A stretch of DNA of 64,000 bases from the NCBI RefSeq assembly GCF_009363715.1, contig NZ_CP045404.1, forward strand, positions 2,696,001 to 2,760,000, written 5' to 3'. The notes beneath the pieces were generated by a model that was given only the letters and a program-made list of their open reading frames with translations, made no database searches and had not been told where the DNA came from. Source of the DNA: Roseovarius sp. THAF9 (GTDB lineage Bacteria; Pseudomonadota; Alphaproteobacteria; Rhodobacterales; Rhodobacteraceae). Below are positions 1 to 64,000 of this stretch, one piece after another. How positions within the stretch are numbered: the first letter of the stretch is position 1; each line of letters starts with the position of its first letter. The translations under genes and the position numbers were made by a program.

Positions 1-194
1 TCCTCGGTGGCATCCGGCGTCATCACCCCCGCCGCCATGTCGGCAAAGCTGTTGCCGATGCTGGCCTCCACGCCGCCCGCATCGCCCTCGATCTCGATCA
101 CCTCGGCCTCGAAAATTGCGGCCACGACGGTACCATGCATCACAAGTGCGGCCGTGGCGGCAAAGATTTTCACAAGCCGGGATGACGCGATCAT
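1..194 (-). CDS. tonB: TonB-like energy transducer, N-terminal part (cut by window edge)
   Basis: Only about 64 N-terminal residues are inside the window. They begin MIASSRLVKIFAATAALVMH, a short cytoplasmic stretch followed by one hydrophobic anchor, then a periplasmic part rich in E, G and A. The ATG overlaps the stop of the upstream exbD gene (ATGA), so the genes are translationally coupled. An anchored protein directly after exbB-exbD-exbD is expected to be the TonB-type transducer that carries proton-motive energy to outer-membrane receptors. The C-terminal TonB fold lies outside the window, so the call rests on position and N-terminal architecture; a TolA-like role is possible. Confidence 0.6.
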   Translation of the reverse strand, partial: MIASSRLVKIFAATAALVMHGTVVAAIFEAEVIEIEGDAGGVEASIGNSFADMAAGVMTPDATE

Positions 195-577
195 TCCAGC
201 CCTCTCTGGGTGACGATCACCACGCGTTCCGCCCCCGCACCGCGCAGATCCCGAGCCAGATTCACAAGAGTCTGCGCCGACAGCTCCTGGTCGGGGACCA
301 CGCGCACCACCTCGCGCTCCTCCTCGCTGCGCCGTTCCAGGAAATCCTCGGCCGACGCGATATCCTCGCCGCGAAAACTCATCCGCCCGTCAGGATGCAC
401 GATCAGCGTGTCGGGCGGCGACCGCCCTTCCAGGTCCGCCGTCCGCACAAGGCTCAGGTCCTTGTCCAACGGCTGCGACAGGGTGCCCGCCACCATGAAG
501 AACACCAACATCAGGAACACGATGTTGATCAGCGCAATGGTCGGCTCCCGGCGCGAGGATGTCTTGGCCTTGCGCAT
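191..577 (-). CDS. exbD: ExbD/TolR-family protein with Asn in place of the membrane Asp
   Basis: 128-residue biopolymer transport protein: short basic N-terminus, one membrane helix (about residues 13-33, EPTIALINIVFLMLVFFMVA) and a periplasmic domain. In ExbD/TolR/MotB proteins this helix has one essential Asp that carries protons. The equivalent position here is Asn (ALIN-I), while the neighbouring paralogue keeps Asp (SLID-V). It follows that paralogue by one base and overlaps the next gene. I infer that the two ExbD proteins form one complex in which only one type of subunit carries protons. Confidence 0.85.
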   Translation of the reverse strand: MRKAKTSSRREPTIALINIVFLMLVFFMVAGTLSQPLDKDLSLVRTADLEGRSPPDTLIVHPDGRMSFRGEDIASAEDFLERRSEEEREVVRVVPDQELSAQTLVNLARDLRGAGAERVVIVTQRGLE

Positions 578-578
578 C

Positions 579-959
579 TCAGGACCCCAGCACGCTGATG
601 CTGACCCGGTCGATGCTCCGCAGCACCACCAGCAGATCGGTCAAGCGCTGTGCCGTCACACCGTCGCGCAGGCTGACGACCACGCGCCGCGCCTCGTCGC
701 TCGGCGGCATCTCGGCAAAGGCGGCACTCAGCCCTTCGATCTCCATTTCCTGTCCGTTCAGGCTCAACCCCTCGTCGCTCAGGCGCAGAAAGCTGATCTT
801 GGTCTCGCTGCTGCCACTGCCGCCCGCCCCGGCGGCTGCCAGTTCGACGTCCGCAAAGCGCGAAAAGGTCGATGACAGCATGAAGAACAAAAGTAGCAGA
901 AAGATCACGTCGATCAGCGACGTCATCGACAAGCGCCTGCGCCGCGAGGTCTTACGCAC
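579..959 (-). CDS. exbD: ExbD/TolR-family protein (canonical Asp retained)
   Basis: Single-span inner-membrane protein of the ExbB-ExbD-TonB motor. The membrane helix has the proton-carrying Asp in SLIDVIFLLLLFFML. I chose the GTG at 959 because GAGGCGGAG lies just upstream and the start overlaps the exbB stop by eight bases. An ATG at 989 would add ten residues (MPPSSRRSRA) and a larger overlap without a ribosome binding site. With the GTG the protein is 126 residues, usual for the family. It lies between exbB and a second exbD that lacks the Asp. Confidence 0.85.
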   Translation of the reverse strand: MRKTSRRRRLSMTSLIDVIFLLLLFFMLSSTFSRFADVELAAAGAGGSGSSETKISFLRLSDEGLSLNGQEMEIEGLSAAFAEMPPSDEARRVVVSLRDGVTAQRLTDLLVVLRSIDRVSISVLGS

Positions 960-1605
960 GGCTCGGCTCCGCCTCGAACTCGGTGGCATGCCCGGCCCGC
1001 CCCTGCGGATAGAGAACCGTCGAAATCGCCCGCTCCGCCGTGACCCGTTCGCCGTCCATACGGCCCTCGAACCAGCTCAGCACCATCGAGGTCGGCATGG
1101 CAACGGCCAGCCCCACGGCGGTGGTCAGCAGCGCCACCCAGATGCCACCCGCCAGAAGCGACGGATCGACCTGCGACCCGGCCTCCTGCAAGGACTGGAA
1201 CGCCTCGATCATGCCCAGCACCGTGCCGAACAGACCCAAGAGCGGCGCCAGCTGCGCCACGCTGTCAAGCAGGCGAAACCCGCCTTCCAACCGGGCAAAG
1301 CGCGATTCCGCCTCGGCTTCCAGCCTCTTGGCATCCTCGGGCCGGGCCGAGAACGCCATTTCGATCACCGGCGCAAGGTAGCTTTTCGATTGCTTCAGTG
1401 CTGCCAGCGCCGCCGCAAGGTCGCCCGCGTCCCAGGCCGCGACCGCATCCTTCAGCGCCTTGTGCCGTCCGACACCCGCCGCCGAGAACTGCCACAGCTT
1501 GTAAAGGATCGTCGCCAGCGTGATTACCGACACCGCCAGCAGGATCAGAACGACCGGACCGCCAAGATCGACGATCTGGCCCAGGCTTTGAAGTATCCCG
1601 TTCAT
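952..1605 (-). CDS. exbB: MotA/TolQ/ExbB proton channel family protein
   Basis: 217-residue inner-membrane protein with three hydrophobic segments (about residues 15-35, 115-140 and 155-180) and the family core LAPLLGLFGTVLGMIEAFQ followed by GGIWVALLTTAVGLAVAMP. ExbB proteins form the pentameric stator around ExbD that uses the proton gradient to drive TonB. Its start overlaps the upstream secreted-protein gene (ATGA) and its end overlaps exbD, so the whole set is one tight leftward operon. TolQ is an alternative reading, but there is no tolA, tolB or pal in view and two exbD genes follow. Confidence 0.9.
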   Translation of the reverse strand: MNGILQSLGQIVDLGGPVVLILLAVSVITLATILYKLWQFSAAGVGRHKALKDAVAAWDAGDLAAALAALKQSKSYLAPVIEMAFSARPEDAKRLEAEAESRFARLEGGFRLLDSVAQLAPLLGLFGTVLGMIEAFQSLQEAGSQVDPSLLAGGIWVALLTTAVGLAVAMPTSMVLSWFEGRMDGERVTAERAISTVLYPQGRAGHATEFEAEPSRA

Positions 1606-2036
1606 CCCGTCACCTCGATATCCGTGCGCGTGTCCAGTTTCAGATCGGTCTCGCAGGCGCTTTCCGGCAACTCCGCCGCCTCGCAGGTATGCGCCCCGTT
1701 GATCAGCACCTGCCCCAACCCGTCACAGGCCATGCCCGGCACGGTGAACTGGCGCACCCGCGGGCGCCCCGGCGGCAGGGTTCCGAAATCGAACAGCGTC
1801 AGGCGGTCCACCTGCCCCTGGCTGTCGAACAGCACGGTTTCATACACCGCCTTGTCGATCTGGCTCTGATGTCCGTTGATCACCAGGAAGGTCAGCGTGC
1901 AGCTGCCCTCGTTCGCCTTGGTCGCGTTCAGCTCGATCAGCACGGCCTCGCCCAGCTCTTCTTCCTGCGCCAAAACGCCTTGTGCCGCCCACAAGCCCGT
2001 CACCATCGCAACGACGCCGGTCATGATCCTCTTCAT
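1602..2036 (-). CDS. Secreted protein of unknown function, first gene of the exbB operon
   Basis: 144 residues starting MKRIMTGVVAMVTGLWAAQG with a signal peptide cleaved near VLAQ-EE. The start at 2036 is chosen because AGGGAGA lies upstream and the signal peptide begins there; in-frame sequence further upstream looks non-coding. The mature part has four Cys (SCTLTFLVIN, MACDGLG, HTCEAAE, SACETDL), which could form two disulfides in the periplasm. It overlaps exbB by four bases. I do not recognise a named family. Context suggests a periplasmic accessory to the Exb/Ton motor, which is inference only. Confidence 0.75.
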   Translation of the reverse strand: MKRIMTGVVAMVTGLWAAQGVLAQEEELGEAVLIELNATKANEGSCTLTFLVINGHQSQIDKAVYETVLFDSQGQVDRLTLFDFGTLPPGRPRVRQFTVPGMACDGLGQVLINGAHTCEAAELPESACETDLKLDTRTDIEVTG

Positions 2037-2370
2037 CTCGCGTCTCCCTTTCACGTGATCCACGCCGCGCCCCGCAGGATGCAGGCCGGGCCACGTTTCA
2101 AACCAATTCTTGGCGCGATCAAGCGCCCTGCGACCGTGACTATTGCGGAAAATGAGGGGATTCGGAACGCGGCTTGCCCGCAGATCGCGATTTCGTGCGC
2201 ATCCCCCGATCTTCTGCCACCGGTGCGTATGTCGTGCGTCGGCCTGGCAGAAGATGAGACTCGGCTTGGAGACGCGTTGGCGCATATGTCTCACATCCAA
2301 ATGGGACACTCAATACCTAAACAAATTTATCAGGTATACCCGCTGCACTCGTCTCGTCATGCAGACCAAA
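2037..2370. other. Gene-free stretch upstream of the exb operon
   Basis: About 330 bases without a convincing gene. It should hold the promoter of the leftward exb operon. Near 2314-2338 an inverted repeat ATACCT-N13-AGGTAT sits in AT-rich sequence and could be an operator or promoter element. No clear Fur box or EcfG promoter was seen. Confidence 0.4.
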
Positions 2371-2405
2371 CGAAAACGGGGCGCGCCCATCGGACACGCC
2401 CCGTT
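2371..2405 (-). terminator. Rho-independent terminator of the stress operon ending at 2427
   Basis: Nine-base-pair stem AACGGGGCG / CGCCCCGTT (2375-2383 with 2397-2405). Read leftward it is followed by a T-rich tract (complement of CAAACGAAAA). It lies 20 bases after the stop of the PLDc_N gene. Confidence 0.8.
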
Positions 2406-2426
2406 AAGATCAACTTGTAAGTGCCG

Positions 2427-2621
2427 TTATACCTTCGAGGTCGACGCGCTGCGCGGACCTGCGATCAGCCAGATGATGAAGCCGATAATCGGCAGGACGA
2501 TCACGAGCAAACTCCACAGCACCTTCTTACCGGTCGAGGCGCTCGAGCCGATGATATTCACCAGCGCCCAGATATCCAGCACCAGCACGATAAGGCCACC
2601 AAGGCCACCAATCTCCAACAT
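2427..2621 (-). CDS. Small PLDc_N-domain membrane protein
   Basis: 64 residues with two membrane helices (LGGLIVLVLDIWALVNIIGS and VLWSLLVIVLPIIGFIIWLI) and the family tail GPR. This is the two-helix module found at the N-terminus of cardiolipin synthases and as stand-alone small stress proteins. The loop has the typical charged K-K between helices. It is the third gene after a consensus EcfG promoter and has its own near-consensus site at 2646-2670. Likely role: membrane protein induced by general stress; biochemical activity unknown because no phospholipase HKD motif is present. Confidence 0.85.
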   Translation of the reverse strand: MLEIGGLGGLIVLVLDIWALVNIIGSSASTGKKVLWSLLVIVLPIIGFIIWLIAGPRSASTSKV

Positions 2622-2645
2622 TTTCGTCTCCTTTTCTAAGTGTCT

Positions 2646-2670
2646 AACGCTTAAGTCTCACGTTTGTTTC
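2646..2670 (-). promoter_or_regulatory. Candidate EcfG promoter (GAAAC-N16-CGTT), one mismatch
   Basis: On the minus strand GAAAC (2670-2666), 16 bases, CGTT (2649-2646), 25 bases before the PLDc_N start. The -35 differs by one base from GGAAC. Spacing equals that of the consensus sites nearby. Confidence 0.5.
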
Positions 2671-2881
2671 AGGCCTTGCGCACTTCGCTGGCGCTTTTCA
2701 GCACCTCGTCGCCATCTTCCTGTTCGATCAGGTACGCAGGGCAATCGTCATCCGCGTCCCGCGTAATTTCCGATTCCTTGATCTTGACGGTCGTCTTTTG
2801 GGTGTAGACCTTCTTGACCTCACCTTGACCGGTGCCGTTGCCCCAGCCCCATTCGACCTTGTCACCCTGAGAGATTGCCAT
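2669..2881 (-). CDS. DUF2945 (TUDOR-like) small protein
   Basis: 70 residues, MAISQGDKVEWGWGNGTGQG then a beta-rich segment with KVYTQKTTVKIKESEITRD and a C-terminal EVRKA. This matches the DUF2945 family ('hypervirulence-associated TUDOR domain') of short, soluble, barrel-like proteins found among stress genes of alphaproteobacteria. Its start follows the stop of the Rho-N-like gene by one base, so both are co-transcribed from the EcfG promoter at 3177-3201. Molecular function is unknown; the fold suggests binding of nucleic acid or peptide. Confidence 0.85.
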   Translation of the reverse strand: MAISQGDKVEWGWGNGTGQGEVKKVYTQKTTVKIKESEITRDADDDCPAYLIEQEDGDEVLKSASEVRKA

Positions 2882-2882
2882 C

Positions 2883-3146
2883 TCAGTCGCGCCTCAGCGC
2901 GTCGATCAGTTCTTCCTTGGTCATATCCGACCGACCTTCGATCCCGACATTCTGCGCCTGGTCGTAAAGATCGGCTTTTGACCATTCTTCATAGGGCGGC
3001 GCCTTGCCGCCTTTCTTTGACGGGGCCATGTCATCATTGGCTTGCGCATTGGCGATCCGCGCGGCCTTGGACTTGCTGTAGCCCTTGTCGCGCAGGGCTT
3101 CGTATGTGTCTTCGTCCTTGATGGACGATCCGTTCGACTGTGCCAT
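2883..3146 (-). CDS. Small Rho-N/SAP-like protein (DUF7218 type)
   Basis: 87 hydrophilic residues. The N-terminal half has KDEDTYEALRDKGYSKSKAA, typical of the small family often annotated DUF7218; the C-terminal half (YEEWSKADLYDQAQNVGIEG, then MTKEELIDALRRD) is a helix-loop-helix like the Rho transcription terminator N-terminal domain, which binds nucleic acid. First gene of a leftward unit, 30 bases after a perfect EcfG promoter and with GGAGAGA upstream. Likely a general-stress protein; binding target unknown. Confidence 0.85.
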   Translation of the reverse strand: MAQSNGSSIKDEDTYEALRDKGYSKSKAARIANAQANDDMAPSKKGGKAPPYEEWSKADLYDQAQNVGIEGRSDMTKEELIDALRRD

Positions 3147-3176
3147 GACGGTCTCTCCGAATTATGCTGGGGATAA

Positions 3177-3201
3177 AACGTCGCGCCGCCCTATTTGTTC
3201 C
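3177..3201 (-). promoter_or_regulatory. Consensus EcfG promoter (GGAAC-N16-CGTT)
   Basis: Minus-strand GGAAC (3201-3197), 16-base spacer, CGTT (3180-3177), 30 bases before the start at 3146. It would drive the Rho-N-like, DUF2945 and PLDc_N genes. Confidence 0.85.
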
Positions 3202-3259
3202 CGCAAACGTGGTGTAACCGCGATATGTGCAGGCAAAGTGCCGATGACCGGAGTGGGTA

Positions 3260-4093
3260 ATGTCGAAGACCGATAATAATTTGATCAAGCAGGAAAAAGA
3301 AAAGGAAGCGATCGAGGAAGCCGCGGCGCTGTCGCCGCGCCTGATCTTCGAGTCGATCCGTCGCAACGGCGAGGAAGAGCTGGAACGCCCTATGACCGCG
3401 CTATGGTTCTCGGGCATCGCCGCCGGCCTGCTGATCTCCTTCTCGGTCCTGACCGAGGCGATCCTGCGGTCTCACCTGCCTGATGCGGAATGGGCCTATA
3501 TCATTGAGAATTTCGGCTATTCGCTGGGCTTCGTGCTGGTCATCATGGCCCGGCTGCAGCTGTTTACCGAAAACACCATCACCACGGTCGTGCCCGTGAT
3601 GATCGACCCGTGCGCCCACACCATCGGTCGCACCGCCAGATTATGGAGCGCGGTCCTGGTGGCCAATATCATCGGCGCGTTCATCGTCGCGGCATTCTTT
3701 GCCTATGGCGGCGTTTTGACAGAAGACGTCTCTGCCGCTTTCACCGATCTCAGCCGCCACGCCACAAGCTTTCCACCGTTCGAGGGTTTCATGCGCGGCA
3801 TCCCCGCCGGTGTCCTGATCGCCGCGATCGTCTGGATGCTGCCGTCCTCCAAGCGCAACGAGATCGGCTTGATCGTGCTTTTCACATGGCTGATTGCCCT
3901 CGGCGACTTCACCCACGTGATCGCTGGCTCGGTCGAGATGGCCTACCTGATGGTGCAGGGACAACTCGATGCCACCCCCGCCTTCGTCGAATTCTTTCTT
4001 CCCGTGCTACTCGGCAACGTGGTGGGCGGCACAATGATCTTTACCGTCCTGACCTATGCTCAGGTCATGCCCGAGGTCGACGAGCCCCGCTGA
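3260..4093 (+). CDS. Formate/nitrite transporter (FNT) family protein, YfdC-like
   Basis: 277 residues. A charged cytoplasmic N-terminus of about 45 residues (KQEKEKEAIEEAAALSPRLI) is followed by six membrane helices: TALWFSGIAAGLLISFSV, IENFGYSLGFVLVIMARLQL, RLWSAVLVANIIGAFIVAAF, MRGIPAGVLIAAIVWMLP, EIGLIVLFTWLIALGDFTHV and FFLPVLLGNVVGGTMIFTVL. FTENT after helix 2 and the GDFTHVIAGS segment are conserved FNT features. Such proteins are pentameric channels for small monovalent anions; the long N-terminus points to the YfdC branch with unknown substrate. GGAG precedes the ATG. The gene is divergent from the stress operon and ends against a terminator. Confidence 0.9.
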   Translation: MSKTDNNLIKQEKEKEAIEEAAALSPRLIFESIRRNGEEELERPMTALWFSGIAAGLLISFSVLTEAILRSHLPDAEWAYIIENFGYSLGFVLVIMARLQLFTENTITTVVPVMIDPCAHTIGRTARLWSAVLVANIIGAFIVAAFFAYGGVLTEDVSAAFTDLSRHATSFPPFEGFMRGIPAGVLIAAIVWMLPSSKRNEIGLIVLFTWLIALGDFTHVIAGSVEMAYLMVQGQLDATPAFVEFFLPVLLGNVVGGTMIFTVLTYAQVMPEVDEPR

Positions 4094-4102
4094 CTCGATC
4101 CC

Positions 4103-4140
4103 AAACGAAAATGCGCGTGACCCTGACAGGGCACGCGCAT
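4103..4140 (-). terminator. Terminator between convergent genes
   Basis: Long stem ATGCGCGTG...CACGCGCAT (4111-4119 with 4132-4140) with an inner CCCT/AGGG pair. Read leftward it is followed by a T-rich tract (complement of AAACGAAA). It serves the gene ending at 4170 and may also stop the rightward FNT transcript. Confidence 0.75.
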
Positions 4141-4169
4141 CCGTACTGGTTCAAATCTGTGAACGAAGG

Positions 4170-4463
4170 TTAATTGTAAGACGCGAGACCGATTTGAGCC
4201 TCGCCTTTGTTCAGCCCGCCGCCGTGAATGTCCACGTCGCGCAACGCGTTGTTGCGGTCAAGCACCGTATGCACGCTCAGCACCTTGTTCCCGTGGCTCT
4301 TGCCCGGGTCTTCGATGATCGTCTGAAGCTCGGCGCGGGCGTCCTCATCCAGCGCGCTCATGTCTACCGCGACGACGTAGTCTTTCAACGCGTCAGCCAG
4401 CGGCGCGGCTGTCGCGGCCAGAGGCATCGTTCCGATCAGAATGGCAAGTGCAAAGCGTTTCAT
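4170..4463 (-). CDS. Small secreted protein in the stress regulon
   Basis: 97 residues; signal peptide MKRFALAILIGTMPLAATAA followed by a 78-residue mature part without Cys (start PLADALKDYVVAVDMSALDE). ATG 4463 is preferred because of AGGGGAG upstream and a perfect EcfG promoter 33 bases before it; longer in-frame starts would lie upstream of that promoter. I do not recognise the family. Expected to be a periplasmic protein made on EcfG activation. Single-gene unit with a terminator on each side. Confidence 0.75.
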   Translation of the reverse strand: MKRFALAILIGTMPLAATAAPLADALKDYVVAVDMSALDEDARAELQTIIEDPGKSHGNKVLSVHTVLDRNNALRDVDIHGGGLNKGEAQIGLASYN

Positions 4464-4495
4464 CGTTACTCCCCTTTCAAAAGGTTCACTCAATA

Positions 4496-4520
4496 AACGC
4501 TTGGAATCTAAGTGGGTTCC
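4496..4520 (-). promoter_or_regulatory. Consensus EcfG promoter (GGAAC-N16-CGTT)
   Basis: Minus-strand GGAAC (4520-4516), 16 bases, CGTT (4499-4496), 33 bases before the start at 4463. The -35 touches the T-rich tract of the upstream terminator, so the two units are packed end to end. Confidence 0.85.
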
Positions 4521-4561
4521 CAAAAAGTTAAGCACCGCAGCCTGGGACGGGCTGCGGTGCT
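4521..4561 (-). terminator. Rho-independent terminator of the two-gene membrane-protein unit
   Basis: Perfect 12-bp stem AGCACCGCAGCC / GGCTGCGGTGCT (4531-4542 with 4550-4561), loop of seven, followed leftward by TAACTTTTTG. It lies 45 bases after the stop at 4607. Confidence 0.9.
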
Positions 4562-4606
4562 GGGCGCGTTATACGCGCCGCGCTGACAGGGGACGGGGGG
4601 ATGCTG

Positions 4607-4756
4607 TCAGCGCGTCTCAACGGCGTCCTGCCCGGGCTTCGAGCGTTCACGCCTATGTTCTTGCCGCTTCACAAAAATCGCAAAGCCAAGGATCACCACG
4701 TTCGCGATGATGAACAGCCCGGGGACAAAAAAGTCTGCCACGGTACCTGTCTGCAT
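4607..4756 (-). CDS. 49-residue single-span membrane protein
   Basis: Short gene starting ATG at 4756, translated MQTGTVADFFVPGLFIIANV then VILGFAIFVKRQEHRRERSK and a nine-residue tail. It has one membrane helix (about residues 9-29) followed by a strongly basic cytoplasmic tail, as in small stress-induced membrane proteins. It starts three bases after the stop of the upstream 67-residue gene and ends 45 bases before a strong terminator, so both are one unit from the EcfG promoter at 4995-5019. Family not recognised. Confidence 0.65.
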   Translation of the reverse strand: MQTGTVADFFVPGLFIIANVVILGFAIFVKRQEHRRERSKPGQDAVETR

Positions 4757-4759
4757 CGC

Positions 4760-4963
4760 CTAGTTGGCGGTGTCGGAACCGGCAGAGGTCTCCGTGCTTG
4801 TTGCCGGTGCTTGCACACCATTGCCGGCTTCTTCGCCATCGGTGGCCAGAATGTAGAACACACCGAACAGGATCGCCGCGAAAGCTACAGCCAAGAGCAT
4901 CCCGCCGAGGGGACCGATATGGCGTTTCTTTTGACGTTCCAGATTTGTTTCGGGTGCAGACAT
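4760..4963 (-). CDS. 67-residue single-span membrane protein in the stress regulon
   Basis: Basic N-terminus (TNLERQKKRHIGP), one membrane helix (GGMLLAVAFAAILFGVFYIL) and an acidic/Ser-Thr-rich periplasmic tail. A strong AGGAGG lies six bases before the ATG and a perfect EcfG promoter 32 bases before it. No named family recognised. First gene of a two-gene unit with the 49-residue membrane protein; the opposite charge of the two tails could allow pairing, which is speculation. Confidence 0.8.
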   Translation of the reverse strand: MSAPETNLERQKKRHIGPLGGMLLAVAFAAILFGVFYILATDGEEAGNGVQAPATSTETSAGSDTAN

Positions 4964-4994
4964 GCCGCCTCCTTATCACTTGTTTCAGCGCCTC

Positions 4995-5019
4995 AACGCC
5001 CCGCCTCCGTGCTGGTTCC
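4995..5019 (-). promoter_or_regulatory. Consensus EcfG promoter (GGAAC-N16-CGTT)
   Basis: Minus-strand GGAAC (5019-5015), 16 bases, CGTT (4998-4995), 32 bases before the start at 4963. Confidence 0.85.
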
Positions 5020-5034
5020 AAAAAATATCCCCGC

Positions 5035-6009
5035 TCACGAAATAAATTTTATCAGCGCCTCTTCACCTCGCCGGAACCCGTCCGCAGGTGTGTCAATTTT
5101 CGGAATGCGCGCGCTGTGCGTGCCCGTCTTCAGCCGCGCAAGCTCCATAACATCCGGGTGTACATAGCTTTTCTGCGCAATGGCTGGCGTATTGTGCAGA
5201 CGCTCCGCCGCGGCCTCGGCCAGCGACTTGATGCTGATCTCGTTCGTGCCGGCTGCCACGGCGAAAGCGGCCAGCGTTCCGTGCCAGGTGCGCAACGTCT
5301 TGGCCGTGGCGTCGGTCTGGCACAGCTCATTCAGCTTTGCGTTCAACTGATCCGAAGACACGCTGCGCGCATTCCCGTCTTCGTCCAGCCAAGACACCAG
5401 CGACGGGCCCGGCAAATCTTGGCAAGCCTCCATCACCTTGGCCAGCTTCCTGCCGCGCAAAGTCTTTTCCACCGGCTTGCCGCCCTTGCCCTTGAACGCC
5501 AGCGCAATCGCGTCGCCTTCAATACGCAGGTGCCGCCGCTTCAGCGTGGTCGCGCCATAGGTCCGGTTTTCCGTGACATAAGCACGTGACCCTGGCCGCA
5601 GCGCCGCGCGGTCGACCAGCGCCAGAACCGCTGCCACCGCGGTGTCCTCGCTGCCCACCTCACCCGAAAGATGTTGATCGATCCAGCGGCGCAGCGTCGG
5701 AAGGCTCTGGCCGAACGCGCCAAGCCCCTCGAACTTGGTCTGCGCGCGTTGCGCGGCCCAGTCGGGGTGGTACCTGTATTGCTTGCGCGTCCGCGCGTCG
5801 CGCCCGGTGGCCAGCAGATGCGCATTGCCCATCGGCGCCATCCACACGTCGGTATAGGCCGGAGGCACCGCCAGCGCCTGCAATGCGCGCCGCTTTTTCG
5901 GACAGTCGATCCGCGTCCCGTCGACATTGATGTACGAAAATCCCCGGCCGCGCTTCTCGCGCCGAATGCCGGGGTTGCTGTCAGGGTAATAGACCAGCCG
6001 CTCTGCCAC
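5035..6009 (-). CDS. DNA topoisomerase IB (poxvirus/eukaryote-like)
   Basis: 324 residues. It relaxes supercoiled DNA through a 3'-phosphotyrosyl bond without ATP. The N-terminal domain has the family signature NPGIRREKRGRGFSYINVDG followed by VPPAYTDVWMAP; the catalytic domain has RRHLRI (about residue 185), KTLRTWHGT (Arg and His of the active site) and the nucleophile Tyr in IAQKSYVHPDV near the C-terminus. GTG 6009 is chosen because GGAGG lies nine bases upstream; a longer frame to 6114 would run into the crp/fnr-type gene. A near-consensus EcfG site (GGAAC-N17-CGTC, 6065-6040) lies upstream. Bacterial TopIB genes are common in this group and often lie with stress genes. Confidence 0.9.
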   Translation of the reverse strand: MAERLVYYPDSNPGIRREKRGRGFSYINVDGTRIDCPKKRRALQALAVPPAYTDVWMAPMGNAHLLATGRDARTRKQYRYHPDWAAQRAQTKFEGLGAFGQSLPTLRRWIDQHLSGEVGSEDTAVAAVLALVDRAALRPGSRAYVTENRTYGATTLKRRHLRIEGDAIALAFKGKGGKPVEKTLRGRKLAKVMEACQDLPGPSLVSWLDEDGNARSVSSDQLNAKLNELCQTDATAKTLRTWHGTLAAFAVAAGTNEISIKSLAEAAAERLHNTPAIAQKSYVHPDVMELARLKTGTHSARIPKIDTPADGFRRGEEALIKFIS

Positions 6010-6028
6010 GGGCGATATCCTCCATCGT

Positions 6029-6757
6029 TCAGATAAGAGGACGCGTCGATATCGCTCCCGGTTCCACGTTGCCCAACCGGGCAAGCTCAACTTCTTTGTG
6101 AACGACCAGCGCATCGTCCTGCCAAGTGGCCACCCCGGCTTCGCGCAGGCGCGTCAGCGTCTTGTTGGTATGTACCAGCGACAGGCCGACCGCATCTGCC
6201 AGGTCCTGCTGGCGATACGGCAGCGGCACACGGCCATTCTCGATCAGATCCAATGCCCGCAGGCGCTGATAAAAACGGTAAAGCGCCCATGACACGCGCG
6301 CGATGCCGTTCATCTGCCCGACCGTGACCAGCGCTTCGCCCAGCAACTGCTCTTCTCGCGCGGCCAGGTGTGTCAGGTCAAACGCCCGCTTGGGCTGCGA
6401 CTGGAACAGCCGCCAGAAATCCGAGCGGTTGAAGACGCACAGCTTCATCGTCGTCGTCGCTTCGACCGAATGATCCATCTCGCCCATCACGCCGCTTTGC
6501 AATCCGACGAAATCGCCCGGCAACACGAACCCGACCACCTGCCGCCGCCCGTCTTCCATCGTCTTGTACCGAATGCCCATACCGCTCAGCGCGGTGTAAA
6601 GCTGGGTCGAGGACGCGCCTTCTGCGAGGATCTCGGTCCCCTGTTCGGCCCGCAACTCCCCGGTCTTGAAGCTCGCCATGAACTCAAGTTCGTCGGCCGT
6701 CATCGGGCCGAACAGGTCCAGTTCCCTCAGCGGGCAGGTCCCGCAATCGATCGCCAT
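6029..6757 (-). CDS. Crp/Fnr-family transcription regulator
   Basis: 242 residues: cyclic-nucleotide-binding-like barrel (about 20-130), dimer helix (130-155) and winged helix-turn-helix (about 165-220, with PYRQQDLADAVGLSLVHTNK and RLREAGVATW). The N-terminus has two Cys (MAIDCGTCPLREL) and one more occurs at about residue 107 (KLCVFN). Classical FNR needs four Cys for its iron-sulfur cluster, so oxygen sensing through 4Fe-4S is doubtful. Divergent from the receiver-like gene at 6834 and 19 bases upstream of the topoisomerase start. Target genes unknown. Confidence 0.88.
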   Translation of the reverse strand: MAIDCGTCPLRELDLFGPMTADELEFMASFKTGELRAEQGTEILAEGASSTQLYTALSGMGIRYKTMEDGRRQVVGFVLPGDFVGLQSGVMGEMDHSVEATTTMKLCVFNRSDFWRLFQSQPKRAFDLTHLAAREEQLLGEALVTVGQMNGIARVSWALYRFYQRLRALDLIENGRVPLPYRQQDLADAVGLSLVHTNKTLTRLREAGVATWQDDALVVHKEVELARLGNVEPGAISTRPLI

Positions 6758-6833
6758 TTTACGGTGTATGTCCCAGTTTAATTACGGCGTCATGATTCTC
6801 TGCCATGATCACCCAATACCGAGGGGGTAGTAA

Positions 6834-7232
6834 ATGCAAAAGATTGCGCCACGCGAAGACCTTGTTCTGGTTTCTTCGCGCAAATTTCTCGAAGCCGCAG
6901 ACCTTGCGGATTTCGCCAAATCGCGTTCGCTCGGAGAGGTGATCGTCGAAAGCGATACCGAGCGCGCGCATGGTCTTCTGTCGGAAAATCACTTTTCCTT
7001 CGCGTTCATCGGCCTGCCCGAGACCGAGCGGCGTGACAGGCTACTGTCCAAGCTTGCTGCGGACCACACCCATATCGTGCTGCTCGATGACGACGGTTCG
7101 GCGCCGGGATCGGTCGGCATGCGCGTGCTGTCCCGCCCCTTCACTGACGCCGATCTCGAAGGTGCGATCCGGCATGACGTGGCGCCCGTGGCACATATTT
7201 GCACCACGAACCAAACGCCGCCTGCCGCCTGA
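6834..7232 (+). CDS. Degenerate receiver-like protein
   Basis: 132 residues with the alternating pattern of a response-regulator receiver: strand 1 LVLVSSRKFL, strand 3 FSFAFIGLPETE, strand 4 HTHIVLLDDD and strand 5 MRVLSRPFTDADLEGAI. The acidic pair after strand 1, the phosphoacceptor Asp after strand 3 (Gly here, FIGLP) and the strand-5 Lys (Arg here) are all missing. It should therefore work without phosphorylation, probably by protein contact. Divergently placed to the Crp/Fnr regulator with 76 bases between. The family assignment is my reading of the fold pattern, not a search result. Confidence 0.7.
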   Translation: MQKIAPREDLVLVSSRKFLEAADLADFAKSRSLGEVIVESDTERAHGLLSENHFSFAFIGLPETERRDRLLSKLAADHTHIVLLDDDGSAPGSVGMRVLSRPFTDADLEGAIRHDVAPVAHICTTNQTPPAA

Positions 7233-7241
7233 AGAATTCCG

Positions 7242-7266
7242 GGAACCAGCCCGCCGCCTGATCGTT
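7242..7266 (+). promoter_or_regulatory. Consensus EcfG promoter (GGAAC-N16-CGTT)
   Basis: GGAAC (7242-7246), 16 bases, CGTT (7263-7266), 36 bases before the start of the DUF1328 gene. Confidence 0.85.
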
Positions 7267-7302
7267 TGTATCCCGTAACGATACGAACGAAGGACCGGGC
7301 AC

Positions 7303-7473
7303 ATGCTTCATTGGGCTCTTACTTTTTTGGGTATTGCCTTGATCGCGGGCATTTTCGGCTTTGGCGGCATTGCGGCGGCGTCCGCCGGCATTGCACAGAT
7401 TCTGTTCGTCATCTTTTTGGTGCTCTTCGGCGTGGTGCTGGTGGTCAGTGCCATCAGCGACCGCTCGTCCTGA
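7303..7473 (+). CDS. DUF1328 small membrane protein (YtjA type)
   Basis: 56 residues: [20 protein letters not shown] then a Gly/Ala-rich turn and a second helix ([20 protein letters not shown]) ending ISDRSS. This is the two-helix DUF1328/YtjA family of small inner-membrane proteins of unknown function, commonly stress-induced. GAAGGACCGGGCAC precedes the ATG. Single gene with an EcfG promoter before and a strong terminator after it. Confidence 0.85.
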
Positions 7474-7498
7474 TCCTCATTTGACACCGACAACCGCC

Positions 7499-7535
7499 AA
7501 AGGGGCTGGCCCGCAACACCAGCCCCTTTTGTTTT
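7499..7535 (+). terminator. Rho-independent terminator of the DUF1328 gene
   Basis: Stem AAAGGGGCTGG / CCAGCCCCTTT (7499-7509 with 7519-7529) followed by TGTTTT. Confidence 0.9.
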
Positions 7536-7613
7536 GCGCCCCACGCAAATGCAGAAACGCCCCCGCGCAGATAGCACGGAGGCGTCAAAATAATTTCAAA
7601 TCCGATGGGCAGC

Positions 7614-8423
7614 TCAGGCCTTCAGAGTCTCCGTCGACGAAAAGAACATCGCTTGGCTCACTGCCGAACGAACCTGGTCGGATTGGTACGGCTTCGGGAT
7701 CAGGAACGCAGGCTCCGGTCCCTCGCCCGTCAGCAGGCGCTCGGGGAACGCGGTGATGAAAATCACCGGAATGTCCGGAGCATTCTCCATGATGCGGTTC
7801 ACGGCGTCGATCCCGCTCGATCCGTCGGCCAACTGGATATCCGACAGAATCAGGCTCGGGGTCTCTTCCTTGAAAAGCTTCAGCGCATCGGTTTCCGTCC
7901 GCGCGATCCCGGTGATACGGTGGCCCATGTCGCCCACGATGCCTTCCAAGTCCATCGCGATGATCGCTTCGTCCTCGATGATCATCACCCGGCCCGACAG
8001 CACGCTCGACATTTCCTCATAGGCGATTTCGACCAGCGACCGCGCTTCCTCCTCGGACATGTCCATGATGACGCCAACCTCGGAAAACGAGAATTCCTCT
8101 ATCGTGTGCAGCAATAGCGCCTCGCGCGTGTTTGTGGTCAACTTCGACAGATGCGCCTGCGCCTTGGCCTGTAATCCTGTGTCGTCGTCCGAAAACACGG
8201 CGCCCGATGTTGCCCAGATCGGCTGAAACACCTTGAACAGCGCCAGCTTCGGGGAAATAGACTCGTCGAAGACACCGCGGTCGCTCAGCACCGCTTCAAG
8301 TGTCGCCATGGCATATTGATCGCCCCGCTCCTGCGACCCGGTCAGCGCGCGCGCATACCGGCGAAGGTAAGGCAAATTTGCACCGATCTTCTCGCTAAGA
8401 TCCTCGGCAGTCTTTTCGGTCAT
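7614..8423 (-). CDS. phyR: PhyR, general stress response anti-anti-sigma regulator
   Basis: 269 residues. The N-terminal half (about 1-135) is a sigma-like domain (ANLPYLRRYARALTGSQERG; LTTNTREALLLHTIEEFSFS EVGVIM) that mimics EcfG; the C-terminal half (about 143-262) is a receiver with acidic pair in MIIEDEAIIAMDLE, phosphoacceptor Asp in LILSDIQLADGSSG, Thr in VIFITAFPE and Lys in LIPKPYQ. By the known mechanism, phosphorylated PhyR binds NepR and frees EcfG. Start at 8423 has GGAAG upstream. Divergent from nepR-ecfG across a region holding two interleaved EcfG promoters, giving positive feedback. Confidence 0.96.
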   Translation of the reverse strand: MTEKTAEDLSEKIGANLPYLRRYARALTGSQERGDQYAMATLEAVLSDRGVFDESISPKLALFKVFQPIWATSGAVFSDDDTGLQAKAQAHLSKLTTNTREALLLHTIEEFSFSEVGVIMDMSEEEARSLVEIAYEEMSSVLSGRVMIIEDEAIIAMDLEGIVGDMGHRITGIARTETDALKLFKEETPSLILSDIQLADGSSGIDAVNRIMENAPDIPVIFITAFPERLLTGEGPEPAFLIPKPYQSDQVRSAVSQAMFFSSTETLKA

Positions 8424-8454
8424 TTGATTGCTTCCAGTTTTTTTCTACTATCTT

Positions 8455-8479
8455 GGAACCTAACGTGTCGGATCGCGTT
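8455..8479 (+). promoter_or_regulatory. Consensus EcfG promoter of nepR-ecfG
   Basis: GGAAC (8455-8459), 16 bases, CGTT (8476-8479), 43 bases before the chosen nepR start. With the phyR promoter it makes a nearly symmetric divergent pair. Confidence 0.9.
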
Positions 8480-8486
8480 AAGTTCC
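8462..8486 (-). promoter_or_regulatory. Consensus EcfG promoter of phyR
   Basis: Minus-strand GGAAC (8486-8482), 16 bases, CGTT (8465-8462), 38 bases before the phyR start. It overlaps the divergent nepR promoter by 18 bases. Confidence 0.9.
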
Positions 8487-8522
8487 AGACACAGTGCACA
8501 GATGTCAAACCTAGAGACAATA

Positions 8523-8699
8523 ATGACCCGAGCAAAACGGACTTCAAGTGTGGATACGACCATTGACGAGAATCTGAAACGTGCGTTTGACGATGTGGCA
8601 AGTGAGCCTCTGCCGTCGCGTTTTACCGATCTGTTGGAGCAACTCAAGGCCGAGGGTGCGCCCAAGGACTCTGATCCGGAATCGGATAGCAATTCATGA
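8523..8699 (+). CDS. nepR: NepR-family anti-sigma factor
   Basis: 58 residues. The conserved NepR core IDENLKRAFDDVASEPLPSR followed by FTDLLEQLKAE is complete (residues about 13-42). NepR holds EcfG inactive until PhyR-P captures it. I chose ATG 8523 (MTRAKRTSS); an ATG at 8502 (MSNLETI...) would add seven residues. The stop overlaps the ecfG start (ATGA), so anti-sigma and sigma are translationally coupled. The acidic Ser/Asp tail after the core is variable in the family. Confidence 0.92.
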   Translation: MTRAKRTSSVDTTIDENLKRAFDDVASEPLPSRFTDLLEQLKAEGAPKDSDPESDSNS

Positions 8700-9244
8700 G
8701 CGATCCCCGTGACGAACTGGTGGAACATCTTGGCCCGATGCGCGCTTTTGCCATGAGTCTTACGCGCAATTCCGCGCTTGCCGACGACATGGTGCAGGAC
8801 GCGCTGGTCAAGGCGTGGACCAACATCGAAAAGTTTCAGCCGGGCACCAACATGCGCGCTTGGCTGTTCACCATCCTGCGCAACACCTATTACTCGCATC
8901 ACCGAAAGGCGCGGCGTGAGGTCTCGGACACCGACGGCGAACTTGCCGCGTCCCTGGCCAAAAAGCCCGATCATGACGGTCGCCTGCAGATGCGCGACTT
9001 TCACACGGCCTTTGAAAAACTGCCCGACGAACAGCGCGAGGCACTTGTATTGGTGGGGGCCGGCGGCTTTTCCTACGAAGAAGCAGCCGAAACCTGCGGC
9101 GTCGCTGTCGGTACGATCAAAAGCCGGGTCAACCGTGCCCGGGCGCGGCTGGTGGAGTTGATGCAGCTGGACGAGGATCAGGTACTCGAAACGACGGACG
9201 CGGTCACCGCGGGTATCGTATCGGCGAACAAAAGCGTTGCCTAA
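8696..9244 (+). CDS. ecfG: EcfG-type RNA polymerase sigma factor
   Basis: 182 residues. Region 2 (about 15-80) includes NSALADDMVQDALVKAWTNI and MRAWLFTILRNTYYSHHRKA; region 4 (about 105-160) includes LPDEQREALVLVGAGGFSYE and VGTIKSRVNRARARL. It directs RNA polymerase to GGAAC-N16/17-CGTT promoters of the general stress response. At least eight such sites lie in this window. Co-transcribed with nepR from 8455-8479 and overlapping the sensor kinase gene at its end. Confidence 0.96.
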   Translation: MSDPRDELVEHLGPMRAFAMSLTRNSALADDMVQDALVKAWTNIEKFQPGTNMRAWLFTILRNTYYSHHRKARREVSDTDGELAASLAKKPDHDGRLQMRDFHTAFEKLPDEQREALVLVGAGGFSYEEAAETCGVAVGTIKSRVNRARARLVELMQLDEDQVLETTDAVTAGIVSANKSVA

Positions 9245-10979
9245 GAAGTCGAAAGCCCTGCTCGACGCATACGGAACGATGGTCAACAGACTGTCGTTCC
9301 GTCTTTTTGCGTTGTTGGCGCTTGCGCTTTTCCCCTTGGGAATCATCGCGGTCTACCAGACCGACCAGGTGCTGGACGAGACCGAAAACCTGCGCCGCAA
9401 CGCACTCTTCTTTGAAACCACCTCCGCCGCACGGGACGAACGCGAGCTGATCCAGCAGACGCTCGGCTCGGCCGAAGGGCTTGCGGCCCTCTCCATTCTA
9501 GACGACGCCCCCGCCTGCCGCGAGGTCATGCGCGAGTTCGCGGAAAGCAACGCCCACATCGCCTTTGCCGGCTACACCAAGATGTCGGGCTTCATGGAAT
9601 GCAGTTCCGATGGCGACGAGGTACGAGATTTCCGCGATCTCGAACGTCTTCAGCGTGCGCTCAATGCGGACGGTCCCAGCGTTTATGTCGCGCCTCTCGG
9701 CTCGATCACGAAACAACCCGTGCTGGTCGTCAACCATCCGGTCTACATCGACCGCAGCCTTGCCGGCATCGTCTCGCTCTCGGTGCCGCTGCGCATGACC
9801 TATCAACCGCTCACCTCCCGCCGCTTCGATCACGAATTGCGCTTCGTCACCTTCACCCGCGACGGCCAGGTGGTATCGGCCAGCGGTGGCCGCGAAAACG
9901 CCGAAGAAATCCTGCCAAGGCTGATCGACCCCGAAGATCTCAACCGCCAGGTCGGCACCACGTTCAATGGCGTCAACGGGCGGGGCGAGGAACGCATCTA
10001 TGCCGTTGCCAGCATTTTCCAGGACCAGGTCAGCGTCATCGCAAGCTGGCCCGCCCGCGCTTCGGTCTGGGGCGGCGGGGCCTTGTCCTACTACGTGCTC
10101 AACCTGCTCTTTCCCTTCGCGATTTGGGTCGCCGGCCTCGCCTTTGCTTGGTACGAACTGCGCCGCGTCGTCATCCGCCACGTCCGCGACCTGCGCTCGG
10201 CCATGCGCCGCTTCGCCCTCGGCCAGCGCGATGGCTTCCCCCTGCGCCTGAAAAACCCGCCCGAGGAATTTGCCGAGGCCGAGCGCGCCTTCAACCGCAT
10301 GGCAATCATCATCGCCGAATCCGAGGCGCGTCAGGACAAGGATCTGAAGGACAAGGAGGTGCTGCTGAAAGAAGTGCACCACAGGGTCAAGAACAACCTG
10401 CAAATGATCGCCTCGATCATGAACATGCAGTTGCGCAGCGCCAAGACGCCCGAAGCCAAGTTCATGCTGGCCAGCCTGCAACGGCGGGTCAACGGCCTCG
10501 CCATGCTGCACCGTACGCTCTATACCACCCCCGACCTTTTGACGATCGAGGCCAACGAGCTGCTCGAGGCAGTGGTCACCGACATCTCCACCATGATGAC
10601 CGTCCCCGGCGTCGTGATCGAGCGCGATCTCGATGCCCTGCCGCTTTATCCCGATCAGGCTGTACCGCTGTCGATGCTGCTGGCAGAGGCGCTCACGAAC
10701 GCACTGAAATACGTCGGCGCAAAAGAAGATGAAACCCCGTCCGTTCGCGTTACGTTGAAGGAGCAGTCAGGCGGGCAGTACCAGCTCAGCGTCACCAATT
10801 CGAAAGGCCCGGTCATGCTTCGGCCCCTCCCCGAGGTCGAAACCATCAGTGGCCTCGGAACAAAGCTCATGCAGGCCTTCGTCAGCCAACTCGAAGGCGA
10901 ACAGAAAGTAACCGAAGACGAATACCACTACGGTCTGCACGTCGTCTTCGAACGAAAGGATTTCGAGGCCCCCTCGTGA
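9237..10979 (+). CDS. Membrane sensor histidine kinase of the HisKA_2 type, general stress sensor
   Basis: Up to 580 residues from TTG 9237; ATG 9279 (566 residues, MVNRLSFRLFALLALALFPL) is equally likely. Order: membrane helix, periplasmic sensor domain (about 45-285, with Cys in ACREV and MECSSDG), second helix (VLNLLFPFAIWVAGLAFAWY), HAMP-like linker, HisKA_2 H-box (VLLKEVHHRVKNNLQMIASI, His of EVHHR) and a HATPase domain (MLLAEALTNALKYVG; SGLGTKLMQAF). Kinases of this type beside phyR-nepR-ecfG phosphorylate PhyR. The sensed signal is unknown. It overlaps ecfG by eight bases and the phospholipase D-like gene by four. Confidence 0.92.
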   Translation: MPKKSKALLDAYGTMVNRLSFRLFALLALALFPLGIIAVYQTDQVLDETENLRRNALFFETTSAARDERELIQQTLGSAEGLAALSILDDAPACREVMREFAESNAHIAFAGYTKMSGFMECSSDGDEVRDFRDLERLQRALNADGPSVYVAPLGSITKQPVLVVNHPVYIDRSLAGIVSLSVPLRMTYQPLTSRRFDHELRFVTFTRDGQVVSASGGRENAEEILPRLIDPEDLNRQVGTTFNGVNGRGEERIYAVASIFQDQVSVIASWPARASVWGGGALSYYVLNLLFPFAIWVAGLAFAWYELRRVVIRHVRDLRSAMRRFALGQRDGFPLRLKNPPEEFAEAERAFNRMAIIIAESEARQDKDLKDKEVLLKEVHHRVKNNLQMIASIMNMQLRSAKTPEAKFMLASLQRRVNGLAMLHRTLYTTPDLLTIEANELLEAVVTDISTMMTVPGVVIERDLDALPLYPDQAVPLSMLLAEALTNALKYVGAKEDETPSVRVTLKEQSGGQYQLSVTNSKGPVMLRPLPEVETISGLGTKLMQAFVSQLEGEQKVTEDEYHYGLHVVFERKDFEAPS

Positions 10980-12469
10980 CACATGCTCAGGACGATCCAG
11001 ACTTCCAGGTGATGATAACCGCGCAGGAAGCGTGGCCGGTCTTCGAACGGGCCGTGCTTGCCGCCAAGTCCCACGTCGTGGCCTCGTTCCGCATATTCGA
11101 CCTCACGACCCAGCTTCGCAGCCCGGAAGCCCAGGAGATCGGCGAGACCTGGTTTGACCTCTTCGAGCATCTGCTGTGTCGCGGCATCACGATCGACCTC
11201 ACCGTCAGTGATTTCGACCCGGTTTTCGCCACCGAATTGCATCGCCTGACATGGCGCACCGTGCGGCAGGCGGCGGCGCTGGCGGAAGTCTCAGACTGCC
11301 CCATTCACAACCTGCGCATACGCGCCGACCTGCATCCCGCGAAGGCCGGCCGCCTGCCTTGGTTGGCCTTCCTGCCCGCTGTGCTTCAACGCCGGTCCAA
11401 ACGGCTGATGGCGCTCAACGACGACCAGAAACTGCGCGAGGCCGTGCGCCTCGACGACGGCTCCCTGCCCGAGCTGCACACCACCTCGCACCACCAGAAA
11501 ATCGCGGTGATCGACGACGAGGTGCTTTACGTGGGCGGGCTTGACCTGAACGAACGGCGCTACGACACGCCCCAGCATGACCGCATCGCCGCGCATACCT
11601 GGTCGGACGTACAGCTTCTCATTCGCGGCGGCCCCGAGGCGAGGGAGGCGGCGCATCACATCAAGACCTTCCTCCCCAGCATCGAGGCCTGCCGCAAGCC
11701 CGCGCCGATGAAGTACATCCGCCGCACGCTTTCCGCGCCGCGGCCCACACAGTTGCCCTACGTCTCGCCCAAGACGCTCCTGCACGAGATCGAGGAGGAT
11801 CACATTCGCGCCTTCAAGCGGGCCAAGGACATGATCTATATCGAATCTCAGTATTTCCGCGCTCGCGGTCTCGCCAAGCGTCTGGCCAAGGAAGGCCGCC
11901 GCCGGCCCGACCTGCACGCCATACTCATCCTGCCCGGCCTGCCTGACGAGGTCGCCTATTCCAGCGAGATCGGCATCGACGCCCGTTACGGCATGTCGCT
12001 CCAGCACGACGCGATCGAGATGGTGCGCGACAGCTTCGGCGACCGCATCGTTGTCGCCACGCCGGTCCAACCCCGCTTTGCCGCCCGCGACACGATCCAG
12101 ACCCTTTCTGGCTCGCCACTGATCCACGTCCACAACAAGATTCTCGTGCAGGACGACACATTCGCCATGGTCGGATCCGCCAATCTCAACGGCCGCTCGC
12201 TCTACTGGGACACCGAGGCCGCCGTGCGCATCACCGATCCGGGCCGCATCCAGACCCTGCGCGAGCGGCTGATGTCGCACTGGTGGTTCGAGGACTTGCC
12301 CGCAGAGGCGCGCGCGCATGACACCATGTTCCCCTGGTGGTCCAGGAAGATCGCCGAAAACAGCGTCATGAACCCCGAGAACCGCCACGGCTTTCTCGTC
12401 GAACATGACAGCGCGCAACTGCGCGATACTTGGCTCAACCTGCCCGGCGTGACGGAAAACATCGTCTGA
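10976..12469 (+). CDS. Phospholipase D-superfamily protein
   Basis: 497 residues with two HKD motifs: HHQKIAVIDDEVLYVGGLDL (about residues 176-195) and HVHNKILVQDDTFAMVGSAN (about 382-401). Each gives the His and Lys for the phosphatidyl-enzyme mechanism; this could be a phospholipase D or a cardiolipin-synthase-like transphosphatidylase. No signal peptide or N-terminal membrane helices are visible, unlike classical Cls. Start is GTG 10976 overlapping the kinase stop (GTGA). As last gene of the nepR-ecfG-kinase unit, it is probably an output of the stress response acting on membrane lipid. Confidence 0.9.
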   Translation: MTHAQDDPDFQVMITAQEAWPVFERAVLAAKSHVVASFRIFDLTTQLRSPEAQEIGETWFDLFEHLLCRGITIDLTVSDFDPVFATELHRLTWRTVRQAAALAEVSDCPIHNLRIRADLHPAKAGRLPWLAFLPAVLQRRSKRLMALNDDQKLREAVRLDDGSLPELHTTSHHQKIAVIDDEVLYVGGLDLNERRYDTPQHDRIAAHTWSDVQLLIRGGPEAREAAHHIKTFLPSIEACRKPAPMKYIRRTLSAPRPTQLPYVSPKTLLHEIEEDHIRAFKRAKDMIYIESQYFRARGLAKRLAKEGRRRPDLHAILILPGLPDEVAYSSEIGIDARYGMSLQHDAIEMVRDSFGDRIVVATPVQPRFAARDTIQTLSGSPLIHVHNKILVQDDTFAMVGSANLNGRSLYWDTEAAVRITDPGRIQTLRERLMSHWWFEDLPAEARAHDTMFPWWSRKIAENSVMNPENRHGFLVEHDSAQLRDTWLNLPGVTENIV

Positions 12470-12484
12470 TCCGCGTGTCTCGCT

Positions 12485-12510
12485 GGAACCCGCGCCCGAC
12501 AGCCCGCGTT
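12485..12510 (+). promoter_or_regulatory. EcfG promoter (GGAAC-N17-CGTT)
   Basis: GGAAC (12485-12489), 17 bases, CGTT (12507-12510), 78 bases before the CsbD-family start. Confidence 0.8.
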
Positions 12511-12587
12511 GACCCAATACGAATAAACGGACGGACCGCCCTACCGGCGGAACGGATCAAGTTACTGATATGATTGGAGAATACACG

Positions 12588-12785
12588 ATGGACCGCGAAC
12601 GCATCGAAGGCAACTGGAACCAGATCAAGGGCCAACTGCGCGAAACCTATGGCGACCTGACCGATGACGACATCGAGGAAGCCAAGGGCGAGCGCGAACA
12701 GATGATCGGCGCCCTGCAAGCCAAGGTCGGCAAGGACAAGGACGAGGTCCGCCGCGACGTTGACCGCATCCTCGGCAACATCTGA
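12588..12785 (+). CDS. CsbD-family stress protein
   Basis: 65 hydrophilic residues beginning MDRERIEGNWNQIKGQLRET, the CsbD signature, then YGDLTDDDIEEAKGEREQMI. Small soluble helical proteins of this family are strongly induced in general stress; the molecular role is unknown. ATG 12588 is chosen over 12570 because GGAGAA sits at proper distance and the family starts with M-[DN]. Preceded by an EcfG promoter and followed by a terminator, so a single-gene unit. Confidence 0.92.
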   Translation: MDRERIEGNWNQIKGQLRETYGDLTDDDIEEAKGEREQMIGALQAKVGKDKDEVRRDVDRILGNI

Positions 12786-12810
12786 AGCCTACGTCGATAA
12801 CACTGAAAAC

Positions 12811-12834
12811 GGGCGCCTTCGAGGCGCCCTTTTT
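12811..12834 (+). terminator. Rho-independent terminator of the CsbD-family gene
   Basis: Stem GGGCGCCT-TCG-AGGCGCCC (12811-12829) followed by TTTTT. It touches the stop of the convergent glutamine amidotransferase gene at 12834. Confidence 0.9.
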
Positions 12835-13544
12835 CATCGCTGTTTCAGCACTGCATCGACCTGCCCGCGGGACGCGCCATAGGCCCGCGCCGCCGCCACC
12901 AGCGCCTTGAACAGCAATCGCTGCCGCCGGGCATAAAACAAATGCTCGGGATGCCACTGCACCCCCAGCGCAAACGGGTCCTCCACACGTTCCACCGCCT
13001 GGATCATCCCCCAACTGTCCCGCGCCGCCACCCGCAAGCCGCGCCCCAGCGCCTCCACCGCCTGCGTATGCAGCGCGTTGACCCGCATCCGCTCGGGCCC
13101 GCAGATCCGCGCCAGGTGGGTGTCATACATCACGTCCACGTCGCGCTTGGGCAGGATCGTCTTGATCTTCTCGGCCTCGCCAAAGGTTTCCCACGCGTCC
13201 TGGTCCAGCGTGCCGCCAAGCGCCACGTTCATCATCTGCGCGCCTCGGCAGATCCCCAGAACCGGCAGGCCAATCTCCAGCGCCTCCGTGGCCAGTCCCC
13301 GCTCCAGATCATCCCGGGCGCGGTCCAGCGTGGCCGACACGCCCAGCACGCCTCCGTACAGCTCCGGCCCCACGTCATCGCCGCCACCGATAATAAGCCC
13401 GTCCACCGCGCCAAGGTCAGCGGGCCGTCCCACGCCCCAGCGCACGGCCCGCGCGCCGGCCAGCCACAGGTTGAACCACACCAGCGGAAAAATCCGCCAC
13501 CCCGACCGCTGCGAGGTGGTCACGGCGATCAGCGGCCGGCTCAT
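12834..13544 (-). CDS. Class I glutamine amidotransferase (peptidase C26 / PuuD-like)
   Basis: 236 residues. Nucleophile Cys in LPVLGICRGAQMMNVALGGT (about residue 98), and the His-Glu pair in ALGVQWHPEHLFY near the end, so the triad is complete. The family includes gamma-glutamyl-GABA hydrolase and enzymes that remove or transfer glutamine-derived groups. Its start overlaps the stop of the amidoligase gene by four bases. Amidoligases have been described next to GATase genes and predicted to make and process gamma-glutamyl-type amides; the substrate here is unknown. Last gene of the leftward unit that begins at 17149. Confidence 0.88.
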   Translation of the reverse strand: MSRPLIAVTTSQRSGWRIFPLVWFNLWLAGARAVRWGVGRPADLGAVDGLIIGGGDDVGPELYGGVLGVSATLDRARDDLERGLATEALEIGLPVLGICRGAQMMNVALGGTLDQDAWETFGEAEKIKTILPKRDVDVMYDTHLARICGPERMRVNALHTQAVEALGRGLRVAARDSWGMIQAVERVEDPFALGVQWHPEHLFYARRQRLLFKALVAAARAYGASRGQVDAVLKQR

Positions 13545-14515
13545 TGCGTGTCACGGCCCAGGATATCGCTTGCGATCCGCACCCACGCGCTTTCCCGGCG
13601 CAACACACCGCCCGAGTGCGCATGGTCCTGCCACGCCTCCTCCAGCGTCTCCAACTGTTCCGTCGCGGCCACTTTCTCGACCAGCCGCCACATCTCCCAC
13701 GGCTCCTGCAACGACCAGCCCTCCTCGTTGATCCGGCTGTCGGGCAGGCGAAAATGAAACGCGGGCCGCGCCTTGGTGGAGTGTTCGTCGGGATAGCTGG
13801 CCTCGAACAGCCGTGGCAGCGCGTGCTTCATCAGCGGCAACAGGTCCAGCGCATGATTGCGCGTGCGCACATGCGGGTCCATCAGGTCAAGCAACAGTTC
13901 CAGACTGTCCGGCTTTTCCTCGACCAGTTCATCGACCAGCGCCCGCGGCCAGGCATTGACGAAAGGCAGCACGCGGCGCGTCACGTCGATACCGTTATCG
14001 GCGCGCAGGACTGGGTCCAGCAACCCAAAGGCCCGCACCGTGCGCAGCGTATGCGGATCGGCGGGCGCGACCACCTCGACATTCAGATGCACGCCGAACC
14101 CCAGGAATACCCCGTTGCGCGACCCGCTCGCCCCGGCCTCGCGCAGGACAGGGATCATCGCGTCGAACCGCGCCATCTCGTCGGGCGTCAGCGGGTCCGT
14201 CACGATCTCGACCGGCACCAGCCCGCGGAGCAGGTCCTTGACTTGCGACCCGGCCAACCCGCCGCTCTTTTTCTTGCCAAGGGCCGTGTCCAGCTCGATC
14301 TCCAGATCGCCCAGCGCACTGCCCCGCACGAACAACAAATGAGGATCGGCGTCGTCCAGATCCCCGCCAAGGTTCTCCTGCAAGATCGACGCCACGCGGC
14401 GCTCGCACAGGCCCGAGAATTCCACCTCGATTCCAATGCGGCGCATGTCGCCCTTCGCATTGGTCTCCATCGGTAAAGGCGCGAAATGATCTGCGTCAGC
14501 ACCCTGCCCTGTCAT
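13541..14515 (-). CDS. Amidoligase-family protein
   Basis: 324 residues. Recognised as the putative amidoligase (COOH-NH2 ligase fold) family by the N-terminal RRIGIEVEFSGL, DLEIELDTALGKK and VFLGFGVHLNVEV (a His-containing metal/ATP site), and FVNAWPRALVDEL. These enzymes are predicted to join carboxylates and amines with ATP. ATG 14515 is chosen; in-frame sequence further upstream is antisense to the permease gene. It is coupled to a class I glutamine amidotransferase (ATGA overlap) and lies 14 bases after a permease gene, within an operon headed by an EcfG promoter. Substrate unknown. Confidence 0.85.
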   Translation of the reverse strand: MTGQGADADHFAPLPMETNAKGDMRRIGIEVEFSGLCERRVASILQENLGGDLDDADPHLLFVRGSALGDLEIELDTALGKKKSGGLAGSQVKDLLRGLVPVEIVTDPLTPDEMARFDAMIPVLREAGASGSRNGVFLGFGVHLNVEVVAPADPHTLRTVRAFGLLDPVLRADNGIDVTRRVLPFVNAWPRALVDELVEEKPDSLELLLDLMDPHVRTRNHALDLLPLMKHALPRLFEASYPDEHSTKARPAFHFRLPDSRINEEGWSLQEPWEMWRLVEKVAATEQLETLEEAWQDHAHSGGVLRRESAWVRIASDILGRDTQ

Positions 14516-14529
14516 GTAACCTGATCCAT

Positions 14530-15531
14530 CTAGTGTTCGGACGCTGTCCCGCGTTTGGATTGAGCCGAGACGAGGGCATAGACCCAGACGACCACCGGCA
14601 GGGCGACGATACCCCCAAGCGGTCCCCAAAGCCACAGTCCGAATACGATGGAGAGAAAGACGACCAGCGGATTGACCTTCAGCTGCTTGCCGACCAGCGC
14701 CGGTGTCACGAATTGCGCCTCGATCGCGTTCAGCATCAGGAACGAGGCCGGCGCGACCAGTGCATAGGCAGAGTTGAACGTCAGAAGCCCGGCCAGCAAC
14801 AACGAGAACATGATCGCCAGCGGGCCGAGATAGAGAACGAAATTCGCCAGAAACGCCGCCGCGCCCCACAGCATCGGGTTTGGCAGGCCGATGAGGATCA
14901 GCACACCGCACAGCGACACGCCAAGACCGAGGTTGATCAGCGCGATGGTCACGAAATAATGCGACACCGCCCGATCCGCCTGCTTCAGCGCCACGCGGTA
15001 CTGTGGGATTGCGCTGTAGATGTCATCACGGGTCATCAGGAAAAAGAACAACGTTCCCGCGAAGATCAGCATTTGCCCAAACAGGTTCGGCGCAAGCCAA
15101 AGCGCTTCCGCGACGGATGGAATCGCTTCTTCCACAGCGTCTTCACCGCTTTGCGAAATGGTTCGCTCGACGTCAAATGTTACACCGCCCAGACTGCGCA
15201 ACATGAAGGTTAATTCGTTCATCCAGCCGCGAAACTGCTGCTGGATGCGCGGCACCTGGTCGATCAGCGCCGACAGCAACGGTCCAAGCGCCACGATCAG
15301 CAGAAAGATGACGGCCGCACCGACGATCAGCGCGGAGGCCGCGCTGACGGTTCGCGGCACACCAAGGTTTTCCAACCGGCCTGCGACGGGCGACATCACC
15401 ACGCCCAGAACCAACGCGAACGTCGCCGGGGCAAAGAGGTTTTGCGCCTCTTTTGCCGCGGCGACGACTGCAATGAATGTCAGGGTGATAAGGCAGGCCC
15501 TTACCAGCTTCGACGGGGCTTGATCTACCAC
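14530..15531 (-). CDS. AI-2E-family (PerM/TqsA-like) membrane transporter
   Basis: 333 residues, about seven to eight membrane helices. Family marks are the N-terminal pair of helices with LGVVMSPVAGRLENLGVPRT, a long amphipathic stretch (about 85-145), and the C-terminal EAQFVTPALVGKQLKVNPLV followed by WLWGPLGGIVALPV. The family includes efflux of autoinducer-2 and sodium/proton-linked transporters; substrate cannot be told. Start is GTG 15531, 16 bases after the stop of the upstream gene. The amidoligase gene follows after 14 bases, so a link with export of an amidoligase product is possible but unproven. Confidence 0.88.
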   Translation of the reverse strand: MVDQAPSKLVRACLITLTFIAVVAAAKEAQNLFAPATFALVLGVVMSPVAGRLENLGVPRTVSAASALIVGAAVIFLLIVALGPLLSALIDQVPRIQQQFRGWMNELTFMLRSLGGVTFDVERTISQSGEDAVEEAIPSVAEALWLAPNLFGQMLIFAGTLFFFLMTRDDIYSAIPQYRVALKQADRAVSHYFVTIALINLGLGVSLCGVLILIGLPNPMLWGAAAFLANFVLYLGPLAIMFSLLLAGLLTFNSAYALVAPASFLMLNAIEAQFVTPALVGKQLKVNPLVVFLSIVFGLWLWGPLGGIVALPVVVWVYALVSAQSKRGTASEH

Positions 15532-15547
15532 CTTGAGTCTTTAACCT

Positions 15548-16318
15548 TCAGCCAGCCTTGGAATTGAACTGTTCGGTGCCGGCGCGGACGGCTTCGTTGA
15601 CCGCGGACTTGCCCTTGGTCTCCAATTCCGAGATCTCCGCTTTAAGGCGCTCTTCTGCGGCTCGCAGAAAGGCATCGCGGCGCGCGCCCAACATCTCGGC
15701 TTCGCGGCGCGTGCTGGGCAGCAATGCCCCCACCAATCCGCCGATTCCGGCAGCGACCAGCCCAGTCACCAGAGGTTGCGAATTATGCGTATCGACGGCT
15801 GACTTCGCCGCACCGCGCGCATACCGCTCCGCGGCTTCCTGCGCATCCACGGCCTTCAGCCGCAGCGAAATCACGCGATCCCGCGCTTCCGGCCCAAGCC
15901 GTTCCAGCCCGCTATGCAGCTTTCTACGCATGCGCGACGCCGATGCCGACACGCGGCCAGCGGCGATTTGCGTGCGCTTGGCGTTGCGTTCGGCCGCACG
16001 GGCGATCCGCTCATCTTGGCTCAACCCGTTCGAGCTGCGCCCCATGTTAGAAAACGCGCCCTTCTGATGCGCCGTACCGCCGGCCACCAGCATTGCCACA
16101 CCGATCCCCACAAGCGCCAGGCCAACCGGATGGTCCTTGGCCGATTGCGTGATGCTGTTGGTGGCAGTCCGGCCGAATTCGGCGGCATCGTCGATGGCTT
16201 GGCGTCCAAGGCGTCCGGGGTTCACGCTCTCGGCGAAATCCCCGATCGCATCGGCCAGTCCGGCGCGATGTTCTTCTGCGTCTTTCTCAAGCTTTTCCAT
16301 AGACTTCGCGGTCATCAT
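15548..16318 (-). CDS. DUF3618-like membrane-anchored stress protein
   Basis: 256 residues from ATG 16318 (MMTAKSMEKLEKDAEEHRAG; GAGGAGAG upstream). The N-terminal part resembles DUF3618 proteins, with one hydrophobic segment at about 65-85 (GLALVGIGVAMLVAGG), a coiled, Arg/Ala-rich middle and a second Gly-rich hydrophobic segment near 185-205 (LVTGLVAAGIGGLVGALLPS) before a final helix (ERLKAEISELETKGKSAV). It overlaps the holin-like gene by about 30 bases. Together with the two upstream genes it forms the common set of envelope-stress membrane proteins; function unknown. Confidence 0.8.
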   Translation of the reverse strand: MMTAKSMEKLEKDAEEHRAGLADAIGDFAESVNPGRLGRQAIDDAAEFGRTATNSITQSAKDHPVGLALVGIGVAMLVAGGTAHQKGAFSNMGRSSNGLSQDERIARAAERNAKRTQIAAGRVSASASRMRRKLHSGLERLGPEARDRVISLRLKAVDAQEAAERYARGAAKSAVDTHNSQPLVTGLVAAGIGGLVGALLPSTRREAEMLGARRDAFLRAAEERLKAEISELETKGKSAVNEAVRAGTEQFNSKAG

Positions 16319-16703
16319 GACTCTCCTCGAATAGTGCAATATCTGATTTCAGGCTTTCGATCGTGCGCTTGGGCATCATCGCCCGCGCCGAGAGGCACCG
16401 CATCCCGATCACGCCAAGGATGATCGTCAGCGTGACGAACACCCCAAACACGATGGCCGCAGCCGTGCCAAATCCAAGCCCCATATCCGCCAGTGCCAGC
16501 ACGGCCACCACCGCAAGGGCGTGGATGCTGACCAGCGCAAAAAGCAAAGCGGCGGCGATCAGGATCAACCCGGCCTTGGCCGAACGAAGGTTCTGGCTCA
16601 GCTCCCGCCGCGCCAGGTCGGCATGGGCGGCCAGCAGGCCCCGCGCTTCGCGCAGGATGCGGGCCACGACCACGCCGAATGGTGGTTTGGGCGAGTCCTT
16701 CAT
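16287..16703 (-). CDS. Phage holin-like/DUF1469 membrane protein
   Basis: 138 residues: an amphipathic N-terminal helix (ILREARGLLAAHADLARREL) followed by two membrane helices (ILIAAALLFALVSIHALAVV; FGTAAAIVFGVFVTLTIILG). This is the 'putative actinobacterial holin-X' (DUF1469) family, usually chromosomal and not phage-derived. The start shares one base with the stop of the upstream gene (TGATG). Middle gene of a three-gene membrane-protein set in an EcfG-driven operon. Function unknown. Confidence 0.85.
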   Translation of the reverse strand: MKDSPKPPFGVVVARILREARGLLAAHADLARRELSQNLRSAKAGLILIAAALLFALVSIHALAVVAVLALADMGLGFGTAAAIVFGVFVTLTIILGVIGMRCLSARAMMPKRTIESLKSDIALFEESHDDREVYGKA

Positions 16704-17149
16704 CAGTCGTGTGTCCCCGTGTGCGGGTTTTCGGGCAGGTAGCCCGCCCAGACATCTTCATCGTCCGATGCAATCAGTTCCGGGCCATCATCCGACGGCG
16801 CACTGGCGCTCAGGAAGCGTGCCGCAGCAAACCCGGCCAGCGCCGCACCGCCTAGAAACAGCAGAGGGTTGCGCCGAGCAAACGCCGACACATCCTCGAC
16901 CATGTCCGGCAGCGACCGTTCGCGCAGGCGGTTGGTCGCGTCCTCGACGGCTTCACCCGCCTGGGTCAGGAAAGAGTTCACGGCATCATAGTCCTCGAAC
17001 TCACCAGCGGCCTTCTTGGTCGCGCTTGAAATCGTGTCGCCATGCTCGGCCACGTCGTCGCGCATCTCTGCCGCGCGGGCCTCGGCCTCTTTCGTGACGG
17101 CTTCCTTACCGTCTTCGACCATTTCCTTGGCTTTCGTCTTAGCGTTCAT
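16703..17149 (-). CDS. DUF883-like / nutrient-deprivation-type membrane protein
   Basis: 148 residues: long helical, charged N-terminus (MNAKTKAKEMVEDGKEAVTK) then SFLTQAGEAVEDATNRLRER and one membrane segment RNPLLFLGGAALAGFAAARF, and an acidic tail. The helix plus single C-terminal span resembles ElaB/DUF883 and 'nutrient deprivation-induced' proteins. ATG 17149 is chosen because GGAGACCGACA lies just upstream and a perfect EcfG promoter 52 bases before. First gene of a seven-gene leftward run to 12834 with gaps of at most 16 bases. Confidence 0.82.
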   Translation of the reverse strand: MNAKTKAKEMVEDGKEAVTKEAEARAAEMRDDVAEHGDTISSATKKAAGEFEDYDAVNSFLTQAGEAVEDATNRLRERSLPDMVEDVSAFARRNPLLFLGGAALAGFAAARFLSASAPSDDGPELIASDDEDVWAGYLPENPHTGTHD

Positions 17150-17200
17150 TGTCGGTCTCCTCACGCATTTGTGACGTGTTGCGATCTGTATTGCCTGAAT

Positions 17201-17225
17201 AACGTCTGCGGGCTTCGGAGGTTCC
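17201..17225 (-). promoter_or_regulatory. Consensus EcfG promoter (GGAAC-N16-CGTT)
   Basis: Minus-strand GGAAC (17225-17221), 16 bases, CGTT (17204-17201), 52 bases before the start at 17149. It could drive seven genes including the amidoligase and amidotransferase. Confidence 0.85.
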
Positions 17226-17293
17226 GCTGGCCCTGCAATATCTTTGCCGTCGCGGTGCCCGCGCACAGGCAGCAGCCAAACAACTTTGCGGAC

Positions 17294-17325
17294 ACGAAAA
17301 AACCGGGGCGCCGAAGCGCCCCGGT
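17294..17325 (-). terminator. Rho-independent terminator of the PRC-barrel gene
   Basis: Ten-base-pair stem ACCGGGGCGC / GCGCCCCGGT (17302-17311 with 17316-17325), tetraloop CGAA; leftward it is followed by TTTTTTC. Confidence 0.92.
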
Positions 17326-17356
17326 CCATACTCGTCACGTCACAACACTATTTGCG

Positions 17357-17902
17357 TTAGCCGCGGCTGATCGCATCGGCGATGCGGTCACGCAGGTAGT
17401 CTACAGAAAACGCATATTCGAGCGCTTCACCTTGGTTGGTCGTCTGCAGCGATTTCACCTGAATGCCGACAGTCGGCACCTGATAACCGGCTGCGGGGTC
17501 AAGGTCGACAAAGACCAGACCACCCATTTCGCCGTTGTTCTCGGTGTAGGACACGGTGCCAACCGGCTCGCCCGTCACGGTATAGATCATCGTACCGGGT
17601 TCGGCGATCAGCAGGATGTTCTCGCTCTCGGTATTCTCCGAACCGGTTTCGTCCTGAGCAACTTCGTCGTCCACGCCTTCATCGGCAGAACCCGAGGTTT
17701 GCGTGCCGATCACGACGATGTCGTCGCCATCTTCGGAATAGGTCGTGGCTTCGACCTCAGTGTTGCCGTCTTCGACTTCAGCGGCGTTTTCCAGAACCTG
17801 ACCTTTGTTCGTCACGTCGGCTCCAACGGTCGATTCCGCATAGGCGGCAAGTGCGCCTGCGGTCGAGAATGTGGCTGCGAGTGCAATCGTACGGTTAAAC
17901 AT
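17357..17902 (-). CDS. Secreted acidic PRC-barrel-type protein
   Basis: 181 residues; signal peptide MFNRTIALAATFSTAGALAA (cleavage near AYA-ES), an acidic low-complexity stretch (about 30-95, many D/E/T/S) and a C-terminal PRC-barrel-like region (about 95-178: LLIAEPGTMIYTVTGEPVGT ... GLVFVDLDP). PRC-barrel proteins of this sort are abundant periplasmic stress proteins in alphaproteobacteria. A near-consensus EcfG site lies 48 bases upstream and a strong terminator follows. Single-gene unit. Confidence 0.82.
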   Translation of the reverse strand: MFNRTIALAATFSTAGALAAYAESTVGADVTNKGQVLENAAEVEDGNTEVEATTYSEDGDDIVVIGTQTSGSADEGVDDEVAQDETGSENTESENILLIAEPGTMIYTVTGEPVGTVSYTENNGEMGGLVFVDLDPAAGYQVPTVGIQVKSLQTTNQGEALEYAFSVDYLRDRIADAISRG

Positions 17903-17949
17903 AGTAATCTCCTTCGCTTGTGCAGCACCGTGCTGCGATCTGGGGAAAG

Positions 17950-17974
17950 AACTGCTTGCCCCGGCCCGGGTTCC
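17950..17974 (-). promoter_or_regulatory. Candidate EcfG promoter (GGAAC-N16-AGTT), one mismatch
   Basis: Minus-strand GGAAC (17974-17970), 16 bases, AGTT (17953-17950); the -10 has A for C. The remaining intergenic sequence to 18266 is AT-richer and shows no other gene. Confidence 0.5.
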
Positions 17975-18266
17975 GAAAAAATTCTTGCATCGGTTTTTTT
18001 CATTGCGCGACTTATGGCGGAAAGGGCGCGGGGGCTTGACAGAAATTCACTATAAAAACCTGATATAAAACATGATTTCATGCTCCGAGATCCAGAAACC
18101 CAAGCGCAGTTCACACAGTCAAAAACAATATCGTGAACCTCTCCGCTATTTGCGCAGACACCGGCAATACGCGAAACTGTGCATTTTTTTGCCCAGCCTT
18201 CCGGTGTCATTCCCCGCCGCTCCGCGCTAACGTACATCACGCATCACACCTAAAGCGGCCCCGATC

Positions 18267-19280
18267 ATGCAAGCCTTTCTCGCCCCGGCCCAGTCCGGCC
18301 ACGCCCCCCAGACCTTCCTGCATCAGGGCGTTCTGAAACCTTCCCCCGAGGCACCGGAACGCATCGCCATCCTCAAGGACGCCGCGCAGGCCACGGGCTG
18401 CACCTTCGCCGCCCCACCCGATGCGGGGCTCGCCCCCATCGCTGCGGTGCACAGTTCCGAATACATCACCTTTCTCCGCACGATCCACGCCCGCTGGTCC
18501 GCCATGGACGGCGCCGCGCCCGAGGTCATTCCGAATATTCACCCCCGCTCGCGCGCGGACAGCTACCCCACCTCGCCCGTGGGCCAGGCCGGCTACCACC
18601 AGGCCGACACCGCCTGCCCCATCGGCCCGCACACCTGGGACGCCGCCTATGCCTCGGCCCAATGCGCCATCGCCGCCGCCGATACGGTGGCCTCCGGCGC
18701 GCCTCACGCCTACGCGCTCTGCCGCCCGCCCGGGCACCACGCCTATGCCGACCAGGCCGGCGGCTTCTGCTTTCTCAACAACTCCGCCATCGCGGCCCAG
18801 CGCCTGCTGGCTGCGGGCCACCGCCCCGCCATCCTAGATATCGACGTGCATCACGGCAACGGCACCCAGGGCATCTTCTACGACCGCGCCGACATACTCA
18901 CCGTGTCGATCCATAAAGACCCGAGTGACTTCTACCCGTTCTTCTGGGGTCACGCGCACGAACGCGGGCACGGCTCCGGCCTCGGCGCCAACCTCAACCT
19001 GCCCCTGCCCCGCCTAACCGATGACGGCGGCTATGCCCCCGCGCTCGACACCGCCCTCGCGCGCATCACGGATTTCGGCACCACCGCGCTGGTCGTGGCG
19101 CTCGGGCTCGACGCGCACGAAGCCGATCCCTTCAAAGGCCTCGCCCTCACCACCCCCGGCTTCACCCGCATCGCTCGCACCTTGGCCGCCACCGGCCTGC
19201 CGCTCGTGCTGGTGCAGGAGGGCGGCTATGTCTCCGACCATCTGGGCACGGCCCTCTCGGCCTTTCTCTCGGGACTCTGA
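18267..19280 (+). CDS. Histone-deacetylase-family amidohydrolase (acetylpolyamine amidohydrolase-like)
   Basis: 337 residues. Zinc and active-site motifs of the HDAC fold are complete: ALCRPPGHHAYADQAGGFCF (active-site His pair), LNNSAIAAQ, ILDIDVHHGNGTQGIFYDRA (zinc Asp and His), LTVSIHKDPSDFYPFFWG and VALGLDAHEADPF (zinc Asp), ending LVQEGGY. Bacterial members deacetylate acetylpolyamines or acetylated small molecules. Followed after 66 bases by phnX on the same strand. Substrate not known. Confidence 0.93.
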   Translation: MQAFLAPAQSGHAPQTFLHQGVLKPSPEAPERIAILKDAAQATGCTFAAPPDAGLAPIAAVHSSEYITFLRTIHARWSAMDGAAPEVIPNIHPRSRADSYPTSPVGQAGYHQADTACPIGPHTWDAAYASAQCAIAAADTVASGAPHAYALCRPPGHHAYADQAGGFCFLNNSAIAAQRLLAAGHRPAILDIDVHHGNGTQGIFYDRADILTVSIHKDPSDFYPFFWGHAHERGHGSGLGANLNLPLPRLTDDGGYAPALDTALARITDFGTTALVVALGLDAHEADPFKGLALTTPGFTRIARTLAATGLPLVLVQEGGYVSDHLGTALSAFLSGL

Positions 19281-19346
19281 GGCCTGTCACGAAACCATCA
19301 AGCTCTACCGCTAGACACGGCTGAACAGCACGCAGGAAAGACCCGC

Positions 19347-20129
19347 ATGACCCGCTTCACCGCCGCCGTATTCGACTGGGCCGGCACCACCGTCGATTTC
19401 GGCTCCTTCGCCCCGATGGGCGTGTTCGTCGACGTCTTCGCCAGCTTCGGCATCAACGCCACCATCGAACAGGCACGCCAACCTATGGGCGCGCCCAAGT
19501 GGGACCACATCCGCACCATGCTCGACATGCCCGACCTCGCCCGCCAATGGCAGGACAAGTATGGCCGCGCCCCGACCGACGCCGATGTCGATGACCTCTA
19601 CAAGGTCTTCGTACCGATGAATGAAAAGGTTGCGGCGGAGTACGCCACGCTGGTGCCGGGCTGCGCCGAAGCCATCGCCGAACTGCGCCGAATGGGCCTC
19701 AAGATCGGCTCCACCACCGGCTACACCCGCTCGATCATGACCCACGTCCTGCCCGTCGCGGCCGCACAGGGCTACTCCCCCGACAACCTGGTATGCTCGG
19801 ACGATCTGCCCGAGGGCCGCCCCGGCCCGCTTGGCATGTATCAATGCATGATCGACCTTGCCGCCTACCCGCCCGAAACGATCCTCAAGGTCGACGACAC
19901 CGCCCCCGGCATCATGGAGGGCGTCGCCGCAGGCTGCGTGACCGTGGGCGTCGCCCTCTCCGGCAACGCCGTCGGCAAGACGCCAGAGGAACTGGCCGCC
20001 CTCACCGAGGCCGAGATCGACCCGCTCCGCGCCCACGCCACCGCGATCCTGAAAGACGCGGGCGCCGATCACGTCATCGACACTGTGGCCGACCTACCCG
20101 CTCTCGTCCGCCGTCTGGGTCACGTCTAG
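19347..20129 (+). CDS. phnX: Phosphonoacetaldehyde hydrolase
   Basis: 260 residues, HAD superfamily. Nucleophile Asp in AVFDWAGTTVDFGS (about residue 10), Schiff-base Lys in the phosphonatase cap motif MGAPKWDHIRTML, Ser/Thr in GSTTGYTRSIM and the acidic pair in ILKVDDTAPGIMEG. It cleaves phosphonoacetaldehyde to acetaldehyde and phosphate. The usual partner, the transaminase PhnW, is not in the window; neighbours are an HDAC-type enzyme and, convergently, DUF4166. Its last 36 bases overlap the end of the convergent DUF4166 gene. Confidence 0.93.
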   Translation: MTRFTAAVFDWAGTTVDFGSFAPMGVFVDVFASFGINATIEQARQPMGAPKWDHIRTMLDMPDLARQWQDKYGRAPTDADVDDLYKVFVPMNEKVAAEYATLVPGCAEAIAELRRMGLKIGSTTGYTRSIMTHVLPVAAAQGYSPDNLVCSDDLPEGRPGPLGMYQCMIDLAAYPPETILKVDDTAPGIMEGVAAGCVTVGVALSGNAVGKTPEELAALTEAEIDPLRAHATAILKDAGADHVIDTVADLPALVRRLGHV

Positions 20130-20639
20130 CCACCCGTGATAGCGTAGCACCGGCGCGCGTTCCCAGGGCAGCCCGATCGAGATATCGAACCGGTAACGCC
20201 CCGCCTCGGGCCGTTCCGAGGCGCTGACCCTCGGCGCCGCCCATTTCGGCAGCGGGAGGCCCAGAAATCGGAACCGCCAGTCCGCCAGATCCAGCCCGCC
20301 CTCCGCCGGCACCAGCCGGCTCATCGCCACCATCGCGCCCATACGCTCGGCCAGCCCTCCGCCGGGCGTGACCCATTGCACGGTCTCCATCACCTGCCCG
20401 GCCATGCTGCGCGTCCAGACGTCCCGATCATCGCGCCCGCGCTTTTCGAACCTCAACTCGGCATCCTTCACCGCCAGCGGAAACCCCGCCAGCCGCAGGC
20501 CTGCGCGCAGCACCGGATTGCGCGTCACCTCCACCGTGATCCGCCCGTGAAACACCCCGTCACCTGCATGCAGCGCCCGGCACTCTGGCGCCAGCGCCGC
20601 CATCGCGTCTTCGCCCAGAAGCCGCGCATAGACCGTCAC
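20094..20639 (-). CDS. DUF4166-domain protein
   Basis: 181 residues from GTG 20639, which overlaps the stop of the DCC-family gene (GTGA). Features are TVYARLLGEDAMAALAPECR, a beta-rich middle (FHGRITVEVTRNPVLRAGLR; ELRFEKRGRDDRDVWTR) and the end YRFDISIGLPWERAPVLRYH. The family is usually fused or adjacent to DCC-type thiol oxidoreductases or short-chain dehydrogenases; function unknown. The open frame extends upstream to 21002 but overlaps the DCC gene completely, so I do not use it. Confidence 0.75.
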   Translation of the reverse strand: MTVYARLLGEDAMAALAPECRALHAGDGVFHGRITVEVTRNPVLRAGLRLAGFPLAVKDAELRFEKRGRDDRDVWTRSMAGQVMETVQWVTPGGGLAERMGAMVAMSRLVPAEGGLDLADWRFRFLGLPLPKWAAPRVSASERPEAGRYRFDISIGLPWERAPVLRYHGWLDVTQTADESG

Positions 20640-21100
20640 CGCAAAAGCCGCCTTTGCACCTGCGGGTCCGGCAGGGCACACAAGTCCCCCCGCCCGGACA
20701 CCGCATATCTGTTCCGCGCGATCCGCGCATAGATCCAGTCGCGCAGCCACACCGGCAAGAGCCAGACCAGTCGCGCCGGCGCGTAAGCCCAATGCAGCCG
20801 CGGAAACAGCATCGCCATCCCCTCCAATGACCCCCACGCCCGACCGTCCTCGATCATCAGCCAAGACGCCGGGTCGTCTGCATCCAGCCCGTAATGCTCG
20901 AGCAACGCCCGCCCCAATGCCCCCTGCATCGGCGCGATCCGCACCCGATCCTCCCTGTCCAGCCGCGCAATCCGCCGCGCCGCGCGCGAACACAGCGCAC
21001 ATTCGGCGTCCATCACCACCACGATCCGGCTGTCATCGAACCCCGGCACCGCCCGATCTTCCCGAAACGAATACGGCTCCCGCGCGTCTGGCTGCATCAC
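20636..21100 (-). CDS. DCC-family thiol-disulfide oxidoreductase-like protein (DUF393)
   Basis: 154 residues. The thioredoxin-like DxxCxxC motif is VVMDAECALCSRAARRIARL; later features are SWLMIEDGRAWGSLEGMAML and the C-terminal WLRDWIYARIARNRYAVSG, all typical for DCC proteins. The redox partner is unknown. It overlaps the DUF4166 gene, with which it forms a two-gene unit. Start may be ATG 21100 or 21097. Confidence 0.85.
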   Translation of the reverse strand: MMQPDAREPYSFREDRAVPGFDDSRIVVVMDAECALCSRAARRIARLDREDRVRIAPMQGALGRALLEHYGLDADDPASWLMIEDGRAWGSLEGMAMLFPRLHWAYAPARLVWLLPVWLRDWIYARIARNRYAVSGRGDLCALPDPQVQRRLLR

Positions 21101-21109
21101 CGTGCTCCC

Positions 21110-21133
21110 GGCTTTTTCTTGCCAGAAATACTC
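21110..21133. repeat. Dispersed repeat element, single arm
   Basis: Twenty-four bases starting GGCTTTTTCTTGCC and ending ATACTC, matching both arms of the palindrome at 31088-31150 with two or three differences. It lies in the gap between the DCC gene and the his operon. Confidence 0.6.
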
Positions 21134-21191
21134 AAATCCACACCGCCCTCATCCCGCATCGCCGCCGGAGCATGGCGCCGAAAGGGTTTCA

Positions 21192-21216
21192 CTGTTCTCG
21201 AAATACTCAAGAACAG
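21192..21216. repeat. Small hairpin carrying the same ATACTC core
   Basis: Seven-bp stem CTGTTCT / AGAACAG (21192-21198 with 21210-21216) with loop containing GAAATACTC, related to the element at 21110-21133. It directly follows the hisG stop and may act as a weak terminator or processing site. Confidence 0.4.
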
Positions 21217-21219
21217 CCC

Positions 21220-21915
21220 TCACCCCACACCCAGCCGATCCAGCAGCGCCTTCAGCGCCGCGTGATCGTCCGGGTCATGCGCCACCCGGCGCGAGCGAAA
21301 GAGCGTCGCCTGGCTGCGCAGGATCATCCCGTCCTCCAGCGTCTTCAGGTGATTGGCCCGCAAAGTGTCCCCGGACGAGGTGATATCGGCAATCGCCTCC
21401 GCCGTCTCGTTCTTGACCGTGCCTTCCGTCGCGCCCTGGCTGTCGACCAGCTGGTAATCCGCCACGCCGTTGTCGCGCAGGAACTCCCGCACCAGCCGGT
21501 GATACTTGGTGGCGATCCGCATCCGAAACCCGTGCCGCTCCCGAAACGCCGCCGCTGCCGCATCCAGATCATCCAGCGTGCCAACATCCACCCAGACCTG
21601 CGGCACCGCCAGCACAAGGTCCGCCGCGCCAAAGCCCAGCACTTCGACCTCCTCGACCACCTGCTCCCAGCCGCCCAGCCTCTCGCGCACAAGGTCCTGT
21701 CCGGTCACACCCAGATGGATCCGCCCGGCGGCCAGCTCGCGCGGGATCTCGCCCGCCGAAAGCAGCACCAGCTCGACATTCTCGACACCCCGGACGAAGC
21801 CCGCATATTCGCGTTCCGCGCCGCTCCGGCCCAGCTCCACGCCGCGGTCCGCAAACCAGCCAAAGGTCTTGTCCATCAACCGGCCCTTCGAGGGCACACC
21901 GATCTTCACGCTCAT
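21220..21915 (-). CDS. hisG: ATP phosphoribosyltransferase, short form (catalytic subunit)
   Basis: 231 residues, the short HisG that needs HisZ. It makes phosphoribosyl-ATP, the first step of histidine synthesis. Marks: MSVKIGVPSKGRLMDKTFGW, the PRPP-binding region near LVDSQGATEGTVKNETAEAI (family E-x-x-x-x-x-G-T-L-x-x-N pattern, here with V) and IADITSSGDTLRANHLK. No C-terminal regulatory domain, as expected. The start overlaps hisZ (ATGA). Last gene of hisS-hisZ-hisG. Confidence 0.95.
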   Translation of the reverse strand: MSVKIGVPSKGRLMDKTFGWFADRGVELGRSGAEREYAGFVRGVENVELVLLSAGEIPRELAAGRIHLGVTGQDLVRERLGGWEQVVEEVEVLGFGAADLVLAVPQVWVDVGTLDDLDAAAAAFRERHGFRMRIATKYHRLVREFLRDNGVADYQLVDSQGATEGTVKNETAEAIADITSSGDTLRANHLKTLEDGMILRSQATLFRSRRVAHDPDDHAALKALLDRLGVG

Positions 21916-23009
21916 GTCCCGCCCTCCAGCGCCAGCACCTGGTCGGGCCGGATCACGCCGCCCACCGCCGGGATCTCGTGCCCCCCGCCCAGCCGCCGGG
22001 TCAGCGCGTCATAGCGCCCGCCCGTGGCAACAGGGGGCAGGTCCGGGCGCTTGGGCACGGAAAAGCCAAAGACGAAGCCATCGTAATATTCCATCTGCGT
22101 CCGGCCATAGCTGGCCTCGAACTCAAGCCTTCCGGGCGCCACGCCCGCGCGCTCCAGCGCCTCCAGCCGGCGGGCCAGCAACTCCACCGCGCCCGAAATC
22201 GCCGGCATGTCCACCGCGATGTCGCGCAGATGCTCCAGCGCGTTGTCGGCGGTCTCGCGCACCGCCAGAATCGCGTCCAGCAATTCCACCTCACGCGCCG
22301 CCAGCGGCGGCGTCTCGGCATCCTCGCGCAGCGCCGCGATCCGCGCCGCAATCTCCTCCGTCCCGCGCAGCCCGATCATCGGCGCGTCACAGGCCATAGG
22401 GTCTTTTGCCGCCAACAGCGCCGCCCGGCTCTCCGGCACCGGCGCCCGGCCCGAGAACCGCTCGATCAAAGCGCGAAACCGCCGGGGGCGCCAGATATGC
22501 CGGCGCAGCGCCACCTTGCGCCGTTCCGTCGTGTCCAGCCCTTCGACGGCGGCCATCAGGATGCCGATATCGCCGATGACCGCCTGCAACGGCAGGTGCT
22601 TCACCGCCTCGTGGATCACCGCGAAAACCCGCGCATCGGCTTCGGCGGGCGCGCGCCGGTCGAACATCTCGAACCCGACCTGCAGGTATTCATTGGCCCG
22701 GTCGCTGTCGTCTTCCTGCCGCCGAAACACCTCGCCCGCATAGGTGTAACACGCCGGCTCCGCCCCATGCGCCATGTGCATCTGCACCACCGGCACGGTA
22801 AAGTCGGGCCGCAGCATCTGCTCGCCCCGCAGCGCGTCCGAGGTCACGTAGGCCCGCGCCCGGATATCCTCGCCATACAAATCCAGAAGCGTGCCCGCCG
22901 GTTGCAGCACCGAGGTTTCCACCGGCACCGCGCCCGCCGCCTCGAACATGTCGCGCAGCCGCGCAGCCTCGGCCTTGACCGCCGCGCGGTTGTCCGGGGT
23001 CGGTCCCAT
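21912..23009 (-). CDS. hisZ: ATP phosphoribosyltransferase regulatory subunit
   Basis: 365 residues, a catalytically inactive paralogue of histidyl-tRNA synthetase that activates short HisG. It keeps the class II fold: LRPDFTVPVVQMHMA (motif-2-like region), CYTYAGEVFRRQEDDSDRAN, EYLQVGFEMF and the C-terminal GGRYDALTRRLGG. ATG 23009 overlaps the hisS stop by one base (TGATG). Gene order hisS-hisZ-hisG, with one- and four-base overlaps, indicates one transcript. Confidence 0.93.
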   Translation of the reverse strand: MGPTPDNRAAVKAEAARLRDMFEAAGAVPVETSVLQPAGTLLDLYGEDIRARAYVTSDALRGEQMLRPDFTVPVVQMHMAHGAEPACYTYAGEVFRRQEDDSDRANEYLQVGFEMFDRRAPAEADARVFAVIHEAVKHLPLQAVIGDIGILMAAVEGLDTTERRKVALRRHIWRPRRFRALIERFSGRAPVPESRAALLAAKDPMACDAPMIGLRGTEEIAARIAALREDAETPPLAAREVELLDAILAVRETADNALEHLRDIAVDMPAISGAVELLARRLEALERAGVAPGRLEFEASYGRTQMEYYDGFVFGFSVPKRPDLPPVATGGRYDALTRRLGGGHEIPAVGGVIRPDQVLALEGGT

Positions 23010-24505
23010 CAGTCCTGTCCGCTCTTCTGGCCGTCCAGCATCTCGCGCACCTTCGCCACCAACTGGTCGCGCGTCACCTCGAACTGGCTCGGGCGTTCCT
23101 TCCATTCCTCCAGCGTGGCGTTCTCGGCAATCTGCGCGCCCAGGACCAGGTCCTTGATCTGCACCTTGTCCGCGTCGAACTCGTCGCTGCCCGCAATGAC
23201 CGCGACGGGACTGCCGCGCCGGTCCGCGTATTTCATCTGGTTGCCAAAGTTTTTGGGGTTGCCCAGATACACCTCGGCGCGGATGCCCGCGCTCCGCAGC
23301 TCCGACACCATCGCCTGGTACGCCGCCATCCGGTCCCGGTCCATCACGGTCACGACCACAGGCCCCTCGACAGAGCCGCCAATCCGCCCTTTCTCACGCA
23401 GCGCGGCCAGCAGACGATCAACACCGATAGACACGCCCGTCGCCGGCACCGCCTGCCCGGTGAACCGCTTCACGAGGTCGTCATACCGCCCCCCGCCGGC
23501 AACGCTACCGAACTGTCGCTTGCGACCCTTGTCGTCGTGGATTTCAAAGGTCAGCTCCGCCTCGTAAACGGGGCCAGTGTAATACCCCAGCCCCCGCACC
23601 ACGCTCGGGTCGATCACGATCCGGTCCGGGCCATAGCCCTGCGCCGCCAGCAGATCGGCAATAGCTTCCAACTCCTGAACCCCGTCCGCGCCCATCGCGC
23701 TTTCGCCGACCGCGTCGCGCAGGTTGGCCAGCGTCTGCGCGACATCGTCGGATTTCGAAGTCAGAAAGGCCAGCACCGGCTTGGCCTGCGCATGGGTCAG
23801 CCCGACGCCATCGATATAAGCCCCCGACGCGTCCAGCCGCCCTTCGGTCAGCAGAGCGCGCACGCCTTCCTCGCCCACCTTGTCGAACTTGTCGATGGTG
23901 CGCAGAACCGCGTCACGCTGCGCGCCTTCGTCAAGGCCCATGACCTCCAGCACCCCGTTCAGAACCTTCCGGTTGTTCACCCGAATGAGGTAATCCCCGC
24001 GCGGAATGCCCACTTCTTCCAGCGTATCCGCCAGCATCGCGCAGATCTCGGCATCGGCGGCCATGCTGGCCGTGCCCACCGTATCCGCGTCGCACTGATA
24101 GAACTGCCGGTACCGCCCCGGCCCCGGCTTCTCATTCCGCCACACCGGCCCCATCGCATAACGCCGATAAGGCGTCGGCAGGTCGTTGCGATACTGCGCA
24201 TAGACCCGCGCCAGCGGCGCCGTGAGGTCATAGCGCAGCGCCATCCAGTCGCCCTTGTCGTCCTCGTCGAACTCCTGCCAGGCGAAAACCCCCTCGTTGG
24301 GCCGGTCCACGTCGGGCAGAAACTTGCCCAGCGCCTCGACCGTCTCCACCGCGCTCGTCTCCAGCGCATCGAACCCATAGCGATGATAGACCCCGGCGAT
24401 CTTGCGCAGCATATCGGCGCGCTCGGTGACTTCGACACCGAAATAATCGCGGAACCCCTTGGGCGTTTCCGCCTTGGGGCGCGGGGCCTTCTTGGTCTTC
24501 GCCAT
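23009..24505 (-). CDS. hisS: Histidyl-tRNA synthetase
   Basis: 498 residues, class II. Motif 1 region [20 protein letters not shown], motif 2 [20 protein letters not shown] with [12 protein letters not shown], histidine-A motif [17 protein letters not shown], motif 3 [17 protein letters not shown] and [15 protein letters not shown]; anticodon-binding domain from about 400 ([16 protein letters not shown]). Start ATG 24505 gives [20 protein letters not shown], with a basic extension usual in this group. The longer frame to 24595 is not used because it lacks a recognisable ribosome binding site. Confidence 0.96.
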
Positions 24506-24670
24506 GTCCCTAATTCCTTGGCTGGGGGCTTTGCGGCGCGGTCTAGCCCAAGGCGGGGTGCGGGGCAAGCACGGCAAGGCGCGGCGGCGCGACAAGGTCA
24601 GGTTTCCCGGTAATTGACGGCGCGCAGGATTTGATCATACGTTTGGTGGTCGCGAACGAATTGAGAGCCA

Positions 24671-24865
24671 ATGCAAGAGCTTGAAGAAAAAATCGCCCAC
24701 CTGACCCGGGCCGTGGACGACCTGTCCGACACCGTCGCCCGGCAGGAGACGGTAATCGCCCTGCTCAATCGCCGCGTTCAACTGCTCATGGAGCGCGAGG
24801 CGGAACGGGAGTCGGCGCTGGACGGCCAGCAGGTCATCGGCAACAGCCGCCCGCCGCACTGGTAG
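24671..24865 (+). CDS. slyX: SlyX-family protein
   Basis: 64 residues; a coiled coil (MQELEEKIAHLTRAVDDLSD then TVARQETVIALLNRRVQLLM) ending in the conserved PPHW. Family members are small soluble proteins of unknown role. Monocistronic between divergent hisS and a convergent lipoprotein gene. Confidence 0.9.
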   Translation: MQELEEKIAHLTRAVDDLSDTVARQETVIALLNRRVQLLMEREAERESALDGQQVIGNSRPPHW

Positions 24866-24878
24866 AAACTGCGGAAAC

Positions 24879-25733
24879 TCAGCCGCCCTTGCGGTCCTGC
24901 GCCAGCACGTCGCCCCCATGCACCAACAGCGTGTGCCATTGGGCATTGCTGCCGAACCGCTCGTAGATGCTGACGAACACCGTATCGCGCTCCAGCCGAT
25001 TGATCCGGTTGCCGCAGGGCTTGCCGCGACCGACTTTGCAGACCCGCGATTTTAGCTTTTCATAGGCCTTGTCGGTCGTGCTGTAAGGGTGCACTTCGGC
25101 GGGCAAACCGTACCGCAATTGCTCGTGCGACTCCGCCCCCGCCAGCACGGCCACCGCCGCCGAGAACTGCCGCGCGCAGCCGTCGTCGAATCCGGTAAGG
25201 TAGAATGTCCGCAGGCCCGTGCTTTGCGGGGCACTGTCATAAAGCGCGTAGGTGCCGCGCCGCTCTGGGTACGTCTCAACACGTTTGCCCATCTGCCGGT
25301 CGCTCAGCCCGCAGATCCGGGCGACCTTGCCATAAGGCAGCACCGTACCCGGCGCGACTTCACTCGTGGCGCCATCGGAGGGCGTGTTGCCGCCGCCACC
25401 GAACAGGCCGAACAGACCCCGCTTTTGCGGCTTCGGCTCAACCTCGCGCGACGCTCCATAGGTTTCGGGCGGCGTCAGGCGTGCGGTCTCCTCGGCGGCA
25501 CCCGGCTCCGCGCTTTGGTCTGGCTCGGACGTGCCGCCCTTCGACGTGCCCCCGCCCAAAAGCCGCGCCAGGAATCCGCCGCTCTCGGCTTCTTCCCTTG
25601 CCTCTGGCCCGGGCATCGCGCCCATGGTCTCGGCATCTTCCGGCAGATCCTGCTCGGACAGCCGGCCGATCTCGGCCTCCGGCGCGCCACAGCCCGCCAG
25701 GGCCAGCGCGCAAATCAATGCAATTTTCCGCAT
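24879..25733 (-). CDS. Lipoprotein of unknown function
   Basis: 284 residues. The N-terminus MRKIALICALALAGCGAPEA has a lipobox (LALAGC), so the protein is lipid-anchored. Residues about 30-125 are low-complexity (GGFLARLLGGGTSKGG, GLFGLFGGGGNTPSDG), and the C-terminal domain (about 130-270: GTVLPYGKVARICGLSDRQM ... YALYDSAPQSTG, TFYLTGFDDGCARQFSAAVA, CKVGRGKPCGNRINRLERDT) has conserved-looking Cys residues. Similar proteins occur widely in Rhodobacteraceae without known role. ATG 25733 fits the signal; a longer frame adds MRWDLGRT. Confidence 0.8.
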   Translation of the reverse strand: MRKIALICALALAGCGAPEAEIGRLSEQDLPEDAETMGAMPGPEAREEAESGGFLARLLGGGTSKGGTSEPDQSAEPGAAEETARLTPPETYGASREVEPKPQKRGLFGLFGGGGNTPSDGATSEVAPGTVLPYGKVARICGLSDRQMGKRVETYPERRGTYALYDSAPQSTGLRTFYLTGFDDGCARQFSAAVAVLAGAESHEQLRYGLPAEVHPYSTTDKAYEKLKSRVCKVGRGKPCGNRINRLERDTVFVSIYERFGSNAQWHTLLVHGGDVLAQDRKGG

Positions 25734-25788
25734 GGTCCTCCCAAGGTCCCATCGCATCCCGCTTCCGGCTTAGCCCAGAACCGGAGTT

Positions 25789-25814
25789 CGGTCCACCGGC
25801 CAGCCGCCGGACCG
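25789..25814 (-). terminator. Hairpin after dnaE
   Basis: Stem CGGTCC / GGACCG (25789-25794 with 25809-25814) with inner GGC/GCC pairs in the 32 bases after the dnaE stop region. No good T tract, so termination is uncertain. Confidence 0.35.
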
Positions 25815-25846
25815 GTGAACTGTTGCCGATGTGAATCAGTCGGCGG

Positions 25847-28800
25847 TCAAAGGTCCTCGACCATGACCACGCCTTCCAAGCTCTTGATCGCGCCCTTAAT
25901 CTGCGGCGTCACCGGAAATTCCCGACCCGCGTCGATCTCCACTTCGCCGGGCAGCGCCTCGTTCATCAGGCAGAACCGGATCGGCCCTCGCCCGCCCCGC
26001 GCCGCGGTCGTTGGCGCATTGCTCAGCACCTGCGCAACCGACCCGATCGCAGTCTCGCTGTCGACAAAGATCTTCAGCCCGCTGGCGCCCGCATCCGCGA
26101 CCACCGCATCGGCGGGCTGCACCGACCGCGCCAGCAGCTTCAGCTGGTCGCTTTCCATCGTCGCCTCGACCACGATCACCACCTGGTTGCCGGTTTCCAG
26201 ATGTTCGCGCGCCACCTCCAGCGTGTCCGAGAACATCGTCACCTCGTAGCCGCCCGTGACATCGCTCAACTGGACGAAGGCAAACCGGTTGCCCCGCGCC
26301 GATTTCCGCTCCTGCCGCCCGGCGACGACGCCCGCCATCTTGGCCACGACGGCCCCCGACCGCGCCGCCAGTTCATTCACCTCATCGAGCGTCTTGACGT
26401 CCTTGCGCTTAAGCGCGGCCATGTAATCGTCCAGCGGATGCCCCGACAGGTAGAATCCCACGGCGGCATATTCCTCGGTCAGCCGTTCGGCGGGCAGCCA
26501 ATCCTCGACCGGGCTCAAACGCGGCTCCGGCAGGTCCTCGCCCGCCTCCCCGAACAGCGACACCTGCGCCGATCCCTTCTGTTCATGGATCGCCGCCGAA
26601 TAGCGCATCAGCGCCTCCAGGCTGTCGAACACCCGCCGCCGGTTGCGGTCCAGCTCGTCGAACGCCCCCGACCGCGCCAGCATCTCCAGCGGCCGCTTGC
26701 CCACCGCCTTCAGGTCCACCCGCCGCGCGAAATCATAAAGCGTCACAAAGGACTTTTCCTGCCCTCCGTCACCCCCCTCGCGCCGCGCCGCCACGATCAG
26801 CCGCATCGCCTCGACGCCCACGTTTTTCAGCGCGCCCAAGCCATAATGCAGCACGCCGTCCTTCACCTGGAACGTCGCGTCCGACCGGTTCACGCAGGGC
26901 GGTGCCCAGGGCAATTCCAGCCCCTTCTTCACTTCCTCGAAATACACGGCCAGCTTGTCCGTCAGGTGGATATCGCAGTTCATCACACCGGCCATGAACT
27001 CCACCGGGTGATTGGTCTTCAGCCACGCCGTCTGATAGCTAACCACCGCATAGGCGGCCGCGTGCGATTTGTTGAAGCCGTAGTTGGCGAACTTGTCCAG
27101 AAGGTTCCAGACCTCCAGCGCCTTGGCGTCATCGACGCCGTTATCCTTTGCGCCCGCGATGAACTTGGGCCGCTCGGCATCCATCGCTTCCTGGATCTTC
27201 TTGCCCATAGCCCGGCGCAACAGGTCCGCGCCGCCAAGCGAATACCCGGCCATCTCCTGCGCGATTTGCATCACCTGTTCCTGGTAGACGATGATGCCCT
27301 GCGTCTCGTCCAGGATGTGATCCACCGACTTGTGCAGGTAATCGCGCTCGCTCAGCCCGTTCTTCACCTCGCAGTATTTCGGGATATTCTCCATCGGCCC
27401 GGGGCGGTAGAGCGCGACCAGCGCCACGATATCCTCGATGCAGGTGGGCTTCATCCGCTTCAGGGCATCCATCATGCCCGAGCTTTCCACCTGGAACACC
27501 GCCACGGTCTTGGCCTTGGCATAAAGCGCATAGGTCTTCTCGTCATCGAGCGGGATCTGCCCGATATCGTTCTCCGCGCCCTCGTTCGGCTCGTAGATCC
27601 GGCTCCCATCGGCGGCGGTATGCAAATCCCGCCCGCCCGCATGGATTTGCTCGATGGCGTTCTGAATGACCGTCAGCGTCTTCAGGCCCAGAAAGTCGAA
27701 CTTCACCAGCCCGGCCTGTTCGACCCACTTCATGTTGAACTGCGTCGCCGGCATGTCCGAGCGCGGGTCCTGATACAAAGGCACCAGTTCATCCAGCGAC
27801 CGGTCCCCGATCACAACCCCGGCGGCGTGGGTCGAGGCGTTGCGCAAGAGCCCCTCCACCTGCATCCCGTATTTCAGCAGGCGGTCCACGACCTCCTCGT
27901 TGCGGGCCTCCTCGCGCAGACGATCCTCCTGCGCCAGCGCCTTCTCGATGGAAACGGGCTTCACGCCCTCCACCGGAATCATCTTCGACAGGCGGTCCAC
28001 CTGCCCATAGGGCATCTGCAAAACCCGCCCGATATCGCGCACCGCGGCCTTGGACAAAAGCGCACCGAAGGTGATGATCTGCCCCACCTTGTCGCGCCCG
28101 TACTTCTGCTGCACGTACTGGATCACCTCTTCCCGACGATCCATGCAAAAGTCGATGTCGAAGTCGGGCATCGAAACACGTTCCGGGTTCAAAAACCGCT
28201 CGAACAGCAGGGAATACCGCAGCGGATCGAGGTCGGTAATCGTCAGCGCATAAGCCACCAGACTGCCGGCACCCGAGCCGCGGCCCGGCCCCACCGGGAT
28301 GTCATGGTCCTTCGCCCACTTGATGAAATCGGCCACGATCAGGAAGTAGCCGGGAAAGCCCATCCCCTCGATGATCCCCAGCTCGAACTCCAGCCGCTTC
28401 TCGTACTCTTCTACCGACGCCGCATGGGGAATGACAGCCAGACGCTCTTTCAAGCCCTCCTGCGCCTGCCGCCGCAGCTCGTCCACCTCGTCATCGGCAA
28501 AGCGCGGCAGGATCGGATCGCGCCGATACGCGCCAAAGGCACAGCGTTGCGCGATCTCCACCGTGTTCTCCAGCGCCTCGGGCAGGTCGGCAAACAGCGT
28601 CGCCATCTCGGCCGGCGACTTGAAATAATGCTCCGCCGTCAGCCGCCGCCGCGGCTCGGACTGGTCCACATAAGCGCCTTCCGCGACGCAGATCATCGCG
28701 TCATGCGCCTCGTACATCCTGGCTTCGGGAAAATAGACATCATTCGTCGCCACCAGCGGCAGGTCCATGGCATAGGCCATCTCGACAAAACCGCGCTCGG

Positions 28801-29371
28801 TCTTGGCCTCCGCCTCCGGCACACCCGCCTCGCCGCGATGCCGCTGCAATTCGACATACAGCCGGTCGCCGAAAATACCGGCCAGTCGGCTCATCAGCGC
28901 CTCCGCCGCCGGGCGCTGGCCCAGCTGCAAGAGCTTGCCCACGGCGCCCTCCGGCCCGCCACTCAGGCAGATCACCGACGCGCCATGCGCCTCCAGATCC
29001 TCGACCGTCAGATGCGCCAGCTGCCCGTCCCCGCGCAGGTAGAGCGCGGAATTGAGCTTCATCAGGTTCTCGTAGCCTTCCTCGTTCTGCGCCAGCAGAA
29101 GCATCGGCGCGGGCGGCACGGGGCGTTTGCCCGGCTCGGGCGTCATGTATTGCAGGTCCATCTGGCAGCCCATGATCGGCTGCACCCCCGCCCCCTGCGC
29201 CGTGACGGAAAATTCCAGCGCGGCGAACATGTTGTTGGTATCCGTCACCGCCACCGCCGGCATCTGGTGCTTGGTGCAAAGATCGGCCAGCTTTTTCAGC
29301 CGCACCGCCCCTTCCAGCAGGGAATACTCGGTATGGACGCGAAGGTGGATGAATCGGGGGGAACTGCTCAT
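25847..29371 (-). CDS. dnaE: DNA polymerase III subunit alpha
   Basis: 1174 residues, usual for DnaE1. N-terminal PHP domain (FIHLRVHTEYSLLEGAVRLK), polymerase core with the catalytic Asp residues in MPDFDIDFCMDRREEVIQYV and GPGRGSGAGSLVAYAL, then GFNKSHAAAYAVVSYQTAWL and, in the C-terminal third, an OB-fold (about 990-1080: AGVVAGRQERKSARGNRFAF). This is the replicative polymerase. ATG 29371 gives MSSSPRFIHLRVHTEYS. The opposite strand is open for over 3 kb here, but that is an effect of codon bias. Confidence 0.97.
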   Translation of the reverse strand: MSSSPRFIHLRVHTEYSLLEGAVRLKKLADLCTKHQMPAVAVTDTNNMFAALEFSVTAQGAGVQPIMGCQMDLQYMTPEPGKRPVPPAPMLLLAQNEEGYENLMKLNSALYLRGDGQLAHLTVEDLEAHGASVICLSGGPEGAVGKLLQLGQRPAAEALMSRLAGIFGDRLYVELQRHRGEAGVPEAEAKTERGFVEMAYAMDLPLVATNDVYFPEARMYEAHDAMICVAEGAYVDQSEPRRRLTAEHYFKSPAEMATLFADLPEALENTVEIAQRCAFGAYRRDPILPRFADDEVDELRRQAQEGLKERLAVIPHAASVEEYEKRLEFELGIIEGMGFPGYFLIVADFIKWAKDHDIPVGPGRGSGAGSLVAYALTITDLDPLRYSLLFERFLNPERVSMPDFDIDFCMDRREEVIQYVQQKYGRDKVGQIITFGALLSKAAVRDIGRVLQMPYGQVDRLSKMIPVEGVKPVSIEKALAQEDRLREEARNEEVVDRLLKYGMQVEGLLRNASTHAAGVVIGDRSLDELVPLYQDPRSDMPATQFNMKWVEQAGLVKFDFLGLKTLTVIQNAIEQIHAGGRDLHTAADGSRIYEPNEGAENDIGQIPLDDEKTYALYAKAKTVAVFQVESSGMMDALKRMKPTCIEDIVALVALYRPGPMENIPKYCEVKNGLSERDYLHKSVDHILDETQGIIVYQEQVMQIAQEMAGYSLGGADLLRRAMGKKIQEAMDAERPKFIAGAKDNGVDDAKALEVWNLLDKFANYGFNKSHAAAYAVVSYQTAWLKTNHPVEFMAGVMNCDIHLTDKLAVYFEEVKKGLELPWAPPCVNRSDATFQVKDGVLHYGLGALKNVGVEAMRLIVAARREGGDGGQEKSFVTLYDFARRVDLKAVGKRPLEMLARSGAFDELDRNRRRVFDSLEALMRYSAAIHEQKGSAQVSLFGEAGEDLPEPRLSPVEDWLPAERLTEEYAAVGFYLSGHPLDDYMAALKRKDVKTLDEVNELAARSGAVVAKMAGVVAGRQERKSARGNRFAFVQLSDVTGGYEVTMFSDTLEVAREHLETGNQVVIVVEATMESDQLKLLARSVQPADAVVADAGASGLKIFVDSETAIGSVAQVLSNAPTTAARGGRGPIRFCLMNEALPGEVEIDAGREFPVTPQIKGAIKSLEGVVMVEDL

Positions 29372-29536
29372 GCCACCACACTATCCAGCGCCGCGCCCGC
29401 CGCCAAGCCCGACATCTGCCCAAATCCGCATCACCCGGACTCTCCCGACGCCGCGTACCCCACACCCCCCATTGCCGTTCCCACCCGCCTTGCGCTAACA
29501 GGGGTGAACTGCGGCGAAACCGGGGGAAAACGGCGC

Positions 29537-31054
29537 GTGACGGAACCGCTGCTCAGCATCGAAGGGCTGACCAAGGCCTATCCCGGCGTGGTCGCCAACG
29601 AGGACGTCAGCTTCGACATCCACCCCGGCGAGGTGCACGCCCTCCTGGGTGAAAACGGCGCGGGCAAGTCCACGCTGGTCAAGATGATCTACGGGTTGGT
29701 CAAGCCGGACAGCGGCACCATGCGCTTGCATGGATCGCCCTTCGCGCCTTCCGAGCCCAGCGACGCGCGCCGTCAGGGCGTGGCGATGGTGTTCCAGCAT
29801 TTTTCGCTTTTCGACGCGCTCACCGTGGCCGAAAACGTGGCGCTCGGCATGGAAACCCCGCCCCCCATGCGCACCCTCGCCGCCCGTATCCGCGAGGTCT
29901 CGGAAACCTACGGCCTGCCGCTCGACCCCGGCCGTACCGTGGGGGACCTCTCGGCGGGCGAACGTCAGCGGGTCGAGATCATCCGCTGCCTGCTACAGGA
30001 ACCGCGCCTTCTGATCATGGACGAACCCACCTCGGTTCTGACCCCGCAAGAGGTCGCGATCCTGTTCAAGACCTTGCAGAAACTCACCTCCGAGGGCGTC
30101 GCGATCCTCTACATCTCCCACAAGCTCGAAGAGATCCGCACGCTCTGCGACCGCGCCACCGTCCTGCGCCGGGGTCGCAACGTCGGCACCTGCGATCCGT
30201 CGCAGACCACCGCGCAGGCCATGGCCGAGATGATGGTCGGCAGCGCCTTCGCCACGCCAGCCCGGCGCGATACCAAAACCGGCGCCCCGCGCCTCACCCT
30301 CGACGCGCTGTCGGTCCGCGCGCCGTCAGCCTTCGGCACCGCGCTTACGCACGTGTCGCTCACCCTGCACGCGGGTGAAATCCTCGGCATCGGCGGCGTC
30401 GCGGGCAACGGCCAGGATGAACTCCTCGCCGCGCTCTCGGGCGAGTTGCCGGTGACGCCCAGCGCCCTGCGCCTCGACGACACACCCATCGGCCGCCTGC
30501 CCCCGCAGGCCCGCCGCGACCTTGGCCTGTTCGCGGCCCCCGAGGAACGACTGGGCCACGCCGCCGCGCCCGAGATGAGCCTGACGGAAAACACCCTGCT
30601 CACCGGCGCCACCAAGCAAAACCTCTCCAACCGCGGCTTCCTCCACTGGCCCCGCGCACAAAGCTTTGCCGCGAAGGTCATCGCCACCTTCGACGTTCGC
30701 ACCCCCGGGGCCAACACTGCTGCCCGCGCCCTTTCTGGCGGCAACCTACAGAAATTCGTCATCGGTCGCGAGATGGCGCATGACCCCGAGGTTCTGATCG
30801 TCAACCAGCCCACTTGGGGCGTCGACGCCGCCGCCGCCGCCTTCATCCGGCAGGCGCTGATGGACCTCGCCGCCCAGGGGGCCGCCATCCTGGTCATCAG
30901 CCAGGACCTCGACGAACTGATGCAGATCTCCGACCGCTTCGCCGCGCTCAACGCGGGCCGGCTTTCGGACATCCAACCCACCGCCGACCTCACGACCGAA
31001 CAGGTCGGCCTGATGATGGGCGGAGCGCATGACATGGAGGTGGCGCATGTCTGA
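29537..31054 (+). CDS. ABC transporter ATP-binding protein of a BMP-type (nucleoside-like) importer
   Basis: 505 residues with two ABC domains in tandem. First: Walker A LLGENGAGKSTLVKMIYGLV, signature DLSAGERQRVEIIRCLL, Walker B LLIMDEPTSVLT. Second: degenerate Walker A GGVAGNGQDELLAALSGE, signature ALSGGNLQKFVIGREMA and VLIVNQPTWGVD (Gln in place of Glu at the Walker B end). This asymmetry is normal for sugar/nucleoside-type importers. GTG 29537 is chosen with GGGGGAAAA upstream; the frame is open far upstream but only as antisense of dnaE. First gene of a four-gene importer with two permeases and a BMP-family binding protein. Confidence 0.93.
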   Translation: MTEPLLSIEGLTKAYPGVVANEDVSFDIHPGEVHALLGENGAGKSTLVKMIYGLVKPDSGTMRLHGSPFAPSEPSDARRQGVAMVFQHFSLFDALTVAENVALGMETPPPMRTLAARIREVSETYGLPLDPGRTVGDLSAGERQRVEIIRCLLQEPRLLIMDEPTSVLTPQEVAILFKTLQKLTSEGVAILYISHKLEEIRTLCDRATVLRRGRNVGTCDPSQTTAQAMAEMMVGSAFATPARRDTKTGAPRLTLDALSVRAPSAFGTALTHVSLTLHAGEILGIGGVAGNGQDELLAALSGELPVTPSALRLDDTPIGRLPPQARRDLGLFAAPEERLGHAAAPEMSLTENTLLTGATKQNLSNRGFLHWPRAQSFAAKVIATFDVRTPGANTAARALSGGNLQKFVIGREMAHDPEVLIVNQPTWGVDAAAAAFIRQALMDLAAQGAAILVISQDLDELMQISDRFAALNAGRLSDIQPTADLTTEQVGLMMGGAHDMEVAHV

Positions 31055-31087
31055 ACCCGCGCACGAAGAGTATCTTGCCTCCGGCGG

Positions 31088-31150
31088 GAGTATTTCCCGC
31101 AAGAAAAAGCCTGTGCGCACCATCCCGGCTTTTTCTTGCCAAAAATACTC
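31088..31150. repeat. Imperfect palindromic repeat before the first permease gene
   Basis: Left arm 31088-31111 and right arm 31127-31150 are inverted copies (24 bases, three differences) separated by 15 bases. The core is GCAAGAAAAAGCC / GGCTTTTTCTTGC flanked by GAGTATTT / AATACTC. The right arm ends exactly one base before the permease ATG. One arm-like copy occurs at 21110-21133, so this is a dispersed intergenic element. Confidence 0.7.
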
Positions 31151-32260
31151 ATGTCACGACGATCGGGACTGCACCCCGTGCTGAAACTCGAACGCCGCCC
31201 TCAGCCGTCCCGAAGCTGGTTGGCGCTGGCCCCCGTGCTGGCGGTGCTGATCACCATGATTGCCGGCGGCGCGATGTTCGCCGCGCTCGGGCAAGACCCA
31301 GTCGAGGCCATCCGCACGATCTTCTGGGAGCCGCTTTTCGGCGAATTCGCCTTCTACTACCGCCCGCAACTACTGGTAAAGGCCGCGCCCCTGATCCTCA
31401 TCGCCATCGGCCTCGCGCTCGGATTTCGGGCGAACATCTGGAACATTGGCGCCGAGGGGCAGTATATCATCGGCGCGCTCACCGGCGCGGGCGTGGGGCT
31501 GGCCTTTTACCCCACCGAATCCGCTCTCATCTTCCCGTTGATGGTTCTCGCAGGCGCCCTTGGCGGCTGGGCCTGGGCGATGATCCCGGGCTTTCTGAAG
31601 GTCCGCTTTGGCACCAACGAGATCCTCGTCTCGCTCATGCTGGTCTACGTGGCCGAGCAACTGCTGGCCAAGATGGCGCTCGGCCTTCTGCGCAACCCTG
31701 AGGGGCGCGGTTTTCCCGGTTCGCGAAACCTGCGCGACTATCCGTCGGCCCATAACGCCGAGATCTTCGCCGATACCGGCATCCACTGGGGCGTCGTCGC
31801 GGCCCTTATCGCCGTGATCTTCGCCTATATCCTGCTCACGCGGCATCTCCTGGGCTTTCACATCAAGCTGGCGGGGCAGGCCCCCCGCGCCGCGCGGTTC
31901 GCGGGCGTGAACCCGGCGCGCCTGACCCTCATTTGCCTCGGGATTTCCGGCGCGCTGGCGGGCCTTGCGGGCATGTTCGAGGTCGCGGGCCCCGCCGGCC
32001 AGATCAATATCGACTTCAACGTGGGCTACGGTTTCACCGCCATCATCGTGGCCTTCTTGGGCCGCCTGCACCCCATCGGCATCCTGCTCGCCGGGCTTCT
32101 CATGGCACTCACCTATATCGGCGGCGAGATCGCGGAGTCCAATCTCGGCCTGCCCGCCGCCGCGATCCAGATGTTCCAAGGGATGCTGCTCTCCTTTCTG
32201 CTGGCCGTGGACGTGCTGACCCATTTCCGCCCGCGCTGGCGCAGGACAGAGGTGGCATGA
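31151..32260 (+). CDS. ABC transporter permease (BMP-type importer)
   Basis: 369 residues with about nine hydrophobic segments, among them WLALAPVLAVLITMIAGGAM, APLILIAIGLALGFRANIWN (the conserved FRANIWNIGAEGQ segment of BPD_transp_2 permeases) and FGTNEILVSLMLVYVAEQLL. ATG 31151 directly follows the palindrome at 31088-31150, whose right arm occupies the normal ribosome-binding position, so translation could depend on RNA structure. Overlaps the second permease by four bases. Confidence 0.9.
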   Translation: MSRRSGLHPVLKLERRPQPSRSWLALAPVLAVLITMIAGGAMFAALGQDPVEAIRTIFWEPLFGEFAFYYRPQLLVKAAPLILIAIGLALGFRANIWNIGAEGQYIIGALTGAGVGLAFYPTESALIFPLMVLAGALGGWAWAMIPGFLKVRFGTNEILVSLMLVYVAEQLLAKMALGLLRNPEGRGFPGSRNLRDYPSAHNAEIFADTGIHWGVVAALIAVIFAYILLTRHLLGFHIKLAGQAPRAARFAGVNPARLTLICLGISGALAGLAGMFEVAGPAGQINIDFNVGYGFTAIIVAFLGRLHPIGILLAGLLMALTYIGGEIAESNLGLPAAAIQMFQGMLLSFLLAVDVLTHFRPRWRRTEVA

Positions 32261-33180
32261 TGGACCTCTCCGCGATCAACCCCACGCTGCTTCTGGCCTC
32301 GCTCATCGTGGCCTCCACACCCATCCTGCTGGCCGCACTGGGCGAGCTGGTCGTGGAACGCGCCGGTGTTCTCAACCTCGGGGTCGAGGGGATGATGATC
32401 ACCGGCGCGATCTGCGGTTTCGCCATCGCGGTCAATACCGGCTCGCCGTTCATCGGCTTCGTGGCCGCGGCCCTCGGCGGCGCCGTCCTGTCGCTGCTCT
32501 TCGGCCTGCTGACACAACTCGCCCTGGCCAACCAGGTCGCCTCGGGTCTCGCACTCACCTTGTTCGGGCTCGGCCTCAGCGCTCTTCTGGGCCAGGGCTA
32601 TCAGGGGATCAAGCCGCCGCCCACGCGCGGCATCGACATTCCCGTCCTGTCGGACCTGCCATTCGTGGGCCGCGTGCTCTTTTCCCACGACCTCATGGTC
32701 TATCTCGCCCTCGCGCTCGTCGCCGCCGTCTGGGCCATGCTGCGCTACACCCGCGCGGGTCTCATCCTGCGCGCGGTGGGCGAGAACCACGACGCCGCTC
32801 ACGCGCTCGGCTACAAGGTCGTGCGCGTGCGTCTGCTGGCCATCCTCTTCGGCGGCGCCTGTGCGGGGTTGGGCGGCGCATACCTTTCCCTCGTGCGCGT
32901 CCCGCAATGGACCGAAGGCATGACCGCCGGCTCCGGCTGGATCGCGCTGGCCCTGGTGGTCTTCGCCAGCTGGAAGGCCGGCCGGGTCCTCTTGGGCGCG
33001 TGGCTTTTCGGCGGCATCTCGGTGCTGCAACTGAACCTGCAAGCGGCAGGCGTCGCCATTCCCGTCGAATACCTCTCCATGTCGCCCTACTTGATCACCA
33101 TCCTCGTGCTGGTCATCATGTCGGCCGACAAATCCCGCGCGCCCGGATCCTTGGGCCGCACGTTCCATGCCTCGCAATGA
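32257..33180 (+). CDS. ABC transporter permease (BMP-type importer)
   Basis: 307 residues, about eight membrane segments; family marks ERAGVLNLGVEGMMITGAIC and RYTRAGLILRAVGENHDAAH followed by GACAGLGGAYLSLVRVPQW. Start is one of two tandem ATGs (32257 or 32260) overlapping the upstream stop, with GAGGTGGC before it. Partner of the preceding permease. Confidence 0.92.
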   Translation: MMDLSAINPTLLLASLIVASTPILLAALGELVVERAGVLNLGVEGMMITGAICGFAIAVNTGSPFIGFVAAALGGAVLSLLFGLLTQLALANQVASGLALTLFGLGLSALLGQGYQGIKPPPTRGIDIPVLSDLPFVGRVLFSHDLMVYLALALVAAVWAMLRYTRAGLILRAVGENHDAAHALGYKVVRVRLLAILFGGACAGLGGAYLSLVRVPQWTEGMTAGSGWIALALVVFASWKAGRVLLGAWLFGGISVLQLNLQAAGVAIPVEYLSMSPYLITILVLVIMSADKSRAPGSLGRTFHASQ

Positions 33181-33208
33181 GGCCAACCAATCCAACAGGG
33201 AGACCTCA

Positions 33209-34282
33209 ATGACCCTCACCCGAATTCTGGCCACGGCGGCGCTGTCGCTCAGCCTCGCGCTGCCCGCGCTGGCGCAGGACAAGACCAAGGTCGGCTTCAT
33301 CTATGTCGGCCCCGTCGGCGACGGCGGCTGGACCTATGAACACGACCAAGGCCGCCTCGCCGTCGAGGAACATTTCGGCGACCAGGTCGAAACCGTATTC
33401 CAGGAAAGCGTGCCCGAAGGCGCCGATGCCGAGCGCGCCATCACCCAGATGGCCCTGCAAGGCGCAGACCTCATATTCACCACCTCGTTCGGCTTCATGG
33501 ACGCCACCATGGCCGTCGCGCAGAAATTTCCGGACGTGAAGTTCGAGCATGCCACCGGCTTCAAGACGGCCGACAACGTCTCGGTCTATTCCGCCCGCTT
33601 CTACGAAGGGCGTGCGATCCAGGGTCACATCGCCGGCAAGATGACCGAATCCAACATCATCGGCTACATCGCCTCCTTCCCCATTCCCGAGGTCATCCGC
33701 GGCATCAACGCCGCCTATATCCACGCCAAAAAGGTAAACCCGGAGGTCGAGTTCAAAGTGATCTGGGCCTACACCTGGTTCGATCCCCCGAAAGAGGCCG
33801 ACGCCGCCACCGCCCTCATCGACCAGGGCGCCGACGTGATCCTGCAACATACCGACTCGACAGCACCCCAGGCCGCGGCGGAAAAGGCCGACGGGGTTAT
33901 CACCTTCGGCCAGGCTTCGGATATGGCCGAATACAAGCCCACCCCGCGCGTGAGCTCCATCATCGACAACTGGGCGCCCTATTATATCGCCCGCACCCAA
34001 GCGGTGATCGACGGCACGTGGGAAAGCACCGAGACATGGGACGGCATCGCCCCCGGCATGGTCGAGATCGGCGAGATCACCGACGCCGTGCCCGCGGAGG
34101 TGAAGCAAGAGGCGCTGGCGATGAAAGAGGCCATTGCCGCAGGCGATTATCACCCCTTCACCGGCCCGCTGAACCGTCAGGACGGATCGTCCTGGCTGGC
34201 CGAGGGCGAGGTCGCCGATGACGGCACGCTCCTTGGAATGGATTTCTTCGTCGAAGGCCTCACCACCGAGATCCCGCAATAA
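33209..34282 (+). CDS. BMP-family substrate-binding lipoprotein-like periplasmic protein
   Basis: 357 residues; signal peptide MTLTRILATAALSLSLALPA cleaved at ALA-QD (no lipobox). The BMP fold is shown by KVGFIYVGPVGDGGWTYEHD, LIFTTSFGFMDATMAVAQKF, VSVYSARFYEGRAIQGHIAG and VILQHTDSTAPQAAAEKADG. Known relatives bind purine nucleosides. AGGGAGACC precedes the ATG. It lies 28 bases after the second permease and ends at a terminator. Confidence 0.93.
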   Translation: MTLTRILATAALSLSLALPALAQDKTKVGFIYVGPVGDGGWTYEHDQGRLAVEEHFGDQVETVFQESVPEGADAERAITQMALQGADLIFTTSFGFMDATMAVAQKFPDVKFEHATGFKTADNVSVYSARFYEGRAIQGHIAGKMTESNIIGYIASFPIPEVIRGINAAYIHAKKVNPEVEFKVIWAYTWFDPPKEADAATALIDQGADVILQHTDSTAPQAAAEKADGVITFGQASDMAEYKPTPRVSSIIDNWAPYYIARTQAVIDGTWESTETWDGIAPGMVEIGEITDAVPAEVKQEALAMKEAIAAGDYHPFTGPLNRQDGSSWLAEGEVADDGTLLGMDFFVEGLTTEIPQ

Positions 34283-34289
34283 ACCTGCA

Positions 34290-34318
34290 AGCCCCGCCCA
34301 CCCGGCGGGGCTTTTTTC
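34290..34318 (+). terminator. Rho-independent terminator of the BMP importer operon
   Basis: Nine-bp stem AGCCCCGCC / GGCGGGGCT (34290-34298 with 34304-34312) followed by TTTTTC, eight bases after the stop. Confidence 0.93.
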
Positions 34319-34360
34319 TATGGGTCATCAAGGTGAGGCCGCCTTGTTTCGGTCTTCGGA

Positions 34361-35002
34361 TCAGGCGACCTGAGACATATAAGCGCTGGCCTTCGCCACC
34401 GGATGCGGCAGGCCGGGATAAGCACAGCGCCGGCGGTTCAACTCCGGAAACAAGTCCTTCAGACGCTGTTGCGCGCCGATATCCAGAAGGTTCAGCGCCT
34501 TGGGCGATGGACGGAATGTCTCGATCGGCAGGCCTTCGGCGGTGATCACCTCGTGGCGGTCGAAGACCAGGTTGTAATAGGTCACTTCCTCGGAAGACCA
34601 GTCGGAATAGGCCGCGTCGCTGGCGGATGCCACGCCGTCGACCCGCATCAGGCAGCCGGGCTGGTCCTCCGCGCCCGCAATTCGGTAGCCGGGGATCAGA
34701 ACGCGGTGACCGCTCGCGATCCGCAAATCCCGGTTCGGCATCATCGGCCCAACCGCCCGCGGCTTCAACCGGATGGGCGCCAGTTCGGGATGCTTGCGCA
34801 TCTCCGCCGCCGTCACCGTCCAGGTCCAAATCATCCGAACCGGCTGCATGCCGTTATGCCGCACCAGCACCATGTCCCCGGGGTTCAGCATCTCCACACG
34901 CCGCCCGCCCAGTGGCGTGCGCACGTTCGCCTCACCGCAAATACCGGTCAGGTAGCGGCGGTCGGTTCTGTCATTCACCGTGATCGAATCCACGTAACCC
35001 AT
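34361..35002 (-). CDS. Stand-alone Hint-domain protein
   Basis: 213 residues. A Hint (hedgehog/intein) fold of the Hint_2 type is indicated by GEANVRTPLGGRRVEMLNPG, then GDMVLVRHNGMQPVRMIWTW, the central APIRLKPRAVGPMMPNRDLR with SGHRVLI (conserved block-B-like His), and VTYYNLVFDRHEVITAEGLP (end of fold). No partner domain or attached extein is seen, and it starts at MGYVDSITVN with GGAG upstream (ATG 35002). Such proteins are frequent in Rhodobacteraceae; whether they self-cleave is unknown. Divergent from the DUF938 gene. Confidence 0.85.
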   Translation of the reverse strand: MGYVDSITVNDRTDRRYLTGICGEANVRTPLGGRRVEMLNPGDMVLVRHNGMQPVRMIWTWTVTAAEMRKHPELAPIRLKPRAVGPMMPNRDLRIASGHRVLIPGYRIAGAEDQPGCLMRVDGVASASDAAYSDWSSEEVTYYNLVFDRHEVITAEGLPIETFRPSPKALNLLDIGAQQRLKDLFPELNRRRCAYPGLPHPVAKASAYMSQVA

Positions 35003-35195
35003 TTTGCACTCCAGTGAGTTTCCCACACGGAAACAAAGTCCGAGCGTAATGCGCCGCATTTGAGATCGAATTGAGGTAATATCGTGCCGGATACTTATTT
35101 TACTTGGTGTCGCCCGGTTCCGGCGGCGCCACGACCCAGAGGTCACGCCAACACCGCCCCTTGATTCCAACACCGATCCCGTCCCAACTGTCCCC

Positions 35196-35855
35196 ATGAC
35201 AGACACGCCCCCCCGCATCTCCGTCGCCCATAAGGGGACAGGCGCCCGCCTTCACGCCCCGGCCGCCGAGCGCAACGCGGATGCCATCCTCGACCTGCTC
35301 AAGACCCACGCGCCAACCTCCGGCACCGCGCTCGAAATCGCAAGCGGCACGGGCCAGCACGTCACCCATTTCGCGACCCACCTGCCCGGCCTCACCTGGC
35401 AGCCCACCGAGATCAGTGACGAACGCCGTGCCTCCATCACCGCGTGGTCCACTGATGCGCCCGAGGAGGCCATTCTGCCTCCCCTTCACCTCGACGCCAC
35501 GACGCCGGGCTGGTCCGCCATTCACAACGGATTCGCCCTCGTCCTGCTGGTCAATTTGCTCCACCTGATCTCGACCGAGGCCGCCCGCACCCTCATCGCC
35601 GAGGCTGCCCGCGCCCTTGCCCCGGATGGCCGCTTCATCGTCTACGGCCCCTTCCTGCGCGACGGCCACGCCACCTCGGACGGCGATGCGCGCTTCGACG
35701 CCGCAATCCGCGCCGACCACCCCGAAGCGGGCTACAAGAACGACGCCGACATGCTAGGCTGGGCGCGCGATTCAGGTCTGGACCTCATCGCCCGCACTGA
35801 GATGCCTGCCAACAACCTCGCCCTTGTTATGGTACGATCAAAGGACGCTTCATGA
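35196..35855 (+). CDS. DUF938 family SAM-dependent methyltransferase-like protein
   Basis: 219 residues. SAM-binding motif I TALEIASGTGQHVTHFATHL, family segment WQPTEISDERRASI and ARALAPDGRFIVYGPFLRDG, then YKNDADMLGWARDSGLDLIA. The start RISVAHKGTGARLHAPAAER is typical for DUF938. Substrate unknown. Overlaps the lysozyme gene by four bases (ATGA). Confidence 0.9.
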   Translation: MTDTPPRISVAHKGTGARLHAPAAERNADAILDLLKTHAPTSGTALEIASGTGQHVTHFATHLPGLTWQPTEISDERRASITAWSTDAPEEAILPPLHLDATTPGWSAIHNGFALVLLVNLLHLISTEAARTLIAEAARALAPDGRFIVYGPFLRDGHATSDGDARFDAAIRADHPEAGYKNDADMLGWARDSGLDLIARTEMPANNLALVMVRSKDAS

Positions 35856-36598
35856 TCCGGTTTCTCGTCGCCACGCTGGCCCTCGTCACCCTCACCCTGA
35901 CCGCTGCCTGCGCCGGCCCACGCTTCGGCGACAACGACCCTGTCGACTGGGACGGCCCGCCGCCCTGGAATTACGACATCCACGGCATCGACGTCGCCCG
36001 CTTTCAGGATGATATCGACTGGGGCCGCGTCGCGCAGTCCGGCATCGAATTCGCCTTTATCAAAGCGACCGAGGGCGGCGACCGCCTCGACCCCAAATTC
36101 GCCCGCAACTGGGCGGGTGCGGGCCGGGCCGGCATCCCGCGCGGCGCCTATCATTTCTACTATTTCTGCACCCCGCCCGAGGTGCAGGCCCGCTGGTTCA
36201 TCCGCAACGTACCCCGCGAAGGCGGCGCGCTGCCGCCAGTGATCGACCTGGAATGGAACCCCTATTCGCCGACCTGCACCACCCGCCCGCCGGGGGCCGA
36301 GGTGCGCCGCCAGGCCCGCGTCTTCATGGACATCCTCGAGCGCCACTACGGCCAGCGCCCGATCATCTACACCACGCTGGAATTCTACCGCCAGACCGGC
36401 ATCGGCCTGCTGAACGAGGAGTTCTGGCTGCGCTCCACCGCCAAGACCCTGCGCACCACCTATCCCGGCCAAAGCTGGAGCTTCTGGCAATATACCGGCA
36501 CCGGCGTCGTGCCGGGTGTCGCGGGCGGCGTCGACATTAACGTCTTTGCGGGAAACAGCAGCACCTGGCGCCGCTGGCTTCGGGCGCGCACCCGCTGA
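35852..36598 (+). CDS. Glycoside hydrolase family 25 lysozyme-like lipoprotein
   Basis: 248 residues. The N-terminus MIRFLVATLALVTLTLTAAC gives a lipobox-like LTAAC. The GH25 domain follows: HGIDVARFQDDIDWGRVAQS, IEFAFIKATEGGDRLDPKFA, GAYHFYYFCTPPEVQARWFI, catalytic Asp/Glu in PPVIDLEWNPY and the C-terminal WSFWQYTGTGVVPG with GGVDINVFAG. It cleaves peptidoglycan between MurNAc and GlcNAc. Coupled to DUF938; an envelope role is likely. Confidence 0.92.
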   Translation: MIRFLVATLALVTLTLTAACAGPRFGDNDPVDWDGPPPWNYDIHGIDVARFQDDIDWGRVAQSGIEFAFIKATEGGDRLDPKFARNWAGAGRAGIPRGAYHFYYFCTPPEVQARWFIRNVPREGGALPPVIDLEWNPYSPTCTTRPPGAEVRRQARVFMDILERHYGQRPIIYTTLEFYRQTGIGLLNEEFWLRSTAKTLRTTYPGQSWSFWQYTGTGVVPGVAGGVDINVFAGNSSTWRRWLRARTR

Positions 36599-36691
36599 TG
36601 CGGCGCGCACCGGATAATTCCCCTTACATCAAACGCCCTTTTCTCTGACCCTGCTGACAGGACAAGGATCACGTCAAAGGGGGGTACGACC

Positions 36692-37306
36692 ATGTCGATC
36701 ATGAAATTGCTGCAACAGGCCCAGGGCGGCCAGGGCATCTCGCAACTGGCACAACAGTTCGGGCTGGACCCGTCCACGGCGGAGAAACTCACCCAAATGC
36801 TGGCCCCGGCCATCGGCTCGGCCGCCAAGCAGCGCGCCCAGGAGGGCGAGGCCACAAAAGTGCTCGAATCCTTCCGCGGCGAAAGTCAGGCCAATCTTTT
36901 CGACAACCCCGCCGAGGCCGCTTCGGCCGGCGGACAGGCGCAAGGCATGGACTTTTTGCAAAAGATCCTCGGCGGCCAGGAAGAGGCGCAGGGCCTCGCG
37001 CAAGAGGCCGCTGGCCGCGCCGGTGTCGACAGTTCGACCGTATCGCAGTTCCTGCCCGCCCTCGCGGCGATGGTGCAGGGCGGAATGCAGAAGAACATGC
37101 CGGACACGGCCATCGACGGCATGGAATCCAGCCTTTCAGGCGGATCCGAAAGCGGCGGCGGCCTGATGGGTATGGTCGGCGGGCTTCTGGGCGGCAACAA
37201 GGGCGGCGACAGCGGCGGCGGCCTCGGGCCGCTGATGCAAATGCTCGATGCTGACGGCGACGGCTCTCCACTCGACGACATTCTCGGACGGTTCATGAAG
37301 CGCTGA
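36692..37306 (+). CDS. DUF937-domain protein (YidB-like)
   Basis: 204 residues; MSIMKLLQQAQGGQGISQLA begins the DUF937 domain (about 1-150), which has repeated short helices and Gly-rich turns (PAIGSAAKQRAQ; ALAAMVQGGMQKNM). The tail GGGLMGMVGGLLGGNKGGDS ends with LDADGDGSPLDDILGRFMKR, typical of the family. Function unknown. Monocistronic; AAAGGGGGG precedes the ATG. Confidence 0.9.
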   Translation: MSIMKLLQQAQGGQGISQLAQQFGLDPSTAEKLTQMLAPAIGSAAKQRAQEGEATKVLESFRGESQANLFDNPAEAASAGGQAQGMDFLQKILGGQEEAQGLAQEAAGRAGVDSSTVSQFLPALAAMVQGGMQKNMPDTAIDGMESSLSGGSESGGGLMGMVGGLLGGNKGGDSGGGLGPLMQMLDADGDGSPLDDILGRFMKR

Positions 37307-37361
37307 AGCATCGAGGCCCCCTGACAGGGGTCTTCCCCCGATCCGACCGGTGCTTCATACC

Positions 37362-37394
37362 GACCCCCGCGTACGCCTCCTGTGCGCGGGGGTC
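37362..37394. terminator. Hairpin between convergent DUF937 and cysK genes
   Basis: Nine-bp stem GACCCCCGC / GCGGGGGTC (37362-37370 with 37386-37394), 15-base loop. No clean T tract on either side, so a bidirectional but weak terminator. Confidence 0.5.
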
Positions 37395-37402
37395 ATTTCA
37401 CG

Positions 37403-38476
37403 TCAGCTTTCCATCTGCGCCGACGGCGTCGAGCGTGAAATCTCCGCCTCTTCCTCGGTCATCTCCTCCGGCATGCCTTCGAACAGCGGCGTCGACAGGT
37501 AACGCTCGCCGGTATCGGGCAGCATTACCAGGATCACCGACCCCTCTGGCGCGGTCTCGGCCACCTGCATCCCCACGGCGAAACTCGCCCCGCCGGAAAT
37601 GCCGGTAAATATCCCCTCTTCCGCCGCCAGCCGCTTGGCCCATGTCACACCATCGGCCCCGGCAACCGGGATCAATTCGTCATAGTAATTGTTGTCGATC
37701 GCCTCCTGGATCACGTAGGGAATGAAATCCGGCGTCCAGCCCTGGATCGGATGCGGCTCGAAATTCGGGTGACTTTCCGTCGGCTGGTGCTGGTCGTTGC
37801 GGGTGTTCACGTAACCCGAAGAGATGATCGCCGCATTGGCCGGCTCGCTGAGGATGATCTTCGTATCGGGCCGCTCTTTGCGCAGCACACGCGCCACCCC
37901 CGTCACCGTGCCGCCCGTGCCATAGCCCGTCACCCAGTAATCCAGCCGTTCCCCCTCGAAATCCCCAAGGATCTCGCGTGCCGTGGTGGCCTCGTGGATA
38001 TCGGCATTGGCCGCCGTCTCGAACTGGCTCGCCAGGAACCAGCCGTTTTCCTCGGCCAGTTCCTTGGCCTTGGTGTACATCCCGAACCCTTTCAGCGCCT
38101 TCGGGGTCAGCACCACCTTCGCCCCCAGCATCCGCATCAGCTTGCGCCGCTCGACCGAGAAACTCTCGGCCATCGTCACCACCAGTGGATAGCCCTTGGC
38201 CGCGCAAACCATCGCCAGCCCGATGCCGGTATTGCCCGACGTGGCCTCGACCACCGTCTGCCCCGGTGTCAGGCTGCCATCGGCTTCGGCGGCCTCGATT
38301 ATGTTCAGCGCCAGCCGGTCCTTGACCGACGCCGCCGGGTTGAACGCCTCGGCCTTGACGTAGACGGTCACGCCCTTGGGCGCGATGCGGTTCACGCGGA
38401 TGACGGGCGTGTCGCCCACCGTGTCCAGAACGCTGTCATAGCGGCGCCCGCGCCCGCTGGTTGTTCGGCTTGTCAT
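37403..38476 (-). CDS. cysK: Cysteine synthase A
   Basis: 357 residues, PLP enzyme making cysteine from O-acetylserine and sulfide. PLP Lys in FNPAASVKDRLALNIIEAAE, substrate loop VVEATSGNTGIGLAMV, phosphate loop YGTGGTVTGVARVL and GISGGASFAVGMQ. It is about 35 residues longer than usual, with a central insert (VNTRNDQHQPTESHPNFEPH) and an acidic C-terminus (EEMTEEEAEISRS). GGAGGATACC precedes the ATG. Confidence 0.94.
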   Translation of the reverse strand: MTSRTTSGRGRRYDSVLDTVGDTPVIRVNRIAPKGVTVYVKAEAFNPAASVKDRLALNIIEAAEADGSLTPGQTVVEATSGNTGIGLAMVCAAKGYPLVVTMAESFSVERRKLMRMLGAKVVLTPKALKGFGMYTKAKELAEENGWFLASQFETAANADIHEATTAREILGDFEGERLDYWVTGYGTGGTVTGVARVLRKERPDTKIILSEPANAAIISSGYVNTRNDQHQPTESHPNFEPHPIQGWTPDFIPYVIQEAIDNNYYDELIPVAGADGVTWAKRLAAEEGIFTGISGGASFAVGMQVAETAPEGSVILVMLPDTGERYLSTPLFEGMPEEMTEEEAEISRSTPSAQMES

Positions 38477-38550
38477 GGTATCCTCCCGAAGCCTGGTTTT
38501 CCCCAGAGTCGTAACACATTTTTAACCGCGTTTGGGACGCTCCATTAAGA

Positions 38551-38581
38551 AACGCGCCGGTGCGCAAGGCACCGACGCGTT
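38551..38581 (-). terminator. Hairpin terminator of the FAD/GcvT dehydrogenase gene
   Basis: Stem AACGCGcCGGTGC / GCACCGaCGCGTT (38551-38563 with 38569-38581, one mismatch), followed leftward by TTCTTA. It lies 67 bases after the stop at 38648. Confidence 0.6.
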
Positions 38582-38647
38582 ACCACTGAAATACCGACGT
38601 GATACCGACCCGGGTTTCAGGCGTTAACACCTCGAGTCGCGCACCCC

Positions 38648-41155
38648 TCACCCATCCTTGCGGATGGTCTCGTTTTTCGGGTCATAGGGGCTGTCGCAGG
38701 TCACGGTTGCGTCCCACAGCTTGTCGAACATCTTGACCTTCAGCTTGGTGCCTTCCACCGCCAGATCGGGCGTGACATAGCCCATCCCGATCGACTGTCC
38801 GAAATGCACCGAATACCCACCCGAGGTCAGTCGCCCGACCCGGGTGCCATCCTCGGTGTAAAGCACCTCGCGGCCCCACGGATCGGCATCCTCCGGCCCG
38901 TCGATCAGCAGCGTGCAGCATTTCGACCGGACACCCGTTTCCTGCAATTTATCCTTGCCGTGGAAGTCTTTATCCAGATCGACAAAGCGCGGCAGATCGG
39001 CCTCCAGCGGGGTCGCGTCGCGGCCCAGCTCGTTGCCGAAGGCACGATAGGATTTCTCCTGCCGCAGCCAGTTCTGCGCCCGGGCGCCGACCAGTTTCAT
39101 CCCGTGCTTTTCGCCTGCTTTCTCCAGCAGATCGAACAGGTAGTTCTGCATCTCCATCGGGTGATGCAACTCCCAGCCCAACTCACCGGTATAGGCCACG
39201 CGGATCGCCTTGACCGGGCACATGCCCAGCTCGATCTCGCGGCACGACAGCCACGGAAAACGCTTATTGCTCAATGCCGTAGCCGGATCGGCGTCCTTGA
39301 TGACCTCGTTCAGCACATCCCGCGACTTCGGCCCCGCGATGGCGAAGACACCCCACTGGCTGGTCACGTCCTGGATCTCGATATATCCGAACTCCTCGGC
39401 CTTCTCCTCGGCGGCCTTGCGCAGGTAATCGGCGTCGTATTCCGTCCAAGCCCCTGCGGAGACACAATAATATGCGTTCTCACCGGTCCGGACGATGGTG
39501 TATTCCGTGCGCGTCGTGCCATGGTCGGTCAGCGCATAGGTCAGGTTGATGCGGCCCACCTTGGGCAGCTTGTTGCAGGTGAACCAGTCCAGGAAAGCCG
39601 TCGCCCCGGGTCCCTTCACCACGTGCTTGGTGAACGCCGTCGCATCGATCAGACCCACGCCATTGCGAACGGCTTCTGCTTCGGCCTTGGTATGCTCCCA
39701 CCAACCGCCGCGGCGGAACGACCGCGCGTCGTGATCGAAATTGTCATCGGCATCCAAGGGCCCGAAATAGTTGGGTCTTTCCCAGCCGTTGACGAAGCCG
39801 AACTGCGCGCCACGCGCCTTCTGCCGGTCATAGGCCGGGGCCGTGCGCAGCGGGCGGCAGGCGGGCCGCTCCTCGTCGGGGTGGTGCAGGATATAGACGT
39901 GCTCGTAGGCTTCCTCGTTCTTGCGCGCGGCGAACTCGGTCGTCATCCAATTGCTGGAATACCGCTTGGGATCGAGGCTCGCCATGTCGATCTCGGCCTC
40001 GCCCTCGACCATCAGCTGCGCCAGGTAATAGCCCGTGCCACCAGCTGCCGTGATGCCAAAGCTGAAGCCCTCGGCCAGCCACATGTTGCGCAATCCCGGT
40101 GCCGGCCCGACCAGCGGGTTGCCATCGGGCGTATAGCAGATCGGACCGTTGTAATCGTCTTTCAAACCAACGGTTTCCGTCGAAGGGATCCGGTGGATCA
40201 TCGACATGTATTCTTCCTCGATCCGCTCCAGATCCAGCGGGAAGAGGTCGGCGCGGAACGTGTCCGGCACCGAGTATTCAAAACGCGCCGGCGCGTTCAG
40301 CTCGTAGGGGCCAAGGATCCAGCCGCCACGCTCTTCGCGGACGTACCACTTGGCGTCGGCGTCGCGCAGAACCGGGTGCTCCTCGCCGCCGTCCTGGCGG
40401 TACTTGACCAGCTCGGCATCCGGCTCGGTGACGATGAACTGGTGCTCCACCGGGATCGCCGGCATCTTGATGCCCAGCATCCGCGCGGTGCGTTGCGCGT
40501 GGTTGCCGCTGGCGGTCACAACGTGTTCAGCCGACACGACAATCTGCTCTTCGGAGGGTACAAGGTTGCCACCCTTCTCGACCATCTTGGTCAGCGTCAC
40601 GTCCCAGTGATCGCCCTTCCATTCAAAGCCGTCGGCCTGCCACTTGCGCTCGATGATCACGCCGCGCTGACGGGCGCCCTTGGCCATCGCCATGGTCACG
40701 TCGGCGGGATTGATGTAGCCGTCCGTCGGGTGATAGATCGCGCCTTCCAGATCGTCGGTGTTGACCAGCGGCCAGCGATCCTTGATCTGCGCGGGCGTCA
40801 TCCACTCATACGGCACGCCACAAGTCTCGGCGGTCGAGGCGTAAAGCATATATTCATCCATACGCTCTTTGCTCTGGGCCATGCGCAGGTTGCCCACCAC
40901 CGAAAAACCGGCGTTCAGCCCGGTCTCTTCTTCCAGCGTCTTGTAGAACTTGATCGAGTAGTCATGAATATGCGTTGTCGCATAGGACATGTTGAAATAG
41001 GGCAAGAGGCCCGCGGCGTGCCAGGTCGAGCCGGAGGTCAGCTCGTCACGCTCGATCAGCATCACGTCTTCCCAGCCTGCGCGGGCCAGATGATAGGCGA
41101 TCGAGGTCCCGACGGCACCGCCGCCAACGATCAAGGCTTTGACTTGTGTTTTCAT
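38648..41155 (-). CDS. FAD-dependent dimethylglycine/sarcosine dehydrogenase-like protein (DAO + GcvT domains)
   Basis: 835 residues. N-terminal DAO domain: ALIVGGGAVGTSIAYHLARA (FAD-binding GxGxxG) and SGSTWHAAGLLPYFNM, whose His is the usual site of covalent FAD in this family; ICYTPDGNPLVGPAPGLRNM and GITAAGGTGYYLAQLM close it (about residue 400). The C-terminal half (about 440-830) is a GcvT/aminomethyltransferase domain (GLIDATAFTKHVVKGPGATA; RVAYTGELGWELHHPMEMQN; GRLTSGGYSVHFGQSIGMGY), which passes the methyl group to tetrahydrofolate. Substrate is probably dimethylglycine or sarcosine; only biochemistry can tell. AGGGAG precedes ATG 41155. Single gene. Confidence 0.9.
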   Translation of the reverse strand: MKTQVKALIVGGGAVGTSIAYHLARAGWEDVMLIERDELTSGSTWHAAGLLPYFNMSYATTHIHDYSIKFYKTLEEETGLNAGFSVVGNLRMAQSKERMDEYMLYASTAETCGVPYEWMTPAQIKDRWPLVNTDDLEGAIYHPTDGYINPADVTMAMAKGARQRGVIIERKWQADGFEWKGDHWDVTLTKMVEKGGNLVPSEEQIVVSAEHVVTASGNHAQRTARMLGIKMPAIPVEHQFIVTEPDAELVKYRQDGGEEHPVLRDADAKWYVREERGGWILGPYELNAPARFEYSVPDTFRADLFPLDLERIEEEYMSMIHRIPSTETVGLKDDYNGPICYTPDGNPLVGPAPGLRNMWLAEGFSFGITAAGGTGYYLAQLMVEGEAEIDMASLDPKRYSSNWMTTEFAARKNEEAYEHVYILHHPDEERPACRPLRTAPAYDRQKARGAQFGFVNGWERPNYFGPLDADDNFDHDARSFRRGGWWEHTKAEAEAVRNGVGLIDATAFTKHVVKGPGATAFLDWFTCNKLPKVGRINLTYALTDHGTTRTEYTIVRTGENAYYCVSAGAWTEYDADYLRKAAEEKAEEFGYIEIQDVTSQWGVFAIAGPKSRDVLNEVIKDADPATALSNKRFPWLSCREIELGMCPVKAIRVAYTGELGWELHHPMEMQNYLFDLLEKAGEKHGMKLVGARAQNWLRQEKSYRAFGNELGRDATPLEADLPRFVDLDKDFHGKDKLQETGVRSKCCTLLIDGPEDADPWGREVLYTEDGTRVGRLTSGGYSVHFGQSIGMGYVTPDLAVEGTKLKVKMFDKLWDATVTCDSPYDPKNETIRKDG

Positions 41156-41241
41156 GACATCCGACTCCCTTGGCAGGCATGCTGGCGTGCGTTGTATCAC
41201 GCCTGTAAACATGCGGCGGGTCCATCCGACATGTCACCGAA

Positions 41242-41280
41242 CAAAAACGACGCACCGCACCCATACTGGGGCACGCTGCG
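41242..41280 (-). terminator. Weak hairpin after the 650-residue gene
   Basis: Imperfect stem CGCAcCGcaCCC / GGGcaCGctGCG (41251-41280) with mismatches, followed leftward by TCGTTTTTG. Possible terminator of the gene ending at 41308. Confidence 0.4.
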
Positions 41281-41307
41281 TTCAGGTTTCGTTAAAACAG
41301 GGCTGGT

Positions 41308-43260
41308 CTAGTCGCAGAAGCTGCCGACGCAGCGTTGACCCGAACGGGAGCCGCCGTTGGAAAGTTCAAGCCGCTTGGGCTTGGCCGCCGGTTCCGTTGG
41401 TTGAGGTGTCAGCGTTGTCACCTCTTCGCCGCCGGTGACCTGGTTGATCAGCTTGGACAGCAGACCGTTGGGTTGCACACCCTTGGACGTGTCGCATTCC
41501 AGCCGCAGCGCACCCATGTCGAAGCTGCAACTGCCCTGCGGCAGGTCATGCTTGCGCTCGAAGCCCACGGCGGCGATGGCCATGCCCATCTCCATTTCCG
41601 CGTCCGTGGCATTGCGGGCCGCGCGGAAGGACTCGAACTCGACAAGGTCGATGGCCTTGGAAAAGATCATGCCGGCATCGCGGTCGCTTTGCTCCTCGTC
41701 GACCTGCATCAGAATTTGGCCACTGGCCGACGCATCCATGTCTCGGGCGCGATTCTCGGCACCTATCTGAGCCATGCCCTTCTCGGACAATTTCTCGCTA
41801 CACTCGATTCTTGCAGTCGATACTTTGAACTCGCAACTGGACGTTGGCACGTCGTACCTTTCGGCAAATTGAATGACCTGTTCCTCGAAGCTCTGCGCAA
41901 CCTGATCGTCGGACATTTCAAGCGAGCCGGACACGATTTTGGCACGCATCACATTTGCTTTCTGCGAGATCGGCTTGTACCCGGCGGCCTTGGTCGCCTT
42001 TATATCCAGAGACAGAGCCGACCCGACGCCGCCGGTTGGAGCTCGAAGCCCGCTTTGCGTGGCGCTCGCACCGCTCAGAGCGGCAAGTTCTGCCTGCAAC
42101 TCGGGCGACATTTCAGGCTCGGGCGCGTTGGCGGCACGGGCGGCGGCGGCGGCGGTCTCGGCATCGGCCACCATCATCACGGTGTCGACCATCTGCTTGA
42201 CTTCGGCCTGCACTTCCTCGGCTGACTTGCCCGCCATCACGGCCTCACGTCCCCTGTAATAGCCAAGGTCGATAAGCCCGCTCAGGTCGGTGACCTTGCC
42301 GCCGGTGATGTCCACGTCACCCCCCAACCCGCCAAGGCGCATCGAATAAGCACTCAGAACCATGGCGCCGGTATCGATATTCTCGATTTTGTACTGTGCC
42401 TCCAAGGCCCGCAGGCTCAGGAACTCAGATTTCAGACGGCGCAATTCCATGCTCAGCGCCACTGGATCGATGCCGTCGGGCAAGCTGACATCATTACCGA
42501 CACTGGGCACCGGACGCGGCAGCAGGTCGTTCAGACCGTCATAGTCGATCCGGCTCAGGATTTCTTGCGTCGCTTCGCGAGATGCGTTGGCGTGGACACG
42601 CAGGTGCACCTCGTGGCCGAACCCGATCGACCCTTCCAGATAGCGGAAATGATAGGGACGATTGCCATCATGCCCCAGCTTCTCGGTCAGGCCGAAACCG
42701 CCGGTCACGCCGTATCCCACGTTGCGGTCGAAGGCATTCATCATGGTGCCATCCATCGCACTGGCCACAATTCCGAACAGCGAATTCGAGCTGGGCCGTT
42801 CGACCAGCCGGACTTCGACGAACACGGTTTCCGTGCCACGCTGATAGACCCACGACCGCGTCGCCCGTTCCTTCAGCTGCTTGACGTGGTCACGGGCTTC
42901 CATCTGCTGAAGAAACCCCTTGCCGGCGGACGTGCTCATCGACCCTTCAAGCATGGCCTCGGCCGGCAGGATTGCGCTGTCATCCCCTTCCAGCAAGGCA
43001 CGCCGTTCCCATCCTTCGGGGGCCTCGGGCAAATAGACCAAACCGCCTTGACGCCAGCGGCTCTTGCGCTCGCGCTCCGCCTGCTCGGCAAGTTTCTCTT
43101 CCTTGGCGGAGTTGAACCTGTTCGGAATGGTCTCGATATAGGCGCCCGGGCTCATCTGCCCCAGCGACAGGCCCGCCTTGTTTGATTGGTCGTAATAATC
43201 GACGCCAGCAAGGATCGTTCCGGCCGTCAGGGCGAAACCTATGGAATAAACGTTGAACAT
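41308..43260 (-). CDS. Large unrecognised protein with paired Cys repeats
   Basis: 650 residues; N-terminus MFNVYSIGFALTAGTILAGV reads as a membrane anchor or uncleaved signal. I do not recognise a family. The middle (about 330-420) is Ala/Glu-rich and helical (VADAETAAAAARAANAPEPE). Two related segments occur in the C-terminal third: YDVPTSSCEFKVSTARIECS (about 475) and HDLPQGSCSFDMGALRLECD (about 590), each with C-x-F-x(8)-C, suggesting a duplicated disulfide-bearing module; a further Cys pair ends the protein (QRCVGSFCD). Probably exported. Single gene beside ggt; context gives no function. Confidence 0.8.
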   Translation of the reverse strand: MFNVYSIGFALTAGTILAGVDYYDQSNKAGLSLGQMSPGAYIETIPNRFNSAKEEKLAEQAERERKSRWRQGGLVYLPEAPEGWERRALLEGDDSAILPAEAMLEGSMSTSAGKGFLQQMEARDHVKQLKERATRSWVYQRGTETVFVEVRLVERPSSNSLFGIVASAMDGTMMNAFDRNVGYGVTGGFGLTEKLGHDGNRPYHFRYLEGSIGFGHEVHLRVHANASREATQEILSRIDYDGLNDLLPRPVPSVGNDVSLPDGIDPVALSMELRRLKSEFLSLRALEAQYKIENIDTGAMVLSAYSMRLGGLGGDVDITGGKVTDLSGLIDLGYYRGREAVMAGKSAEEVQAEVKQMVDTVMMVADAETAAAAARAANAPEPEMSPELQAELAALSGASATQSGLRAPTGGVGSALSLDIKATKAAGYKPISQKANVMRAKIVSGSLEMSDDQVAQSFEEQVIQFAERYDVPTSSCEFKVSTARIECSEKLSEKGMAQIGAENRARDMDASASGQILMQVDEEQSDRDAGMIFSKAIDLVEFESFRAARNATDAEMEMGMAIAAVGFERKHDLPQGSCSFDMGALRLECDTSKGVQPNGLLSKLINQVTGGEEVTTLTPQPTEPAAKPKRLELSNGGSRSGQRCVGSFCD

Positions 43261-43349
43261 GACCTGCTCCGCAAAAACTTTCGCAGTGGCAATGCCATCA
43301 AATTCGGGCAGGATTTGGATGGCTGCGGGGCGATTTCCCGGCGCAGACG

Positions 43350-45140
43350 CTACTCGCCCAAGGCGATCCCCTCGCGTCGAGGGTCGGCGCCACCCTGCAA
43401 CGTCTCACCGATGGAGATTGCGTGCAGGCCCGACACAAGCGCCTGCGGCGCCACATCGAACCCCAGTGCCTCAAGGCCCGGCAACAGGTCCAACGCCGCG
43501 GTCCCGACCTCTACATCGTATGTGCCGAACCTGTTGACCAAGTGCGGCAGGGCAACCGCCGTCTGCACATCCATGCCCCAGTCCAGGTAGGCGACGATGG
43601 TCTTGGCGACATACCCAATGATACGACTGCCCCCGGGGCTTCCGACGGCCAGCACCGGCACGCCATCCTGCATCACGATGGTTGGCGCCATCGACGACCG
43701 GGGCCGCTTGCCCGGCGCCACGACATTTGCCACGGGCCGCCCGTTCTCGTGGCTGACGAACGAGAAATCGGTCAATTCGTTGTTCAGCAAGAACCCCCGC
43801 ACCATCAGCCGTGACCCGAATGCGTTCTCGATCGTCGTGGTCATCGAGGCGACATTCCCGAAGCGGTCCACAATCGAGATATGCGACGTCGAGGGAAGCT
43901 CGATTGACGAATCGTCCGCAAGGTCGAGCGCATGGTCGAACTCGGGCATGCCGGGTGCGACCTCCTGCAGGGCCGCGTCCCCGTCCAGAAGCCGGCCACG
44001 TTTCTTCAGATAGCCCTGATCCAGCAGGCCCTTGACCGGCACCGGTACATAATCGCTGTCCGCCATGTATCGGCCCCGGTCCGCAAAGGCCAACCGGCTT
44101 GCATCTCCGATCAACCGCCACGCCTCTATGCTATCGGGTCGCATTGCGCCCATGTCGAACGGCGCGAGCAGCCCAAGGATCTGTCCCACGGTCAATCCGC
44201 CAGAAGAAGGCGGGCCCATCCCGCAGACATCAAACCCCCTGTAAGGCGCGCAGACCGCCTCGCGCTGCTGCACGCTGTAGATCGCAAGGTCGACTTCTTC
44301 CATCACCCCCGGATTGCCATCAGCTCCCTTGACCGCCGCGACGATGTCGGCCGCGATGTCGCCCGTATAAAAGGGCGCGGAACCTTCTGCGGAAAAAAGG
44401 CGCAGCGTCTCGGCATAGTCCGGGTTCCTCAGGATCGCACCGGCCAGCAAACGCGCGCCGCCAGGGAAAAAGTAGTCTCTCGTGGCCTCGGTACCGAAAA
44501 GCCGGATCGCGTCCTGTGCCACCATCGCGGCCAGGCGCGGCGACACTTCGAACCCGTCCTCCGCCAGCGCAATCGCCTCCGTAAACAGGCTGTCCCACGC
44601 GTTGCGTCCCCACTTGGCATGCGCCTCCGCCAACAGAGCGGGCGTGCCGGGCACACCCACCGACCGGCCGCCCACGACCGCGTCGTAAAACGACAACGGC
44701 TGGCCTGCCGCGTCCTGGAACAGCGTGGGTGTGGCGGCCATAGGCGCGGTCTCTCGCCCATCCAAGGTGGTCAATTCCCCGCTTTGCGCATCATACCATA
44801 CGAGGAACGCCCCGCCGCCCAGGCCCGAGCTTTGCGGCTCCACCAGCCCAAGTACCAGTTGCACCGCCACCAGCGCATCAGCCGCCGTGCCGCCCTCGCG
44901 CAGAACCCGCGCGCCGGCTTCGACCGCCAGGGGATTGGCCGCCGCCACCATCCAGTCTTGTGCCTCGACCGGACGCCCCGCAGCTTTCGCCTCCAGCGCC
45001 GCAGCCACCGCCTCTGATGTGATGACCGTGCCCGCGCCTGCGCCTTCGGGCTGCACCGCATCGGCGGCCTGCTGGGCCGCAGCCATCCCGGCCGTGAACG
45101 GGACAAAACACAAAGTCAGGCTGGCAAGTAAGAGACGCAT
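43350..45140 (-). CDS. ggt: Gamma-glutamyltransferase
   Basis: 596 residues; signal peptide MRLLLASLTLCFVPFTAGMA. Large-subunit marks: AANPLAVEAGARVLREGGTA and LGLVEPQSSGLGGGAFLVWY, DGRETAPMAA (substrate Arg). The self-cleaving Thr that becomes the small-subunit nucleophile is in ELPSTSHISIVDRFGNVASM, and the glycine-rich oxyanion loop is RPRSSMAPTIVM with VGSPGGSRIIG. It hydrolyses or transfers the gamma-glutamyl group of glutathione in the periplasm. ATG 45140 fits the signal; 45167 would add MGGKRRIFA. It lies 35 bases after the dehydrogenase gene, perhaps in one unit. Confidence 0.93.
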   Translation of the reverse strand: MRLLLASLTLCFVPFTAGMAAAQQAADAVQPEGAGAGTVITSEAVAAALEAKAAGRPVEAQDWMVAAANPLAVEAGARVLREGGTAADALVAVQLVLGLVEPQSSGLGGGAFLVWYDAQSGELTTLDGRETAPMAATPTLFQDAAGQPLSFYDAVVGGRSVGVPGTPALLAEAHAKWGRNAWDSLFTEAIALAEDGFEVSPRLAAMVAQDAIRLFGTEATRDYFFPGGARLLAGAILRNPDYAETLRLFSAEGSAPFYTGDIAADIVAAVKGADGNPGVMEEVDLAIYSVQQREAVCAPYRGFDVCGMGPPSSGGLTVGQILGLLAPFDMGAMRPDSIEAWRLIGDASRLAFADRGRYMADSDYVPVPVKGLLDQGYLKKRGRLLDGDAALQEVAPGMPEFDHALDLADDSSIELPSTSHISIVDRFGNVASMTTTIENAFGSRLMVRGFLLNNELTDFSFVSHENGRPVANVVAPGKRPRSSMAPTIVMQDGVPVLAVGSPGGSRIIGYVAKTIVAYLDWGMDVQTAVALPHLVNRFGTYDVEVGTAALDLLPGLEALGFDVAPQALVSGLHAISIGETLQGGADPRREGIALGE

Positions 45141-45175
45141 TGCAAAAATCCGGCGTTTTCCGCCCAAGCCGGCGG

Positions 45176-46162
45176 TTACAGCATCGAGGGCACAACCTGG
45201 TCCGGCGGACGGTGTCCGTCATCGAAGGTCTTGATGTTCAAGAGAACCTTCTCGCCCATCTCCAACCGCCCTTCGACGGTCGCGGATCCCATATGAGGCA
45301 GCAGGACGACATTCTTTAGATCGCGAAGACGCGGATTTATGGCGCCCGCATTCTCATACACGTCCAGCCCAGCACCCGCGATCTCTCCCGCGCGCAGCAT
45401 CCGCGTCAGGGCGTTCTCATCCACCACTTCGCCCCGGCTGGTGTTCACCAGCACCGCGTCGGACTTCATCAATTTCAACCGCCGCGCATTCATCAGGTGA
45501 AAGGTCGACGGCGTGTGCGGGCAGTTGACGCTCAGCACGTCCATCCGCGCCACCATCTGGTCAAGGCTTTCCCAGTAAGTCGCGCCAAGCTCATGCTCGA
45601 TCTCTTCCCGCAACCTGTGCCGGTTGTGGTAATGCACCTGCATGCCAAACGCTGCGGCCCTTCGCGCCACCGCTTGCCCGATCCGCCCCATACCCAGAAT
45701 GCCCAGGCGCCGCCCGGCAATTCGCCCGCCCAGCATCGCCGTGGGCGACCAGCCGGGCCAATCCTCGTTTTGCATCAAGGACAGACCTTCGGGGATTCGC
45801 CGGGTCACGCTCAGGATCAGCGCCATCGTCATATCGGCGGTGTCGTCGGTCAGCACACCGGGCGTGTTCGACACCAGAATCCCGCGCTGCCGGGCGGTGT
45901 GCACGTCGATGTGATCCACCCCCGCGCCGTAATTCGCAATCAGCTTCAGGTTTGCACCCGCCTGCCCGATCAAACCGCCGTCAATATGGTCGCTCAGCGT
46001 CGGCACTAGGACATCGGCTGTCTTGAGCGCTTCGGCCAAGGCCTCACGGCTCATCGGCGTGTCGTCCTCGCGCAACGTGACGTCGAACAATTCCTGCATG
46101 CGTCGTTCGACGATCTCCGGCAGGCGTCGCGTTACGACAACACTCAGTCGACCAGATGCCAT
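45176..46162 (-). CDS. D-2-hydroxyacid dehydrogenase (glyoxylate/hydroxypyruvate reductase-like)
   Basis: 328 residues. NAD-binding motif RLGILGMGRIGQAVARRAAA, catalytic Arg in LVNTSRGEVVDENAL, Glu in GLDVYENAG and His in VVLLPHMGSATVEGR. N-terminal half of the substrate domain: LIANYGAGVDHIDVHTARQR. Such enzymes reduce glyoxylate or hydroxypyruvate with NAD(P)H. ATG 46162 is chosen with GGGGGAGAC upstream. Monocistronic or coupled to ggt. Confidence 0.92.
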   Translation of the reverse strand: MASGRLSVVVTRRLPEIVERRMQELFDVTLREDDTPMSREALAEALKTADVLVPTLSDHIDGGLIGQAGANLKLIANYGAGVDHIDVHTARQRGILVSNTPGVLTDDTADMTMALILSVTRRIPEGLSLMQNEDWPGWSPTAMLGGRIAGRRLGILGMGRIGQAVARRAAAFGMQVHYHNRHRLREEIEHELGATYWESLDQMVARMDVLSVNCPHTPSTFHLMNARRLKLMKSDAVLVNTSRGEVVDENALTRMLRAGEIAGAGLDVYENAGAINPRLRDLKNVVLLPHMGSATVEGRLEMGEKVLLNIKTFDDGHRPPDQVVPSML

Positions 46163-46265
46163 GAAGCGTCTCCCCCGTCTTCCATACTGCGCTTTCTTCT
46201 GTACAGTGACGCAGGACGCCTCGGGGCACAAGAACCCCGGGTCAGATGAGTGAGCAGTAAGTATA

Positions 46266-46769
46266 ATGAAACGGATTTCCGCCTGTATAGGTGCCGCCTT
46301 GATCGCGGCGCTGGGCCTGCCCGCCCTTGCTCAGGAAGAGGAACGCGGGCCTGTCACCAACCTGCCCCTTCCGCGCTTTGTCTCAATGAAAGCCGCCGAA
46401 GGCAACGTGCGCCGGGGTCCCAGCCTGACGCATCGTATCGACTGGGTTTTCAAGCGCCGCGACCTGCCGCTGGAAATCACCGCAGAGCATGGCCATTGGC
46501 GCCGGGTGCGCGACCGCGACGGCCAGGGCGGCTGGGTGCACTACTCGCTTCTATCGGGGACCCGAACCGTGATCGTCGAAGACGATATGGTGAACCTCTT
46601 TTCCAAGCCCTATCCGAACGCCATGGTGGTAGCGCAACTTGAGATGGGCGTCGTCGCACGGATCGACGAATGCGCGGTCGATTGGTGCCGCCTGATGGCA
46701 GGAGGCTATCGCGGCTGGGCAGAGAAGTCGGCATTGTGGGGTGTGGGACCTGGTGAAATTCTCGAGTGA
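46266..46769 (+). CDS. Secreted bacterial SH3-domain protein
   Basis: 167 residues; signal peptide MKRISACIGAALIAALGLPA cleaved at ALA-QE. Two SH3b-like units: FVSMKAAEGNVRRGPSLTHR ... WRRVRDRDGQGGWVHYSLL (about 38-97) and VEDDMVNLFSKPYPNAMVVA ... DECAVDWCRLMAGGYRGWAE. SH3b domains typically bind peptidoglycan, so this is likely a periplasmic wall-associated protein. Last core gene before the tRNA and island. Confidence 0.88.
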   Translation: MKRISACIGAALIAALGLPALAQEEERGPVTNLPLPRFVSMKAAEGNVRRGPSLTHRIDWVFKRRDLPLEITAEHGHWRRVRDRDGQGGWVHYSLLSGTRTVIVEDDMVNLFSKPYPNAMVVAQLEMGVVARIDECAVDWCRLMAGGYRGWAEKSALWGVGPGEILE

Positions 46770-46864
46770 TTCCGCGCGGTCGCGCGTTCACGGCCGATCG
46801 GTCAAATATTTTCATCTCGGGCCTTGAACCGCGCCAAAGAGCAGAGTAATTAGCGCGGCACTGT

Positions 46865-46939
46865 TGGGGTGTAGCCAAGCGGTAAGGCATCGGTTTTTGG
46901 TACCGTGTATCGTAGGTTCGAATCCTACCACCCCAGCCA
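46865..46939 (+). tRNA. tRNA-Gln (TTG), CCA encoded
   Basis: Seventy-five bases including CCA. Acceptor stem TGGGGTG / CACCCCA, D arm with AGCGGTAAGGC, anticodon stem CGGT / ACCG around loop TTTTTGG with anticodon TTG, and T arm GTAGG-TTCGAAT-CCTAC. All helices pair. Its 3' 17 bases are duplicated at 63576-63592. Confidence 0.97.
46923..46939 (+). repeat. Attachment-site repeat, tRNA side
   Basis: TCCTACCACCCCAGCCA, the 3' end of tRNA-Gln, occurs again without mismatch at 63576-63592 in the same orientation. Integrating elements commonly reconstitute the tRNA end and leave a copy at the far junction. Confidence 0.65.
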
Positions 46940-47111
46940 CGCACTTCCCGCAATCCAGACCATGCAAGGCAGGCTCTGCATTCTGCCGTGGTTTCAAAGG
47001 CTTGCGAGACAAGGGCGTTCCCGGAGACCGGAATGTACCGCTCAAATGGCCGGCAAATACGGCAAAGTCTCAGGTCGCCGTTTTCGCCATACGAGGTTGA
47101 GAAGAGAGCGA

Positions 47112-48749
47112 TCAGAGAGTCGCCAGAAGCTGGCGCTGCTCGGTCCAGTCCGAGGGCAGGTCATGCCGCAGGCACCACTCGGATGTGAAGCCGATGGGTT
47201 GCCGGCCTTCGAGGACATCGCGAACGATGTCGGGCGCGAGGAACGCAAGGCCGACCAGTTGCTGGATGCGGCGTTTAGAAGTGCCTTCGCTGGCGGCGAT
47301 CTCGGAGACCGTCTCGCCCGCCTTGATCCGCTCGAACCAAGCATGCGCCTTGGCAATATTGCGGATCAGAGTGTCATCAGTCCCTGACGGGACATCGTTG
47401 AGGATGATCTTTGTTTCCACACCGCGCTTGCGAAGCTGGAAAGGAAAGCTTGTACTGAGGTAGGTTTGATCGAGATCGTCCGGTGCAATGTCGATCAAAT
47501 TTGACAGCGCCGCCGGCTCAAGCCGCAGGCCAAGCCGCCCGGGCATGATGTCGATCCGGCCCACCAGGCCGAGAAGCTTCGCGGGATCTGCATCGACAGC
47601 ATGAGCGGCCAGCTTTGCGGCATGCCGACCGATGGCATCGGCGGAGGCGCCCTGAACAAGCTTCGCCGCGAAACCATGTTCGACCAGCATCATCTGGATG
47701 AGTTTGGCGACCTTCCTTTCCAGGTCTTCCGCGGCGAGACGCCAGGCACCGCTGTGAGCCTGTCCTGCCTGCGCGACCAGCCGATGCGAGATGTAGTACC
47801 GCAGACGCACGCCTCGCTTTGTCTTCGAATGCGAGGGTGTGAGCCTGTCCCCGGTCTCGTCGAAGAGCTTGCCACAAAGCAGGCTCTTGCGCCTGGCCGT
47901 TGAAGATCCACGACTGCGGGCGGCTCCTGCCTGAAGCTGATCCTGCACCTTGTCCCAGCGGTCCGGTTCGATGATGGCAGGATGAGCGCCTTCAAAGACC
48001 TTGTCGCGGTGCCGGATCCGTCCGGCATAGATCGGGTTGGTCAATATGTGATGGATGTGCCCCCGGTCGAAGGGATTGCCCCCGGTCACCTGGCCGGAGG
48101 TCGTCGTCCGTCGTCGGCTCGTGAGACCCAGCCGGTCCGCCTCAGCCTTGACGGCACGGACGGTGCCAAGCCGCTCGTAAAGGTCGTAGAGCGTTCTGAT
48201 CGTAGCGGCTTCGGCCTCGTTGATCTTCAGCGTCCGGCCATCGGGGTCGTACCCCATGGGAACCTGCCCGCCCATCCAGAGCCCCTTGCGTTTTGATGCC
48301 GCGATCTTGTCCCGGATCCGCTCCGCCGTCACCTCGCGTTCGAACTGGGCGAAGGACAGGAGCATGTTCAGCGTCAGCCGCCCCATGCTGGTGGCAGTGT
48401 TAAACGACTGGGTGACCGAGACGAAAGAAGCACCGGCGTCATCCAGCACATCGACGATCTTCGCGAAGTCCGCCAACGACCGGGTGAGCCGATCGATCTT
48501 GTAGACGACCTGATCCACCCTCCCCTCCTGCACATGCTCCATCAGGCGCTGCAGCGCCGGACGCTCGAGCGAGCCACCTGAGAGGCCGCCATCATCGTAG
48601 GCGTCGGTTAACATCACCCAGCCCTCGTGCTTCTGGCTTGTGATGTAGGCGCTGCAGGCATCCCTCTGGGCATGAAGGGAGTTGAACTCCTGCTCCAGTC
48701 CGTCCTCGGAACTCTTGCGGGTGTAGACGGCGCAGCGGATCTTCTTCAC
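47112..48749 (-). CDS. Large serine recombinase
   Basis: 545 residues. N-terminal resolvase domain with catalytic Ser in RCAVYTRKSSEDGLEQEFNS and YDDGGLSGGSLERPALQRLM, YKIDRLTRSLADFAKIVDVL, SFAQFEREVTAERIRDKIAA. The recombinase domain follows (NPIYAGRIRHRDKVFEGAHP) but the zinc-ribbon part is short: only one Cys is seen around SLLCGKLFDETGDRLTPSHS, so the usual Cys set is incomplete. C-terminal helix-turn-helix at GETVSEIAASEGTSKRRIQQ. GTG 48749 is chosen, four bases inside the DUF2924 gene (GTGA). It could integrate or excise DNA, but its partner site is not identified. Confidence 0.92.
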   Translation of the reverse strand: MKKIRCAVYTRKSSEDGLEQEFNSLHAQRDACSAYITSQKHEGWVMLTDAYDDGGLSGGSLERPALQRLMEHVQEGRVDQVVYKIDRLTRSLADFAKIVDVLDDAGASFVSVTQSFNTATSMGRLTLNMLLSFAQFEREVTAERIRDKIAASKRKGLWMGGQVPMGYDPDGRTLKINEAEAATIRTLYDLYERLGTVRAVKAEADRLGLTSRRRTTTSGQVTGGNPFDRGHIHHILTNPIYAGRIRHRDKVFEGAHPAIIEPDRWDKVQDQLQAGAARSRGSSTARRKSLLCGKLFDETGDRLTPSHSKTKRGVRLRYYISHRLVAQAGQAHSGAWRLAAEDLERKVAKLIQMMLVEHGFAAKLVQGASADAIGRHAAKLAAHAVDADPAKLLGLVGRIDIMPGRLGLRLEPAALSNLIDIAPDDLDQTYLSTSFPFQLRKRGVETKIILNDVPSGTDDTLIRNIAKAHAWFERIKAGETVSEIAASEGTSKRRIQQLVGLAFLAPDIVRDVLEGRQPIGFTSEWCLRHDLPSDWTEQRQLLATL

Positions 48750-49156
48750 GCCCCACCCCCTTCCCGGCGATTGAGACCGAAGAAGCGCGGTCCGGACCAG
48801 TTCGTTCCGGTGATGTGTTTCGCGATCGCTGTAAGCGATGACCACCTGCGTCTGTCGAGGCGATAGCCGGTGTCGGTCACCTCGACCTGGTAGCTCCGGC
48901 CGTTCCATTCCCGGACAAGATGAGCCCCGGGCTTGAGATTGCGCCGCGAGGCCTCTGCTACCGGTTGACCGCAAGCAATACGTGCCAGAGTCTTGCGCGT
49001 CGCCGCGGACAACCCGCCGTGGCGACGGCACTGCGCCTCATACGCCACCGCCTTCTCCATGAAGGACACCGAGAGATACAGCGGAGGAGGAGAACCGAAG
49101 ATCTCCTCCCAACGTGCTTTGGCGCCGTCTCGCTCCGGGTGTGGCTTACCCGGCAT
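48746..49156 (-). CDS. DUF2924-domain protein
   Basis: 136 residues from ATG 49156: FGSPPPLYLSVSFMEKAVAY, then LKPGAHLVREWNGRSYQVEV and the end SLTAIAKHITGTNWSGPRFF. These blocks define DUF2924, a small basic protein nearly always encoded between DUF3489 and a serine recombinase. A DNA-binding helper of the recombinase is a reasonable inference. It overlaps both neighbours. Confidence 0.9.
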   Translation of the reverse strand: MPGKPHPERDGAKARWEEIFGSPPPLYLSVSFMEKAVAYEAQCRRHGGLSAATRKTLARIACGQPVAEASRRNLKPGAHLVREWNGRSYQVEVTDTGYRLDRRRWSSLTAIAKHITGTNWSGPRFFGLNRREGGGA

Positions 49157-49451
49157 ATGCGGCCTCTGCGGAACCGGAGTTATGTAGTCTGGCTTCAGGC
49201 TCCGCGGCGATGCGATAGCGCGTCGGCTTGCCGTCGTCCGACTTCGTTGCCGCGATCTGGTAGCCCGCCTTGCGCAGGCCAGTGAGCGCGGCGCGCGTTG
49301 TATGGGTCTGCCAGCCCATCTTCTTGCTGATCGCCGCAATGTCGGACCCAGTCTTGGTTTGCAGCATCACGATCAGCTGCGCCTTTTTCGTCGTTCGGAA
49401 TTTGCCTGTGGTTGTCTTCTTCGGCTTTTGGGATTGCGGTGCGGTCATCAT
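49146..49451 (-). CDS. DUF3489-domain protein
   Basis: 101 residues with a winged-helix-like core: KKAQLIVMLQTKTGSDIAAI, SKKMGWQTHTTRAALTGLRK and AGYQIAATKSDDGKPTRYRI. DUF3489 proteins lie with DUF2924 and a recombinase and probably bind DNA. AAAGGAGACA precedes tandem ATGs at 49451 and 49448. First gene of the three-gene recombinase unit. Confidence 0.9.
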   Translation of the reverse strand: MMTAPQSQKPKKTTTGKFRTTKKAQLIVMLQTKTGSDIAAISKKMGWQTHTTRAALTGLRKAGYQIAATKSDDGKPTRYRIAAEPEARLHNSGSAEAAYAG

Positions 49452-49813
49452 TGTCTCCTTTCGCTTAGCTACAGGAGCGTGTTGCTCCTGCTACCGGGCA
49501 GAGCCCGGAGGTCCGGGCGGAGATCATGACGCGGGCGACTTGAGCGCGTCGGTGAAGGCAGTACCGCTCTGTTGCCAGGGGAAGTCCAGTCGGAAATGCA
49601 GGGATCTTGCCGTCAAAAATGGTAGGTTGGGCGGGAAGCGGAAGTTCGCTGCGTTCTGCCTGAAGGTCTGAGCTGCGGTTTTCCAGACCTTCGTCAAGGT
49701 TTGGTAACCGTGTCTGAGACGCCGACAGCGGTCTTTAGAAAACGCTTCAACTGATCTCTGACCCTGAGCCTTTGTCAGACTTCTAGGCGATCTTCGACGT
49801 GTTCACCATGAAA
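49452..49813. other. Gene-free stretch upstream of the DUF3489 unit
   Basis: About 360 bases. Two small stems are visible near 49487-49519 (GGAGC/GCTCC and CCGGGC/GCCCGG) before the DUF3489 start and may be promoter-proximal or site-specific recombination structures. No convincing gene seen. Confidence 0.35.
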
Positions 49814-50431
49814 TCAGCGGATCAAAACGCCAGATGCCATAAAGCCCCCGTCTACATTCAGGATGTGACCATTGATATAGCCCGCATCATCTGACGCCAG
49901 AAACTTGATCGCAGATGCGACTTCCTCGGGCTTCGCGTAGCGCTTCGCTGGAATCTGCGCTTCCCAAGCCGCGCGGTCCTTCGGACCATGAACTTGTAAA
50001 ACCATGGGGGTATCCACCGGCACTGGAGCAACTGCGTTTGCAGTAATGCCCTTGTCGCCCAACTCCGTAGCCAACAAGCGTGTCAACATGCCGACTCCGC
50101 CCTTGGTGCAGGAATAGGCTCCTCGTCCTGTGTTCGCGATTTGGCCATTGACCGAACTCACCGTGATGATGCGACCCCAGCCTTTTTCCAGCATCTGGCG
50201 GCCGGCGAGCTGACAGCAGTGGAACGCACCTGTCAGGTTCACATCAATAATACGACGCCAGTCTTCCGGATCGAAATCGAGAATGGCGTTGGTCTTTACG
50301 ATAGCGGCGCTTGCGACAAGGATGTCCTTCCCTCCCGCTTCTTTGATCTCGGCGAAGACCTCTTCGAGGGCGGCTCAGTCGGTCACATCTACCTGCAAAG
50401 CGTCTACGTCAGCAAGCGGCGGATATTGTGG
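49814..50431 (-). pseudogene. Short-chain dehydrogenase/reductase, 5'-truncated with internal stop
   Basis: The intact C-terminal 142 residues show the SDR core: DVNLTGAFHCCQLAGRQMLE, IITVSSVNGQIANTGRGAYS (Ser of the triad), YSCTKGG (Tyr and Lys) and GHILNVDGGFMASG. Upstream the same frame continues as ADVDALQVDVTD, then a TGA, then ALEEVFAEIKEAGGKDILVA. The first 50 residues with the Rossmann glycine motif are absent and the usual NNAG is replaced by ASAA. I take it as a decayed gene. Confidence 0.82.
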
Positions 50432-50667
50432 AAAAATAAAGGGTGAGGCGCCGCTTACTGCAGACAGTCGAACTGGGCGCAACGAGCACGCTGTTTAAGC
50501 ACCGCGCACCCGCTCTAAGCGAAAACTTGTGGAGCCTGCACGGGGTGCAGGAGTGTCCGTACGGCGCGGCGAAGCGGTTGAGGTAGCACGGTCGAAGGTG
50601 CCAGTACGGGCGAGTTGTTTCTGTCGGGGCAAGACGGCGGCCTGGCCCGCCGACGAGCCGCCGTGGC

Positions 50668-51789
50668 CTAGCAGTTGCCCATCTGTCTGTTGCACCCGAG
50701 GTTGACCAGATCCACGAATTCTTGCCCTAGCCGAGAGCTGCCCTGGACCTTTGGGTCTTCGTCGGTGAAGCCGTAAGAGGTAACACCAACAAGCCGGTTG
50801 GGACTGTCGAATTCCGCGCCGGTCTGGCCCTCAGCTTTCACGCCGAAATTCTCAAACCAGCCGCCGCCGGACGAGCCGCCTCGCATGTCGGAGCCATAGA
50901 GGACGGTGTTCTGCGAGGCATCTTCGTGCCAGGCGCTGTCGACCTGGTGCATGACTTCGCCGCGGTCGTGGTTGCCTGGATAGCCGATTTTCTTAGTATG
51001 GTTCGGGCTGAGGGCTCCGGTGCGGTAGCCCGCCCAGCCGACGACATCGCCGATCCGCTTCATCTCGCCATCGAACTCGCGGTCTGCGACCTCGATAATC
51101 GCCAAATCGCCCGAGTTTGGAACGCTGCCGTTGGAGGTTGACCATGCGGCGGTGGTGGCGACCCAAGTGTAGGTCCATTGCTGATAGGGCGCGTTGCCGC
51201 GATGGTAGGCGGGCACGAAGATGATATTGGTGTAGAACCCGTCGCCTCCGTCAGATCCCTTGTGGACGCAGTGTCCGGCGGTCAGCACAAGCCGCGGCTT
51301 GATGACTGTGCCGGAGCAGATGAAATTGCCGATGCCCGGTTTCGTGAAGAAGATCTTGCCATTCACACGATATGGGTAGTGCAGGCGGGCGTCTTCGGGC
51401 ACAAGGCGCGAACTGGAGAAGTACGCGCCCAACGAGCCGACCGCCTCTTGCACAAAGGGTTCGGTTTCGTCAAAGCCGCGCGGCCGGACGATCTCGTTGC
51501 CGAGATCGGCCTCGATTTGGGCGTCTTCTGTGGCGTAGCGACCGTTGTCAGTGTCCTGGTCTATATCGTCATGCACGTCGCCAAGTGCGACGCTCTCAAA
51601 GCCCTCTTCGGGGATCGGGAGCTCCTGATCCTCGGCGTCTCCCAGCGTTTCGCGGTTCCAAAAGCCATCATCGCCACCGAGGTCCACGCCCGCGTCGGGG
51701 TTCGTGGCGGAGATTGGCCCATCCTGCGCGTGAACGGCGGCAGCGATGAAAGCCAGAGCTAGCAATGTTGAAATCCGTTTTAAAAACAT
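50668..51789 (-). CDS. Secreted trypsin-like (S1/V8-type) serine peptidase
   Basis: 373 residues; signal peptide MFLKRISTLLALAFIAAAVH (cleavage near AQ-D). Residues about 25-115 form an acidic propeptide-like part. The peptidase domain carries His in RLVLTAGHCVHKGSDGGD (about 173), Asp in NSGDLAIIEVADREF (about 228) and Ser in SDMRGGSSGGGWFENFG (about 307), so the triad is complete. The end has two Cys (LGCNRQMGNC). ATG 51789 has AAGGAGAACTCC before it. Fourth gene of the island operon 57226-50668, 32 bases after the second peptidase. Substrates unknown. Confidence 0.9.
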   Translation of the reverse strand: MFLKRISTLLALAFIAAAVHAQDGPISATNPDAGVDLGGDDGFWNRETLGDAEDQELPIPEEGFESVALGDVHDDIDQDTDNGRYATEDAQIEADLGNEIVRPRGFDETEPFVQEAVGSLGAYFSSSRLVPEDARLHYPYRVNGKIFFTKPGIGNFICSGTVIKPRLVLTAGHCVHKGSDGGDGFYTNIIFVPAYHRGNAPYQQWTYTWVATTAAWSTSNGSVPNSGDLAIIEVADREFDGEMKRIGDVVGWAGYRTGALSPNHTKKIGYPGNHDRGEVMHQVDSAWHEDASQNTVLYGSDMRGGSSGGGWFENFGVKAEGQTGAEFDSPNRLVGVTSYGFTDEDPKVQGSSRLGQEFVDLVNLGCNRQMGNC

Positions 51790-51821
51790 GGAGTTCTCCT
51801 TCCTTGGGCTGATAGATTGTG

Positions 51822-53132
51822 TCAATTGCTTGTGTCCGGTGCGACGCCGCCACCACTCGAGCCCGGCGAAACGATTGTCGGGTCGCCCGCGTTGCCGTCA
51901 CTTTCGTTCGCGGTGGCACTTTCGGATGCGGTCGGCAGTGGCAGCGGAGTGGCGTTGTCGGTCGATGTCTCGTGGTTGGTGGAAGTTGCCGGAGCGAAAA
52001 CCGGCTCGGCGGCTTCGGGCGCGTCGACACCGGTCAGAAGCGTGCCTAAGGTGGCGAGGTTAAGCTTGTCGGTGATATCGGGGTTGCCGTGGCCTGCGCG
52101 CTGCTGCCCAACGACGAGACCCTCGAGGCTGAACACTGGCGAGCCGGAAGAGCCACCCTTGGTGTCGCAGGTGTGACCGAAAGCGTGGGGTTCGGCCCCG
52201 GTGATGACGTCATCCTCACGTCCGCAGCCGACGATTGACACCTGCTTGGTTGCGCCGCCGGGGTGCTGGACGATGAACAGCGGTTCCTCAGAATCGGGGT
52301 CGGAATCCCGGAAGGAGACTGTTGCGTATTCGTCATCCGGCGAGGGTACGACGCGCAGCAATACGGTGTCTGCGGCGCTTTCGTCTTCGGCTGCGATGAC
52401 CTCCGCGCACGCCACCTCCTGTCCGCGCAGCGTCGCGTTGAAGGCGTTTTTCTTGTAGCCAAACAATATTTTGGCGCCGTCGCACGTGGCATCGTCGCGA
52501 ATGCAGTGGCGGCTGGTCTGGAGGAGGTCGGGGCCGACGCGGAAGGCGGTGCAATAGTCACGTGCGATGTCGTCGACGAAGAACGTCAGGCGACCGACCG
52601 CGCTCTCGACGCTGGCGACGACATCAGCGTGATCGCCGTCATAGTTGTCAACGCCGATCAGGTCGTTGTCGCCGAAGATCGACTCCAGCGCGCCTCCGGG
52701 TACGGGAAAGGCGACACGGTCGATCTCGAATGCGAGGCCGTCGAGGGCGTCGACGCCGTAGACGCTGACCTCTGCAAAGTTCGCAGGCACGGTCAGGGTC
52801 CAGTAGACCTCGCCAACAGTCAGATCTTCGCCGCGAATGGTCTCAAAGACGGTGCCAAAAGCGTTGGTGATCTCGATGACAAAATCTCGGGTGTCGGGCA
52901 GAGCGCTGATGGTCAGGCGCAGGTTCATCTCTGGCTCGGCTCCGACTGCGGCCTGCACGGGGGCCGGGATGCCAGCAACCCAGGCAAGGTTGCGGTCCCC
53001 GGCGACGATACCGGGCGGGTCAAACTCGACGTTCAAGCTGCTGACCACGCCGCCGCGATGCGATTGGGCTGAGCCGTCCCCGGCAAGCAAGGCCGCGACG
53101 ATCGCCGCCGTGCAGGAGGTGCGAAGGGTCAT
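51822..53132 (-). CDS. Secreted trypsin-like serine peptidase with N-terminal beta domain and acidic Ser/Thr-rich tail
   Basis: 436 residues; N-terminal MTLRTSCTAAIVAALLAGDG is signal-like. Residues about 30-145 are beta-rich (FVIEITNAFGTVFETIRGED; VYWTLTVPANFAEVSVYGVD). The peptidase part has His in DLLQTSRHCIRDDATCDG (about 209), Asp in ESAADTVLLRV (about 255) and Ser in DTKGGSSGSPVFSLEG (about 329). The last 65 residues are low-complexity (STNHETSTDNATPLPLP), like a linker or wall-facing tail. Its ATG overlaps the stop of the S8 peptidase gene (ATGA). Confidence 0.88.
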   Translation of the reverse strand: MTLRTSCTAAIVAALLAGDGSAQSHRGGVVSSLNVEFDPPGIVAGDRNLAWVAGIPAPVQAAVGAEPEMNLRLTISALPDTRDFVIEITNAFGTVFETIRGEDLTVGEVYWTLTVPANFAEVSVYGVDALDGLAFEIDRVAFPVPGGALESIFGDNDLIGVDNYDGDHADVVASVESAVGRLTFFVDDIARDYCTAFRVGPDLLQTSRHCIRDDATCDGAKILFGYKKNAFNATLRGQEVACAEVIAAEDESAADTVLLRVVPSPDDEYATVSFRDSDPDSEEPLFIVQHPGGATKQVSIVGCGREDDVITGAEPHAFGHTCDTKGGSSGSPVFSLEGLVVGQQRAGHGNPDITDKLNLATLGTLLTGVDAPEAAEPVFAPATSTNHETSTDNATPLPLPTASESATANESDGNAGDPTIVSPGSSGGGVAPDTSN

Positions 53133-55312
53133 CTTGCGCTCGCGATGAAGTCCACGAGGCGGGAAAGCTGCACCTTGTGAACGCTGTCGTCGAATTCGCC
53201 GTTGCAGGCGTCCGAGAAGGATTTCACGTCGATATGGATGCGATAGATTTCTGGGTTGTCGTCGAAACTAGCGTGCGCGCGCCCGAACCCGTCGCCGTTG
53301 GCATAGAAGAAAATACCTTCGTCATCTTTCCAGTGAAGGCGGCGAATGTCCCCGATCGGGCGAGTGAGAACGGCATCGTTCGACAGCAGTTTCAACTTGA
53401 AATCCGCGTCTTTCCACTGCTGATCCACATGCTTCTTGAAGTTCCGGACGTCGCCCGACAGCACGCAACCGTTGTCCAGCTGCATCCAGTCCTCTTCCAA
53501 CAATGCCGCGCTGGCATCGAGCGCGCCGCCCTGAAGCTGCTCGACCGCGTCGGTCGACAGCCGGGAGGAATAAATCAGCCGTTCGCGTGTTTTCGTCGGG
53601 GAAAGGTTGCCGCGTTGCATCAAGAGCGCGGCGGCGGCGGTGACCTGCGGGGCGGCTTGCGAAGTACCGGTCATCGCGCCGAAGGCGCCTTTTTCGATGG
53701 TTGAGACGATGTTGCGCGCGGGCGCGCCGACTGCAAAGGTGCTGGCGCCGTAGTTGGTGAGAAACTTGTCGGGGTCGTCCTTCTGCTTCAGAAGCTCGAC
53801 GCTTTCAAGTGCGCCTTCCAGCCCGACGACCGCAATGACATTCGGCAACGAGCGGGCGTAGCAGGCCGGTTTGGCGGGGCAGGTGCCCTTCTCGGCATTC
53901 ACACCGTGCTTGCCGGCGGCTGCGACGAAGAGGATGTGATCGGCGAGACTTTCGATCACTTCCAGAACCGGATCCTTCTCGGCCTCGTCGACAACGCGAT
54001 ACGACGAGCTAAAGTTGAAGATCCGCACGCCTTCGATCACCGCGCGACGAATTGAATCCGCCAGATGCACCGGGAAGTTCGGATCGCCCTGAAGGTCGGT
54101 CGCCTCGTCGAACGGGATGACCACGTAGGAGAAGTTCGGCACGTCGCCCAACAGCCCACCGACGCCACGGGCGTTCTGCTTTGCGGCGAGGAGGCCCAGC
54201 ACGTGCGTGCCGTGGTGCTTTCGTTGGACGAGGTCCGGATGCCGCACGTCGTCGTCGCAATCAGTGGTCGCGCCCTGGGCCGCGCCATCGCCGTCGCCAT
54301 CGACGATGCTCAGATTGAGGACGCGGATGTTGTCGCCAAAGTCGCAATGTATCTCGGGTGTCTGGTCGATGACGCCGATAACGAAGGGGAGGATCGCGTT
54401 GATTTCAATCTCCGGGCATTTACCGTGGACGGCGACGTTGCAGAACGAGTCGAGAATGATCTGCTGATGTGTAGCAAGCGGTTCTTGCGCGAAACTGGCG
54501 AAGAGACCGGCACCGTGATTGGATTCGAACTGCAGTTCGATTGGCGCGATGAGGTCTTTCGACAGCCGTTGGTTGAACTTCTGGAACGCCGTGTCGGAGA
54601 AATCGTGGTTGGTCGGGCTCGTAGCGCGTAGCCTTTCGTAGTCTTCGATCGGGCGCTCGGACACGTTAACCCTGGCGGCGAGGTGCGGCACGAGTCGGAG
54701 AGGAAAAGGCGCCTTGTTCGACTCGCGGGTTGCCACGACAATGTCGCGCAAGCGTCCGAGAGGTTCGTCGGGGTCGGTGACGTAATCGTCAAAGCAAAGC
54801 GAATCGGTCAGGCAGATTCGCTCGATCCTGAAATCCGGCACCTCGACGGTTGCGTTGGGTTGTGCCGGTTCAGGGCGGGAGATCTGGATGATCCGCACAT
54901 CGGGTATCGTGATCGTATCGGTGGGTCTCACGGTCCAGCGTTCCGGCTTGGCGAAGACACCAGCAACGCTTTGCACATCCTTGTTCCGGTTCGAGTCCGA
55001 TGGCACAAGATCGCACCTGGCTTCGTTCAATTGGCATAGAAGGGTCGCGATCTGTTCGGTCATCGGGCCGACCCATGCGCCGTTCGCGCGCATCACCTCT
55101 TCGGGTGTCGTATGACCGTCCATCGGAACTTCGCGAAACGGCAGGCGTCCCGTGTTGTAAAGCGTCAGGAGAAAGTCTTGCTGCGCAAGTTGTGCCTGGT
55201 CTCGATTAACTACACGTTTTTCCCAGACAATGTCGCGGGTTTGCGCGAGCGCCGGGAGGGCAAGGGTTGCGAGGACGGCACCCAACGCCACGGTGCGAGC
55301 GAGATAAATCAC
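53129..55312 (-). CDS. Secreted subtilisin-like (S8) peptidase with altered oxyanion residue
   Basis: 727 residues from GTG 55312 (GGAGGGAAC just upstream); signal VIYLARTVALGAVLATLALP cleaved near ALA-QT. Residues about 25-300 are an unrecognised N-terminal region. The S8 domain has Asp in FVIGVIDQTPEIHCDFG (about 316), His in VQRKHHGTHVLGLLA (about 367) and Ser in MTGTSQAAPQVTAAAAL (about 551). The oxyanion Asn expected in AAGN is Lys (LFVAAAGKHGVN, about 468). A C-terminal region of about 130 residues follows. Coupled to the next peptidase gene by a four-base overlap. Confidence 0.9.
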   Translation of the reverse strand: MIYLARTVALGAVLATLALPALAQTRDIVWEKRVVNRDQAQLAQQDFLLTLYNTGRLPFREVPMDGHTTPEEVMRANGAWVGPMTEQIATLLCQLNEARCDLVPSDSNRNKDVQSVAGVFAKPERWTVRPTDTITIPDVRIIQISRPEPAQPNATVEVPDFRIERICLTDSLCFDDYVTDPDEPLGRLRDIVVATRESNKAPFPLRLVPHLAARVNVSERPIEDYERLRATSPTNHDFSDTAFQKFNQRLSKDLIAPIELQFESNHGAGLFASFAQEPLATHQQIILDSFCNVAVHGKCPEIEINAILPFVIGVIDQTPEIHCDFGDNIRVLNLSIVDGDGDGAAQGATTDCDDDVRHPDLVQRKHHGTHVLGLLAAKQNARGVGGLLGDVPNFSYVVIPFDEATDLQGDPNFPVHLADSIRRAVIEGVRIFNFSSSYRVVDEAEKDPVLEVIESLADHILFVAAAGKHGVNAEKGTCPAKPACYARSLPNVIAVVGLEGALESVELLKQKDDPDKFLTNYGASTFAVGAPARNIVSTIEKGAFGAMTGTSQAAPQVTAAAALLMQRGNLSPTKTRERLIYSSRLSTDAVEQLQGGALDASAALLEEDWMQLDNGCVLSGDVRNFKKHVDQQWKDADFKLKLLSNDAVLTRPIGDIRRLHWKDDEGIFFYANGDGFGRAHASFDDNPEIYRIHIDVKSFSDACNGEFDDSVHKVQLSRLVDFIASAR

Positions 55313-55354
55313 TGTTCCCTCCAAGTTTTCTCCGTTCTCCGTAATTTGGAACGG

Positions 55355-57226
55355 TCAAAGTCCTTTCAGATATTCAACGATTGCACGGCGCTCGGAGTCG
55401 GTGAACGCCGCATTGCCATAATCATGCCCGGCGTTGGAATTGCCGGGGATGATATTGCCGTCGTCGTCACGAACGCGGAACGTCCAGGGCGCACCGCCAC
55501 TCGTGAAGCCAACGTTGACGGGGTCGAACTCGCGCGAGCCAACGCCGAAGGTTTCGGGGCGGAACGGGCCGGAGCCGTCACTTTCGGCGGCAGCGAAATT
55601 GCGCGCACGCGCGGGTAGGAGGAGATCGTAGAGCGTTGGCACCGAGCCGTTGGCCCAGATGCCGTTAAGCGGGCGGGCCTTGTAGGCCAGAAGCGGATCG
55701 GACGCGGTAAGGCACTGGCGAGCACGCTCTTTTTTCACTGGGTCGACCACGCCGGGGAGAACCTCTCCGGCAGGCGTGTCCATAATGATGGTACCGCGCT
55801 CGGGCTCGATGTCAGAAAACAGCGCCGAGACCAGTTCGTCCGCCTTACCGATGATCGAGCCGACCGAAGCGTTAATGAGCATTTTTCGCGTTGCATCGAC
55901 CTCGTCGATCTTGTCGCCAAAGAAGCCAAGGGTGCGCTGGCCTTCCATGTTGCCAGACGCCGTAGTGCGCAGGTAGGTGTTGCAGGCCAAGAATATATCG
56001 GTGCCGGATTCGAGAAGATTGGTCATCTGGTCGCCAGCGGGCGTGCGTAGGTCATCGGGTTCAAGATGCGCGTGGCAGCGGCGGCAGTTGGCTTCGAACA
56101 GCACGTGGCCTTCCGCCTCCAGAACCGGGTCGATCGCGCCGAGAATATCTTCGGGCCAGACTGGGGATTGCAGGCGCGAGAGCAGGCGCTCCAGTCCGAC
56201 CATCTCGGTTAGCCGCGTGCTGCTGTCATAGCCAAGCCCAGCATAGCCACGGTTGGCTTCAATGTGGGCGAAGACACCGATGACCTCGGAGACGTTGCGG
56301 ACCAGCGCGCCGAAATCCGTGGTCCGTCCGAAGAGCGGAAGCTTAAGGATCGAGGGGGCAATTCCGTTCCACTGGAGCAGGGTTTGCTGGTGGGTGTTCC
56401 AGATGAACGGGTAGCTGGCGGGTGCATCAGAGGCGAAATCGTCCGCCGGGCTCGCGGCTCCGTTGATCATGGAAACCTTGGTCAAGATGTGGCCCTGCGC
56501 ATCGAGGCGGGCAGGACCGGCAATGACCTCGCCGTGGTTGATGGCGCGCAGCGCGGCCATCCAGTCGAGCTGTTCATTGAGCTGATCGCGGAGCGAGCTG
56601 AGCGTTTCGGCATCGGCTTGGCCACCGGAAATGGCCGTGGCGAAGCTCTGGAAACGGGCGGCGTCGGCTACGGTAGCACGCAGGGCGTCCTCGGTGCCGT
56701 TCACCAGCGCGTCGAAATCGGCTAGCGCGGGGCCGCCGTCGACGCGGAAGCGAGTTCCGTTCGAGGTGATTTCCATCGTATGGCAGGCCGAGCAGTTGAG
56801 GCCGATCCAGGGCTCGCGCATCGTCCGGGATCGGCAGGTTTCGGGGAAAGTGTCGCACATGAGGTCGGCGGTACGCCGCGGATCATGATCGACAACGAAG
56901 CCCACAGGCAGCCCCTCGGGGTTGGCAACAGAGGCTGGGTTGGGAAGGTAGCCGAGCCGCGCGAGGTTGGCGGGGCCATACATAGCTGAGGTGCCGTCAG
57001 CGGTCTTCAAGGCCAGCGCCCAAGAGAGCGGAATCAGGCGCGAGCCTTGCGAGACCGTGTACCACCATTGCCTTTGTTCTTCCGACCAGCCTTGATCGAG
57101 GCAAGTGAGGTCGCCGCCCGTGCAGGCAGTAGAAACTTCGGATAGCGGCTGTGCGGAGGACGGCAGTGCAGCGGCGCTGAATACGAAGGCGGCTGAGAAA
57201 TGAAGGAATTTGAGGCACTTTTTCAT
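55355..57226 (-). CDS. RoxA-like secreted di-haem cytochrome (cytochrome c peroxidase superfamily)
   Basis: 623 residues; signal peptide MKKCLKFLHFSAAFVFSAAA cleaved near SSA-QP. Two haem c sites: WIGLNCSACHTMEITSNGT (Cys145-His149) and FEANCRRCHAHLEPDD (Cys381-His385), plus a third-domain block YKARPLNGIWANGSVPTLYD (about 515-533). The arrangement resembles RoxA/RoxB-type rubber dioxygenases and related di-haem peroxidases. Family members usually carry about six further residues (A-P-Y-x-H-type) between GIWA and NGSVP; they are missing here. AGGAAC precedes ATG 57226. First gene of the four-gene secreted-protein operon. Confidence 0.85.
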   Translation of the reverse strand: MKKCLKFLHFSAAFVFSAAALPSSAQPLSEVSTACTGGDLTCLDQGWSEEQRQWWYTVSQGSRLIPLSWALALKTADGTSAMYGPANLARLGYLPNPASVANPEGLPVGFVVDHDPRRTADLMCDTFPETCRSRTMREPWIGLNCSACHTMEITSNGTRFRVDGGPALADFDALVNGTEDALRATVADAARFQSFATAISGGQADAETLSSLRDQLNEQLDWMAALRAINHGEVIAGPARLDAQGHILTKVSMINGAASPADDFASDAPASYPFIWNTHQQTLLQWNGIAPSILKLPLFGRTTDFGALVRNVSEVIGVFAHIEANRGYAGLGYDSSTRLTEMVGLERLLSRLQSPVWPEDILGAIDPVLEAEGHVLFEANCRRCHAHLEPDDLRTPAGDQMTNLLESGTDIFLACNTYLRTTASGNMEGQRTLGFFGDKIDEVDATRKMLINASVGSIIGKADELVSALFSDIEPERGTIIMDTPAGEVLPGVVDPVKKERARQCLTASDPLLAYKARPLNGIWANGSVPTLYDLLLPARARNFAAAESDGSGPFRPETFGVGSREFDPVNVGFTSGGAPWTFRVRDDDGNIIPGNSNAGHDYGNAAFTDSERRAIVEYLKGL

Positions 57227-58242
57227 GGCAAGTTCCTGCGTGCTGTGGCGCATTGGAGAAATATGGGCAGAATACATGGCAGGTCAGGCTGGCCCTCGAC
57301 GCGGTATACTTAGACGCACTCCCGGACATCGGTTAGGCACGCGCATCAATGCTGGTACGGGAAAATTACTTATCTGAGAGGCATCACCTCGCCGACAAAC
57401 GCTTGTTGAACGTCGCCAAAGAATGCCTGTGCGACCGCAAGGAAGAGCGCCAGAATTGCAGTAATTAAAATTTGATAACGACTTTTATGACAGAACTCCT
57501 ATCGTTGAAAATGTTAACAATGTACTCTACTTTAAGGATTTAAGCAATCAGTTTGGCGCCGGGTGCATCACGCGTGAAGAGTATTAGTGCGACGATCCTC
57601 TTTCTCATTCAATAACTCTTCCAAATGGACGATCAGAGCTTACTTTGACAGTCATAACTCTTTTTTCTTGATTGTGTGCTCAACAATCTGACCGTAAGAA
57701 CCATTAGTTTTTTGCTCCGCTTGATCTGCGCTACCCACTCGTGAAATGCATGCGCCTGAACAACGCCGCGATGAAGATTGCTTGAGGCATGACGGTCGAC
57801 GAAACAGCGATGGATGTAGGCTACCTCAGCCCGTCGCGCTTCAGCCGTGAGTTCAAGCCTATTTATGGGCAGTCGCCCTAGCAATGGGACGAAGCTAAGC
57901 AGTTTTCATGGGTTTTGCTTGAGGCCTCGAAGGCTTGCTTATGTATGCAACCGTGAATGCGTGAATGAATGTCGGCTACGTGGGCTGCGGCTGCAGCATC
58001 ACGACACCTAACTGAGCCAGCTAAATGGGCAACAACTATAGCATTAAAAACGTGAGAGTACTTGAACTAATGCGATTGAAGTGCACGACGTACATCCGCT
58101 AGTGTTTCAACAGGATTTTCAGACGGCTCAAAAAATAGATACTCATTTTCAAGAAATGATTGTGAGTGGCTAGCAACTGCCCAAAAACTAGATCTCGTCA
58201 AAGCTGCATACACAAGGACTTCGCCCGTTAAGGCCAAGTTGT
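57227..58242. other. AT-richer intergenic stretch
   Basis: About 1 kb upstream of the cytochrome/peptidase operon. It contains the AraC-type remnant at 57744-57903 and should contain the operon promoter close to 57227-57350. Nothing else convincing; the part 58020-58240 looks like non-coding, AT-rich DNA. Confidence 0.5.
57744..57903 (+). pseudogene. Remnant of an AraC-family regulator (C-terminal helix-turn-helix)
   Basis: Plus-strand frame reads MRLNNAAMKIA, stop, GMTVDETAMDVGYLSPSRFS then REFKPIYGQSP, stop, QWDEAKQ. This is the second helix-turn-helix of an AraC-type activator (pattern VGY-x-S-x-S-x-FSR-x-F-K-x-x-x-G-x-SP). Two in-frame stops and absence of the rest of the gene show decay. 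Confidence 0.75.
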
Positions 58243-59070
58243 CTAATCGTCTTTTGTTTCAGGGGCCACTCCATCGCTACTCAAACACCCAGCGACTACC
58301 TTGAAGAAGCGTTCTAGAGCGGCATTCTGTACAATTACTGAGACGGTGCCGCCCCCAGTATCGCTAGCACTTGCAGAACTTTGCGCAGAAATATTCCCAT
58401 CTTCTTCTGGGATTTCTGGAATACCGGATACATCTGTTATCGCAGCTGAGAACGCTTGCACCAAAGCAGAAAAATTAGCAACTTCGCGCGTCGTACCATA
58501 CAAAGTTCTATATTCAACTTCTCGCATGGCGAGGACCATTACAAAGGACGCAAATTGAACGGGTATCGCATTGCTTGAACTACCTGGGCTGTAGTCTTCA
58601 AGATCAACTTCTTCGTAAAGTGATCCAGAAAGAGCTATACAATTCATTCGAGAGGCGCCTTCATACAACGACTGTATCGCCGTTTTTGGGACCGCTCTTG
58701 AGCCAGCTTGTTGAACTGCCACAGCCCCAGTAGCCCTTCTAACCAATGTCTCGTCCGAGACGCCATCGACAGCGCCCAAAACCGTGGCACCAGCTGCAAT
58801 TATTAGTGCACCAGTCGAGACATCCTGAATATTCTGTGATTGCCTAGCAGCACGGGCATAGGCATCAGCTTGATCGAATGCTAGACGAACGGCCCCGGAC
58901 AACGAACAACTATGTGAATTTTTAGAAGTCCGAGGACATGCAAGCATTTTCATGTCGTCAAAATCGTCGAGTTGTCTGTGAGTTCCTTCAACCCCTTGAA
59001 CTTGTTGCTCTAGGATAAACTCAGCGCAACCACTCAGTAAAAAAGCCAAAAGAAGCGAGCGAAACTTCAT
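58243..59070 (-). CDS. Orphan lipoprotein, AT-rich
   Basis: 275 residues. N-terminus MKFRSLLLAFLLSGCAEFIL has a lipobox (LLSGC). The middle has a hydrophobic Ala/Gly segment (VSTGALIIAAGATVLGAVDG) and further Cys in MLACPRTSKNSHSCSLSGA, RMNCIAL and VAGCLSSDG. I recognise no family. Base composition is clearly lower in GC than the core genes, consistent with transfer. ATG 59070 follows GGGGGAAAGC. Single gene between the AraC remnant and the IS elements. Confidence 0.75.
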   Translation of the reverse strand: MKFRSLLLAFLLSGCAEFILEQQVQGVEGTHRQLDDFDDMKMLACPRTSKNSHSCSLSGAVRLAFDQADAYARAARQSQNIQDVSTGALIIAAGATVLGAVDGVSDETLVRRATGAVAVQQAGSRAVPKTAIQSLYEGASRMNCIALSGSLYEEVDLEDYSPGSSSNAIPVQFASFVMVLAMREVEYRTLYGTTREVANFSALVQAFSAAITDVSGIPEIPEEDGNISAQSSASASDTGGGTVSVIVQNAALERFFKVVAGCLSSDGVAPETKDD

Positions 59071-59358
59071 GCTTTCCCCCGAAAAAACTAATCCAAAAAA
59101 AACTCCACACACGAAAAAGTTGTATCGGAAGAAAACTTTCTCAAAACGATTCTGTCTAGTAATTTCTTTAGGTGCACTCGAGAGACGAGTTGCTGTGATC
59201 CTTGAAAGCGTCCTCGTTTAAGGTTAGGACACCGACCCATAAACGCGCAATCAGATGCGTGTTGGGGCGAGTTTGTCTAACGTCAGCACCTACCGGACAG
59301 ATTTAGGTGTTTGAGGAACGGAGGATTTCTGGTTCATCGAAGCCATAATGGAGCGAAG

Positions 59359-59733
59359 ATGAACAAGAGATCCGGAACATCCAAGGATGCTGCTGACAAG
59401 CTTGTTAGGGGTATCAAGCGTAAGACCCGCAAGCACTACTCGGCGGAGGAGAAGATCCGCATCGTGCTTGCCGGGATGCGGGGCGAAGAAAGCATAGCGG
59501 CCCTGTGCCGTCGTGAAGGGATCGCTGAGAGCCTTTATTACAGCTGGTCGAAGGAGTTTCTTGAGGCTGGGAAGAACCGGCTGGCGGGTGACACAGCCCG
59601 TCAGGCGACAGCTCCCGAGGTCAAGGAACTGCGCTCTGAGGCAGCCGCGCTGAAAGAAGTGGTCGCGGAGCTGACACTGGAGAACAGGCTGCTCAAAAAA
59701 AGCACGTTCGGGGATGGGGAGGACGACGCATGA
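59359..59733 (+). CDS. IS3-family transposase OrfA (copy 1)
   Basis: 124 residues from ATG 59359 (GGAGCGAAG upstream): HYSAEEKIRIVLAGMRGEES and LCRREGIAESLYYSWSKEFL form the helix-turn-helix, followed by a leucine zipper (LKEVVAELTLENRLLKKS). A run of seven A at 59695-59701 is a candidate -1 slippery site that could join OrfA to OrfB. Here OrfB is truncated, so copy 1 cannot make a full transposase. Confidence 0.9.
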   Translation: MNKRSGTSKDAADKLVRGIKRKTRKHYSAEEKIRIVLAGMRGEESIAALCRREGIAESLYYSWSKEFLEAGKNRLAGDTARQATAPEVKELRSEAAALKEVVAELTLENRLLKKSTFGDGEDDA

Positions 59734-60310
59734 GATACCCAGCCTCGGAGAAGCTCGAGATCATTCGGACAGTCGAAGCCTCGCATTTGCCGGTCAGGCG
59801 GACCCTGACCATGCTCGGCATTCCCAGCAGCACCTATTACCAGTGGTATGCGCGGTGGGCCGATGGCGGCGTTGACGCTTTGCGTGACACGTCCCCGCGG
59901 CCTCGGGCGGTGTGGAACCGCATCCCGGACGAGATCCGCGACGCCTTCGTTGAGTTCGCGCTGGATCATGAGGATCTGACGCCACGGGAATTGGCGGTCA
60001 AATACACCGATGAGAAACGGTATTTTGTATCTGAGTCCTCGGCATACCGCATTCTCAAGGCCCAGGACCTGATCACGGCTCCGGCCCATGTGGTGATCCG
60101 TGCCGCCGATGAGTTCCGGGACAAGACAACTCGGCCCAACGAACTCTGGCAAACCGACTTCACCTATCTCAAGGTCATCGGTTGGGGCTGGTTCTATCTC
60201 AGCACGATCCTCGACGATTACAGCCGCTACATCATCGCGTGGAAGCTCTGCACGACAATGAAGGCCGTGGATGTGACGGACACGCTGGATCTGGCGCTGG
60301 AGGCCTCGGG
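59730..60310 (+). pseudogene. IS3-family transposase OrfB (copy 1), truncated
   Basis: Carries the first about 194 residues of OrfB, including the DDE Asp residues in LWQTDFTYLKVIGWGWFYLS and DDYSRYI, up to LDLALEASG. It then runs into the end of copy 2 (VRLQSFSDKS...), a chimeric tail to 60440. The catalytic Glu region is missing. Confidence 0.9.
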
Positions 60311-60384
60311 TGTCCGTCTTCAGAGTTTTTCGGACAAGTCGTTTGTTTTGGTAACGGAGGCTCTGGTTCGGTTTCTGTTTGAGT

Positions 60385-61365
60385 TTAGGCGACCGCGGCT
60401 TTGTGCTGCAACCGGCGCTTTCGGATTGTCTGTTTCTTGATCTCCTCTCTCATTTTCAGGATCGTCCGACCCCGACCGTGGTAGACGTCAGCCGGCGTCA
60501 GGTTATCCAGGCTCTCGTGGTATCGCCGAGTGTTGTAGTATCCGACGAAGTCGCCGATCTGGCGTTCAAGATCCCCCGGCAGATAGTAGTTCTCCAGCAG
60601 AACCCGGTTCTTCATGGTCTGGTGCCAGCGTTCGATCTTGCCCTGGGTCTGTGGGTGGTGCGGCGCTCCGCGGACGTGATCCATACCTTTGGTATCGAGG
60701 TAGTCGGCCAGGTCGGCCGCAACGTAGGACGAGCCGTTGTCGCTGAGCAGCCGGGGCTTGTGAACGACTGTCGCATGAGCACAGCCCGAGGCCTCCAGCG
60801 CCAGATCCAGCGTGTCCGTCACATCCACGGCCTTCATTGTCGTGCAGAGCTTCCACGCGATGATGTAGCGGCTGTAATCGTCGAGGATCGTGCTGAGATA
60901 GAACCAGCCCCAACCGATGACCTTGAGATAGGTGAAGTCGGTTTGCCAGAGTTCGTTGGGCCGAGTTGTCTTGTCCCGGAACTCATCGGCGGCACGGATC
61001 ACCACATGGGCCGGAGCCGTGATCAGGTCCTGGGCCTTGAGAATGCGGTATGCCGAGGACTCAGATACAAAATACCGTTTCTCATCGGTGTATTTGACCG
61101 CCAATTCCCGTGGCGTCAGATCCTCATGATCCAGCGCGAACTCAACGAAGGCGTCGCGGATCTCGTCCGGGATGCGGTTCCACACCGCCCGAGGCCGCGG
61201 GGACGTGTCACGCAAAGCGTCAACGCCGCCATCGGCCCACCGCGCATACCACTGGTAATAGGTGCTGCTGGGAATGCCGAGCATGGTCAGGGTCCGCCTG
61301 ACCGGCAAATGCGAGGCTTCGACTGTCCGAATGATCTCGAGCTTCTCCGAGGCTGGGTATCTCAT
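60385..61365 (-). CDS. IS3-family transposase OrfB (copy 2), DDE integrase
   Basis: 326 residues. Helix-turn-helix part (RTLTMLGIPSSTYYQWYARW), then the rve integrase core: first Asp in LWQTDFTYLKV, second Asp in LLSDNGSSYVAADLADYLDT, Glu in TQGKIERWHQTMKNRVLLEN, and YNTRRYHESLDNLTPADVYH. Complete DDE triad, so probably active. Its ATG overlaps the orfA stop (ATGA). Confidence 0.95.
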   Translation of the reverse strand: MRYPASEKLEIIRTVEASHLPVRRTLTMLGIPSSTYYQWYARWADGGVDALRDTSPRPRAVWNRIPDEIRDAFVEFALDHEDLTPRELAVKYTDEKRYFVSESSAYRILKAQDLITAPAHVVIRAADEFRDKTTRPNELWQTDFTYLKVIGWGWFYLSTILDDYSRYIIAWKLCTTMKAVDVTDTLDLALEASGCAHATVVHKPRLLSDNGSSYVAADLADYLDTKGMDHVRGAPHHPQTQGKIERWHQTMKNRVLLENYYLPGDLERQIGDFVGYYNTRRYHESLDNLTPADVYHGRGRTILKMREEIKKQTIRKRRLQHKAAVA

Positions 61366-61736
61366 GCGTCGTCCTCCCCATCCCCGAACGTGCTTTTTTT
61401 GAGCAGCCTGTTCTCCAGTGTCAGCTCCGCGACCACTTCTTTCAGCGCGGCTGCCTCAGAGCGCAGTTCCTTGACCTCGGGAGCTGTCGCCTGACGGGCT
61501 GTGTCACCCGCCAGCCGGTTCTTCCCAGCCTCAAGAAACTCCTTCGACCAGCTGTAATAAAGGCTCTCAGCGATCCCTTCACGACGGCACAGGGCCGCTA
61601 TGCTTTCTTCGCCCCGCATCCCGGCAAGCACGATGCGGATCTTCTCCTCCGCCGAGTAGTGCTTGCGGGTCTTACGCTTGATACCCCTAACAAGCTTGTC
61701 AGCAGCATCCTTGGATGTTCCGGATCTCTTGTTCAT
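61362..61736 (-). CDS. IS3-family transposase OrfA (copy 2)
   Basis: 124 residues, same sequence as copy 1 OrfA: helix-turn-helix plus leucine zipper. The A7 run (complement at 61394-61400) precedes the orfB overlap and may allow a frameshifted OrfAB fusion. Confidence 0.92.
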   Translation of the reverse strand: MNKRSGTSKDAADKLVRGIKRKTRKHYSAEEKIRIVLAGMRGEESIAALCRREGIAESLYYSWSKEFLEAGKNRLAGDTARQATAPEVKELRSEAAALKEVVAELTLENRLLKKSTFGDGEDDA

Positions 61737-62066
61737 CTTCGCTCCATTATGGCTTCGATGAACCAGAAATCCTCCGTTCCTCAAACACCTAAATCTGTCC
61801 GGTAGGTGCTGACGTTAGACATAATGGAAAGAGGCATGGAGAAAGGTAACCAAAGTGGATGGACCACCAACCACTAACCTTTTCTCACTGATCGCAAATA
61901 CGGCGCATGCTACCGTACGACCTTCTGGTCGCGCGGCCGCAAAAAACCTTGCAAAACCAAGATCATCTACTTACCAAGTTAGAAATTTACAGTCTTTGTC
62001 TGGCCATCTGCGATGGTGAGACGAGAATTCAGTCGCTAATCAAGTGTTTCAAGGAATCTTTAGACG

Positions 62067-62918
62067 ATGATTTTTAAGAATTCTCTTAGAGTTGCGCGCG
62101 CAAACCTCGTGCTTGCGCTTGACCCGCTACGCTTCAAGCAACGGCGGCTGATGCGCGATGCCACTGCGCCAGTCGAAGAAAAAATCAACTTCGATGCCTA
62201 CCCTCGGCCCCATTTTGCCTATGGCGTGCACCGGGCAGCGATGCAGGCCAAAGCGCTTGGTATCGACGCGATCAGCGTAATTGAGTTTGGCTGCGCGGGG
62301 GGAAATGGGCTTCTGGCACTTGAAGCGATGGCACTTGAAATAGGCAAGGATGTCGGCGTGCGTGTGGACGTCTACGGGTTTGATGTGGGGGAAGGGTTGC
62401 CCAAGCCGCTCGACTACCGCGATCTGCCCTACGCGTGGAAGATGGAACAATTCAAGATGGACGTTCCAAAGCTAAAGGCGAGACTGACAGCCGCCCAATT
62501 GGTGATAGGAGACGTCGCTGACACGGTCGAGCCGTTCGGTCAACGTGAGGGTTTGGCGCCTGTTGGGTTCATATCGTTCGACTTGGATTATTATTCGTCA
62601 ACAATGGCGGCGTTCAAAATCTTTGATGCCGAAACCGCAAAGATGCTACCGCGCGTCTACTGCTATTTCGACGATATCATTGGCCCTGACAACGAATTGC
62701 ATTGCGAGTACGTTGGAGAGTTGCTCGCGATAAAAGACTTCAACGCATCGAAGTCGGCTAAGAAGATCGCTCAGATCAATGGCCTGTCATGGAAGCGCTA
62801 TATACCGGCGCCGTGGAATGACAGCATGTTTATCATGCATGCATTCGATCATCCCCTTTATGGGGTCTACATCGATACAAAGGTCGACATGGATCTTGCG
62901 CTTGATTCCACCAACTAG
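62067..62918 (+). CDS. Class I SAM-dependent methyltransferase-like protein
   Basis: 283 residues. A SAM-binding motif I-like segment is ISVIEFGCAGGNGLLALEAM (about 71-90), with DVYGFDVGEGLPKPLDYRDL as the following strand, and PVGFISFDLDYYSSTMAAFK then RVYCYFDDIIGPDNELHCEY further on. The Asp-rich YFDDI is unlike common small-molecule methyltransferases; relatives occur in polysaccharide clusters. Substrate unknown. GC is lower than in core genes. Stands alone in the island after the IS pair. Confidence 0.7.
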   Translation: MIFKNSLRVARANLVLALDPLRFKQRRLMRDATAPVEEKINFDAYPRPHFAYGVHRAAMQAKALGIDAISVIEFGCAGGNGLLALEAMALEIGKDVGVRVDVYGFDVGEGLPKPLDYRDLPYAWKMEQFKMDVPKLKARLTAAQLVIGDVADTVEPFGQREGLAPVGFISFDLDYYSSTMAAFKIFDAETAKMLPRVYCYFDDIIGPDNELHCEYVGELLAIKDFNASKSAKKIAQINGLSWKRYIPAPWNDSMFIMHAFDHPLYGVYIDTKVDMDLALDSTN

Positions 62919-63111
62919 CCCGATTGGCGAGGACATTTCACCACTAGACCTGCCTATTCCGATATAGCCCGAAGGAGAACGGCGCCCTTGCGACAGGTCT
63001 GCACACGTCCCCCTTTTTCCCTCTCCCCGAACACGCGATTGGACCTGTGATCGGCACTCGTTTCTTATGCGTTCCATTGGACGCACACGTCATTTTATTG
63101 AGGAAGACGGG

Positions 63112-63520
63112 ATGGGACTAATTTCAAGATTGACGGCGCTGGCCAGCCTCGTGCCGGTGATCGCATTGGCGGCCAAGCGCGAGAAAGTCGACGTCAGGGG
63201 CGAGCTCATAGACACCTGGCGCTATTATTCGGGCGTCATGGGCAGGCCCAACGCCGTGGTCGGCACCGCGCATCACACCTACGCTTTTTGGTGCTCCGCT
63301 AGGGGATCCCCATGGGCCTGTTGGGCGAGGATAGCGAGGTCTACATGGTCTTGATGATTGAGCGCGACGATGCCTCGGCCTCGGGCTATACCCAACTGCG
63401 GCTGGCCAGCCACGAGGTGCGCGCGAACGGCATGCTCTACCGGCGCGGTTCGAGGCCAACGAGATCAATTGGAACGGCACCCAAAGGACCGTCCGGTCCG
63501 GTTTTGCCCCCGGGAAATGC
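63112..63520 (+). pseudogene. Secreted small protein of unknown family, two frameshifts
   Basis: Starts MGLISRLTALASLVPVIALA (signal-like; GAGGAAGAC upstream), continues GELIDTWRYYSGVMGRPNAV and VVGTAHHTYAFWCSARG. The reading then continues in a second frame as MGLLGEDSEVYMVLMIERDD ... HEVRANGMLYRRG, and in a third as FEANEINWNGTQRTVRSGFA. Shifts lie near 63305 and 63449. The three parts read as one protein. Family not recognised. Confidence 0.6.
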
Positions 63521-63854
63521 CCCGATCCGAGGTGGCCGGCGGAGAAAGAGGTTCAAATCTTCGGCTTTGAAGGTCTCCTACCACCCCAGCCAATTCTCTT
63601 TGATCCTTTCCCCGCTGACCCGGCAACGCCGTCCTGGTGTCGAAGTGCCCCGGACAGTGCCCCGCCGGATGCCGCGGGTGAGCGGCTGAGTGGTTCCGGC
63701 GGAGGCATTCCCGCTTGGCCGTTAGAGGAAGTCCGGGTCCGTCCATCCCAAACGTCCAGTGCGCCCAGTCGTCGTGCTTGTTGTCTCTCTGCCAGTCGAT
63801 CCGGAGATGGTCTAGGTCTACGCACCGACGGTTGTAGTAGCGGTGACGTATCAT
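63465..63854 (-). CDS. Uncertain gene beyond the island
   Basis: Open frame of 129 residues starting MIRHRYYNRRCVDLDHLRID then WQRDNKHDDWAHWTFGMDGP. The first 40 residues look protein-like; the rest is Arg/His/Pro-rich and runs through the attachment repeat into antisense of the pseudogene, so the true end is doubtful. Its ATG overlaps the stop of the frame at 63851-64000. Confidence 0.3.
   Translation of the reverse strand: MIRHRYYNRRCVDLDHLRIDWQRDNKHDDWAHWTFGMDGPGLPLTAKRECLRRNHSAAHPRHPAGHCPGHFDTRTALPGQRGKDQRELAGVVGDLQSRRFEPLSPPATSDRGISRGQNRTGRSFGCRSN
63576..63592 (+). repeat. Attachment-site repeat, distal side
   Basis: Exact 17-base copy of the tRNA-Gln 3' end. GGTTCAAATC, resembling a T loop, lies 25 bases before it (63550-63559), so the distal site may be a longer but disturbed tRNA fragment. 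No full tRNA can be folded here. Confidence 0.65.
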
Positions 63855-64000
63855 CCTGCGACCTCCCCGGTCAGCACGCAGCAGATGAATCGGTAGGCTT
63901 CGATCGTGCGATTGTGGAAACTTATCTTTCCGGGTTTGACGGTGTCAGCAACCAGAAGCCGCTGTCGGCCTGCTCGGCGCTTTCCAAAAGCGAGAGGGCC
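63851..64000 (-). CDS. C-terminal part of an unidentified gene (cut by window edge)
   Basis: Open frame to the window edge, 49 residues ending ISFHNRTIEAYRFICCVLTG EVAG. Basic, no recognised motif. Coupled by ATGA to the frame at 63854. A second minus frame (ending SGFWLLTPSNPER) is also open here, so the call is weak. Confidence 0.3.
   Translation of the reverse strand, partial: GPLAFGKRRAGRQRLLVADTVKPGKISFHNRTIEAYRFICCVLTGEVAG

Follow-up and report, generated by a model that had tools for sequence, protein, structure and literature searches.

A di-haem c-type cytochrome gene and the genes for one S8 (subtilase) and two different S1 (trypsin-like) peptidases, T1 and T2, form a recurring gene cassette in alphaproteobacteria. 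The core of this cassette is the S8-T1 pair. The copy described here lies in the window, the 64,000-nucleotide stretch of Roseovarius sp. THAF9 DNA that was analysed. The preferred reading, given a probability somewhat below even (about 45%), is a horizontally moved, two-module exported cassette for oxidation plus proteolysis, containing a protease cascade.

Table 1. Genes of the cassette copy in the window (positions are those of the window)
Product	Position	Strand	Family and export
Di-haem c-type cytochrome, 623 aa	55355..57226	-	NF040606 subfamily; RoxA/MauG/CcpA superfamily; export putative
S8 (subtilase) peptidase, 727 aa	53129..55312	-	Pfam Peptidase_S8; export putative
S1 peptidase T1 (Trypsin_2), 436 aa	51822..53132	-	Pfam Trypsin_2; export putative
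S1 peptidase T2 (Trypsin), 373 aa	50668..51789	-	Pfam Trypsin; export putative

All four ORFs are read from the same strand in the order cytochrome-S8-T1-T2, and the cytochrome starts at an in-frame ATG inside the ORF beginning at 57277 in the ORF list of the window. An earlier note on this DNA, whose interpretation is partly supported overall, gave spacings of 42, -4 and 32 bases. Recomputation from the coordinates returned the same values, the second being the 4-base overlap of T1 with S8, and with this spacing the four genes are presumably co-transcribed. The combination which it named, a di-haem cytochrome with peptidases of two clans (an S8 and two different trypsin-like enzymes), is confirmed by Pfam and NCBIfam matches. 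Across the four proteins, RoxA-like_Cyt-c, Cytochrom_C, Peptidase_S8, Trypsin_2 and Trypsin all score above their Pfam gathering cut-offs. Export of all four products, also claimed there, appears likely from N-termini which resemble Sec signal peptides when judged by eye.

The cytochrome matches the NCBIfam family NF040606 (di-heme-cytochrome C peroxidase) over its full length, with 510.1 bits against a cut-off of 150. It is assigned to this family by the curated score together with two CxxCH haem sites, CSACH (145-149) and CRRCH (381-385), and the retained C-terminal His601. Residues C145/C148/H149, C381/C384/H385 and H601 are invariant in 20/20 aligned rows. A profile match to the RoxA structure 4b2n (E 1.3e-24) pairs H195, H394 and H641 with conserved His residues, in an alignment that does not extend over the stretch bearing the equivalents of F317 and W302 near the N-terminal haem. 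The NCBIfam models of RoxA, RoxB and RoxC, whose cut-offs lie at 900-1000 bits, score the window protein at 19.5, 34 and 30.3 bits, and four intact relatives get no higher than 48-79 bits. By these curated models the window protein is related to RoxA only distantly and is not a rubber oxygenase. The earlier term 'RoxA-like' holds as distant homology and fails at the RoxA model itself, with its cut-off of 1000 bits.

The MauG motif of rubber oxygenases, tabulated for example as PYFHNGSVP in PMC6311187, was found in 23 of the 24 relatives examined. The window cytochrome does not hold the complete motif of RoxA/RoxB/RoxC; six of its residues (TAPYLH) are absent and NGSVP is retained, and the gene is 18 bases shorter, in frame, than the orthologue at locus L023. 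The His of TAPYLH was considered as an axial haem ligand and rejected, as the 4b2n alignment and PMC6311187 place the ligand at the C-terminal GHD His, which is kept in the window. No relic of the cassette's LuxR-type regulator was found upstream of the window operon (best tblastn E 0.56), nor was one found in the whole genome, in a search that had no positive control of its own. Because the regulator was not found and the MauG motif is cut, the cassette in the window is probably altered, impaired or decaying.

A genome search for the same four-gene order, proposed in the earlier note, recovers it in a Nitratireductor MAG and in Ruegeria lacuscaerulensis (L023, L024), where the genes run regulator-cytochrome-S8-T1-T2 with a LuxR-type regulator; L040 duplicates the DNA of L024, and the two are counted once. 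In two MAGs (L025, L027) the five genes are split into divergently oriented halves, T2-T1-S8 and regulator-cytochrome, and five rhizobial loci (L004, L005, L026, L028, L029) have regulator-cytochrome-S8-T1, with T2 alone missing. Cytochrome, S8 and T1 are found together in nine loci besides the window, at cytochrome identities of 52-73%, and four of the nine also contain T2. Named-strain carriers include Ruegeria lacuscaerulensis HKCCC1264, Rhizobium sp. AAP43 and Rhizobium sp. WL3. With the window counted, the cassette is present in 10 of the 17 close cytochrome loci examined, a set that draws on 5 of 40 plasmid records with a match to the cytochrome; H10 and H12, for example, are close relatives that lie outside it. 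The LuxR-type regulator adjoins the cytochrome in 14/17 loci. Within the stretch seen, 7/17 have no S8-T1 pair; for six of these seven an S8 match (E 1e-20) is absent from the whole record searched (for L006, the plasmid only), and the cytochrome therefore occurs without the pair. The distribution of the cassette is rare and patchy, and tallies from the class and phylum searches, in which the best few candidates per genome were scored, are lower bounds.

Of 16 S8-T1 junctions measured, 14 have the end of the S8 gene overlapping the beginning of T1, nine of them by exactly 4 bases, as computed from annotated or first start codons. Two loci stand outside this count: L039, where the T1 start is uncertain, and L058, which was found later and in which S8 stop and T1 start abut. 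Related S8-T1 pairs without an adjacent cytochrome are present at L019, L020, L036-L039, L049 and L058. The partner is an amidohydrolase with an M10 metallopeptidase in six loci, two of which have an animal-type haem peroxidase in the operon, and a DUF1353 protein in two. A cytochrome of this profile is absent from 4/7 genomes whose pair has no adjacent cytochrome. The animal-type haem peroxidase was rejected as an obligatory alternative partner, as PF03098 is too common (15/32 genomes or records; 9/15 with the pair and 6/17 without). At L041 a Trypsin_2-Endonuclease_1 fusion has a more distant S8 in its vicinity; this genome (G714) is outside all counts, the S8 profile match covering the catalytic domain only (E 1e-16). 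Weak partial T1 matches in G043, G475, G489, G1074 and G958 were left out.

The window S8 is placed in its family by the Pfam domain (72 bits) and the Asp-His-Ser triad D316/H367/S551, of which His and Ser are conserved in 15/15 and Asp in 14/15. The oxyanion-hole Asn (Asn155 in subtilisin) is Lys in the window. Over 16 rows this position holds Lys in the window, L023 and L024, Gln in five rhizobial proteins and Asn in eight. Membership is kept on triad and domain; given Lys or Gln in 8/16 rows, the protein might be a weak peptidase or a pseudo-peptidase. Its catalytic domain is preceded by an N-terminal part of about 290 aa, and the rhizobial S8 proteins are only 18-20% identical to it. T1 and T2 belong to family S1 by a Trypsin_2 or Trypsin domain with the His-Asp-Ser triad: H209/D255/S329 in T1, intact in 15/15, and H173/D228/S307 in T2, intact in 5/5. 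T1 has an N-terminal part of about 165 aa and a Pro/Ser/Gly-rich tail. In T2, Arg135 is invariant in 5/5 and lies near the expected activation site, within about three residues of where 3wy8 would place the N-terminus of the mature enzyme. Among solved structures, both catalytic domains match best to glutamyl-endopeptidase and AL20-type secreted enzymes (1p3c, 3wy8, 3cp7), and neither T1 nor T2 has a PDZ domain by Pfam.

Activation cascades of proteases are well known in animals; in Gram-negative bacteria, to our knowledge, such cascades have rarely been identified as mobile sets of genes. Among the roles offered in the earlier note, a proteolytic cascade fits best because the S8 and T1 genes overlap, long N-terminal parts precede the catalytic domains and the Arg at the expected activation site of T2 is invariant. 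In the preferred reading, module B would be the S8-T1 pair, optionally with T2, made in coupled amounts. It would act as a short activation cascade, for which we infer maturation of T1 by S8, followed by cleavage of T2 behind its conserved Arg, either by T1 or by S8. Module A would consist of the LuxR-type regulator and the di-haem cytochrome of the RoxA/MauG superfamily. The cytochrome may oxidise the same extracytoplasmic target in a peroxide- or O2-driven reaction, which would render the target cleavable or dispose of it. Other lineages would replace module A by the amidohydrolase and metallopeptidase, sometimes with the animal-type haem peroxidase, or by the DUF1353 protein, and the cassette would have moved horizontally. 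The recurring gene order, the overlapping S8-T1 genes, the retained catalytic residues, the invariant Arg of T2, the co-occurrence within the genus and the distant cytochrome-S8 neighbours in two related species favour this reading. Against it stand the cytochromes that lack the pair, the pairs in genomes that lack the cytochrome, the few genomes behind the genus statistic, the wide occurrence of the animal-type peroxidase, the Lys or Gln at the oxyanion position and the low identity of the rhizobial S8. A broader version is speculative and rather doubtful: a modular exported system with a conserved S8-S1 zymogen cascade as fixed core and these same oxidative or hydrolytic partners, including the cytochrome, as swappable front ends, spreading between Alphaproteobacteria orders in a layout like the protease-cascade-plus-peroxidase arrangements of animal defence. 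A constant peptidase pair with an exchanged redox or hydrolytic partner, if true, is a directly testable model of coupled extracytoplasmic oxidation and proteolysis, and the cassette a possible role for part of one di-haem cytochrome branch (NF040606).

The leading alternative, itself improbable, is a MauG-like maturation in which a protein encoded alongside (a peptidase or its pro-region) has a residue oxidised by the cytochrome and S8 trims the product, as in the biogenesis of protein-derived cofactors. The MauG motif kept in relatives of the window cytochrome is in its favour, as is the precedent of QhpE, a maturase resembling subtilisin that belongs to a cofactor operon (PMC7876137). In addition, a more distant cytochrome lies directly beside a different S8 gene, broken in one case, in two related species of the window's genus (76-81% protein identity). 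However, the genomes with the pair and no profile cytochrome, and the cytochrome records without S8, indicate that neither strictly needs the other, and no further gene (ORFs of at least 90 aa) is common to all cytochrome-linked loci as a possible substrate. Also improbable, and ranked below it, is a periplasmic stress response under the LuxR-type regulator, with removal of H2O2 by a cytochrome peroxidase and clearance of oxidised envelope proteins by the peptidases. The frequent adjacency of the regulator and the NCBIfam family name agree with this, but the match of T1 and T2 to secreted enzymes, the lack of a Pfam PDZ domain and the patchy distribution of the cassette argue against it.

The swapped partners of the pair and the endonuclease fusion near the distant S8 would suit a weapon or predation set, in which exported hydrolases and an oxidant producer act against other cells with interchangeable effectors. 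This is unlikely, as the PADLOC defence library gives weak subtilase and protease matches only; a defence system was rejected on the same weak, domain-level matches. For the attack on neighbours offered in the earlier note, the evidence speaks neither way. The idea that polyisoprene or some other hydrophobic polymer is broken down oxidatively, as by a rubber oxygenase or fatty-acid di-haem dioxygenase with unrelated peptidases, can point to the profile match to 4b2n and its paired His residues. It is very unlikely: the rubber oxygenase role is rejected on the curated scores of the window protein and its four intact relatives, and the incomplete MauG motif of the window copy likewise leaves polyisoprene oxidation unsupported. 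A serine recombinase gene (Pfam) and transposase-like ORFs (by eye, from the ORF list) flank the window copy and could indicate chance neighbours joined by insertion in a genomic island. This possibility, which the earlier note had held against its own interpretation, is scarcely credible; it is refuted because the gene set recurs in other genomes, with cytochrome-S8-T1 at the nine further loci in Nitratireductor, Ruegeria lacuscaerulensis, the L025/L027 MAGs and rhizobia.

Within the genus of the window, full-length T1 is present in 3 of 84 genomes, with partial matches only in one further genome, and the cytochrome in 5/83, one as a partial match. All three genomes with full-length T1 carry a cytochrome (post-hoc hypergeometric 1.1e-4), a statistic of three genomes, two of which are related and have unlinked, more distant cytochromes.

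No paper describing the cassette was found in a limited open-literature search, and no named system for the combination was found, as the earlier note had stated. OmcZ-OzpA of Geobacter (PMC9473688) likewise places an exported c-type cytochrome gene beside that of a subtilisin-like peptidase. OmcZ is an octahaem filament protein processed by OzpA, whereas the window cytochrome has two CxxCH sites against eight haems and is not such a multihaem filament substrate; unlike in that system, NF040606-type cytochromes also occur without the peptidase, and the cassette includes one or two S1 peptidases as well. RoxA/RoxB (PMC6311187) and FadCcp (PMC4496055, compared by description) share the similar length, the two CxxCH sites, the C-terminal His ligand position and, in cassette relatives, the MauG motif. 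The window cytochrome differs from RoxA/RoxB in its low Rox scores, cut motif and linkage to peptidases. With MauG and the QhpE-encoding qhp operon (PMC7876137), oxidative modification and a peptidase of the subtilisin type share one biosynthetic context, as they would in the cassette. There, neither a substrate subunit nor a radical SAM enzyme nor a flavoprotein is recognised in the cassette's case, and S1 peptidases are present. Within NF040606, which the window cytochrome matches throughout, members without adjacent S8-T1 include L007 and L008. T1 and T2 resemble V8/glutamyl-endopeptidase and AL20-type S1 peptidases in their catalytic domains, and differ from the three solved structures in conserved N-terminal parts beyond the matched region and in their linkage to S8.

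The operon is made up of two modules that also occur apart. The core is a pair of genes for a subtilase (S8) and a Trypsin_2 S1 peptidase (T1), and the separable module is a di-haem cytochrome gene, preceded in relatives by a LuxR-type regulator gene. The four window genes, with that of a Trypsin S1 peptidase (T2) last, lie where the earlier note placed them, and its gaps of 42, -4 and 32 bases were reproduced on recomputation. The cytochrome is of the di-haem type (NCBIfam NF040606, 510 bits), and Pfam and NCBIfam assign the three peptidases to S8, Trypsin_2 (T1) and Trypsin (T2). The same note's view that all four proteins are exported agrees with the signal peptide seen by eye at each N-terminus. 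The window belongs to a 4.07-Mb contig of an alphaproteobacterium. Similarity searches of the upstream DNA and the whole genome found no LuxR-type regulator gene for the window copy.

A scan of named genomes gave 13 loci (L023-L035). The gene order of the window, for which a search had been proposed, recurs in full in L023 and L024 and is thus not confined to the window. Identity of L023 to the window is 73% for the cytochrome, 47% for S8, 48% for T1 and 71% for T2. In the genome set, Ruegeria lacuscaerulensis strain HKCCC1264 is placed in the same family as the window organism; the gene layout of L024 is identical to that of L040, both loci being of genome G720.

Gene orders at cytochrome loci and positions of further features
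Locus or position	Genes or feature	Basis
Window 50668..57226 (-)	cytochrome-S8-T1-T2	Pfam/NCBIfam
L023 (Nitratireductor MAG)	regulator-cytochrome-S8-T1-T2	gene finder + tblastn
L024 (R. lacuscaerulensis)	regulator-cytochrome-S8-T1-T2	gene finder + tblastn
L025, L027	T2-T1-S8 divergent from regulator-cytochrome	gene finder + tblastn
L026, L028, L029	regulator-cytochrome-S8-T1	gene finder + tblastn
L030-L033	regulator + cytochrome only	gene finder + tblastn
L034, L035	cytochrome alone	gene finder + tblastn
Window 47112-49451	large serine recombinase plus DUF3489 gene, opposite flank of operon	Resolvase + Recombinase domains
Window 49814-50242	short-chain dehydrogenase fragment	match limited to C-terminal half of family
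Window 57300-59300	upstream of operon; 47% G+C vs 64% in window 1-46000; short, broken-looking ORFs, one recalling an AraC-type regulator	by eye (AraC)
Window 58243-59112 (-)	289-aa lipoprotein-like ORF upstream of operon	by eye; no Pfam family; sole NCBIfam match weak (midcut-by-XrtH, E 0.045)
Window 59311-61494	transposase-like gene set in two inverted copies, IS3-like	by eye
L041:5618-12504	ordinary-looking S8 gene adjoining a Trypsin_2-Endonuclease_1 fusion and an Exo_endo_phos protein	cytochrome P460 match of the latter below its cut-off
L046:5788-8954	tandem di-haem cytochrome-like ORFs, second truncated	
L056:7585-9218	S8 next to di-haem cytochrome, apparently split into two overlapping frames; L055 copy intact	

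A tblastn search of plasmids with the cytochrome matched 40 records, and loci were described from five. Two Rhizobium plasmids have the order regulator, cytochrome, S8, serine protease, and a Ruegeria pomeroyi megaplasmid has regulator and cytochrome without S8 or serine protease. A Methylobacterium and a Bradyrhizobium plasmid encode more distant cytochromes, with no peptidases found within 7 kb. Counting the window, L004, L005, L006 and L023-L035, there are 17 close cytochrome loci. S8-T1 adjoins the cytochrome in 10, which are not all independent, L025 being akin to L027 and the rhizobial loci to one another; T2 is present in 5/17 and the regulator in 14/17. Pfam confirmed the GerE domain of the regulator for L004 and L024; the other regulators were assigned by homology. 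The rhizobial loci L004, L026, L028 and L029 carry a second S8 gene upstream of the regulator and divergent from it, apparently without a signal peptide (Pfam check on L004 and L026).

Related pairs with no cytochrome next to them turned up in searches with S8 and T1. The pair lies downstream of genes for an amidohydrolase and an M10 metallopeptidase in L019 and L020, of the same genus, and in L036-L039, of the same family (Pfam Amidohydro_2 in L019, L036, L037, L039 and M10 in L019, L037; remainder by homology), with an animal-type haem peroxidase additionally in L036 and L038. The pair in L049 and L058 neighbours a gene for a DUF1353 protein, whose leader looks twin-arginine-like by eye. The window S8 is 27% identical to same-genus copies over 705-759 aligned positions, N-terminal part included. 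Rhizobial S8 rows reach only 18-20% and gave no blastp match to it, so they are linked to it by profile matches, position, size and catalytic motifs. The end of S8 runs into the start of T1 at 14/16 junctions, the overlap being exactly four bases at nine of them; start codons were taken as annotated or called. In both the S8 and the T1 tree, M10-type rows form one supported clade; cytochrome-linked rows require two changes, though they may have a single origin.

The aligned cytochromes (20/20) all keep the two haem sites and the C-terminal His, which match RoxA H195, H394 and H641, given as haem ligands in PMC6311187. The catalytic triad is kept in T1 (15/15) and T2 (5/5); in S8, His and Ser are kept in 15/15 and Asp in 14/15. 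Where subtilisin has its oxyanion Asn, the 16 S8 rows have Asn (8), Gln (5) or Lys (3). T2 Arg135 is invariant (5/5), and in alignment the first chain residue of 3wy8 lies about two residues ahead of it, if 3wy8 numbering begins at the mature end. A Pro/Ser/Gly-rich T1 tail is found in 4/5 loci with T2 and 0/10 without. In the window, L023, L025 and L027 the tail is Pro-rich, with SPGSSGGG or SEPGSTGSG close to its end.

As the modules are able to live apart, the cytochrome is probably neither an obligatory substrate nor an obligatory activator of the pair. That the overlap is conserved and that S8 and T1 are inherited together suggests a fixed stoichiometry of the two, and the long N-terminal parts with the T2 Arg suggest that the peptidases are made as zymogens. 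Taken together, these features favour a short proteolytic cascade, which would act together with an oxidative step on one extracytoplasmic target (probability about 0.45). MauG-like maturation is less probable, and a role in envelope stress slightly less probable again. The window cytochrome lacks the TAPYLH part of the "MauG motif", its gene having 18 bases fewer there, in frame, than that of L023; P-Y-x-H is kept in 23/24 relatives examined, the exception being L046, an ORF cut short close to the end of a contig. With no regulator found and the motif partly missing, the window copy may be non-functional or changed. The polyisoprene (RoxA-type) role raised earlier was rejected: the window cytochrome and four intact relatives fall below rubber-oxygenase cut-offs.

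The cytochrome-peptidase combination is not described in the open papers covered by a limited search, most subscription journals being outside its reach. The nearest precedents are OmcZ-OzpA (PMC9473688), the qhp operon (PMC7876137), rubber oxygenases (PMC6311187) and FadCcp (PMC4496055).

Search tallies are lower bounds. The cytochrome (single-protein search) occurs in at least 9/385 genomes of the class, and S8 profile matches in at least 2/385 of the class and 7/292 of the order, G714 among the latter. Within the genus, full-length T1 occurs in at least 3/84 genomes, a fourth having partial matches only, and the cytochrome profile in at least 5/83, one match partial. All three genus genomes with the pair have a cytochrome; the post-hoc hypergeometric estimate of 1.1e-4 is generous because two are related species with an unlinked, more distant cytochrome. 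In those two species this cytochrome directly adjoins another S8 gene, broken in L056; around the other unlinked cytochromes checked, none was found by similarity. No S8 match (E 1e-20) was obtained in 6/7 records with an unlinked close cytochrome (for L006, the plasmid alone was searched), and 4/7 genomes whose pair has no adjacent cytochrome lack a cytochrome of this profile, which counts against strict mutual dependence. The seventh record, Bradyrhizobium SRL28, has its S8-T1 pair elsewhere than the cytochrome. In the cytochrome tree the window groups, with full support, with Nitratireductor (Phyllobacteriaceae), Palleronia and R. lacuscaerulensis (Roseobacteraceae), a grouping suggestive of horizontal transfer.
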